Below are positions 1 to 36,192 of a DNA stretch of 36,192 bases, one piece after another (the first letter of the stretch is position 1; each line of letters starts with the position of its first letter). The notes under the pieces were generated by a model, which saw only the letters and a list, made by a program, of their open reading frames with translations, made no database searches and was not told the origin of the DNA. The stretch comes from Gammaproteobacteria bacterium (GTDB taxonomy: Bacteria; Pseudomonadota; Gammaproteobacteria; SG8-11): positions 1 to 36,192 of the forward strand of contig JAHECY010000035.1 of assembly GCA_024641505.1 (NCBI GenBank). The letters are read 5' to 3'. The translations under genes were made by a program, and so were the position numbers.

Positions 1-300
1 CACAATGGAGCTGCTTTTTCCACTTATGTGATAGTGCCGACAGACAAATTCACTGTGGCTGATAAATCGAACAACCTTGCCAGCTACCGGAAGGATGACA
101 CGATAAAGTATTTTTGTCGAAGTTGCGGAACTCCCCTTTATAACACTAACGCAATTTATGAATCGATACGCTTGGTGTACCTGGGAAGTCTGGGCAATGC
201 TTCCGACATTACACCAAAGATCAATGTATGGTGCGAGAATCAACTGGATTGGGTCTCGACGATCGCTGAGATTGAAAGCGTAGACCAAGGTGCCGGGTAG
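1..300 (+). CDS. GFA/CENP-V fold protein, C-terminal part (cut by window start)
   Basis: The reading frame is open from base 1 (HNGAAFSTYV...) and ends at TAG 298-300, so 99 residues of a longer protein are visible. The beginning resembles the middle of glutathione-dependent formaldehyde-activating (GFA) family proteins, where a zinc-binding Cys motif precedes a NGAAF/STYV stretch. The second Cys pair is visible as FCRSCGTPLY, and a Trp-rich tail (NVWCENQLDW) follows. GFA-fold proteins bind zinc through these Cys residues. Most members are not proven to act on formaldehyde, so the substrate is unknown. A GTG at 28 could serve as a start but would remove the conserved N-terminal half, so I read the gene as continuing upstream of the window. 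Confidence 0.75.
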   Translation, partial: HNGAAFSTYVIVPTDKFTVADKSNNLASYRKDDTIKYFCRSCGTPLYNTNAIYESIRLVYLGSLGNASDITPKINVWCENQLDWVSTIAEIESVDQGAG

Positions 301-599
301 CTATTTGCTATATTTGGGCGCAAGCGTTTGGTTGGCGTTGTCGCGACGTTCTCAACAATTTCCATAGCATGATGTGCTAAAACATAAATGCAAGTTAACA
401 TTTTCGAGTGTCCCTGAAGCGCGTCTAACCGTTGCGTTAACGCGAACGTTTTTAACGGCGGCTGGTTCGGCGTAATTACAGTGAATTGCGGTGACGCTGC
501 AGAACAAGCAAACGGCGAAATTATGCATGCGGATAACCATGATCTGGTTGGTCCGGCTTTAGTATGCTTTTGTGCACAAAGAATAAACACTGGAAAATT
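301..599. other. intergenic, no gene recognised
   Basis: About 300 bases between the GFA gene and the tRNA. Open frames here (for example minus 352-540) have no recognisable protein character. Two short perfect palindromes are visible: GCGTTAACGC at 434-443 and TTTGTGCACAAA at 569-580. The second lies just past the 3' end of the minus-strand tRNA but has no T-run, so I do not call it a terminator. Confidence 0.5.
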
Positions 600-676
<77 letters not shown>

Positions 677-873
677 TGATAGATGGGCCGCCCGCCCGTC
701 AGGAGCCGCACATTCTAGCAATTTATGCCGGGGGGCTGCTACCCGTATCTGAGGGGGGCAGGAGTATTTTCCTGATAAAAATTGCCGCTAATGGCGGTGC
801 CGGCTTACCCTGGCCTAATTTGGTGTTAACATGAAGTCCATCAAGAGCTTAGTAAGGTGCCAAAGCCCGCCCC

Positions 874-1617
874 ATGAGTAAGAAATCGCCCCCGCTGACC
901 GCTATCGATTCCTTTGATTTCCATCCCGGCCGGGTGCTGGGGGGTAAATATGAGGTGATTTCCAAACTCGGGGCTGGGTGGGAGGGGGAGGTTTACATGG
1001 TGCGGGAGGTGCTCACGGGCATCGAGCGGGCGGCGAAATTCTTTTTTCCCCAGCGCAACCCCCGCAACCGGGCTTTTCTGTTTTACGCCAAGAAGTTGCA
1101 CAAGCTGCGGCATTGCCCAATCCTCATCCAGTACCTGACGCAGGAAACCATTCCGTATCGGCGCAGTCAGATCACGTTCCTGATTTCCGACTATGTGGAG
1201 GGAGACCTGTTAAGCGAATACCTCAACCGCCAACCGCATAAACGACTGGAGCCCTTCCAGGGATTGCATCTGTTATATGCCTTGGCCGCGGGTATTTCCC
1301 AGATCCATTATCAAGGTGAGTACCACGGGGATTTGCACACGGACAATATCATCGTCCGGCCCTATGGCCTGGGCTTCGACCTTAAGCTCCTGGACATGTA
1401 TCACTGGGGACGGCCTACGGCTGCCAATATGCTGGATGATGTGACCGACCTGATTCGGATTTTCTATGATGCCATCGGCGGCAAAAAGCTTTATGCCAAG
1501 CAGTCACCGGAGATCAAGGCCGTGTGTTGCGGCCTGAAACGTACCCTGATCGCCGGCAAGTTCAAGACCGCCGGTCAACTATGTGATTACCTCGATACCA
1601 TGGACTGGTATTCCTGA
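874..1617 (+). CDS. Ser/Thr protein kinase-like protein
   Basis: A 247-residue protein with the small-kinase fold. The glycine loop is LGAGWEGEV (residues 32-40), the nucleotide-binding lysine is in RAAKFFF (K55), and the catalytic loop is HGDLHTDN (H151-N158, D153 catalytic, N158 metal-binding). The Mg-binding Asp is in KLLDMYHWG (D174), where the usual DFG is replaced by DMY. HGDLH in place of HRDLKP is shared with atypical and small-molecule kinases, so a non-protein substrate is possible. The PP2C phosphatase 14 bases downstream suggests a reversible protein phosphorylation pair. No strong ribosome site precedes ATG 874. There is no signal peptide or transmembrane segment, so it is probably cytoplasmic. 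Confidence 0.85.
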   Translation: MSKKSPPLTAIDSFDFHPGRVLGGKYEVISKLGAGWEGEVYMVREVLTGIERAAKFFFPQRNPRNRAFLFYAKKLHKLRHCPILIQYLTQETIPYRRSQITFLISDYVEGDLLSEYLNRQPHKRLEPFQGLHLLYALAAGISQIHYQGEYHGDLHTDNIIVRPYGLGFDLKLLDMYHWGRPTAANMLDDVTDLIRIFYDAIGGKKLYAKQSPEIKAVCCGLKRTLIAGKFKTAGQLCDYLDTMDWYS

Positions 1618-1631
1618 GTGGAAACATCTTC

Positions 1632-2441
1632 ATGTTAGCCAGAGAACTGTTTATTGCTGAAAACCTGGAAGTGCCGCGTGCGGTGCGACCGTTTCTGTCC
1701 GGGCAGGCGGTGGTGTATACCACCCGCGCCCACGACAAGGAAACCGAGAACGAGGACGCGGCGGCGATTTTCGCCCTGGACCTGAGCCACGGGTTGCTGG
1801 TGGTGGCGGATGGTCTGGGCGGCTTGCCCCTGGGTCAACAGGCCTCCGGCACTGCCGTCAAGGTCCTGGAGGCGACCTTGAAAGCCTGCGATAACGTGGA
1901 CTTGCTGCGCGAGTGCATCCTCAACGGCATCGAGTCGGCCAACGAGAAAGTCCTGCAGCTGGGCGCCGGTGCCGCGACCACGCTGGCCTTGGTGGAGGTC
2001 AGCGACGCGGCGGTGCGCACTTATCACGTTGGGGATTCGATGATTCTGGTGTGCGGCCAGCGGGGCCGACTCAAACTGCAAACCATCTCCCATTCACCGG
2101 TGGGTTACGCGGTGGAATCAGGTATGTTGGACGAAGCCGAAGCCATGCATCACGAGGATCGGCACATTGTGTCCAATGTATTGGGTGCCGCGGAAATGCG
2201 CATTGAAATGGGGCCGGCGGTGCCGCTGGCGCTGCGCGACACCGTGTGCATTGCCAGCGACGGCTTGTTCGATAATCTGCAAGTGCCGGAGATCGTCGAC
2301 ATCATTCGCATCGGTCCCCTGGTCAAGGCCATGGATAAACTCATTACGCTGTGCCAGCAACGCATGCGCGCCGCCGACCCGGATGCTACTACGCCTTCCA
2401 AGCCCGATGATCTGACGGTGATTCTGTATCGTCCTGTGTAA
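1632..2441 (+). CDS. PP2C-family Ser/Thr protein phosphatase
   Basis: A 269-residue PPM/PP2C phosphatase. The metal-binding motifs are in order: ENED (39-42), ADGLGG (D60, G61; the usual DGMGGH has L in place of M and lacks the His), SDGLFDN (D210) and a C-terminal KPDDLTVILY (D259/D260). The family hydrolyses phospho-Ser/Thr using two Mn or Mg ions. The gene starts 14 bases after the kinase stop, so the two are almost certainly co-transcribed, and the phosphatase probably reverses the action of the kinase. The protein looks soluble. The repeat unit that begins at 2482 follows its stop codon directly, and no other terminator is visible. Confidence 0.92.
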   Translation: MLARELFIAENLEVPRAVRPFLSGQAVVYTTRAHDKETENEDAAAIFALDLSHGLLVVADGLGGLPLGQQASGTAVKVLEATLKACDNVDLLRECILNGIESANEKVLQLGAGAATTLALVEVSDAAVRTYHVGDSMILVCGQRGRLKLQTISHSPVGYAVESGMLDEAEAMHHEDRHIVSNVLGAAEMRIEMGPAVPLALRDTVCIASDGLFDNLQVPEIVDIIRIGPLVKAMDKLITLCQQRMRAADPDATTPSKPDDLTVILYRPV

Positions 2442-2481
2442 TGGCGTGGCGCACTGTGCGTCGCCGCGAGTGAAATTCCGC

Positions 2482-2647
2482 GTAGGGTGCGTATTACGCA
2501 CCGGCTTTTGCTTTTTGGTCGAGAAGCAGCCGAACGAGATGCGCCATTATTTCCTGCACCGATATATTGGCTGGCGGGAAATCCGCAGCGGAGCCACATG
2601 CCTTGGTTTCGTTCAGGTCAAAAACCGGTGCGTGATACGCACCCTAG
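2482..2647. repeat. composite palindromic repeat, unit 1
   Basis: The left end is GTAG followed by the 17-base near-palindrome GGTGCGTATTACGCACC (2486-2502). The right end is the inverted form GGTGCGTGATACGCACC (2627-2643) followed by CTAG. Between them are about 125 noncoding bases. The same architecture, with GTAG outside on the left and CTAC/CTAG outside on the right, recurs at 31312-31407 (plus the piece at 30081) and 35341-35483. This is REP/MITE-like, and I found no coding frame in it. Confidence 0.85.
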
Positions 2648-2705
2648 AATCAGTAACGGGGCACAATAAGTAGGAGCGTTGTTACACGGTCTCGCACCAA
2701 GAGCC

Positions 2706-2722
2706 GGTGCGCAATACGCACC
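2706..2722. repeat. solo palindrome of the same repeat family
   Basis: GGTGCGCAATACGCACC is a further copy of the 17-base core, 58 bases beyond unit 1. It is followed by CTGC instead of CTAC. It lies between the phosphatase and the 3' end of ubiD and may help terminate either transcript, but there is no T-run. Confidence 0.75.
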
Positions 2723-2812
2723 CTGCGGTTGGTACTGCCGCGGTATTTGTTGATGGGTTTTTACTCATTCAGGCGCACTGTATGCCATCAGGCTTGTATC
2801 GGAAATCGAAAT

Positions 2813-4285
2813 TCAGATACCCAGCTCATCCCATATCGCATCGATACGGGCTTTGATTTCCGGGCTCATGGCGATCGGTGTACCCCATTCGCGCTGGGTT
2901 TCGCCGGGCCATTTATTGGTGGCGTCGAAGCCGATTTTAGACCCCAGGCCTGCCACCGGCGAGGCGAAGTCCAGGTAATCGATGGGTGTGTGCTCGATGA
3001 GTGTGGTGTCGCGGGCCGGGTCCATGCGCGTGGTCATGGCCCAGATCACGTCCTTCCAGTCGCGGATGTCGATGTCATCGTCGGTGACGATCACGAACTT
3101 GGTGTACATGAACTGGCGCAGAAAAGACCATACGCCCATCATCACGCGCTTGGCATGGCCGGGGTACTGCTTCTTCATGCTCACCACCGCCAATCGGTAC
3201 GAGCAACCTTCGGGCGGTAAATAGAAATCGCGGATTTCCGGAAACTGTTTCTGCAGAATAGGCACGAACACTTCGTTCAAGGCCACGCCCAGCACCGCCG
3301 GTTCATCCGGGGGGCGTCCGGTGTAGGTGCTGTGATAGATAGGATCGTCCCGGTGCGTGATGTGGGTGATGGTGAACACCGGAAAGGTTTCCTGTTCGTT
3401 GTAATAACCGGTGTGATCGCCGTAAGGCCCCTCCAGCGCCGTCTCCTGGGGGTCGATGTAACCTTCCAGTACGAACTCCGCGCTCGCGGGCACCTGCAAA
3501 TCACAGCTCACGCATTGCGCCAGTTCCGTGCGCGCGCCGCGCAGCAGGCCGGCGAACGCGTATTCCGACAAGGTGTCCGGAATCGGCGTCACCGCGCCGA
3601 GAATCGTCGCGGGATCGGCGCCCAGGGCCACGGCCACGGGAAACGGTGTTCCCGGGTGCGCTTCCTGCCAGTCGCGAAAATCCAGTGCGCCGCCCCGATG
3701 GGACAGCCAGCGCATAATCACCTTGTTGTTAGCGATCACCTGCTGGCGGTAGATGCCCAGGTTCTGGCGTTTCTTGTAGGGTCCTTTGGTAATGACCAAC
3801 GCCCAGGTAATGAGCGGACCCACATCCCCGGGCCAGCAGGTCTGGATCGGCAGCTTGCCCAGATCCACATCACTGCCTTGCAGTACATGCTTTTGGCAGG
3901 GGGGGCGGCTGACCACCTTGGGCGCCATGTTCAATACTTGTTTAAAGATCGGCAGTTTATCCAGGGTGTCTTTGAAACCCTTGGGTGGCTCCGGTTCTTT
4001 CAACTGCGCCAGCAGCCGGCCGATGTCCCGCAGGGCGGCGGTGGAGTCGGCGCCCATGCCCAGGGCCACCCGGTGCGGGGTGCCGAACAAATTGCCGAGC
4101 AGGGGAACGCTGCTGTTTTTCGGGTGTTTGAACAGCAGCGCCGGCCCGCCCTGACGCAGGGTACGGTCGCAGATTTCGGTGACTTCCAGGTACGGATCGA
4201 CTTCCCGGTCGATGGTCTTGAGTTCGCCCAGGGCTTCCAGTTGACGTAAAAAATCACGCAGGTCACGGTAGATCATGGTGCGCAT
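2813..4285 (-). CDS. ubiD: UbiD, 3-octaprenyl-4-hydroxybenzoate decarboxylase
   Basis: 490 residues, close to the E. coli UbiD length, with clear similarity from the N-terminus ([43 protein letters not shown]). The active-site stretch [11 protein letters not shown] is at 285-295. UbiD decarboxylates the polyprenyl-hydroxybenzoate intermediate of ubiquinone synthesis with a prenylated flavin made by UbiX; no ubiX is in this window. The reported start gives MRTMIYRDL. The ATG three codons later is also possible, though E. coli UbiD has a similar three-residue extension. It is the last gene of the minus-strand run prlC / SH3 / xthA / ubiD and lies 35 bases after xthA. Confidence 0.96.
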
Positions 4286-4320
4286 GATACCACTCGCGGG
4301 GGTGGCGGGGACGGGCTATT

Positions 4321-5088
4321 TTAGGTGTTGAATTCCGCGAGCACCGGCGCATGGTCCGATGGCCGCTCCCAGCCGCGGGGCACGGTATCGATATCGGCGG
4401 CGCGGCAGGCGCTGATCAGGGGTTCACTGGCGAGGATCAGGTCGATACGCAGGCCCCGGTTGCGGATGAAGGCGGCGGCGCGGTAGTCCCACCAGCTGAA
4501 GCGTTCGTCTTCCCGGTGGTGCAGCCGAAAGGTATCGGCAAAACCCAGTTCGAACAGACGCTGCAAAGCGTGTCGTTCCGGGGTGGAGCAGAGAATCGCT
4601 TCGTGCCAGGTTTCGGCGTCGTAAACGTCCCGGTCCTCGGGGGCGATATTGAAATCTCCGGCGATGATTATCCTGGGGTAGGTGGCCAGCAGGGATTGCA
4701 CCAGCGTGCCGAAGGCGTGCAACCACTCCAGCTTATAATGGTACTTCTCCGAACCGACTTCACTGCCGTTGGGAACATAGACATCGATCACCAGGATGTC
4801 AGCGCTGAGGCAGGCGCAAAGGCGTTGTTCTCGGGCCAGCACTTCCGGCAACGCCAGGTCGATGGCGGTCAACGGTGCAGTGCCCAGGATAGCCACGCCA
4901 TTATAGGTTTTCTGGCCCCGAAAAACGGCGTGATAGCCGCGTGCCGTCACCGCCTCAAGCGGAAAGGCCGCGTCCGTTACTTTGGTTTCCTGGAGCAGCA
5001 CCAGGTCGGGCCGGTTGCTGTCGAGCCATAGGAATAAATGGTCCAGGCGCACCCGTAGCGAATTTACGTTCCAGCTGGCGAGTTTCAA
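4321..5088 (-). CDS. xthA: exodeoxyribonuclease III
   Basis: An endonuclease/exonuclease/phosphatase-fold DNA repair enzyme that acts at abasic sites and on 3' ends. With the start at TTG 5088 the protein is 255 residues and begins (M)KLASWNVNSLR, which aligns with the E. coli N-terminus. It has the metal-binding Glu in LQETK (E34), GDFNIAPEDRDVYD, RFSWWDYR, NRGLRIDLILAS and the catalytic PSDHAPV near the C-terminus. There is no ATG or GTG at the expected position. TTG 5097, overlapping the upstream TGA as TTGA, is the alternative and would couple translation to the SH3 gene. Longer readings to 5202 run through the upstream gene and lack homology. Confidence 0.93.
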   Translation of the reverse strand: MKLASWNVNSLRVRLDHLFLWLDSNRPDLVLLQETKVTDAAFPLEAVTARGYHAVFRGQKTYNGVAILGTAPLTAIDLALPEVLAREQRLCACLSADILVIDVYVPNGSEVGSEKYHYKLEWLHAFGTLVQSLLATYPRIIIAGDFNIAPEDRDVYDAETWHEAILCSTPERHALQRLFELGFADTFRLHHREDERFSWWDYRAAAFIRNRGLRIDLILASEPLISACRAADIDTVPRGWERPSDHAPVLAEFNT

Positions 5089-5093
5089 CGGGA

Positions 5094-5867
5094 TCAATAC
5101 AGGCGAAAGCCGCCATGTTTCTTGCGTATGCGCCGGTCCAGCAGCACCACGCCCGCGAAATAGCCGAGAATCAGCATGCCCAAAGTGAGCGCACCGACCC
5201 ACACCAGAGGAATTGGCCCGTAGTTATACCAGGTGACGGGGACCATATCTTCCTGGAAGGCGATGACGGTGGTGCCATTGGTGTTGGTTTCTTCGCCGTC
5301 ACTATTAACCAGTGCGGCTGTGGGAATGATGGTGCCGGTCAATTGAGCCTTGAAGGTTGCCAGTTCGGCCGCTGCCGCGTCCCGATCCTTGGCCGCTGCT
5401 TGCAGGTCGGTCTCCAGCGTCTTGGCGCGGTCACGCGTTTTCTGCAGTTCAGACTTCAGCCAGCCGACATTTTTCGCGTCGCGCTTGAGCGCCGCGATAT
5501 TGCCGGTGTCGCTTTCCGTGCTGTTGTCACTCTGTTCCTGCGCTTCTGATTTCAGGGCCTTGTATTTCCCCAGCAGTTCGGAATAGAGCACTTGAATCGG
5601 TTTTTCGTCCGTAAGAAAGTTCGGATCGATCCAGCCGATGATGCCGTCATTGAGTTTCACCTTGGCGAACGGGCCATTGGTGGTCAGGATGGTCATGGCG
5701 GTACCGGTAGGTACGGAGCGCAGTACCTGACTCATCCGCGAATCGCTGACGTACAGATCCAGCACGATGCGGTCCGTGACGTAATGGACATCGCCAGCCG
5801 CCAGTGCCAGCCGGTGGCAGGTCAGTAGCAGAATGAACATAATCCAATGGGCACGTTTGTGAGTCAT
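5094..5867 (-). CDS. TIGR04211-type SH3-domain membrane protein (YgiM-like)
   Basis: 257 residues. A signal peptide (hydrophobic segment ending LALAAG) is followed by a bacterial SH3 domain (about residues 25-90: YVTDRIVLDLYV, GPFAKVKLNDGIIGWI). Next comes a charged coiled coil (about 95-185), then one transmembrane helix (LVWVGALTLGMLILGYFAGVV) and a short basic tail ending KKHGGFRLY, which is typical of the family. The SH3 and coiled coil should be periplasmic. The role is unknown; SH3b domains often bind cell-wall peptides. I chose ATG 5867 because AAGG lies 8 bases upstream. A GTG at 5876 is the alternative, 6 bases after the prlC stop. Confidence 0.85.
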   Translation of the reverse strand: MTHKRAHWIMFILLLTCHRLALAAGDVHYVTDRIVLDLYVSDSRMSQVLRSVPTGTAMTILTTNGPFAKVKLNDGIIGWIDPNFLTDEKPIQVLYSELLGKYKALKSEAQEQSDNSTESDTGNIAALKRDAKNVGWLKSELQKTRDRAKTLETDLQAAAKDRDAAAAELATFKAQLTGTIIPTAALVNSDGEETNTNGTTVIAFQEDMVPVTWYNYGPIPLVWVGALTLGMLILGYFAGVVLLDRRIRKKHGGFRLY

Positions 5868-5882
5868 ACCAGTCACCTTGCG

Positions 5883-7922
5883 TTAGTTGGTAATGCCGTT
5901 GTGGCGTAACAGGGGTTCGATATCGGGTTCCCGGCCGCGAAACGCCTTGAATAAAGCCATCGCGTCCTGGGAGCCGCCTTGTTCGAGAATGCACTGAAGA
6001 AATTTTCGGCCGGTGTCGCGATTGAAAATACCGGTCTCCTCGAACAGGGAAAACGCGTCGGCGGAAAGCACTTCCGCCCACTTATAGCTGTAATAGCCGG
6101 CCGCGTAACCGCCGGCGAAGATATGGGAGAATCCGTGCTGAAAGCGGTTCCATTCCGGCGGTATCACTACCGACACCTCGCGCCGTGTGTCATCGAGGAT
6201 CTGTTGCACATGGTGCTTGCGCGCAGGGTCATATTCCAGATGCATTCTGAAATCAAACAGACTGAATTCCAGTTGCCGGATCATTTGCATGCTGGACTGG
6301 TAATTGCGGGTAGCCTGCATCTTGCGATACAGATCTTCCGGCAAGGGTTCGTTGGTCTGGTAGTGACGTGCCATCAGTTGCAGGGCTTCCCGTTCCCAGC
6401 ACCAGTTTTCCATGAACTGGCTGGGCAGTTCCACGGCGTCCCAGGCCACGCCATTGATGCCGGAAACGCCGATGACGTCCACCTGCGTCAGCATATGGTG
6501 CAGACCATGACCGAATTCGTGAAACAGCGTGACCACTTCGTCGTGAGTGAACTGGGCGGGTTCGCCGTCCACGGGCGGGGTCAGGTTGCACACCAGGTAG
6601 GCGACCGGCAGTTGCGTGCCTCGGGTGGTGCGCCGGCGGCTGATGCAGCCGTCCATCCAGGCGCCGCCGCGTTTTTTACTGCGCGCGTACAGATCCAGAT
6701 AGAAGCTGCCGCGCAAGGTGCCCTGGTCATCGAAAATGTCGAAAAACCGGACATCGGCATGCCAGGTGTCGACGCCCGCGCGCTCCGCGATACGCAGGCC
6801 ATACAGGCGGTTGACGATGGTGAACAGGCCGTTGACCACCGGTTGTTCCGCGAAGTACGGCTTCAGTTCTTCCTGGCGGAAATCGAACAGATGTTGGCGT
6901 TGCTTTTCGCTGAAATAGCCCACGTCCCAGGGTGCGAGCGGTGGTGCGTCGTGGTGCTTGCGCGCGAAGTTGCCCAGGTCTTCGTATTCTTTGAGCGCAT
7001 GGGGCTTGCTGCGTTTGGCCAGGTCATGGAGAAAGGTCAGTACCTGTTCCGGGCGTTGCGCCATTTTCGTCGCCAGCGAGTAGGCCGCGTAGTTGTCGAA
7101 ACCGAGCAGGCGCGCCATTTCGTGCCGCAACCGCAGAATTTGATCCATGATTTCCGAATTGTCCCAGCGCCCGGCATTGGGGCCCTGGTCCGAGGCGCGC
7201 GTGGTATACGCCTGGTAAATCTCGGCGCGCAAGTCCCGGTTGTCGGCGTAGGTCATGACCGAATAATAGGACGGGAACTCTAACGTAAACACCCAGCCGG
7301 CCAGCTGCCTGCTGGTCGCGGCCTGCTTGGCCATGGCCACCGCGCTTTTCGGCAAACCCGCCAACAGGGCTGCATCTTCCGTGTGTTTGATCCAGCCCTG
7401 GGTGGCATCAAGGACATTCTCCTCGAACTTTGCCTGCAGGCGGGTAAGGTCCTGGCGTATGGCTTTATAGCGTTGCTGTTGAACCGGATCCAGATCGACG
7501 CCGGAAAGGTGAAAATCGCGCAGGGCGTTGGTGATGGTTTTTTGCTGGGCGGGTGACAGGGTGCTGAATTCGGGGCTGTCCGCCAGCGCTTTATAGGCTT
7601 GGAAGATCGCCGCATTCTGTCCCAGTTCTGTGGCATACTCGCTCAATTTGGGCAGGCAGGCATTATAAGCTGCACGCAGGGCGTCGCTGTTGACCACGGC
7701 ATTCATGTGACCGACCGGCGACCACATTTTGTCGAGACGGTCCTCCATGTCTTCCATGGGAACCACGACGGCATCCCAGCTGATCTGTTGCAGGTTCGGA
7801 TAAAGGGAGTCGAGCGTGCTGCGGTTTTCCCGGAGCACTTGGTCCACCGCGGGCTCGATATATTGAGGTTCGATCCGCGAAAAAGGAGGCAGATTATCCA
7901 TTGTTAATAAGGGGTTGCTCAT
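5883..7922 (-). CDS. prlC: oligopeptidase A (M3 metallopeptidase)
   Basis: 679 residues, essentially the length of E. coli OpdA/PrlC. The zinc site HEFGH is at 468-472, inside LFHEFGHGLHHML. The N-terminus MSNPLLTMDNLPPFSRI and the C-terminal FAGGYAAGYYSYKWAEVLSADAF-type stretch are family hallmarks. The enzyme is a cytoplasmic thimet-type oligopeptidase that degrades short peptides, including cleaved signal peptides. It is the first gene of the minus-strand group of four, and its promoter should lie in 7923-8092, shared divergently with srkA. Confidence 0.96.
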   Translation of the reverse strand: MSNPLLTMDNLPPFSRIEPQYIEPAVDQVLRENRSTLDSLYPNLQQISWDAVVVPMEDMEDRLDKMWSPVGHMNAVVNSDALRAAYNACLPKLSEYATELGQNAAIFQAYKALADSPEFSTLSPAQQKTITNALRDFHLSGVDLDPVQQQRYKAIRQDLTRLQAKFEENVLDATQGWIKHTEDAALLAGLPKSAVAMAKQAATSRQLAGWVFTLEFPSYYSVMTYADNRDLRAEIYQAYTTRASDQGPNAGRWDNSEIMDQILRLRHEMARLLGFDNYAAYSLATKMAQRPEQVLTFLHDLAKRSKPHALKEYEDLGNFARKHHDAPPLAPWDVGYFSEKQRQHLFDFRQEELKPYFAEQPVVNGLFTIVNRLYGLRIAERAGVDTWHADVRFFDIFDDQGTLRGSFYLDLYARSKKRGGAWMDGCISRRRTTRGTQLPVAYLVCNLTPPVDGEPAQFTHDEVVTLFHEFGHGLHHMLTQVDVIGVSGINGVAWDAVELPSQFMENWCWEREALQLMARHYQTNEPLPEDLYRKMQATRNYQSSMQMIRQLEFSLFDFRMHLEYDPARKHHVQQILDDTRREVSVVIPPEWNRFQHGFSHIFAGGYAAGYYSYKWAEVLSADAFSLFEETGIFNRDTGRKFLQCILEQGGSQDAMALFKAFRGREPDIEPLLRHNGITN

Positions 7923-8092
7923 TAATTCGCCTTGCCTGTTAAATGGCTGTGAACAGTCTTAAAATACATTAATAAATAATGCGTTAACTCCCGTACCGTA
8001 TCATTAACGGATCGGATATCACGCACTTTAGCGGTAATCCGGGGAGATACCCTGAGGTCTGCTAGTTTACACGAAAGAAGGATGCAAGATTA

Positions 8093-9082
8093 ATGAACAG
8101 TTTGGAGACCCCCTACCAAAACCTTACTCCAGATGTACTGTTGTCGGCGCTGGAAGGGTTGGGGTATGTTCCGACGGGTGCCTTATTGGCACTCAATAGC
8201 TATGAAAACCGTGTTTACCAGGTGGGCATGGAAGAGCAGGCTCCGGTGGTGGTGAAATTTTACCGCCCCCATCGTTGGTCGCGCGATGCTATTCAGGAAG
8301 AGCACGATTTTGCCTATGAATTGCTGGCCGAGGAAATTCCGGTGGTCACGCCGCTACGGGATCAGAACGGCCAAAGTTTACATGAATATTCGGGCTATTG
8401 TTTCGCGGTGTACCCGCGGCGCGGTGGACGTTGGCCGGACCTGGACAGTGAGGAGAATCTTGGCTGGTTGGGCCGTCTGTTAGGGCGCATTCATATGGTG
8501 GGCAGCCGCTCGGAGTTTCAGCACCGGCAACGCCTGGACCCGCAGAACTACGGTCACCAATCCTATCAGTTTTTACTGGAGCAGGGGTTTCTGCCCGCGG
8601 ATCTGGAGCAAGCCTATCGCAGCGTCGCCGAAGACATGTTGCGAATCATCGATCCGCTGTTCGCCACCGCCGTGCCCTATCAGCGCATATATGGCGACTG
8701 CCATCCCGGCAACATCCTTTGGTCCGAGATGGAAGGGCCTTTCTTCGTGGATCTGGATGATTGTCTCACCGGGCCCGTGGTGCAAGATCTGTGGATGTTA
8801 TTGTCAGGCAGTCGTGAGGAAATGGGGCAACAGATGCGCTGGATCGTTGAAGGATATGAAATGTTTCAGGAGTTTGACTATCTCCAGTTGCGCTTGATCG
8901 AACCCCTGCGCAGTCTGCGTATCATGCACTATGCCGCCTGGCTCGCGCGTCGCTGGCAGGATCCGGCATTTCCGCTGGCATTTCCATGGTTTAACAGCCA
9001 GCACTTCTGGCAGAATCATATCCTCAGCTTACGCGAGCAAATTGCCAGTCTGCAGGAAGCACCCCTACAGATACCCTATTAA
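8093..9082 (+). CDS. srkA: SrkA/YihE-type stress response kinase
   Basis: 329 residues, matching the E. coli SrkA (YihE/RdoA) length. It has an aminoglycoside-phosphotransferase-like fold. Its features are NSYENRVYQVG near the N-terminus, the nucleotide lysine in PVVVKFYRP, the catalytic YGDCHPGN (D202, N207) and the metal-binding VDLDD near residue 218, then a C-terminal helical part (LRIMHYAAWLARRW). SrkA is a Ser/Thr kinase that protects against stress-induced death in E. coli; the substrate is not settled. An AAGGA site lies about 10 bases before the ATG. The neighbouring dsbA of enterobacteria is absent here. Confidence 0.93.
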   Translation: MNSLETPYQNLTPDVLLSALEGLGYVPTGALLALNSYENRVYQVGMEEQAPVVVKFYRPHRWSRDAIQEEHDFAYELLAEEIPVVTPLRDQNGQSLHEYSGYCFAVYPRRGGRWPDLDSEENLGWLGRLLGRIHMVGSRSEFQHRQRLDPQNYGHQSYQFLLEQGFLPADLEQAYRSVAEDMLRIIDPLFATAVPYQRIYGDCHPGNILWSEMEGPFFVDLDDCLTGPVVQDLWMLLSGSREEMGQQMRWIVEGYEMFQEFDYLQLRLIEPLRSLRIMHYAAWLARRWQDPAFPLAFPWFNSQHFWQNHILSLREQIASLQEAPLQIPY

Positions 9083-9281
9083 TTTTCAGTAAAGACATCT
9101 CTGCTACATTTAAGTAACAACATCACTTCAGGCCGGTCAAATTGCCATTTAATCGTAAAGGCGGACAGCGTCCTTGCCGATAGCAGTATTAAATAGGAAT
9201 GTGCCCTGCGCGGTGAGTGGCGTAAACGGTGCACATGGGCTTAAATAATAAGATGCATAACCATTTGAAAAATCGAAAATC

Positions 9282-12143
9282 ATGGATGCCTTAGCAAAAA
9301 AGGATTTGTTCCGATACTTGCTGGACAACAGTTATCTGTTTGGCAGTAATGCGCCCTATATTGAAGAGTTGTACAGTCGTTTTCTCCAGGACCCCCAATC
9401 TGTCGGGGAGGACTGGCGCCGCTATTTCGAGAATCTGCAAGTCGCACTGGCCAGTCAGGCGGGCCGGGATGTGGACCATCAGCAGGTGCAGCAGTCCTTT
9501 CGTAAAATTTCACTGAGCAGCACCGGCGCCGAAACGGCGCCGACCAACGGCGAAAAACGCAATCGCGAACGGCTGCAGGTTTCGGTATTGCAATTGATAA
9601 ACGCCTACCGTTATCGCGGCCATCAACATGCGAATATAGATCCCATCAATTTGCGTTCTCCGGAACAAGTGCCGGATCTGAATCCTGAATTTCATGGTTT
9701 GGGTGAAGAATACCTCGATCGAGTATTTAATACCGGTTCTTTCGGCGGCACCAAAACCGCCACCTTGCGCCAGATTCTGGTGCTGCTCAAGGAAACCTAC
9801 TGCGGACATCTGGGTGTGGAGTACATGCACATAACCAGCACCATGGAAAAGCGCTGGATCCAGAATCAACTGGAAGTGGGCGGCACCGAGGTGAGTCTGT
9901 CGCCGGCGAAAAAGCGCCAGATACTGGAACGTGTCATCGCAGCGGAAGGATTGGAGCAGTATCTTCATGTCAAGTATGTCGGTCAAAAGCGGTTTTCGCT
10001 GGAAGGTAGTGAAGCCCTGGTGCCGCTGCTCGATGAAATGATTCAGCGTGCGGGCGCCAACGGCGCCAAGGAAGTAGTGTTGGGAATGGCGCACCGGGGT
10101 CGTCTCAACGTGTTGGTGAACATCGTGGGCAAGTCGCCGCGCAATCTGTTTCGTGAGTTCGAAGGGCACTTTGATACTCAGACCAATCAGGGTTCCGGTG
10201 ACGTAAAATATCATCAGGGTTTCTCCTCCGACGTCAGTACCGAAGGTGGTGCCGTGCACCTGACCTTGGCCTTCAATCCGTCCCATCTGGAAATCGTCAA
10301 TCCCGTCGTCGAAGGCTCGGTACGCGCTCGACAACACCGGCGTGGCGACCATGTGGGACGTCAGGTATTACCGGTGCTGATTCATGGAGATTCCGCCTTT
10401 GCCGGCCAGGGCGTGGTGATGGAAACATTACAAATGTCCCAAGCGCGGGGTTACACCACCGGCGGCACGGTGCATATCATCATTAATAATCAAATCGGGT
10501 TCACCACCAGCCATCCCATGGATATGCGTTCCAGCAGCTATTGCACGGAAGTCGCGAAGATGGTGCAAGCGCCGATCTTGCACGTCAACGGCGATTACCC
10601 GGAGGCGGTGATCAAGGCAACGCAGATCGCGCTGGATTATCGCATGCAATTCAAGAAAGACGTGGTGGTTGACGTGGTGTGCTATCGGCGTCACGGGCAC
10701 AATGAAGCCGACGAACCGGTGGCCACGCAGCCAATGATGTACCGTAAGATCAAACACCATCCTACCCTGGTACAGCTGTATACCGAGTACCTGATCAAGG
10801 AGAACACCATCACCGCGGAAGAAGTCGCGCGCATCAAGGACGAGTACCGTCAGGCGCTGGATGAGGGGCGCACCGTGGCGCGAGGTATTCTTACCGGCGT
10901 GGAAAACGATCTGGCTATCGACTGGACGCCGTTCAAGGATGTCTCCTGGACGCATAGCGTGGTCACGAGTATTCCGGTAACCATGATCCAGCGTCTGGTG
11001 GATCGTTTGCTTGATGTTCCAGAAGGATTTGCCTTGCATTCTTCGGTGCAGAAAATCATGGATAACCGTCGGCGCATGGCGCAAGGGGAGTTACCCGTGG
11101 ATTGGGGGTTTGCCGAAACCCTGGCTTACGCCGCTCTATTGTGTGATGGATATCCGATTCGGATTTCAGGCCAGGACAGCGGTCGTGGCACGTTTTTTCA
11201 CCGGCATGCGGTTTTGCACCATCAGGAAACCGGTGATATCCACGTGCCGCTGCAACACATCGGCGAGGCGCAACCCAGCTTTGTGGTAATCGATTCCTTG
11301 CTCTCGGAAGAGGCGATACTGGGGTTCGAATATGGCTATGCGTCGAGCAATCCAAATTCCCTGGTGATCTGGGAAGCGCAATTTGGCGATTTCGCCAACG
11401 GCGCTCAGGTGGTCATCGATCAATTCATCAGTTCCGGCGAGGAAAAGTGGGCACGTTTGTGCGGCCTGGTGATGTTTCTGCCCCATGGTTATGACGGTCA
11501 GGGCCCGGAGCATTCTTCGGCACGCCTGGAGCGTTATTTGCAGCTGTGCGCCGAAGAAAATATGCAGGTGTGCGTGCCCAGCGTGCCGGCGCAGATGTTT
11601 CACCTGATTCGTCGCCAGATGCTGCGTCCCCTGCGCAAGCCGCTGATCGTTATGACGCCTAAGAGTCTGCTGCGGCATAAAATTTCAACGTCGACCGTGC
11701 ACGATTTGGCAGAGGGTACGTTTCAAAATGTGATCGGTGAGCTCGACGCCCTGGACCCGAAGAATATTACCGATGTCGTGGTGTGCAGCGGCAAGATATA
11801 CTTCGAGTTGTTACAGGAGCGGCGTGAGCTTAATATTGAGCATATCGCCCTGGTACGGTTGGAGCAATTGTATCCTTTTCCGAAGCAGGAATTCGCGGCG
11901 GAATTGGCCCGCTACCCCAAGGTGACGACGGTGCGCTGGTGCCAGGAAGAACCGCGTAACCAGGGAGCGTGGCGCTACGTGATGAAGCGGTTGCGTGACT
12001 GCATGACGCCGAAACAACGATTGACCTACTCGACCCGGCCGCCCTCCGCGTCTCCGGCGGTGGGATATATTCAACGACATCTGGAACAGCAGCGGGCGGT
12101 GGTGGAGAAAGCCCTTGGCATCAAGAAAAAAAGTGAACAATAG
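9282..12143 (+). CDS. sucA: 2-oxoglutarate dehydrogenase E1 component
   Basis: 953 residues, slightly longer than E. coli SucA (933). It is the thiamine-diphosphate decarboxylase subunit of the 2-oxoglutarate dehydrogenase complex in the TCA cycle. The ThDP motif begins GDSAFAGQG (369-377) and ends with NNQIGFTT (N402-N403). Other family marks are an N-terminal E2-binding helix ([21 protein letters not shown]), [10 protein letters not shown], and [17 protein letters not shown] in the pyrimidine-binding part. It is the first gene of sucA-sucB-lpd, with 23 bases before sucB. There is no strong Shine-Dalgarno before ATG 9282. The 199-base gap upstream should hold the promoter. Confidence 0.97.
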
Positions 12144-12166
12144 GCATATGCCCATGGAGTTCGATC

Positions 12167-13390
12167 ATGCTGATTGAAGTTAAAGTACCTCAATTGCCCG
12201 AGTCCGTGACCGAAGCGACTTTGCTCAAGTGGCACAAGCAACAGGGTGAGGCGATTCGCAAAGACGAAAATCTTATTGATCTGGAAACCGACAAGGTGGT
12301 GCTGGAGATACCCGCGCCCCGCGATGGGGTGCTTGCCGAGTTACGGCTGCAAGACGGCGCCGTGGTGCAGGCCGGTGCGGTGATCGCGGTCATCGATACG
12401 GAGGCGGTAGCGCAGGTGGAGGAGTCGTCCGGAGCTCAGGTGGTCAGCATCGGAAAACCCGATACCCGGGTGGCGGCGTCCACCCCCGCGCCGGTGCGCA
12501 AAAACGCCGTCGCCAAATCCATGCGTACCGGTCCCGCCGCCCGCAAGCTGGCGCGTGAACAGGGCGTGGATTTGAGTCAAGTGGCCAGTACCGGGTCCGG
12601 TACGGTGACCAAGCAGGATATCGTCAACTTCGCGCGCGACACGAGCGAAGATTTCAGTCTGGTGCAGCCGGGTGGAATGGCCGGCAGCGAGCGCCCGGAA
12701 CAGCGCGTACCCATGACCCGGTTGCGGGCACGTATCGCTGAGCGACTGAAGCAGGCGCAGGAAACTGCGGCGATCCTCACCACCTTCAATGAAGTCAATA
12801 TGCAGCCGGTGCTGGAAATGCGTACCCGTTATCAGGAGCGTTTTCAGAAAGAACACGGTGTCAAACTGGGCTTCATGTCATTCTTCACCAAAGCCGTCGT
12901 GGAAGCGTTGAAAAAATTCCCGGTGGTTAATGCTTCCGTGGACGGCGAGGACATCATCTATCACGGTTACTTCGACATCGGCATCGCCGTGGGCAGTCCG
13001 CGCGGTCTGGTGGTGCCTATTTTGCGCGACGCGGACAAGAAGTCATTTGCCGACATTGAAAAAACCGTGGCGGATTTCGGGGTGCGCGCGCGGGATGCGA
13101 AGCTGACTCTCGATGAGCTGACCGGCGGAACGTTCAGCATTTCCAATGGCGGAATTTTCGGTTCCATGTTGTCGACGCCGATATTGAATCCACCGCAAAG
13201 CGCCATTCTGGGCATGCACAAGATTCAGGAGCGGGCGATGGTAGAGAACGGCGCCGTCGTGGTGCGGCCGATGATGTACCTGGCGCTGAGTTATGATCAC
13301 CGTATCGTGGACGGCCATGATGCCGTGTTGTTTCTGGTGGCGGTGAAAGAGGCGCTGGAGGACCCGGCGCGCATCCTGCTGCAGGTCTAA
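12167..13390 (+). CDS. sucB: 2-oxoglutarate dehydrogenase E2, dihydrolipoamide succinyltransferase
   Basis: 407 residues with the standard order of parts. One lipoyl domain (about 2-77) has the lipoylated lysine K43 in [11 protein letters not shown] flexible Ala/Pro-containing linker follows, then the E1/E3-binding domain (about 119-155: [17 protein letters not shown]...). The catalytic acyltransferase domain has [12 protein letters not shown] (H378, D382). It moves the succinyl group from E1 to CoA and forms the core of the complex. It lies between sucA and lpd, one base before the lpd start, so translation is probably coupled. Confidence 0.97.
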
Positions 13391-13391
13391 T

Positions 13392-14807
13392 ATGCAAAAA
13401 TTCGATGTCGCGGTAATTGGTGCCGGGCCCGGTGGCTATGTAGCCGCGATTCGTTGCGCGCAGCTTGGTCTGCGTGCCGTGTGTATCGATCAATGGGTGG
13501 ATGCGCAGGGTAAAGCCGCGCCCGGCGGTACTTGCCTTAACGTCGGCTGTATTCCTTCCAAGGCCATGCTGGATTCTTCGGAGCGATTTCACGCGGCCGG
13601 ACACCAATTTGCCGCGCACGGTATCGATATCAAAACGCTGTCGCTGAATCTCCCGCAAATGCTGGCGCGCAAGGATGACGTGGTGCGTTCCCTGACCTCC
13701 GGAGTGGCCACTCTGTTCATGAAGAACAAGGTGACTTTCAAAGCGGGTACCGGACGTCTGGTGTCCAGTAATCAGATTGAAGTGCGTACCAACGATGGTA
13801 CGACCGATGTGGTGGAGGCCGAGCACATTATCATCGCCACCGGTTCCGTGCCCGCCGCGCTGCCGGATATGGAGTTTGACCATGAGCGTATTGTCGATTC
13901 CACGGATGCCCTGGCGTTCGACAGTGTGCCTAAACGCCTGGGTATCATCGGTGGTGGTGTGATCGCTTTAGAGTTGGGCAGTGTATGGCAGCGCTTGGGC
14001 GCGAAAGTCACGATATTGCAGCGTCGTGAAGTCTTTCTACCCAATGTTGATCAGGATCTGGCCAAGGCTGCGTTTAAAATCTTTGGTGATCAGGGGCTGG
14101 ATCTGCGCTTGGGAGCCAAGGTGCAGGACGTCAAGGTGTCACCGAAACAAGTGACCGTCACTTATCAAGACGCCGGCGGCGAACAAAAATTGACAGTGGA
14201 GAAATTGCTGGTGGCCGCCGGCCGTCGTCCGGTTACCACCGGACTCAATGCCGAAGCTATCGGTATCAAGTTGGACGATCAAGGCTTTATCGAAGTGGAT
14301 GATCATTGCGTTACCAGCATCGAAAATATTTACGCCATCGGCGACGTGGTGCGGGGGCCGATGTTGGCCCATAAGGCCTCCGAGGAAGGGGTCGCCGTTG
14401 CGGAGCGTATTGCCGGTCAGTTGCCGGAAGTGAATTACAGCGCGATTCCATTTGTCATGTACACCTGGCCGGAACTTGCCTGGGTGGGGAAGACCGAGCA
14501 GGATTTGCGTCGGGATCGTGTGGATTACCGCACCGGCAGCTTTCCTTTTAAGGCCAGCGGTCGGGCTCGCGCCATCGGGCATCCCGAGGGCATGGTCAAG
14601 ATTATTGTGGATGCCCAGACCGATCTCATTCTGGGGGTCCATATTTTGGGCCCCAATGCCTCCGAGTTGATCAGCGAAGCGGTACTGGCCATGGAGTTCG
14701 GTGCCAGCGCCGAAGACCTGGCGCGCACCGTACACGCCCATCCCACCCTGTCCGAGGCAGTGCATGAAGCCGCCATGATGGTGGACGGGCGGGCCATACA
14801 CTTTTAA
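13392..14807 (+). CDS. lpdA: dihydrolipoamide dehydrogenase (E3)
   Basis: 471 residues. The FAD-binding GAGPGGY is near the N-terminus. The redox disulfide motif GGTCLNVGCIPSK has C48 and C53. The NAD-binding IGGGVIALELGS is mid-protein, and the catalytic HAHPTLSE near the C-terminus has H450 and E455. It re-oxidises the lipoyl arm of E2 and reduces NAD. The position directly after sucB suggests this copy serves the 2-oxoglutarate complex; it could also serve pyruvate dehydrogenase and glycine cleavage. sucC and sucD do not follow. No T-run terminator is visible behind the TAA. Confidence 0.97.
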   Translation: MQKFDVAVIGAGPGGYVAAIRCAQLGLRAVCIDQWVDAQGKAAPGGTCLNVGCIPSKAMLDSSERFHAAGHQFAAHGIDIKTLSLNLPQMLARKDDVVRSLTSGVATLFMKNKVTFKAGTGRLVSSNQIEVRTNDGTTDVVEAEHIIIATGSVPAALPDMEFDHERIVDSTDALAFDSVPKRLGIIGGGVIALELGSVWQRLGAKVTILQRREVFLPNVDQDLAKAAFKIFGDQGLDLRLGAKVQDVKVSPKQVTVTYQDAGGEQKLTVEKLLVAAGRRPVTTGLNAEAIGIKLDDQGFIEVDDHCVTSIENIYAIGDVVRGPMLAHKASEEGVAVAERIAGQLPEVNYSAIPFVMYTWPELAWVGKTEQDLRRDRVDYRTGSFPFKASGRARAIGHPEGMVKIIVDAQTDLILGVHILGPNASELISEAVLAMEFGASAEDLARTVHAHPTLSEAVHEAAMMVDGRAIHF

Positions 14808-15205
14808 GGTACCACGCCCCCTCCCGCCATACCTGGTGTTCAATGTCGGGTGCGTATTACGATCCGGCTGTTGATCCATGCGCGATAAAAGCCGACGTGC
14901 TAAACACACCCCGCATGGGTGGAACATAACGACGGGTGACGCGAATATTTGTTACATCGGGCTTGCCCTGCTTTATATATAGCGTGGTTGTAGTTCTTTC
15001 TTTGGAAGCATATCTTTTGTCGGGTTAAGCTCGGCGATTCCTAGCCGATAAAATCTCTGCATAACCCATGAACGCCGCCCGGCGTTGATGACGCTTTGGG
15101 CTCATGTAAAGGCGCCTAAGCAGTGCCATAATATTTCAGTCCGTATTGTATGCCGTGATAAGAAGCGCGTGCTGCATGCGGGTATATTTGGAAAGTCATC
15201 CGTCG
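14808..15205. other. intergenic region with degenerate repeat and a palindrome
   Basis: About 400 bases without a credible gene. It contains a decayed copy of the GGTGCG repeat (14849-14865) and a perfect 16-base palindrome-type hairpin AACGCCGCCCGGCGTT (15071-15086). An AT-rich stretch TTTATATATAG near 14971-14981 could be part of a promoter for the gene at 15206. Confidence 0.5.
14849..14865. repeat. degenerate copy of the GGTGCG palindrome
   Basis: GGTGCGTATTACGATCC keeps the left arm of the repeat, but the right arm has GAT where the intact copies have GCA. It is preceded by GTCG in place of GTAG, so both the palindrome and the proposed IS110 target site are damaged here. Confidence 0.7.
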
Positions 15206-15775
15206 ATGCAAAGCACGATCTATACCTTGAATCCCCGCAAATGGCAGCTAAAAGGCGAAGATGACCTTGGGGACTATTATGTCAATCGCGCCGGTATCGT
15301 CATCATCGTGAAGAATTTTCGGGGTGAACCCAAGGTACCGGACGAGTTTTCCAAGAAAGCCGTCATTGATTATTACGACAAGAAAGCCAATCCTCGTTTT
15401 GCATTCGGTCTGATGAAACACGACAGCGGCATCAGGAATGTCGATGTAAAACTGTGTTATGTGGGGAATGTGAAAAGTTTTTTAACCATCTATGCCTTGC
15501 CGCAAACCACCCCGGGTCTTATGTTTGTGGCCACGCTCACCGTCCCGTTTAAAAATTCCTGCCTGGAGTTCAAATGCCAGTTGGCGGAAAAAGGCCTGAT
15601 TGGTTACCGTGAAACCGTGATTGCCACCAATCACGGTGCCAAGGCGGATTGCTATGACGTTGCCTACGATAAAGAGTTTCCCGACCATCCCTTGACCGTG
15701 GTGCGCCGGGTGATTTACAAGGTAGTGAATGACATCACGATCAAAGCCCTCAACCGACCCCCATTCTATGACTAA
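15206..15775 (+). CDS. hypothetical protein, 189 residues
   Basis: I do not recognise this protein. From ATG 15206 (GGAAAG lies about 11 bases upstream) it begins MQSTIYTLNPRKWQLKGE. It is mixed alpha/beta in appearance, with no signal peptide and no clear transmembrane helix, and has alternating hydrophobic strands (GIVIIVKNF, SFLTIYALPQ, GLMFVATLTVPF). It has four cysteines in the C-terminal half. Longer readings from TTG 15146 or ATG 15176 are possible but have weaker start signals. It is flanked by about 400 noncoding bases on each side, so it is probably a single-gene transcript. Base composition looks like the neighbours. Confidence 0.65.
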   Translation: MQSTIYTLNPRKWQLKGEDDLGDYYVNRAGIVIIVKNFRGEPKVPDEFSKKAVIDYYDKKANPRFAFGLMKHDSGIRNVDVKLCYVGNVKSFLTIYALPQTTPGLMFVATLTVPFKNSCLEFKCQLAEKGLIGYRETVIATNHGAKADCYDVAYDKEFPDHPLTVVRRVIYKVVNDITIKALNRPPFYD

Positions 15776-16158
15776 GGCTAAAGCTAAAGCGCTATACCAC
15801 GAGGCACGGGCCCGCTAATCGGGCGAAGTCGTTGCTAAGTCGGCATATCACCTGCAGTTGCTGCTATTTACCATTATAATATTAATGTATATCGGCCCGG
15901 ATTTTGTGATAAGTCTGCCCGCATTTTATGTGACCCAGTTCAAAGTTGGGCTGTGTGATTAATCATATCCTGCGTGACGATTTGTTGCATTGTCCAGCTG
16001 CCGGTGTCGGCATCAGGGTTATACGGAAGGAAGCAGGGAGTAACGGACGTTGTCGGGTAGTGATTCCGATGCGCCTTGCCATGCCACTCCGTACTTGCGG
16101 GATGCGAAAAATAATAATGCGCAAATACGTATTCAGCCCTTTATCAATTGGAGGTTCC
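15776..16158. other. intergenic, leader of the DsrE-like gene
   Basis: About 380 bases with no convincing gene. An open frame in phase with the DsrE-like gene extends back to 15946, but it lacks homology and places the signal peptide internally. The promoter of the downstream gene probably lies here; I could not pick a clear -35/-10 pair. Confidence 0.45.
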
Positions 16159-16809
16159 ATGGTAGTAGTTCGCTCTGTTCTGTTGTTAGTTGGCTCCCTG
16201 TTCATGGCCAGTTCCGCATTTGCTCAGCAAGGCATTCAAGAGTGCCCGGTGGGGCTGGTGAGTGGTAAGTCGCTGGACGAAGAATTCGGTTCAGGTACCC
16301 AGGAAGCCACCCGTTGCACCAAACACCGTAATAACGTCAAGGTGGTGGTGCAGGTCAATAACTTCTGCCGTGACGCGGTATCCAATGCCGCCTGTACACG
16401 CGCTTATGCGCTGGATAACATCAGCAACCTGATCAAAGATTATGAAATTACCAATGGCATGGTTGCCGGTCGGGATTACGATATCGTGGCGGTTGTTCAC
16501 AGTGGCGGCGGTAGCCTGGTATTACAGGACGGCTATACCTTCATGGACAGTCAAAAAGGTGCGGCGGTTGCTGTTGCCAATCAATTCCAGGGTGAAGTGG
16601 AGGCGCTGATAGCGCAAGGCGTCCGCTTCTACTTCTGCCAGAATACCACCCGCGGCATGATCAAGTCCGGTAAGTTGCCGGAAGTGGGTGAAGGTGCCAA
16701 TGGCGGTGGTGCGACCGAGGCCCTGATTCCCGGCGTGCAATACACTACCGCGGGCGTTAGTGCTATTGCGGATTTCCAGCGCATGGGTTACAGCTATATC
16801 CAACCCTGA
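16159..16809 (+). CDS. secreted DsrE/DsrF-like protein
   Basis: 216 residues from ATG 16159, with a GGAGG ribosome site at 16150-16154. A typical Sec signal peptide (VRSVLLLVGSLFMASSAFA, then QQ) directs it to the periplasm. The mature part has the DsrE-type Rossmann-like pattern: VKVVVQVNN, YDIVAVVHSGGGSLVL, a helix with ANQFQGEVEALIAQGVRFYFCQNTTRGM, and a C-terminal PGVQYTTAGVSAIADFQRMGYSYIQP. The Cys in the RFYFCQNT strand sits where the family's reactive Cys is found, and several other Cys are present. Cytoplasmic DsrE proteins carry sulfur as persulfide. The job of exported homologues is uncertain. No dsr or tus partners are adjacent. Confidence 0.82.
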   Translation: MVVVRSVLLLVGSLFMASSAFAQQGIQECPVGLVSGKSLDEEFGSGTQEATRCTKHRNNVKVVVQVNNFCRDAVSNAACTRAYALDNISNLIKDYEITNGMVAGRDYDIVAVVHSGGGSLVLQDGYTFMDSQKGAAVAVANQFQGEVEALIAQGVRFYFCQNTTRGMIKSGKLPEVGEGANGGGATEALIPGVQYTTAGVSAIADFQRMGYSYIQP

Positions 16810-16831
16810 TTTCCGGCGTAATATGCAACGG

Positions 16832-16863
16832 AAAATGCCACGCACACGCGTGGCATTTTTTTT
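16832..16863 (+). terminator. Rho-independent terminator
   Basis: AAAATGCCACGC and GCGTGGCATTTT form a 12-bp stem with a 4-base loop (ACAC), followed by a run of T. It sits 22 bases after the stop of the DsrE-like gene. Confidence 0.93.
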
Positions 16864-17009
16864 AGACGTCGGGTCATTATAGGAATGGCGCCGCGTCAAA
16901 CATCTTCTTCCGTAGATATCGTGGAACTGAATAAAGGTGGGCGTATTTTTACCCATGCCTCGGAACGCGCAACCATTTTCGTATTCCCGGCCGCGGACTT
17001 GCTGTGACG

Positions 17010-19997
17010 CTAACTATCTACAGTGGTAATCTTGTTCAATTCTCCGATTCCGTGGATTACTTCATGTAGATACGTTTTAAGTTCTTGCATGGATGACATT
17101 GCTAATGACTGATTCTGATCCCGGCATACGGCTTCCATCTCCCCCGCCTTTAAATAAAGGTCACGTGCGCCAATATTGCCGGCGATGCCTTTAAGTCGGT
17201 GCGCCAGGAAGCCGGCTCTGTCTAACTCTTCATTTTCAATATGCATTATTATTGCATCCGCTGTGTCAGTGTGGACGTCGCGAAAACTCAGTAAAATCTT
17301 TAAATAGCTGCTCCACTTGCCACGCAGCATCTGCAAACCCTCTGCCACATTGATTCCAGGGACGGTAGGAATGGCCGATTGCTGCTCTGGCGCCGGTGCC
17401 ATTGTGGAAACCGAGTTGGGTTTTTTGCTTGCTTTCACCCAGCGAGCAATTTCTTTGAATACGGCATCCGGTTTAATGGGTTTTGCGATGTGACCATTCA
17501 TGCCGGCGGCCAAGCTCTTGTTTGAATCGCCTTCCAAAGCGTTTGCCGTCATGGCGATAATCGGTAACTCGGCAAAACGACCACCAAGTGCGCGAATGAA
17601 TCGGCAGGCTTGCAAGCCGTCCATTATCGGCATTTGGATATCCATTAACACCAGGTCGAAATTACCGTACTGTACCGCGGTTACTGCATCGGCGCCATTC
17701 TCTCGAAAATCAATATCGAATCCGGCATCAGCAAGAATTTCCTTCGCCACTTCCTGATTTATCGGGTTGTCTTCCACTAATAACAGCCTGTTACCTCCAA
17801 ACCACCATTCTTGAAGTTCACCGGTAGCACGGTTTTCATCGGTTGCGTTAATTGGCGACGGCTCCTCGGCATCAGACGGTCGGTCCAGCAATACCTCCAG
17901 CGGTAAATCAAAACTGAATTCGGATCCCCGGTTGAGGTTGCTGGTAACCTTAATTTTGCCACCCATGGCCATTACCAGTTTTTGTGAAATCGCCAGGCCA
18001 AGGCCGGTGCCGCCATATTTTCGGGTATGAGAGCCATCTACCTGGCTGAAAGCCTGGAACAGCAGTCTCTGCTGGGCCTCGCTGATACCGATACCTTGGT
18101 CCTTTACGACTATGTGAATGCGGCGATCTTCAAGAAATCCGGCGTACAACAAAATTGTTCCCCGCTTGGTAAACTTGATCGCATTGCTTATCAGGTTGTT
18201 CAGGATTTGGCTGAGACGTGTTGGATCGCCTTTGACCCAGTGTGGCAGGTCCGCACTCAAGGAGTATCGTAGATCCACATGTTTAAGTTGTGCCTGACTG
18301 GTCAGCAATTCCACGCATTGAACCAACAAGGCGGGCAGCTCGAATGGAATGGATTCAAGTTCGACCTTGTCCGCGTCGAGTTTTGAGAAATCAAGAATAT
18401 CATTGATCACGTTCAGTAATAATTCGCTGGAACTGGTCGCGGTGTCAACTAGATGTCGCTGTCTACTGTCCAGGGTGGTTTTGCTCAGCAAATGAATCAT
18501 GCCCAATACACCGTTCATTGGCGTACGAATTTCATGGCTCATGGTGGCCAGAAACTGGCTTTTGGCCTGGTTGGCATGTTCCGCCTCTTGTTGGGCCTGT
18601 TGGCGCTGACTTACTTCCAAGGACAGCGCTTCATTAGCCTCGCTGAGTTCCTTGGTGCGCCAAGTAACGCGATCCTCCAATTTTTGATTGTTAACGACCA
18701 GTGCCAGGGTTTTTTGCTGTATGTCCTCCGCCATCCTATTGAAGGAAAGGCCCAGCCGCCCTACCTCGTCGTCGCCTCTGGATTGGATCCGAACATCATA
18801 GTTGCCGTATCTTATCTGTGCTGTGGCATCCGAGAGCTTGTTTATCGGATTGATAATCACATTTCTTATCATAAAGTACAAAAGCAACGATATGGCAATG
18901 GCCATCGCTAATCCGACCATGGTCATGGTTCTTTCAATGCTAGTGAACAGGGTGAGTATCTCGTCTTTGTTTTGTTCAACGACCATCGTCCATTTCAGAT
19001 CAAAAACACACATAGAGGCGCCACCCACGGCGACGCCGTCGTAATTTTCATAAAATTCTTGCGCCTCTCTTACCGGAATAGCTTCGTTTACACAGCGTTG
19101 CCACGGTATGGTTCGCACCTGTTGCTTGAGAATGGTTTTTCTCTTGCCTTTAAGGACCTTGGATTGAGTAATCATGTAACCTTCCTTGTTAATCATGTAA
19201 AAGTCGGTGGAAGGTGTATAACCGGCGAAAAATAGTTTGCCTCCAATCTGGTTGCCCAAGTCTCCCGTCATGAGATCCGTAAGAAAGTCTGCGCTGATTT
19301 TTAGCGCAATAATCCCCAGAAACCCGTCTTTGGCATGGGTCATTGCACCGTTGTTTACACTGCCGATCAAAGGCGCGGCAAATACCATGCGGGCGATGCC
19401 GTCGGAATCTTCGTTGACATCCCGGATATAAGGCCCATTGCGGCCATATTTAGAAACATCCGTACCTGACATGTCGGCGCCAACGCTATCGGCACGTGTT
19501 GAGACGATGATTTTGCCATCGATACCGATTATGAAGAGTTCATCGATACGATAGAGGCGTTCGTTGAGTCGGTACATGTCCCACTTGACGTCGCGACCAA
19601 ATACCTTTTGCAGCGAAACTCCGGCTGCCTTTTCGCTTTTCATTACATGCCAGTCGAGTAAGGAGCCGCTCTTTAAGTGGTTAAAATGCAATTTGATTTT
19701 CTGCAGTGCCTCACTGCTTTTCGCCGGCGAATGCTTGCCGACGTCATCGTAGTAGTTTACGAGACGGTCATGAATCGAGCGGTCGTCCGCCAGTGTATTG
19801 ACTATGAATTGTTGCTGTTTGAGGAAGTCAAGAACATGTATATAGCGGGCGTCTATGATGTTCATCAGATCATTGAGTTTGGTGAAACCGACGTTTTCTG
19901 AGACCTCGCGATAAAGGATGTTTCCTCCAATAAGAGCAGGAAAAAAAATGGCAAGTAATGTGATAAGAATAAGCTTATTACTGATGGATAATTTCAA
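17010..19997 (-). CDS. hybrid sensor histidine kinase (Cache-HAMP-HisKA-HATPase-REC-Hpt)
   Basis: 995 residues. A transmembrane helix lies at about 8-28, then a large periplasmic sensing region (30-357, double-Cache-like). A second transmembrane helix (about 359-378) leads to HAMP (380-430) and a coiled coil. The HisKA motif [11 protein letters not shown] has H488. The ATPase domain has N606 in [15 protein letters not shown] and [10 protein letters not shown] receiver domain (VEDN 741-744) has phospho-Asp D786 in LMDIQMP. A C-terminal Hpt domain has H933 in AHRLKG. The phosphorelay His-Asp-His is therefore complete in one chain, as in BarA-type kinases. The start is TTG 19997 with GAGGA upstream. 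No response regulator gene is adjacent, so the output partner is elsewhere and the ligand is unknown. Confidence 0.95.
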
Positions 19998-20614
19998 TGT
20001 ATTATCCTCACAACTATGCGTTCTGTTTTACGTGTTTCCAGTTACGGTGATTGCACAGCTTCGGCATCGACATTAAGTAAAAAACATCGGTAGAATATGC
20101 AATCCTCTGCAACGGCCATGCCGGCGAAACTTCAAAATTCATGGTAGGTCTCGGCATGGCTATGTGCTTTCGCAACTATGTGAGGCCGCTTGAATTGGGT
20201 ATTACTTGCGCGGAACGCTGTTTTTTCTTGGCGCCACTTTACAATATTACCAATGGTTATTTGTCGGTATTGAAGCGCATTCACTAAAGCATCTATGTCT
20301 GTAATTATTGTAAACAAGTGTGGCAACGCGTTCTAACTTACGGAATCTACAGCGCATATACTATAGTTAACACCTGATGGCCATGAATGGCGGAATTCAT
20401 TGAAAATAGTTCAGGATAGCGGGGATTTTATCTATGCTTTGTGGATTCCGGGTTTTGCGCAGGCGAAATGTTTGGAGTTATCAGCTCCGGGGTCGGGAAA
20501 AATAACTTTGTTAATTAATGTGGATGGCCGCGCATGCAGTTTTCCTGGTCATTATGCTGATGCCAATAAGAATAGCCGGGATGGAGTGTTTAATCCACCC
20601 CGGCGTCCGTTAGA
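19998..20614. other. intergenic, 617 bases
   Basis: No convincing gene. The open frames at minus 20132-20326 and plus 20400-20618 look random. An inverted repeat GCCATGCCG (20115-20123) / CGGCATGGC (20152-20160) encloses a 28-base loop and could form a stem in RNA. The upstream half must contain the promoter of the hybrid kinase. The end holds the terminator of the binding-protein gene. Confidence 0.5.
20575..20604 (-). terminator. probable terminator of the binding-protein gene
   Basis: On the minus strand GCCGGGGTGGA and TCCATCCCGGC pair with one mismatch around an 8-base loop, followed by TATTCTTATT. It begins 10 bases after the stop of the gene at 20615. The T-rich tail is imperfect. Confidence 0.7.
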
Positions 20615-21700
20615 TTAAGGTTTTTGCATGCCGTGTTTGGCGAGAATGTCGGCGAATTTATCCGAAGACAACGCTTCCACGAGTTTTTCCCCTGCTTTAA
20701 GCTGCTTCTCGTTCCAGTCACCTTTGATGCGCACGGCCTTCAATACCGCAACTTTGTTGCCCAACTGTGGCTTGGGTTGGTCGGCGCTGCCGCCCAATGG
20801 TATGATCTCGAACTTGTCGGGGAAGGTCCGGGTGAAATACAGCGCCAGATGGTAGAAAATAAATCCTGCATCCGCAGCTCCGGTGTCGACCGCCCAGGGC
20901 TGTTCACGATGCATGATGCGCTTGCCCGCGACCCATTTGCATTTTTCTTTGCCTGTGTCACAGCCATCCTGCTTGCTGTTAAAGATTGCGTCGAATAATT
21001 TTTCCGCAGTCATGCCGGCAGGCTTGTTTGGGTCTTGATCGGCAATATTGTAGATTGACCCGGAGAAGTTGCCAAACGAGCCGGCTTCCAATGTCGGATT
21101 CGGCGTGACAAGGGTGACATCGGGACGACCCAGGTCCCAAACCGTTTTGATATTCTTCGGATTGCCTTTCTTTACAAAAATGACATTGCCATAATTTTTA
21201 AGAATCGGTACAGGTTTGCCTTCAGTAACGCCCATGGATTCCAGTTTCTCAATCAACTTTGCAGGTCCCACGGCGACCTGTGGTACGCAATGGACTTCGA
21301 GATTGCCGAATTGAACGACTTTGTTGCCGACTTGCTGGGGCGCAATAGGTGGGCTGGTGGTATAAAACCAATTCCTGATATTCAAGTCCTTGGCATATTC
21401 TTGTAAATAGACTTGCCACAGTTCACGCAGCGCCATGTGATAGTTGCCCGCGGTTGACAATCCTATATCGCAGTTCTCAAAACTGCCATGAAAGTCACTC
21501 AGACGATTGGCCGTAGGTTCCGTCAAATAGGGCGTGGCCTGTGGAAAATCTTGGGGCCAATCCAGAAGGTTGTTAGGTGTCGCCAGCACTGGTGTGCCGG
21601 TAATTTTTGGTACGCTACCGGCATGGGCGACCGTTGATAACAGCAGTGTGATAGCGAAAACCGCGTACCGGTTGCCCGACGGTAATTTCTTGTTTTGCAT
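20615..21700 (-). CDS. periplasmic substrate-binding protein, anion type (PstS/ModA-like)
   Basis: 361 residues. The signal peptide ends at VAHAG. The mature protein has type-II binding-protein character: SFENCDIGLSTAGNYHMAL, NYGNVIFVKKGNPKNIKTVWDLGRPDVTLVTPNPTLEAGS (WDL + DVTLVTPNP as in molybdate- and sulfate-type binders), and a late ADAGFIFYHLALYF segment. A GAGGAGA ribosome site precedes the ATG. The ligand is probably a small anion or oxyanion, but the family is broad and I cannot assign it. No ABC permease or ATPase gene is adjacent, so it is an orphan here. Cysteines at DGCDTGKEKCKW may form a periplasmic disulfide. Confidence 0.75.
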   Translation of the reverse strand: MQNKKLPSGNRYAVFAITLLLSTVAHAGSVPKITGTPVLATPNNLLDWPQDFPQATPYLTEPTANRLSDFHGSFENCDIGLSTAGNYHMALRELWQVYLQEYAKDLNIRNWFYTTSPPIAPQQVGNKVVQFGNLEVHCVPQVAVGPAKLIEKLESMGVTEGKPVPILKNYGNVIFVKKGNPKNIKTVWDLGRPDVTLVTPNPTLEAGSFGNFSGSIYNIADQDPNKPAGMTAEKLFDAIFNSKQDGCDTGKEKCKWVAGKRIMHREQPWAVDTGAADAGFIFYHLALYFTRTFPDKFEIIPLGGSADQPKPQLGNKVAVLKAVRIKGDWNEKQLKAGEKLVEALSSDKFADILAKHGMQKP

Positions 21701-22157
21701 GTCTTCTCCTCAATGGTGTCTTGTTCCCTGAAGAAACGTTGAACTAAATGATTGCGCCGCGAACGGCGGTTGCGCCGAATGTTCGTGGCACGACGAAGTA
21801 TAACCCTTGTGCAAGCGGATGATGCGGTTAAATAGCGCGACTGCGTTGTCGCAGGGCGATAGGTGTGCGTGGTTGGTATTAAAAGGAGGGTTTTTTGCAT
21901 AATGTCGACCGTGGGATTATTTAGACGCGCGGGTGTGGGCATCTACGGTGAAGTGGTTGATCTTCGGATGGGCGTTGGGTATGGCGACACGGGCCGTAGA
22001 ATTAATTAAGGACGCGTCATGACGGTACGGGCGGGTCCGGGTGAATGCTAACAAGTTGCCGGTAAGTTCGGTATTATTGTGCTCTACCGTCACCGGCGGT
22101 CGTAAGCTGTCGGCAAGAACTGTGTTGCCAACAATAAAAACATTTGGGGGGTACGTC
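21701..22157. other. divergent intergenic region
   Basis: About 460 bases between the binding-protein gene (minus) and the macroglobulin gene (plus). It should hold both promoters. GGAGGG at 21885-21890 precedes a 35-codon frame from ATG 21902, but the spacing is about 11-12 bases and the product is not recognisable. A frame in phase with the macroglobulin starts at 22041 but has no signal-peptide logic. Confidence 0.45.
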
Positions 22158-25100
22158 ATGGGTGAGCGTCGCGGCGCAAGAGTGATATGTTTGATGGTGC
22201 TGGTCGCGTCGTTGCTGGCGGCTTGTGGCAAAGATGATGGCGTGGACAATGCCGGTGTCGATGTGCGGGGCATGGATCCCTGGGCGCCTTATCTAAGTCA
22301 TCACACGTCGGGACTGGTGTCCCGCCAGGCACCGTTACGTGTCGTGTTTCTGGTGGATGTGGCCACCTCGGAAGACATCGGCAAGGCGGCGGACGCGGTG
22401 CTGCGTATCGAGCCGGCGCTGCCCGGTATCACAACATTTGTTTCCACAAAGGAGATAGTGCTCACCCCCGAGCATGAACTCACTCCTGGTCAAAACTACA
22501 GTGTCGAACTTTTAGCGGGCAAACTGGCCGGCATTCCGCATGAGCTGGCGCCTTACCGCTTTACGATTTCGGTGATTCGGCAAGCATTCGCCATTAATAT
22601 CGAAAAACTGGCCAGCAGCGCCGCGGGCAAGGTGTTTAATGTAACAGGCACGTTGGCCACGGCGGACAGCGCCGATAATGCGGCGGTGGAAGCCGTGGTT
22701 CAGGCCCAATATCTGGGCAAGGAGCAAGTTCTGGTGTGGCGGCATAACAGCAATCACCGTGACCATGAATTTACCATCAACGGCTTGCAGCGGCAGGTAC
22801 AGGCGGCGGATTTGTTGCTCAAATACCAGGGTGCCGGTATTGGCGTCAATGACAGTGGTGAACAGAAGCTGACCATTCCCGCCCTGGGACAGTTCATGGT
22901 AGCGCATATCCGGGCGATTCAGCAGGATCGTCAGTACGTGCTGGTGGAGTTATCGGACCCGGTGTCTACCAGCCAGGACGTCAGCGGTCTGGTGTCGCTG
23001 GAGGGAGTCGGTAGTACCGTGGAACGGCAAGCCAACAGCCTGCGTATCTATCCGGACAGCGGTGTACAGGGCAAGACCAATGTCGTGATCGACGCCGGGC
23101 TGCGCAATAAGCAGGGTCAGCAGTTAGGCAAGACCGTGACCCAGCAGGTGTTTTTCAGCAGCCAGCAGCCACAGGTGCGGTTTGTGGGTAATGGCGTAAT
23201 CCTGCCGAGTAATCCGGTGCTCAGCATTCCGGTTGAAGCCATAAATGTACATTCCTTGCAGGTCACGGCGTTCCGTGTTTTTGATGATAACGTGGGTCAG
23301 TTTCTGCAGCAGAACAAATTGGGCGGCGATTATGAGTTGCAGCGCGTGGGGCGCTATTTGTGGCGCAAGACTATCGAGCTGCCGGCCTCCGAAGTCGATA
23401 AGTGGACCCGTTATGAGCTGGATGCCACGGCGCTGCTCAAGGAGAGCCCCGGTTCCCTGTTTCGCTTGACCTTGTCGATCAATCGCGGTAACGCGTTGCT
23501 GTCCTGCAGTGAGCAGGACAATGCGGTGACCGTGCGCAAAGAACCGGCACCGGCAAGCCAGGACGATGAAAACAGCCAGGAAAGCAGCGGCTGGGATTTT
23601 ATCGCCCAGTATTACGGGGAGGATTATGACCGGCTATGGAAAGACCGGGCGAATCCCTGTAAAGACGCCTATTATGACTATGCCGACGGCGTCCAGGCGC
23701 ACCGCAATTTTATGGCCTCGAACATCGGCATCATCACCAAGCGCAATGACAACAACGATATCCGTATTATCACCACCGATCTGGCAAGCGCCAAGCCGCT
23801 GCCCGGGGTGGCGCTCAGTCTGTATAACTTTCAGCAGCAGGTGATCGGCAAGGTAACCACGGATAGTGACGGCTTCGCCGCCATCGTGACGCCGGGAACG
23901 CCTTATTATGTGATCGCCACCAAAGGTTCGGATCGCGGCTATTTGAAACTCAGTGGCGGCAGTAAGCTGGCGGTCAGTCACTTCGATGTTGGTGGTGAAT
24001 CCGTCAGCGCCGGTATCAAAGGTTATATCTATGGTGAGCGCGGTGTCTGGCGTCCCGGCGATGATATTCATCTGACTTTCGTCATGTATGACAAAGACGA
24101 TCGCCTGCCGGACCAGCATCCGGTTACGGTACATCTGGTCAATCCCAAGGGGCAGGTGATGCAGTCCATGACCAATGCCCGGCCGGTTGATGATTTCTAT
24201 GTTTTTACTTTGCGTACCGCGGAGGATGCGCCCACCGGCACCTGGGAAGCCAGGGTGCTGGTGGGAGGCAGCACGTTTATCCGAAAACTTAAAATTGAAA
24301 CCGTAAAACCTAACCGTCTGAAAATCGACATGGATCTGGGTGCCGAGCGTCTGGCGCTGGCGCACATGCCGGTGCAGGGCAGTTTATTTGCACAATGGTT
24401 ACACGGAGCCACAGCGGCGGATTTGAAGGCGGAAGTGCGCGTGAAGTTGCGCCCAACGGCCACCCGATTTACCACCTTTACCGACTTCAGCTTTGACGAT
24501 CCGGCGCGGGAATTCAGCGCCGATGAGCAACTGCTGTTCGAGGATACTCTGGACAGCACCGGCAATGTGAAATTCAAAGCGGACATTCAGGTGGACCGCG
24601 CCACGGCACCGGGTCGTTTAAAAGCCTTTTTTGATCTTAAAGTGTTTGAGCCAGGTGGCGATTTCAGTATCAGTACTTCCAACAAGGAGTTCGATCCGTT
24701 TGACGCTTACGTTGGCATCAAACCACCGGCCGGGGATGCGGCACGCAATATGCTGCTCACCGATACCAAGCACAAAGTGCAGATCGCCACGGTGGACCCC
24801 CAGGGCAACGCCCTGTCGCGCAGCCAGATTCGCATGCGTATCTATAAACTGGACTGGAAGTGGTGGTGGGACAAATCCGGCGAGTCCCTGGCGCAATACG
24901 CCAGTGCCGATTACAGCACCGCGCTGCAGGAAGGCGTGATCGCTACGAAGGACGGCCGCGGCGAGTGGGAATTCGAAATCAAATATCCGGATTGGGGCCG
25001 GTATCTGTTACGAGCCTGCGATCTCGACGGCGAGCATTGCAGTGGCGGCATTGTGTACATCGACTGGCCCGGCTGGGCGGGCCGCGAAAAAGAGCAAAGC

Positions 25101-27719
25101 GGCGATGGTGCCAATGCCCTGTCGTTTTTCACCGACAAAAAAATCTATCAAGTCGGTGAGGTTGCCCAAATTCAGTTGCCGGAAGCCACGCAAGGGCGCG
25201 CCCTGTTCACGGTGGAAACCGCCAGTCGTATTCTCAAGCAGGAATGGGTGGTGTTCGAAAAAGGCAAGGCGCCGCGTCTGGCCCTGCCGGTCACTATGGA
25301 CATGAGTCCCACCGCTTATCTGCATATTTCCCTATTGCAGCCGCACGGCGGACGTGACAATGACCGGCCACTGCGCATGTATGGCATCACCCCGATCACC
25401 GTCGAGGATGCGGCCACTCATCTGGCGCCGGTGATCAACGCGGCCAGTGAATGGCGCCCCAATCAACCAGTGAGCGTGGACGTGCATGAAGCCGGGGGCA
25501 AGGCCATGACCTATACCCTGGCGGTCGTCGACGAAGGCTTGCTGGGCCTGACGTCCTTCCGGACACCGGATTTACACCAGGAGTTCTATCGCAAAGAAGC
25601 CTTGGGTATCGCCACCTGGGATTTGTTCGACGAGGTGGCCGGTGCCTACAGTGGTGAATTGCAGAACCTGCTGGCCCTGGGCGGCGGTGATGCGGCGGAT
25701 GCCGCTGACGGTGCGCGTCGCAAGAAACGTTTTCCGCCGGTAATTCGTTTTCTGGGACCGTTTTCCCTGGCGGCCGGTGCTACCAACACCCATAACTTTG
25801 CTTTGCCGCAATACCTGGGGGCGGTGCGCGTGATGGTGGTGGCGGGGCATAAGGGTGCCTTCGGTTCGGCCGAGACTTCGGTGTTTGTGCGTGAACCTCT
25901 GTCCTTGCTGGCTACGGTACCGCGGGTGCTGGGGCCGGGCGAGACCGTGACCGTGCCGCTGAATCTGTTCGTCATGGATGAATCCATCCACGAGGTCAAG
26001 GTGCAAGTGACCGCCGATGAGCATTTCGTGCAGGGGTTCACGCAACCGGTGCCGGTGCATTTCGACCAGCCGGGCGACAAGATCGGCTTCGTGACATTAC
26101 AAGTGGCGGCGGGCACCGGCAAAGGTACGCTTAAAATCAGTGCGCAGGGCGGCAAGTTCAGCACCGCCACGGAAGTCAATCTGGACATTCGCAGCCCCAA
26201 TATTCTCAGTACGCGCCTGACCCGCGCGGTGATCGAGCCGGGGAAGGACTGGAACGCCACGATCATGCCCCATGGTTTGCCGGGAACGAATGCGATGATG
26301 GTGGAAAGCTCCCTGGCGCCGCCATTGAATCTGGAGAGTCGTCTGCAATATTTGATTCGCTATCCTCACGGCTGTCTGGAGCAGGTGACGTCGGCGGTTT
26401 TTCCGCAGTTGTATCTTGATCGCTTAGTGAAATTGGACAAGGACGATCAAGGCAAAGTGGATGCGCATGTCAACGCCGCTATCGATCGCCTGCGGCAGTT
26501 TCAAGCGGCAAACGGCGCGTTTACTTATTGGCCGGGACAGGTAGACATTAATGAGTGGGCCACCAACTATGCCGGCCATTTTCTGGTGGCGGCGCAGACC
26601 AAAGGGTATCAGGTGCCCGCGGAAATGATGCAGGCATGGTTGGGTTACCAGCAGTCGCGTGCGCAAAGCTGGGTGGCCGGCAGCGGTACGCCGCAATTGA
26701 ATCAGGTATATCGCTTGTATACCCTGGCACTGGTGGGGCAGGCGTCGGTGGCGGCCATGAACCGATTACGCGAGTCCTCTCAATTGAGCAATGTGGCGCG
26801 TTGGCAACTGGCGGCGGCCTATCACCTGGCGGGTATGCCCGAAGCCGCCGCGGACATCACCCGCGGTCGTGATCTGAGCGTCGCCGACTATAACGGCGTC
26901 GATGATACTTTTGGCTCCGCGTTGCGCGATCAGGCGATTATACTGGAAAGTCTCGCGGTGCAGCAGCGCCTGGTGGAAGGCAAGACCCTGGCGGAGGATA
27001 TCGCGCGTGCTTTGGCCACGGAGCGTTGGTTCAGTACTCAGTCAGTGGCATACAGTCTGTTGGCGCTGAGCCGTTTTCTGGGGGATCAGGCGCAGGCGGC
27101 TTCGTTTCGTTATGAGCTGCGCCGCAACGGCGCCACCGCCCAGCCGGTAAATGCAGACGCCATCGTCCATCACTATACGCTGCGGGAAATGGCGCCTTCC
27201 GGAGAGCGACTGGCCATCAGTAACAAGTCGCCGGCGCCTTTGTACGTCACGGTCTATGCAAGTGGCATCCCCATGGCAGGTGATGAACGTGCCGCCAGCG
27301 AAGGTTTGGCGCTGGATGTAAGCTACCGCTCCGAAGGTGGTGGCGCCTTGGCGGTGCCAAAAATAGCCCAGGGGACGAGTTTCACCGCGCTGGTTACCGT
27401 GCGCAATACCACGGATCGGGCCTTGAATAATCTGGCGTTGACACAGGTCGTTCCTCCCGGCTGGGAGATCGGTAACGAGCGTCTGGGCGATGCGGCCGCG
27501 GTAAATGTCGGTGATGTGGATTACCAGGATATACGTGATGATCGGGTATTGAGCTACTTCCCGTTGGCGGCGGGGGCGAGCCGCACATTCAAGGTGCGAC
27601 TCACGGCCACTTATCTGGGCCGGTACTATCTGCCGGGAGTTCATGTCGAGGCCATGTATGAAGCTGATAAATTTGCCCATAGCCAAGGCCAGTGGGTGGA
27701 AGTGGTACGCGCACCTTAA
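22158..27719 (+). CDS. alpha-2-macroglobulin-family lipoprotein (YfhM-like)
   Basis: 1853 residues from ATG 22158, chosen because GGGGGG lies 6 bases upstream and the N-terminus then becomes a lipoprotein signal with lipobox LLAAC (C23). The chain has the expected macroglobulin architecture. Repeated beta domains lead to KGYIYGERGVWRPGDDIHLTF in the MG2-like part. The thioester motif GCLEQ has its Cys at C1406, followed by alpha-helical thioester-domain sequence (AIDRLRQFQAANGAFTYWP) and a C-terminal receptor-like domain. Bacterial homologues are anchored in the periplasm and trap attacking proteases through the reactive thioester. Its partner is the PBP1C gene that overlaps its 3' end. Residues after C23 are KDD, consistent with lipoylated anchoring but not decisive for the membrane leaflet. 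Confidence 0.95.
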   Translation: MGERRGARVICLMVLVASLLAACGKDDGVDNAGVDVRGMDPWAPYLSHHTSGLVSRQAPLRVVFLVDVATSEDIGKAADAVLRIEPALPGITTFVSTKEIVLTPEHELTPGQNYSVELLAGKLAGIPHELAPYRFTISVIRQAFAINIEKLASSAAGKVFNVTGTLATADSADNAAVEAVVQAQYLGKEQVLVWRHNSNHRDHEFTINGLQRQVQAADLLLKYQGAGIGVNDSGEQKLTIPALGQFMVAHIRAIQQDRQYVLVELSDPVSTSQDVSGLVSLEGVGSTVERQANSLRIYPDSGVQGKTNVVIDAGLRNKQGQQLGKTVTQQVFFSSQQPQVRFVGNGVILPSNPVLSIPVEAINVHSLQVTAFRVFDDNVGQFLQQNKLGGDYELQRVGRYLWRKTIELPASEVDKWTRYELDATALLKESPGSLFRLTLSINRGNALLSCSEQDNAVTVRKEPAPASQDDENSQESSGWDFIAQYYGEDYDRLWKDRANPCKDAYYDYADGVQAHRNFMASNIGIITKRNDNNDIRIITTDLASAKPLPGVALSLYNFQQQVIGKVTTDSDGFAAIVTPGTPYYVIATKGSDRGYLKLSGGSKLAVSHFDVGGESVSAGIKGYIYGERGVWRPGDDIHLTFVMYDKDDRLPDQHPVTVHLVNPKGQVMQSMTNARPVDDFYVFTLRTAEDAPTGTWEARVLVGGSTFIRKLKIETVKPNRLKIDMDLGAERLALAHMPVQGSLFAQWLHGATAADLKAEVRVKLRPTATRFTTFTDFSFDDPAREFSADEQLLFEDTLDSTGNVKFKADIQVDRATAPGRLKAFFDLKVFEPGGDFSISTSNKEFDPFDAYVGIKPPAGDAARNMLLTDTKHKVQIATVDPQGNALSRSQIRMRIYKLDWKWWWDKSGESLAQYASADYSTALQEGVIATKDGRGEWEFEIKYPDWGRYLLRACDLDGEHCSGGIVYIDWPGWAGREKEQSGDGANALSFFTDKKIYQVGEVAQIQLPEATQGRALFTVETASRILKQEWVVFEKGKAPRLALPVTMDMSPTAYLHISLLQPHGGRDNDRPLRMYGITPITVEDAATHLAPVINAASEWRPNQPVSVDVHEAGGKAMTYTLAVVDEGLLGLTSFRTPDLHQEFYRKEALGIATWDLFDEVAGAYSGELQNLLALGGGDAADAADGARRKKRFPPVIRFLGPFSLAAGATNTHNFALPQYLGAVRVMVVAGHKGAFGSAETSVFVREPLSLLATVPRVLGPGETVTVPLNLFVMDESIHEVKVQVTADEHFVQGFTQPVPVHFDQPGDKIGFVTLQVAAGTGKGTLKISAQGGKFSTATEVNLDIRSPNILSTRLTRAVIEPGKDWNATIMPHGLPGTNAMMVESSLAPPLNLESRLQYLIRYPHGCLEQVTSAVFPQLYLDRLVKLDKDDQGKVDAHVNAAIDRLRQFQAANGAFTYWPGQVDINEWATNYAGHFLVAAQTKGYQVPAEMMQAWLGYQQSRAQSWVAGSGTPQLNQVYRLYTLALVGQASVAAMNRLRESSQLSNVARWQLAAAYHLAGMPEAAADITRGRDLSVADYNGVDDTFGSALRDQAIILESLAVQQRLVEGKTLAEDIARALATERWFSTQSVAYSLLALSRFLGDQAQAASFRYELRRNGATAQPVNADAIVHHYTLREMAPSGERLAISNKSPAPLYVTVYASGIPMAGDERAASEGLALDVSYRSEGGGALAVPKIAQGTSFTALVTVRNTTDRALNNLALTQVVPPGWEIGNERLGDAAAVNVGDVDYQDIRDDRVLSYFPLAAGASRTFKVRLTATYLGRYYLPGVHVEAMYEADKFAHSQGQWVEVVRAP

Positions 27720-30084
27720 GCGTTACCGTACCCGATGGGCGCTGGTCGGCATGGGCTTGCTCATGCTGTGGGTGGGCAATGCATTCTGGCGTTGCCTGCC
27801 GGCGCCATTGTTCAGCGAACCGCCGGCCGCGTTATTGCTGGATCGCGCCGGGGGTGTGCTGGCGGCGCGCATTGCCGCGGATGAGCAATGGCGGTTTAAC
27901 GGTAACGGCGTGATTCCGGAAAAGTACCGGCGTGCCGTGATTCAATTTGAGGACCGGCGCTTTGCCTATCATCCCGGTGTCGACCCGCTGGCCGTGGCGC
28001 GCGCGCTGCGCCAAAACTTCAATCATTCCGGTATCGTCAGCGGTGCCAGTACCTTGAGCATGCAGGTGATTCGCCTGAGTCGCCGCGGTGTACCCCGCAG
28101 TTACCGCGAGAAGCTGATCGAGATGGTGCAGGCGCTGCGCCTGGAGCTGCGTTACAGTAAAGATGAAATCTTCGCCCTGTATGCGGGCCATGCGCCGTTC
28201 GGCGGCAACATTGTGGGTTTGGAAGCGGCAAGCCGCCGATATTTTAGCCGACCGCCGTCACAATTGTCGTGGTCGGAAGCCAGTCTGCTGGCGGTATTGC
28301 CCAACAATCCGGCGCTGTTGCATCCAGGTCGGGGGCGGATCGCCCTGCAAGCCAAGCGCGACCGACTGTTACACCGTCTGCAGAGCGCGGGTCTATTGTC
28401 GGCGCTGGACCTGCGTCTGGCGCTGGCGGAACCGTTGCCGGCGAGACCGCCGCCGCTGCCCATGCATGCCCCCCATCTGCTCGACACCTTGATCCAGCAA
28501 AAGGGCGGGCCGGGTGTATTCGAATCAACCGTGGACGGTGATCTGCAACAAGCGCTCAATGCCATCGCCGGCCGTCATGGCCGGCGCTTGCAGGCCATGG
28601 GCGTGAATAACCTGGCGTTGCTGGTTCTGGACAACCAACGCTCCGAGGTATTGGCCTATTTGGGGAATTTGCCGGAGCAAGGTGTTGCGGAGCAGGGGCG
28701 TGCCGTGGACATCGTGCAACGTGCGCGCAGTACCGGTAGTCTGCTTAAGCCGTTTCTGTATGCGCTGATGTTACAGCACGGGGAGATCCTGCCCACGACC
28801 CTGGTGCCGGACTTGCCGACCCGCTACGGGGGCTATATGCCGGAAAATTATGATCACGCCTATCGAGGCGCGGTACCGGCGCGGCAGGCCCTGGCCCGTT
28901 CCCTCAATGTGCCCGCGGTGCGCATGCTGCAGCAATATGGGGTGGGTAGATTTTATGACGGCCTGCGTGATCTGGGGCTGACAACCTTGGCGCGCGCGCC
29001 CGATGATTACGGTTTGACATTGATCCTGGGTGGCGCGGAAGGCACGTTGTGGGAGCTCACCGCGGCTTATGGCAACCTGACGCGGCGGGCGCGGGCGGTA
29101 CCGGCGTTGCGGCCAACCATGCTGCGCGCGAACGCCTTGACCGTACAGCACGCAGCCCCGGGGACTTTGACTGGCATTATCGGTCCGGGTGCCGCCTGGT
29201 TGACTTTGGATGCCTTGCTGGAGGTGGCGCGGCCGGACACGGAACAATTCTGGCGGCAATTCACCGGCCAGCGCCCGATTGCCTGGAAAACCGGCACCAG
29301 TTACGGTTTACGGGACGCCTGGGCGATCGGTAGCGATGCGCGTTACACGGTTGGCGTGTGGGCGGGTAATGCGAGCGGCGAGGGGCGCGCCGGACTCACC
29401 GGCATCAATGCCGCGGCGCCCGTGTTGTTCGATGTGTTTAATCGCTTGCCGGCCGCGGATTGGGTGTCCAGACCGGAGGCGGATTTGAAGTCCGTAACCG
29501 TCTGCGCGCAAGACGGCTATCTGGCCAACGATTTGTGCGCGACGGAGCAACAGTGGGCGCCGCGCGACAGTTTTTTTAAACGCCAGACACCGCATTTCCA
29601 TCTGGTGCATCTGGATTACAGCGCCCGGTATCAGGTACACAGTCAGTGCGCCGCTACCGCCGATATGCGGCATGTACCGTGGTTCGAGTTGCCGGCGGGC
29701 CAAGCGTTTTTCTATCGACGGCAGCACGGTAATTACCATGCGCCGCCGCCCTATCGTGCCGACTGCCTCGGAGCTCTGGCGGGGCGCGCCGGGGATAATC
29801 CTATCGATTTGCTGTATCCCACGGCGTATACGCGGCTGTATATTCCTCGCGACCTGGCCGGCGTGCGCAGCCGCACCGTCTTTAGGGCGGCGCATCGTGA
29901 CGCGCGGGCGATTCTGTACTGGCATCTCGACGATGTGTATCTCGGCGCCACCGATACGTTCCATGAGCTGGCGCTGGACATCACTCCCGGCGCGCACCGC
30001 CTGACCTTGGTCGACGGTGCCGGCAACCGCTTGGTACGGTCATTTCAGGTGTTGGGGATCACGCAAGACCCAGAGGCGCTGTAG
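27658..30084 (+). CDS. pbpC: penicillin-binding protein 1C
   Basis: About 808 residues. The N-terminal membrane anchor (WALVGMGLLMLWVGNAFW) is followed by a family-51 transglycosylase domain with the catalytic Glu in FEDRRF (E98). The transpeptidase domain has STGSLLKP (S361, K364), SLN in ARSLNVPAV and KTGTS (K544-S548). A C-terminal PBP1C-specific domain follows (from about 620). It builds and cross-links peptidoglycan and is thought to repair damage where the neighbouring macroglobulin acts. The start is uncertain: ATG 27658 has GAGG six bases upstream and overlaps the macroglobulin gene by 62 bases; ATG 27643 is the alternative. The stop TAG (30082-30084) lies inside the repeat end used by the IS110 insertion, and the reading frame is intact. 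Confidence 0.94.
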   Translation: MKLINLPIAKASGWKWYAHLKRYRTRWALVGMGLLMLWVGNAFWRCLPAPLFSEPPAALLLDRAGGVLAARIAADEQWRFNGNGVIPEKYRRAVIQFEDRRFAYHPGVDPLAVARALRQNFNHSGIVSGASTLSMQVIRLSRRGVPRSYREKLIEMVQALRLELRYSKDEIFALYAGHAPFGGNIVGLEAASRRYFSRPPSQLSWSEASLLAVLPNNPALLHPGRGRIALQAKRDRLLHRLQSAGLLSALDLRLALAEPLPARPPPLPMHAPHLLDTLIQQKGGPGVFESTVDGDLQQALNAIAGRHGRRLQAMGVNNLALLVLDNQRSEVLAYLGNLPEQGVAEQGRAVDIVQRARSTGSLLKPFLYALMLQHGEILPTTLVPDLPTRYGGYMPENYDHAYRGAVPARQALARSLNVPAVRMLQQYGVGRFYDGLRDLGLTTLARAPDDYGLTLILGGAEGTLWELTAAYGNLTRRARAVPALRPTMLRANALTVQHAAPGTLTGIIGPGAAWLTLDALLEVARPDTEQFWRQFTGQRPIAWKTGTSYGLRDAWAIGSDARYTVGVWAGNASGEGRAGLTGINAAAPVLFDVFNRLPAADWVSRPEADLKSVTVCAQDGYLANDLCATEQQWAPRDSFFKRQTPHFHLVHLDYSARYQVHSQCAATADMRHVPWFELPAGQAFFYRRQHGNYHAPPPYRADCLGALAGRAGDNPIDLLYPTAYTRLYIPRDLAGVRSRTVFRAAHRDARAILYWHLDDVYLGATDTFHELALDITPGAHRLTLVDGAGNRLVRSFQVLGITQDPEAL

Positions 30085-30097
30085 ATACTGTCTTGCC

Positions 30098-30103
30098 GCT
30101 CAA
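30098..30103 (-). promoter_or_regulatory. possible -35 half of a junction promoter
   Basis: TTGAGC on the minus strand overlaps the transposase stop. If the element circularises at the CT core, it would lie 15 bases before TATATC from the left end (31309-31304). Such a junction promoter is known for IS110 circles and would drive bridge RNA and transposase only from the excised form. The match to sigma-70 consensus is partial (4/6 and 4/6, short spacer). Confidence 0.35.
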
Positions 30104-31062
30104 GAAGCAAGTCCTAATTTTGGGTCAAAAGGCAGTCCGGATTTAAGGACGCCGTAGACGATATGTAAGAGCTTGCGCATGGCGGCACAAACGATGGCTT
30201 TGCCGTGTTTACCGTTGGCCTTGAGGCGCAGGCAAAAGGGGCGAATGACGGGGTTATGCCGCCATGCCACGAGCGCTGGCATATAGAGCAGTTTGCGTAA
30301 CAAAGAATCGCCGGTTTTGGATAAGCGGGCACGCCCTACCAAGGTCCCTGATTCACGCAAGGCGGGGTTCAAACCGGTAAAGGCGATAATTTGCTTAATG
30401 TGCTGGAAGCGGTTGATATTGCCCAATAAGGCTAGCAGGGCGGCGCTGGTGGACTGGCCGATGCCGGGGATGGTTTCTAACAATTTGCTCTGGCGTTTGA
30501 GGTCTGGATCGTTGTCGATGTGTTGACGGATAGCCGCCTTGACTTGCTCGATCTGTTCGGCCAGCGTGTTCAGCATCTGCTCAAGGGAGCTGACGATGGC
30601 GGAATTGGCGACCAGCAGCCGGTTTTTTTCCATCTGCTGCATTTCCAGCAGGCTGTCGAGGCGGCGAACCAAGGCCTGCAGGGCGCGCACATTGGGCGCA
30701 GGGGCTTGCCACAAGGGCAGTGAATGGCCGGTTTGCGCACAGAAGCGGGCAATGAGTTTGGCATCGCCTCGGTCCGTCTTGGAGCGCGACAGCTCGCTTT
30801 TGGCAAAGGCGGCGATGCGCGCGGGATTGACTACGCTCAGACGCAAGTGATGATCGGAAAGAAAGTTGGCCAAGGAGTCACCGTAGACGCCGGTGGCCTC
30901 CATGCAAATGTGCGTGTCAGCAAGGGGTTGCAGCCAAGTAAGGAATTGCTCAAACCCCCGTGGATTGTTGCCGAAGGACTTGAACTTGTATTTGCCGCTG
31001 GGCAACAACGCAGCGACGTCGAACTTGTTTTTAGCGATATCAATACCGATACTGGTGAGCAT
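30100..31062 (-). CDS. IS110-family DEDD recombinase (transposase)
   Basis: 320 residues. The N-terminal RuvC-like DEDD domain has D8 (GIDIAKNKFD), E55 (CMEATG), D97 and D100 (KTDRGDAKLIA). A helical linker follows, then the C-terminal Transposase_20 domain with IPGIGQSTSAALLALLG and the candidate catalytic Ser S238 in ALRESGT. All catalytic positions are present and the frame is intact, so the enzyme is probably active. IS110 recombinases cut and join DNA at a 2-base core, guided in the IS621 type by an element-encoded bridge RNA. The start ATG 31062 lies just after GGGTTTCC. The stop lies 15 bases inside the right end of the element. Confidence 0.96.
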   Translation of the reverse strand: MLTSIGIDIAKNKFDVAALLPSGKYKFKSFGNNPRGFEQFLTWLQPLADTHICMEATGVYGDSLANFLSDHHLRLSVVNPARIAAFAKSELSRSKTDRGDAKLIARFCAQTGHSLPLWQAPAPNVRALQALVRRLDSLLEMQQMEKNRLLVANSAIVSSLEQMLNTLAEQIEQVKAAIRQHIDNDPDLKRQSKLLETIPGIGQSTSAALLALLGNINRFQHIKQIIAFTGLNPALRESGTLVGRARLSKTGDSLLRKLLYMPALVAWRHNPVIRPFCLRLKANGKHGKAIVCAAMRKLLHIVYGVLKSGLPFDPKLGLAS

Positions 31063-31121
31063 AGGAAACCCTGTTAAAATGATTGATGATGTCTGTCACG
31101 AGCAATCCGGTCGGGTTCAAC

Positions 31122-31165
31122 CTTATGCATACAGGCTCACGCCGCTGGCGGGCCTTAGATACTGT
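31122..31165 (-). other. donor-binding guides of the putative bridge RNA
   Basis: The left donor guide with core, ACAGTATCT (31165-31157), is identical to the right end of the element plus core (30091-30083). The right donor guide ATAAG (31126-31122) is the reverse complement of CTTAT, which is the core plus first bases at the left end (31311-31307). This is the order and polarity expected of an IS110-type donor loop. Confidence 0.72.
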
Positions 31166-31203
31166 ACGAACACAATGACTGGAAAGGCGGCAAGGGAGCC
31201 GAT

Positions 31204-31236
31204 CTACGTCGCTGGCTCCAGGGCCCAAGTGTGCGT
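31204..31236 (-). other. target-binding guides of the putative bridge RNA
   Basis: The left guide ACGCACACT (31236-31228, core CT at its end) matches the target top strand ACGCACCCT at 8 of 9 positions; the one mismatch is just before the core. The right guide GCGACGTAG (31212-31204) would pair with CTACGTCGC. The actual right target is CTACAGCGC, so 7 of 9 fit, including CTAC next to the crossover. The right guide lies in the loop of a GGAGCC/GGCTCC hairpin. Confidence 0.72.
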
Positions 31237-31311
31237 TCGACTTCCTCTTGCCGCTGCCCGATGATCAGTCGGGGATTTTCTCACTTGTCAGCGAGAGAAT
31301 CGAGATATAAG

Positions 31312-31407
31312 GGTGCGTATTACGCACCGCGTTGTTATTGTGCGATCAAGGCAACCATGCATGCGCTTCGATTCGGATAAAAAGCCGATGCGTAATACGC
31401 ACCCTAC
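31312..31407. repeat. composite palindromic repeat, unit 2 (split by the IS110 element)
   Basis: The left palindrome GGTGCGTATTACGCACC is at 31312-31328; its outer GTAG is now at 30081-30084 on the far side of the insertion sequence. The inverted right palindrome GATGCGTAATACGCACC is at 31387-31403, followed by CTAC. The 58 bases between are noncoding. Without the insertion the unit would be exactly 100 bases and would start at the pbpC stop codon. Confidence 0.85.
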
Positions 31408-31453
31408 ACTGCGATTGAGGCTTTGTCTGCACGGCCGGTGTCACGCGGCTTTC

Positions 31454-31942
31454 TCACGCGCTTTCCTGAGCCTTCTCTCGAGGGATATGTTCCACGTAGA
31501 TATAGATCTGCGCTTTGAGGTCACCCAGCTGGTGTTGGATCAGCGGCAGCACCTCGTCCCATTGCAATCCACCCTTGCCGGCACCGATGCGTGGCATGCT
31601 GACTGAAGTCAATTTTTCTTTGGTGATGATTTTTTTCAAGGCATGCAAGGCATGATTGACATGAGCCACGGATGCTTTGCCGGTGCGGGTACCATGGCCG
31701 TAACCGCCTTCCTGGGTGAGCAGGTTGACGATCCACACGCGTTCCTGGTTTTTCCATAACCAGGCGTCACCCGGCTTGGGGTGTTGTACGTGGCACCAGT
31801 GGTGGAAGTCCTTGTGCATGATGGGAAAAACCTCACGCAAGGTTTTCGCCAGGCCGCCGTCCATAGGGTCGTTGGGAGCAACGCCGTGGGCGATGGCTTG
31901 GGTGGAGGTCAAAAGAATATCACCGCGAACTTCGTGAATCAT
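31454..31942 (-). CDS. macrodomain protein (ADP-ribose binding/hydrolase-like)
   Basis: 162 residues, a single macrodomain. The N-terminal strand HEVRGDILLT leads to AIAHGVAPNDPMDGGLAKTL, the ADP-ribose-binding region. A WIVNLLTQ strand is followed by SMPRIGAGKGGLQWDEVLPLI, the phosphate-binding GxGxGGLxW loop. Proteins of this type bind ADP-ribose, and some remove it from proteins or DNA (TARG1/DarG type). The residues suggest a TARG1-like subgroup, but activity is an inference. No DarT-like toxin gene is adjacent. It lies 46 bases beyond repeat unit 2 (31454 against 31407) and reads towards it. Confidence 0.85.
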   Translation of the reverse strand: MIHEVRGDILLTSTQAIAHGVAPNDPMDGGLAKTLREVFPIMHKDFHHWCHVQHPKPGDAWLWKNQERVWIVNLLTQEGGYGHGTRTGKASVAHVNHALHALKKIITKEKLTSVSMPRIGAGKGGLQWDEVLPLIQHQLGDLKAQIYIYVEHIPREKAQESA

Positions 31943-32037
31943 GGCTAGGCTCCAGATCCTGTTAGTTAACGGTAATATACTCCCGCGAGCAAAGCAATGC
32001 GTGGTGAGTTCCGGGCGCTGTCATTAGGTCTGGCAGC

Positions 32038-33459
32038 TCAACCGGCGAGTTTGCTCCGGGTATGCGTTTGCCGGCGGGGTATCCCGGCCTGAAGCCGTAC
32101 CTCGACCAGCAGCCCCCCCAGGGCGGATTCGTCCAGAGAAATACTGGCACCGTGCAATTCGATGATGCGTCGTACGATGGACAGCCCCAATCCTGAACCG
32201 TTGGCCTTGGTGTTTGTTTCCGTACTCCGGTAAAAACGTTCGAATACTTTCTCTCGTTCGGCGGGCGAGATGCCCGGGCCATCGTCCGCAACGCGCATCA
32301 CGATTTGATTCTGATCCTCGTCGATGGTGACGTGAACCTGACCGGCGTCCCGTGTATAACGAATACCATTGCCCACCAGGTTGCGAATCAAGGTGGCGAG
32401 TAATGCGCTCTTGCCGCGGGCCATATGGTTACATTCGCATTGCAAATGCAGTTGCACGTCCTTTTCCAGGGCGATAATGCCCATTACCGCCATTTCTTCC
32501 TGGGCGATGTCGCACAGGTCCACATCCTCCATTTTGAGTAACTGCGACTCCGGGTCCAGGCGCGCGATCGTCAGCATCTGTTCCACCAGGTGGATGGCGC
32601 GGTTGACGTCGTCGATCACGTAATCCAGGGCGGCGATGGCGCCGTCGTAATCCTTCTGGCCGCGGCCCACCTGGGCGTGGGTCTTTAAGGCCGCCAGCGG
32701 TGTGCGTAATTCATGGGCGGCGTTCCCGGTAAAGCTGCGCACATTGTCGAAGGAGAGCTGCAGGCGTTGAAACAGACCGTTGAGTGCTTCCACCAGGGGT
32801 TTGGCTTCCAGGGGCACGCCCTTGATGTCCAGGCCTTTGAGGTTGTCGAACTCCCGACCGCCGACTTCCGCGGCAATGCGTTGCAGCGGATCCATCGCGT
32901 GGCGTACCCCCAGCCAGATCAGCAGTGCCAGCATTGGCAGCGATATGACATATGTGGTCACGTTATGCGTGGCCAGCAAATCGGCCAGGTTGTCCCGTAC
33001 TACCAGCAACTCACCGACGTGCACCTTGATCGTGTGCTCGCTGTTCCACGCGGAATACACGCGCCACACCTGGCCATCGATGACGCGATCGGCGAAGACA
33101 TCGTCAATCAGGGACAAGGGATGCGCCGGGGCATTTACCGAGCGTACCGCCAGTTTTTCACCGCCCAACCAGATTTGAAAAGCCACGGGTTGTTCATACT
33201 TGTGGACTTGCGGGGTAATCTTTCGGGCTACGCCGGCGTCGCCACTGGCATTTAATTGCGCCTCATAGGCAAGTTGCTCGAACAGCTCATGCATGCTTAA
33301 AGCGTGCAACGCATGCGCCGCTTGCGCCAATTGCGCATCGAGCAGTTCCGTAACGTCATGGCGACCGTCTAAATAAGTCTTGACCGTGGAGACACCATAA
33401 ACCAGCGTGGTGGCGCTAAGCAGTATGATAAGCAGCCGCTTTCGGATCGACGGGTTCAT
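32038..33459 (-). CDS. two-component sensor histidine kinase (QseC/PmrB-like)
   Basis: 473 residues. A transmembrane helix at about 8-24 leads to a periplasmic domain (about 25-167) and a second transmembrane helix (168-187). A HAMP-like linker follows. The HisKA motif AAHELRTPLAAL has phospho-acceptor H249. The ATPase domain has LIRNLVGNGIRYT, DDGPGISP and GLGLSIVRRI. The start ATG overlaps the stop of the response regulator as ATGA (33456-33459), so the two are translationally coupled. The ligand is unknown; QseC and PmrB relatives respond to signals such as metals or cationic peptides. About 95 bases separate its stop from the macrodomain gene. Confidence 0.93.
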   Translation of the reverse strand: MNPSIRKRLLIILLSATTLVYGVSTVKTYLDGRHDVTELLDAQLAQAAHALHALSMHELFEQLAYEAQLNASGDAGVARKITPQVHKYEQPVAFQIWLGGEKLAVRSVNAPAHPLSLIDDVFADRVIDGQVWRVYSAWNSEHTIKVHVGELLVVRDNLADLLATHNVTTYVISLPMLALLIWLGVRHAMDPLQRIAAEVGGREFDNLKGLDIKGVPLEAKPLVEALNGLFQRLQLSFDNVRSFTGNAAHELRTPLAALKTHAQVGRGQKDYDGAIAALDYVIDDVNRAIHLVEQMLTIARLDPESQLLKMEDVDLCDIAQEEMAVMGIIALEKDVQLHLQCECNHMARGKSALLATLIRNLVGNGIRYTRDAGQVHVTIDEDQNQIVMRVADDGPGISPAEREKVFERFYRSTETNTKANGSGLGLSIVRRIIELHGASISLDESALGGLLVEVRLQAGIPRRQTHTRSKLAG

Positions 33460-34118
33460 TGTTCCTTGTCCATGATGTAGCCGACGCCCCTGATGGTGCG
33501 GACCAGTTCCGCGCCCAATTTCTTGCGCAGGCGATGGATATGAACTTCCACGGCATTGCTTTCGATTTCGTCTTTCCAGGAGTAGAGGCTCTCTTCCAGG
33601 CGATTGCGTGACAACACGCGACCGGCATTCTCCATAAGTAATTGTAAAATAGCGAATTCCCGGGTCGACAGTTCGACGATGGCGTGGTCCTTGGTGACCG
33701 TGTAGGATGCCGGATCCAGCGTAATGTCGCGATATTTCACAACCGGCATGCTGCGGCCGCTGCTACGGCGCAGCAGCGCCCGAATGCGCGCTGTCAGTTC
33801 ATCAAGATCAAAGGGTTTGACCATATAATCGTCGGCGCCCCGGTCCAGGCCGACGATGCGGTCATTGATAGTGTCTTTCGCGGTGAGGAGCAGGATGGGT
33901 AAGGGCTTGTTTTCTCCCCGTACGTGATCCAGAACCTCTAAACCGGATTTCTTGGGCAGATTGATGTCCAGTACCGCGACATCATAATCCTGAGTATCGA
34001 TGGCGGTTTCCGCCATCAGACCATCCTGTACCCAATCAACGGCGTACCCCGCCTGCTTCAATCCCAGATGGATCCCATGCCCCAAGGCTTTGTCGTCTTC
34101 GACCAATAGTATTCTCAT
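33456..34118 (-). CDS. OmpR-family response regulator (QseB/PmrA-like)
   Basis: 220 residues from ATG 34118 (MRILLVEDDKALG), chosen because the receiver domain starts there and an AAGGGGGAAGG site precedes it. An ATG five codons upstream (34133) is possible. The receiver has D51 in LDINLP, T79 in LLTAKD and K101 in VKPF. The C-terminal winged helix has LSTREFAILQLLMENAGRVLS, SNAVEVHIHRLRKKLG and TIRGVGYIMD. Phosphorylation by the overlapping sensor gene should drive DNA binding. The promoter should lie in the AT-rich region upstream and may be autoregulated. Confidence 0.94.
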   Translation of the reverse strand: MRILLVEDDKALGHGIHLGLKQAGYAVDWVQDGLMAETAIDTQDYDVAVLDINLPKKSGLEVLDHVRGENKPLPILLLTAKDTINDRIVGLDRGADDYMVKPFDLDELTARIRALLRRSSGRSMPVVKYRDITLDPASYTVTKDHAIVELSTREFAILQLLMENAGRVLSRNRLEESLYSWKDEIESNAVEVHIHRLRKKLGAELVRTIRGVGYIMDKEQ

Positions 34119-34524
34119 GCCTTCCCCCTTCATTCCCCAGCCATTAACAATTACATAACTTATGATTATGACTAAATAATAAATGATCCTATTAAGGCGT
34201 CGATATGTAATTTCCCGCAGTCTTTATAATAGGAAACCCACAATTTCCTGGGCTTTATAGTTTAACCGCAGGTATGACCCACTAAATATTCAAGTCAACG
34301 ATCTATACCATTAATAATTCGGGTGAATGTGCATAATAATAGTTGATTAAAGTATAAAACAATAGACTGAATTAGAAGTGAACACTACATGGGGTTTAAT
34401 GAAGAAAAATGTAGTATTAATGTGGTAAAAAGAGGCAGGTGATTGATTTAGATGAAAAAAAGCGCAGCAGATGCTGCGCTTCGAGGAGCCTACAGCCCAA
34501 CCACTCGGGCCGTCTTGAAAAAAC
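34119..34524. other. AT-rich intergenic region
   Basis: About 400 bases. 34134-34440 is strikingly AT-rich compared with the surrounding genes. It holds no credible gene but contains several TATAAT-like stretches on both strands and a 7-base inverted repeat ACTACAT (34384-34390) / ATGTAGT (34409-34415). It should carry the promoter of the response regulator operon. The end holds the terminator of the minus-strand gene at 34525. Confidence 0.5.
34454..34481 (-). terminator. Rho-independent terminator of the DUF2892-type gene
   Basis: On the minus strand AAGCGCAGCA and TGCTGCGCTT form a strong stem with a very short loop, followed by a run of seven T. It lies about 45 bases after the stop of the gene at 34525. 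Confidence 0.92.
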
Positions 34525-35061
34525 TTAGGCGGCCTTGCGTGTCTTTTCCTGGGTTTGAGCCTTGCTGATTTCTTCGATAGCCGCAGCGGCGGTAGCAGTA
34601 CGCTCGGTCACGGAGGCTTGCGGTTCGTAAGAAACTTCGTGGCTGTGTGCAACCGAGGTGCTGACGGATTCCAGCAAATCCTCACCGATCATGGCGCAAA
34701 GGGCCGGGAAGATCCCCGCCAGCGCGAGTACGGCAAATGTCCCATGTACGGTTTCCGGCAGCACAAAGGCGCTACCGATCAGTCCAATACCAACAACAGC
34801 CAGTTCCACCCGGCTGCTGGTGCGCAGTCTGCCGTCGAAGCCAGTTTCTTTCCCGATCTCCAGGAGATCATAGCAAGGGTCCCAACCGATTAAGCCGGTG
34901 ACCAGGGGATAAATTGCCACCAGTGGCAGTACGCTGTACCACCCCAGGGCGGTAACGGGCGCGGCGACCGTAATGCCGAGTAGCGTAAAGGCTAAAATCA
35001 TACGGCTCACCTGTTGATTACGGTCCAGGTTGTGGGAATTCGTTGTGTGTTTGTAGTTCAT
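34525..35061 (-). CDS. DUF2892-type inner membrane protein
   Basis: 178 residues from ATG 35061, where GAGGAG lies 7 bases upstream. It has the DUF2892 (YgaP membrane-part-like) pattern: a polar N-terminus, LDRNQQVSRMILAFTLLGI, then a second hydrophobic helix and the GWDPCYDLLEIGKETG motif (W, C and G positions typical of the family). A second hydrophobic pair (AVVGIGLIGSAFVL, FAVLALAGIFPALCAMI) follows, so four membrane segments are likely. The tail is polar and Ala/Thr/Glu-rich (ATAAAAIEEISKAQTQEKTRKAA). There is no rhodanese domain. Function unknown. Confidence 0.8.
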   Translation of the reverse strand: MNYKHTTNSHNLDRNQQVSRMILAFTLLGITVAAPVTALGWYSVLPLVAIYPLVTGLIGWDPCYDLLEIGKETGFDGRLRTSSRVELAVVGIGLIGSAFVLPETVHGTFAVLALAGIFPALCAMIGEDLLESVSTSVAHSHEVSYEPQASVTERTATAAAAIEEISKAQTQEKTRKAA

Positions 35062-35220
35062 GGCGTGTCTCCTCTCTGAATCCATTGGCGATTAGTTTTT
35101 ACTTCAACCATGGGATTATTAAACCAGAGTCAGATTACCCGTCGATGACTCGCGCCTTACCGGGGCCTTACTGATTTCTTGCAGTTTTGAGACAAAAAGT
35201 ATCGATTTACTGGTGACTGG

Positions 35221-35339
35221 CGGATAGCGGATAGCGGATAGCGGATAGCGAATAGCGAATAGCGAATAGCGAATAGCGAATAGCGAATAGCGAATAGCGA
35301 ATAGCGAATAGCGAATAGCGAATAGCGAATAGCGAATAG
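35221..35339. repeat. heptanucleotide tandem repeat, 17 copies
   Basis: Four copies of CGGATAG (35221-35248) are followed by thirteen copies of CGAATAG (35249-35339), all perfect and in phase. The array abuts the GTAG end of repeat unit 3 with one base between. Open frames across it on the minus strand (FAIRYSL repeats) are a by-product of the 7-base period and not a gene. Confidence 0.97.
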
Positions 35340-35340
35340 C

Positions 35341-35483
35341 GTAGGGTGCGTATTACGCACCGTTTGTGCCGTTATTTCGGTGACGTGTTCAAGACCGTGG
35401 GCTGATGCGCAACACGCACCGCCCGCGCTGTTGCCTGGGTGGCCCACTGAAGATAACGCACCGGTGCGTTATATGCACCCTAC
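35341..35483. repeat. composite palindromic repeat, unit 3
   Basis: The left end is GTAG plus GGTGCGTATTACGCACC (core 35345-35361). A diverged inner copy GATGCGCAACACGCACC lies at 35404-35420. The inverted right end is GGTGCGTTATATGCACC (35463-35479), followed by CTAC. Total 143 bases between the tandem array and the 3' end of tex. Confidence 0.85.
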
Positions 35484-35532
35484 ATGTTGCGTAAAAATTC
35501 GACACCCATCACCAATTCAACGCATCACTACT

Positions 35533-36192
35533 TCAACGCTTCAACGCTCGCAGGGCGTCGGCCATTGCGGTGTTGCCGAAAGTTTCCTTTACCGGCTTTT
35601 CGCGTGGGGCTTTGCCGGCACGGGGCGTGTTGCGCTGCGGTGTTTCATTGCCGCGAGCTGCGGGTGTTTCATCGCTCAGACGCATGGTCAGGGCGATGCG
35701 ACGCCGTTCTTTATCCACTTCCAGCACCTTGACCTTGACTACGTCGCCGGTTTTTACCACGGTATGCGGGTCTTTGACGAATTTATCGGCGAGCATCGAG
35801 ATGTGCACCAGGCCGTCCTGGTGTACACCGATGTCGACGAACGCGCCGAAGTTGGTCACGTTGGTGACCGCCCCTTCCAGGATCATGCCCGGTTCAAGAT
35901 CGGACAATTCTTCCACGCCTTCCCTGAAACCAGCGGTTTTGAACTCCGGGCGCGGATCGCGGCCGGGTTTCTCAAGTTCCCGCAAAATGTCGGTCACCGT
36001 GGGAATGCCAAAGGTGTCGTCGGTAAACCGGGACGGGTCGAGGCTCTGCAAGAACTTGCTGTCGCCGATCAAGCCGCGGATATCCCGGCCGGTGGCGTCG
36101 ATGATGCGTTGCACCACGGGATAGCTTTCCGGGTGCACGCTGGAATTATCCAGCGGATTGTCGCCGCCGACGACACGCAGGAAGCCACCGGC
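35533..36192 (-). CDS. tex: Tex transcription accessory protein, C-terminal part (cut by window end)
   Basis: The frame is open to the window edge, and 219 residues are visible. They begin [17 protein letters not shown] and run into VHPESYPVV, which is the junction of the helix-hairpin-helix and YqgF-containing core with the C-terminal part. An S1 RNA-binding domain follows (about [35 protein letters not shown]...[10 protein letters not shown]). A basic, low-complexity tail ends [15 protein letters not shown], as in other gammaproteobacterial Tex proteins. Tex binds RNA and affects transcription. The full protein is usually about 770 residues. Confidence 0.95.

What the first reader, a model, noticed from the sequence alone, without database searches (positions are those of the whole stretch)
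30083..31311. IS110 element inserted exactly into the end of a host dispersed palindromic repeat
Read directly: deleting 30085-31311 (one CT core kept) joins GTAG to GGTGCGTATTACGCACCG and recreates 22 bases identical to the intact repeat ends at 2482 and 35341. The insertion is therefore clean, the core is CT (AG on the plus strand), and the target is this repeat family. IS621 of E. coli likewise uses REP elements, but this repeat is a different sequence. The case suggests that dispersed repeats are a recurrent safe harbour for bridge-RNA elements.
Basis: partly seen in the sequence, partly recalled or inferred. Interest (0 to 1): 0.88.

Follow-up and report, generated by a model that had tools for sequence, protein, structure and literature searches.

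The report
IS621-like element in a REP repeat
A mobile DNA element whose own guide RNA tells it where to insert has landed exactly at the end of one of the host's hundreds of short palindromic repeats; this habit is already known from E. coli IS621, and here related elements in other bacteria can be seen to carry guide letters that match each host's own repeat.

Summary
Window 30085-31311 is a 1,227-bp IS110-family element (minus strand, DEDD + Ser recombinase, 47% identical to IS621) inserted at the CT of a GTAG-headed palindrome. Removing it restores 22 nt identical to intact copies at 2482 and 35341. The repeat is a REP: 372 copies in the genome (reversed-pattern control 0), mostly in inverted pairs, with a RAYT gene present. 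A covariance model built without the window finds a bridge RNA at 31112-31277 (106 bits, E 2e-29). Its left guide reads ACGCAC-a-CT against the target ACGCAC-C-CT, and its right guide GTAG pairs with the REP head. Among 23 related elements, guides match their own targets better than each other's (0 of 20,000 permutations as good). Of 13 testable elements whose right target is CTAC, 12 abut a palindrome, each host with its own; of 9 others, none do. So the right guide is set to the shared REP head while the left guide differs with each host's stem. IS110 targeting of REPs (2003, 2006) and bridge RNA (2024) are known; this is a new member of a known kind with a useful comparative pattern. No strain with the empty REP site was found: the congener lacks both REP and IS.

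The parts
30085..31311 (-). IS110/IS621-like insertion element, 1,227 bp including one CT core
   Evidence: Deleting it restores a 22-nt REP end; its ends share the donor motif ACAGTAT-CT-TATATC with relatives
30100..31062 (-). IS110 recombinase, 320 aa; residues D8, E55, D97, D100, S238 align with IS621 D11, E60, D102, D105, S241
   Evidence: PF01548 E 3.7e-30, PF02371 E 1.4e-24; NF033542 245.6 bits; PDB ISCro4 and IS621; alignment with IS621, 148/315 identical
31112..31277 (-). Bridge RNA: 5' stem-loop, target-binding loop, donor-binding loop
   Evidence: Covariance model from six relatives without the window: 106.1 bits, E 1.6e-29, full length
31228..31236 (-). Left target guide ACGCACACT (8/9 to target ACGCACCCT)
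31204..31207 (-). Right target guide GTAG (4/4 with CTAC)
31157..31165 (-). Left donor guide ACAGTATCT (identical to the element's right end)
31122..31126 (-). Right donor guide ATAAG (complement of CTTAT at the left end)
   Evidence: read on the sequence
30083..30084 (-). Core CT at the right end of the element; also AG of the GTAG head and of the pbpC stop codon
31310..31311 (-). Core CT at the left end of the element
30081..30084 (+). GTAG head of the interrupted REP
31312..31328 (+). Palindromic stem of the interrupted REP, GGTGCGTATTACGCACC
31387..31407 (-). Inverted partner REP (doublet), head intact
2482..2502 (+). Intact REP copy used as reference
35341..35361 (+). Intact REP copy used as reference
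27643..30084 (+). pbpC-like gene whose TAG stop codon lies in the REP head and survives the insertion

Best explanation
This is an IS621-type bridge-RNA insertion element that inserted into a REP of the host because its guide RNA specifies the foot of that REP. The RNA's target-binding loop pairs through its left guide (ACGCAC-a-CT) with one strand of the palindrome stem, and through its right guide (GTAG) with the CTAC that is the complement of the universal REP head; the recombinase then joined the circular element to the CT core. In relatives the right guide stays GTAG while the left guide carries the letters of whichever REP stem the host has. Shown: element limits, restored repeat, REP abundance, conserved catalytic residues, bridge RNA homology, guide-target match here and across relatives. 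Inferred: that the RNA is made, that it did the targeting, that a circle was the intermediate, and that the guides changed to follow the hosts' REPs rather than elements merely surviving where a matching REP exists.
For: Restored 22-nt repeat. 372 REP copies, control 0; RAYT gene over its cut-off (NF047646, 163 bits) flanked by REPs. CM hit 106 bits from a model without the window. Guide-target match against swapped targets: left 7.96/9 own vs 6.14 other, right 5.22/6 vs 4.64/6, 0 of 20,000 permutations each; right guide exact in register in 21 of 23, including GCAG for a CTGC target (L034) and TCAG for CTGA targets. Palindrome abutting the core: 12/13 CTAC elements, 0/9 others, Fisher p 2e-5, 4% by chance. 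Inverted partner repeat 50-140 bp away in 9 CTAC elements: window, L035, L036, L037, L039, L086 and L095 with an intact GTAG head; L082 (ATAG head) and L091 (GCAG/GCGG) with an altered head. The Methylobacter target is repeated 73 and 99 times in its two hosts and 0 times in five other genomes including this one.
Against: The left guide has one mismatch (A for C at -1) to every REP foot sampled: 0 of 107 feet in 292 kb carry the A. Only one copy exists in spite of hundreds of targets. For L077, 160 kb of its host held no further copy of the target, so high REP copy number is not shown for every host. The guide permutations ignore kinship among elements. Folding energy of the RNA alone is not unusual (z -0.5).
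Confidence: 0.92

Rival explanations
1. The element arrived by recombination or with a larger segment, and a REP flank was acquired by chance or by a REP later landing beside it, so there was no RNA-guided insertion into the REP.
For: The congener has neither REP nor IS here, so the order of events is not directly seen; the left guide carries one mismatch.
Against: The repeat is split exactly at the core that the guides predict, both halves are present, and 12 of 13 related CTAC elements show the same anatomy with different palindromes.
Confidence: 0.04
2. Protein-based recognition of the hairpin, as proposed for palindrome-targeting IS before 2024, rather than guide RNA, directs the element to REP ends.
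For: 12 of 13 CTAC elements lie at a hairpin foot.
Against: Guide letters follow target letters across elements; non-palindromic targets of close kin (L034, L090) match their guides equally well; IS621 itself is proven RNA-guided (PMC11208160).
Confidence: 0.04

Closest known systems
IS621 (E. coli), IS110 family, bridge RNA
   Same: Recombinase 47% identical with all catalytic residues; guide RNA in the left end; donor ACAGTAT-CT-T[A/G]TAT; CT core; right guide GTAG; inserts at the foot of a GTAG-headed REP
   Different: Left guide ACGCACACT instead of ATCGGGCCT, matching a REP stem of another sequence; shorter right end (15 bp after the stop codon)
ISCro4 (PDB 9t56)
   Same: Best solved relative by sequence, E 1.9e-81
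   Different: Its natural targets were not examined here
ISPpu9, ISPpu10, ISPa11 (IS110/IS1111 elements in Pseudomonas REPs, PMC1525189, PMC11187229)
   Same: RNA-carrying DEDD elements with REPs as targets (the RNA is reported for ISPa11 in PMC11187229)
   Different: Other REP families and insertion points; ISPa11 is of the IS1111 type with the RNA downstream of tnp

Membership tests
IS110 family (IS621-like, IS110 group) | DEDD RuvC-like domain plus Transposase_20 domain | tested here: met
   PF01548 and PF02371 over cut-off, NF033542
IS110 family (IS621-like, IS110 group) | Catalytic D, E, D, D and serine | tested here: met
   All five align with IS621
IS110 family (IS621-like, IS110 group) | Structured guide RNA upstream of the recombinase with target and donor loops | tested here: met
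   CM hit 31112-31277, 106 bits; guides match target and donor
IS110 family (IS621-like, IS110 group) | CT core shared by target and donor, no other target duplication | tested here: met
IS110 family (IS621-like, IS110 group) | Circular intermediate and RNA-guided recombination | not testable with these tools
   Needs an experiment
IS1111 group | Guide RNA downstream of the recombinase gene | tested here: not met
   Only 15 bp lie between the stop codon and the right end; the RNA is upstream
GTAG-type REP (target) | GTAG head plus palindromic stem, high copy number, inverted pairs | tested here: met
   372 copies; +- and -+ neighbours outnumber ++ and --, 73 to 33
GTAG-type REP (target) | RAYT gene flanked by the repeat | tested here: met
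   L033 311-862, NF047646 163 bits, REPs on both sides

The most novel reading that the evidence does not exclude
Across the IS621-like lineage the guide is split in function: the right half is held to the universal REP head, which lets an element meet REPs in almost any host, while the left half is rewritten to each host's REP stem, so these elements follow REP families through repeated retargeting, and sometimes leave REPs (right guide GCAG or TCAG) and perhaps return. The label REP/non-REP needs at least 2 and most likely about 5 changes on the recombinase tree.
Probability: 0.55. Interest if true: 0.55.

Novelty: new member of a known kind. Interest (0 to 1): 0.4.

Why it matters
Each natural element is a worked example of target reprogramming: same machinery, different left guide, different repeat. 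The set shows which part of the guide evolution keeps fixed and which it rewrites, it bears on how guide and target change together without losing mobility, and it offers natural guide-target pairs for bridge recombinases. Here the insertion also left the neighbouring gene's stop codon intact.

Tried and rejected
Looked for further copies in the genome: none. Looked for the element in the 4 other genomes of the family and order: none at E 1e-60. Looked for an empty REP site in the congener G001: pbpC and the macro-domain gene lie about 24 bp apart with neither REP nor IS, so it neither supports nor refutes. Looked for REP variants with the A that the left guide asks for: none in 292 kb. Tested RAYT presence as a mark of REP-targeting hosts: 19 of 21 genomes have a match, so it does not discriminate. 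Random 160-kb samples of relatives' hosts were too small to count REPs well. Single-sequence folding gave no unusual stability. Rfam holds no matching family at its cut-off in the window except a tRNA. Elements L092-L094 and L097 were fetched but their right ends did not carry the donor motif where expected, so they were left out of the guide table.

Full report
Observation. The element at 30085-31311 is bounded by AG on the plus strand (CT on the element's strand) at 30083-30084 and 31310-31311. Joining the flanks gives ..GCGCTGTAG|GGTGCGTATTACGCACCGC.., whose 22 nt GTAGGGTGCGTATTACGCACCG also stand intact at 2482 and 35341. The upstream gene, pbpC-like, ends in the TAG of the REP head and keeps it after insertion.

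The target. GTAGGGTGCGTATTACGCACC occurs 372 times with up to two mismatches in the 4.78-Mb draft genome, 0 in the reversed control. In 292 kb of own-genome sequence, largely stretches chosen because they hold copies, close neighbours lie more often in opposite (73) than in the same orientation (33). A 183-aa HUH-type protein (NF047646, REP-associated tyrosine transposase, 163 bits against a cut-off of 80) is flanked by such repeats. GTAG-headed palindromes with RAYTs are REPs by the usual description (PMC3733652, PMC2817692). In the window the interrupted copy has an inverted partner at 31387-31407.

The element. The 320-aa protein has both IS110 domains, its nearest solved relatives are ISCro4 (E 1.9e-81) and IS621 (E 8.7e-77), and D8, E55, D97, D100 and S238 align with the catalytic residues of IS621, 148 of 315 aligned residues being identical (the residue numbers of IS621 are from my own knowledge of the published structure). 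The donor junction ACAGTAT-CT-TATATC differs by one base from that of IS621 as read from an E. coli copy, ACAGTAT-CT-TGTAT. A covariance model built from six relatives without the window finds one match in the window, 31112-31277 minus, over the full model, 106 bits, E 1.6e-29; the same model finds IS621 and 16 other elements. The RNA lies upstream of the gene, as in the IS110 and not the IS1111 group.

Guides. In register with the published layout (left guide nine bases including the core, right guide four; PMC11208160) the window's left guide is ACGCACACT against the target ACGCACCCT, and the right guide is GTAG against CTAC. I set the ends of 22 further elements by the donor motifs. Scoring every RNA against every target, own targets fit better than swapped ones (left 7.96 vs 6.14 of 9; right 5.22 vs 4.64 of 6), no permutation of 20,000 reaching the observed mean. 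The right guide in register is exact in 21 of 23 by script, and changes with the target: GCAG for CTGC in L034, TCAG for CTGA in L038, L040, L079, L085, L087 and L090. Kinship is not corrected for in these permutations.

REP foot. Fourteen of the 23 elements have the right target CTAC. Of the 13 with enough flank, 12 have a 7-bp stem (one mismatch allowed) ending at the core, against 0 of 9 elements with other right targets (Fisher p 2e-5; 4% of shuffled flanks). The exception, L091 of Xanthomonas sacchari, lies at an imperfect GGAGCGGCTTCAGCCGCGAC-type repeat. Nine CTAC elements have an inverted partner of the same repeat 50-140 bp away, seven with an intact GTAG head and two (L082, L091) with an altered one. 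The palindromes differ from host to host: GGTACGCACTGCGTACC in Methylobacter, GGTGGGCGCAGCCCACC in a Desulfuromonadales MAG, GGCGGACATGGTCCGCC in L082, GTTGGGTTT..AACCCAAC in the cyanobacterium Kovacikia, and so on. YGCGTACCCTAC occurs 73 and 99 times in the two Methylobacter genomes and not at all in five other genomes tested, including this one. On the recombinase tree the CTAC label needs 5 changes, at least 2 by well supported branches, so lineages have switched; L034 (CTGC, no palindrome) sits beside the Methylobacter elements.

Mechanism. The simplest account is RNA-guided insertion as proven for IS621: circle formation, pairing of the target loop with the REP foot, recombination at CT. 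That this happened here is inferred from anatomy. The one mismatch at -1 of the left guide is shared by all 107 REP feet sampled; it may mean the guide was tuned to another host, or that this position is lax. It may also bear on why only one copy is present.

Sister site. The only congener genome (79% complete, about 70% DNA identity here) has pbpC and the macro-domain gene side by side with neither REP nor element. The REP doublet therefore was gained in the window's lineage or lost in the other; the empty REP site itself was not found.

What is known. Targeting of REPs by IS110 elements was described for IS621 in 2003 (Choi et al., cited in PMC11208160) and for ISPpu9, ISPpu10 and ISPa11 (PMC1525189); guide RNAs were described in 2024 (PMC11208160, PMC11208158, PMC11187229). 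Guide-target covariation over thousands of IS110 elements is also in PMC11208160. I found no paper in the held library that states the split between a constant right guide on the REP head and a left guide that varies with the host's REP stem, but supplements could not be read and subscription papers are not held. The finding is therefore a new member of a known kind, with that pattern as its most useful part.

Noticed in passing
window 35220-35341: A 7-bp tandem array (GCGAATA, 17.4 copies, 99% matches) runs straight into the GTAG head of the REP at 35341.
   Followed up: no
window 31228-31236: The element's left guide carries A where all sampled host REPs carry C next to the core; 0 of 107 feet have the A.
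   Followed up: partly
G001:C102 (L070) against window 30084-31453: The congener has convergent pbpC and macro-domain genes about 24 bp apart, without REP and IS: probable REP gain in the window's lineage between two convergent genes.
   Followed up: yes
L081 flanks: An IS621-like element without a palindrome sits in a CACGGAGACACGGAG-type repeat, possibly another repeated target.
   Followed up: no
L038, L040, L079, L085, L087: A second target class of the clade: right guide GGGTCAG against CTGACCC (CTGATC in L087), five elements, no palindrome; the nature of this target was not worked out.
   Followed up: partly

What the first reader, a model, noticed from the sequence alone, without database searches (positions are those of the whole stretch)
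31204..31236. Bridge-RNA target guides match the repeat they are inserted in
The left guide ACGCACACT agrees with the target ACGCACCCT at 8 of 9 positions, including the CT core, and the right guide ends GTAG, complementary to CTAC. The guides sit inside a loop closed by an 8-bp stem (GCGGCAAG/CTTGCCGC). A match in the correct order and polarity on both sides of the core is hard to get by chance and indicates a functional programme for homing to the repeat.
Basis: partly seen in the sequence, partly recalled or inferred. Interest (0 to 1): 0.9.

Follow-up and report, generated by a model that had tools for sequence, protein, structure and literature searches.

The report
IS110 element with repeat-matching bridge RNA
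A small mobile DNA element carries its own address label, an RNA whose guide segments match the repeated hairpin sequence it is inserted in; this is a well-supported new example of the recently described IS110 bridge-RNA system rather than a new kind of system.

Summary
The window holds one complete IS110-group insertion sequence: about 1.23 kb, one copy in this genome, with a 320-aa DEDD/Ser recombinase on the minus strand. It sits in the GTAG head of a REP palindrome; ACGCACCCTAC occurs 285 times in this 4.78 Mb genome. The leader upstream of the recombinase is a bridge RNA: a covariance model built from 11 relatives without the window finds it at 31121-31309 (123 bits, E 1e-33), uniquely in the genome. 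All four guides are present: left target guide 8/9, right target guide 4/4, left donor guide 9/9, and right donor guide 7/7 in the split 2+5 pattern known from IS621. Across 18 elements (17 relatives and this one) the target guides vary with each element's own flanks; no permutation in 200,000 reached the observed match. The REP variant matched by the guide is abundant in that host for the three guide sequences counted genome-wide. The single mismatch next to the core (A for C at position 7) and the weak junction promoter leave present activity open. This is a new member of a known kind, with modest interest.

The parts
30083..31309 (-). IS110-group insertion sequence (interior 30085-31309, 1225 bp, plus the right-end CT core 30083-30084)
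   Evidence: Boundaries set by the CT core at both ends; joining the flanks restores a REP arm GTAGGGTGCGTATTACGCACC; one copy in the genome
30100..31062 (-). IS110 recombinase, 320 aa, RuvC-like DEDD domain + Transposase_20 domain; D8, E55, D97, D100 and S238 align with IS621 D11, E60, D102, D105, S241
   Evidence: Pfam PF01548 (3.7e-30) and PF02371 (1.4e-24); aligned to IS621 8wt6 (8.7e-77) and ISCro4 9t56 (1.9e-81); catalytic residues of IS621 from PMC11208158
31121..31309 (-). bridge RNA-coding left end (5' stem-loop, target-binding loop, donor-binding loop)
   Evidence: Covariance model R1, built from 11 relatives without the window: 123.2 bits, E 1.3e-33, positions 1-191 of 191; only match in the genome
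31274..31301 (-). 5' stem-loop of the bridge RNA
   Evidence: Predicted fold
31247..31254 (-). 5' strand of the stem closing the target-binding loop (GCGGCAAG)
   Evidence: Sequence and fold; relatives form a stem of different sequence at this place, e.g. GCGGCGGGG/CCCCGCCGC in L096
31187..31194 (-). 3' strand of the stem closing the target-binding loop (CTTGCCGC)
   Evidence: Sequence and fold
31228..31236 (-). left target guide ACGCACACT (target ACGCACCCT; one mismatch at position 7, next to the core)
31204..31207 (-). right target guide GTAG (pairs with CTAC)
31202..31203 (-). putative handshake guide AU after the right target guide; GUAGAU is fully complementary to the recombined junction ATCTAC
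   Evidence: Sequence; rule from PMC11208158
31157..31165 (-). left donor guide ACAGTATCT, identical to the element's right end plus core
31122..31130 (-). right donor guide AT-GC-ATAAG, split 2+5 pairing with the left end CTTATAT (7/7)
   Evidence: split pattern of IS621 from PMC11208160/PMC11208158
31310..31407 (.). target: a pair of inverted REP arms (AGGGTGCGTATTACGCACC ... GATGCGTAATACGCACCCTAC); the insertion split the GTAG head of the left arm
   Evidence: Inverted repeat I1; 277 exact TACGCACCCTAC and 285 ACGCACCCTAC in the genome, reversed-pattern control 0
30081..30084 (.). severed REP head GTAG (CTAC on the minus strand, including the right-end CT core)
   Evidence: Empty-site reconstruction
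30098..30103 (-). candidate -35 box TTGAGC in the right end; 17 nt from TATCTC (31307-31302) only in the circular form; weak (7 of 12 to consensus)
   Evidence: Sequence; 8-11 of 12 in most relatives

Best explanation
This is an IS110-group insertion sequence whose left end encodes a bridge RNA. By the mechanism established for IS621, the element leaves as a circle (inferred), and joining its ends creates the promoter that transcribes the left end (inferred; weak in this copy). The RNA binds the recombinase (inferred). Its donor-binding loop pairs with the circle junction ACAGTAT-CT-TATAT, and its target-binding loop pairs with ACGCACC-CT-AC, the outer end of a REP arm. The recombinase exchanges strands at the CT cores, so the element homes to the GTAG head of host REPs. 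Shown here: element boundaries and restored empty site, all four guides, their covariation with flanks and ends in relatives, conserved catalytic residues, abundance of the target repeat. Inferred from the family: circle formation, RNA expression, catalysis, present activity.
For: Recombinase family and structural relatives. Leave-one-out covariance model, 123 bits at exactly 31121-31309, unique in the genome. Left target guide against flank: 112/126 non-core positions in 18 elements, permutation mean 49, 0 of 200,000 reach it; right target guide 35/36, permutation mean 16.6. A test without hand-picked guides (best 9-mer anywhere in the target-loop part) gives 146/162, permutation maximum 133. 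Right guides located by the conserved AGAT motif, not by the flank, match the two core-adjacent flank bases in 17 of 18. Donor guides 9/9 and 7/7; across 15 elements the right donor guide pairs 96/105, permutation mean 80, 0 of 100,000. Target repeat 285 copies here against 0-12 in 13 other genomes; guides GCGTACCCT and GCCCACCCT match repeats abundant in their own hosts. Empty site restores a REP arm.
Against: One mismatch at position 7 of the left target guide (A, where the guides of L096, L002, L003 and L004 have C), adjacent to the core. The circle-junction promoter scores only 7 of 12. Only one copy of the element exists despite 285 near-matching sites. No expression or recombination data. 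No Rfam family matches the leader above its gathering score.
Confidence: 0.94

Rival explanations
1. The element is a genuine IS110 bridge-RNA element but is now inactive or weakened: the guide has drifted (position 7) and the junction promoter has decayed, so it no longer homes. (A refinement of the best explanation, so the two confidences overlap.)
For: Single copy in the genome; A at position 7 where close relatives have C; weak junction promoter.
Against: Open recombinase frame with all five catalytic residues; perfect donor guides. IS621 itself carries one mismatch to its natural REP target and still inserts there: guide ATCGGGCCTAC, natural target ATCAGGCCTAC, 74.5% of insertion sites (PMC11208160). 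But that mismatch is a tolerated G:T pair at position 4, not A opposite G at position 7.
Confidence: 0.35
2. The recombinase chooses REPs by protein recognition of the palindrome, and the leader is only a regulatory 5' untranslated region, as small RNAs regulate the ISPpu9 transposase.
For: [quoted passage not shown]
Against: Guides track flanks also in relatives whose left flank shows no REP-like palindrome (for example L008), and compensating changes occur on both sides of the core. Regulation would not produce this, although both roles could coexist.
Confidence: 0.03
3. The guide-flank match is a coincidence of a GC-rich leader.
For: A target-guide match of this quality appears somewhere in 2.4% of shuffled leaders, and with GTAG in 0.16%.
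Against: The match sits at the aligned guide position; donor guides match too (0 of 20,000 shuffles); relatives show the same with their own flanks.
Confidence: 0.01

Closest known systems
IS621 (IS110 group; Choi et al. 2003 as cited; Durrant et al. 2024, PMC11208160; Hiraizumi et al. 2024, PMC11208158)
   Same: Left-end bridge RNA upstream of the recombinase; CT core; left target guide of 9 nt and right target guide of 4 nt; split right donor guide; handshake bases AU after the right target guide; insertion in the GTAG/CTAC end of a host REP; one guide-target mismatch in the natural element.
   Different: Guide programme for a different REP (ACGCACCCTAC, not ATCAGGCCTAC); mismatch at position 7 rather than 4; recombinase clearly homologous but divergent; weaker junction promoter.
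ISCro4 (PDB 9t56)
   Same: Closest solved recombinase by sequence (E 1.9e-81), aligned over nearly the whole length.
   Different: Different element; its bridge RNA and target were not compared here.
IS110/IS1111 elements in REPs: ISPa11, ISPpu9, ISPpu10, ISRm19 (Tobes & Pareja 2006, PMC1525189; Siddiquee et al. 2024, PMC11187229)
   Same: DEDD transposase elements that select REPs; for ISPa11 a guide (seek) RNA was studied.
   Different: ISPa11 is of the IS1111 type, with the non-coding region downstream of the gene; here it is upstream.

Membership tests
IS110 family, IS110 group | DEDD RuvC-like N-terminal domain plus Transposase_20 domain with catalytic serine | tested here: met
   PF01548 and PF02371 above cut-off; D8, E55, D97, D100, S238 align with the IS621 catalytic residues
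IS110 family, IS110 group | Long non-coding left end upstream of the gene, short right end (IS1111 group has the reverse) | tested here: met
   247 nt upstream (31063-31309), 15 nt downstream of the stop codon (30085-30099)
IS110 family, IS110 group | No long subterminal inverted repeats | tested here: met
   No inverted-repeat pair of 12 nt or more joining the two ends among those listed
IS110 family, IS110 group | CT core at both ends and no longer target duplication | tested here: met
   Joining the flanks with one CT restores a REP arm
Bridge RNA | Homologous leader structure with two internal loops | tested here: met
   Leave-one-out model hit 123 bits; target-loop closing stem in the predicted fold of most relatives, with different sequences. 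RNAalifold found only 10 consensus pairs, so the model is mostly sequence
Bridge RNA | Target guides complementary to both sides of the target and covarying with it | tested here: met
Bridge RNA | Donor guides complementary to both ends of the element | tested here: met
   9/9 and 7/7; covariation in relatives
[quoted passage not shown]
   7 of 12 here; 8-11 of 12 in most relatives
Bridge RNA | RNA expressed, binds recombinase, directs recombination | not testable with these tools
   Needs RNA sequencing and a recombination assay
REP (repetitive extragenic palindrome) as target | Abundant palindrome with GTAG head, in inverted pairs, with a REP-associated tyrosine transposase in the genome | tested here: met
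   285 copies, inverted pairs, one Y1 transposase hit with such repeats on both sides; GTAG-headed REPs such as GTAGGGTGGGTCTTGACCCACC listed in PMC2817692

The most novel reading that the evidence does not exclude
This IS110 clade follows host REP families. The right guide reads the constant GTAG head that marks REPs, while the left guide is re-set in each lineage to the local palindrome arm, so the elements track the evolution of the repeats made by REP-associated tyrosine transposases and obtain hundreds of probably harmless sites per host.
Probability: 0.4. Interest if true: 0.5.

Novelty: new member of a known kind. Interest (0 to 1): 0.3.

Why it matters
It adds a natural, REP-homing bridge RNA, with a clean diagonal between guide and host repeat (285, 74-99 and 46 copies of the matching variant in the host, few in most other genomes searched). 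It gives a ready natural series for asking how bridge-RNA guides are re-set in evolution, and one case for asking how a mismatch next to the core is tolerated. The mechanism itself, and REP targeting by IS110 elements, were already known.

Tried and rejected
Rfam: no family matched the leader at gathering score, and the weak sX15 and mir-586 matches (E 0.05-1.8) are chance or come from the REP hairpin. Other copies of the element in the genome for a within-genome comparison of flanks: none. Relatives in the same genus, family and order: none at E 1e-60. Chance match: rejected. Host-repeat tracking for L096: its target TTGCGCCCTAC was not among the commonest sequences before CTAC in a 400-kb sample of its genome, so tracking is not universal. 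L002 is another exception: its host has 60 GCGTACCCTAC, but the element carries the guide GTGTGCCCT and is not inserted in that repeat. Left-guide matching is weak for L006, L099, L104 and L106, which have longer right-guide complementarity in three of the four. I read guides and flanks by eye before the first permutation test, so I added the test, in which the guide position is free.

Full report
What is there. The minus strand carries a 320-aa IS110-type recombinase at 31062-30100 (PF01548 3.7e-30, PF02371 1.4e-24), similar to the solved ISCro4 (1.9e-81) and IS621 (8.7e-77) proteins. Asp8, Glu55, Asp97, Asp100 and Ser238 align with the catalytic residues of IS621 (residues named in PMC11208158). 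Upstream lies a 247-nt non-coding left end; downstream only 15 nt separate the stop codon from the right core. This is the layout of the IS110 group, not of IS1111 (PMC11208160). The element occurs once in the 4.78 Mb genome.

Boundaries and target. The left flank is ACGCACC-CT and the right flank CT-AC. Joining the flanks with a single CT core gives, on the plus strand...CTGTAGGGTGCGTATTACGCACC..., a complete arm of the repeat whose other arm is intact at 31387-31407. TACGCACCCTAC occurs 277 times and ACGCACCCTAC 285 times in this genome, with zero matches to the reversed control pattern. The repeats come in inverted pairs with the GTAG head typical of REPs (PMC2817692). The genome has one Y1 (RAYT-type) transposase hit, and its contig carries such repeats on both sides of the gene. 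The insertion cuts the GTAG head, as IS621 does in E. coli REPs (target ATCAGGCCTAC; PMC11208160). The severed GTAG also supplies the stop codon of the upstream penicillin-binding protein gene.

The observation. In shuffled leaders the left match alone appears in 2.4% and the pair in 0.16%, so this evidence alone is only moderate.

The leader also contains ACAGTATCT (31165-31157), identical to the right end plus core, and ATGCATAAG (31130-31122). The latter pairs with the left end CTTATAT in the split 2+5 pattern described for IS621 (7/7). The two together arise in 0 of 20,000 shuffles. GUAG followed by AU is fully complementary to the recombined junction ATCTAC, as expected from the handshake pairing described for IS621 (PMC11208158).

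The leader is a homologue of other leaders. A covariance model built from 11 relatives, without the window, finds 31121-31309 at 123 bits (E 1.3e-33), full length, starting at the first base after the core, and nothing else in the genome. The model is largely a sequence model: RNAalifold found only 10 consensus pairs. Predicted folds of the single sequences show a closing stem of the target loop in most relatives, with different sequences (for example GCGGCAAG/CTTGCCGC here and GCGGCGGGG/CCCCGCCGC in L096).

Covariation of guides with flanks. For 17 relatives and the window, the left guide agrees with its own flank at 112 of 126 non-core positions; permuted pairs average 49 and none of 200,000 permutations reached 112. 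The right guide agrees at 35 of 36 positions; permuted mean 16.6. To remove the bias of picking guides by eye, I also scored the best 9-mer anywhere in the target-loop part: 146 of 162 for own flanks, permutation mean 114.5, maximum 133. In that free test the window's own score of 8 is equalled by two other flanks (L096, L002), so the window's individual evidence depends on position and on the other guides. Right guides, located by the conserved AGAT that follows them, include compensating changes: GCAG with CTGC (L002), GGGTCAG with CTGACCC (L006, L008, L098, L104), GGGAGAG with CTCTCCC (L099), AACGTAG with CTACGTT (L027). Donor guides covary as well (96 of 105, permutation mean 80, none of 100,000). 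Related elements are not independent events, and the permutations do not correct for that; the different flank types in the set limit the concern.

Guides and host repeats. ACGCACCCTAC: 285 here, 0-12 in 13 other genomes. GCGTACCCTAC, the programme of L003 and L004: 74 and 99 in their hosts, 60 in the L002 host, and 0 or 1 in the other eight genomes searched, including this one. GCCCACCCTAC, the programme of L005: 46 in its host, 11 in the L007 host, 0-5 elsewhere. For L105, a 400-kb sample of its genome has ATCCACC (8) and ATCCGCC (5) among the commonest heptamers before CTAC, and the guide reads ATCCGCC. L096 and L002 are exceptions.

What is not shown. No expression or recombination data exist here. 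The left guide has A where the target has C at position 7. IS621 also carries one mismatch to its natural target and inserts there efficiently (PMC11208160), but that mismatch is a G:T pair at position 4, so the parallel is partial. The candidate junction promoter TTGAGC-17-TATCTC matches 7 of 12, against 8-11 in most relatives. The single copy fits either a recent arrival or a weak element.

Comparison with what is known. RNA-guided target and donor choice by IS110 elements (PMC11208160, PMC11187229), REP targeting by IS110 elements (PMC1525189; IS621), and natural re-setting of guides (PMC11187229) are all published. This is therefore a new member of a known kind. The most novel reading is that the clade follows the evolution of REP families, reading the constant GTAG head with one guide and re-setting the other.

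Noticed in passing
window 2482-2493, 2636-2647, 2715-2726, 14845-14856, 35341-35352, 35472-35483: Further exact or one-mismatch copies of the REP arm TACGCACCCTAC in the window, none of them occupied by this element.
   Followed up: partly
window 30081-30084: The GTAG head of the REP overlaps the TAG stop codon of the penicillin-binding protein gene (27643-30084), so the REP begins at the very end of the gene.
   Followed up: no
L107 491-817 (own genome, contig C205): One Y1 (RAYT-type) transposase hit just above cut-off (25 bits), with arrays of the same REP on both sides (27-311 and 955-1151); possibly the source of the REPs.
   Followed up: partly
L107 27-311: Some REPs here carry a variant palindrome, GGTGCGTATGACGCACC, beside the GGTGCGTAATACGCACC type; both kinds can end in ACGCACCCTAC.
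   Followed up: no
[quoted passage not shown] this small hairpin is more conserved than the stems around it.
   Followed up: no
window 31454-31942: 162-aa minus-strand ORF with a Macro-domain match just below the Pfam cut-off (20.9 against 22 bits).
   Followed up: no
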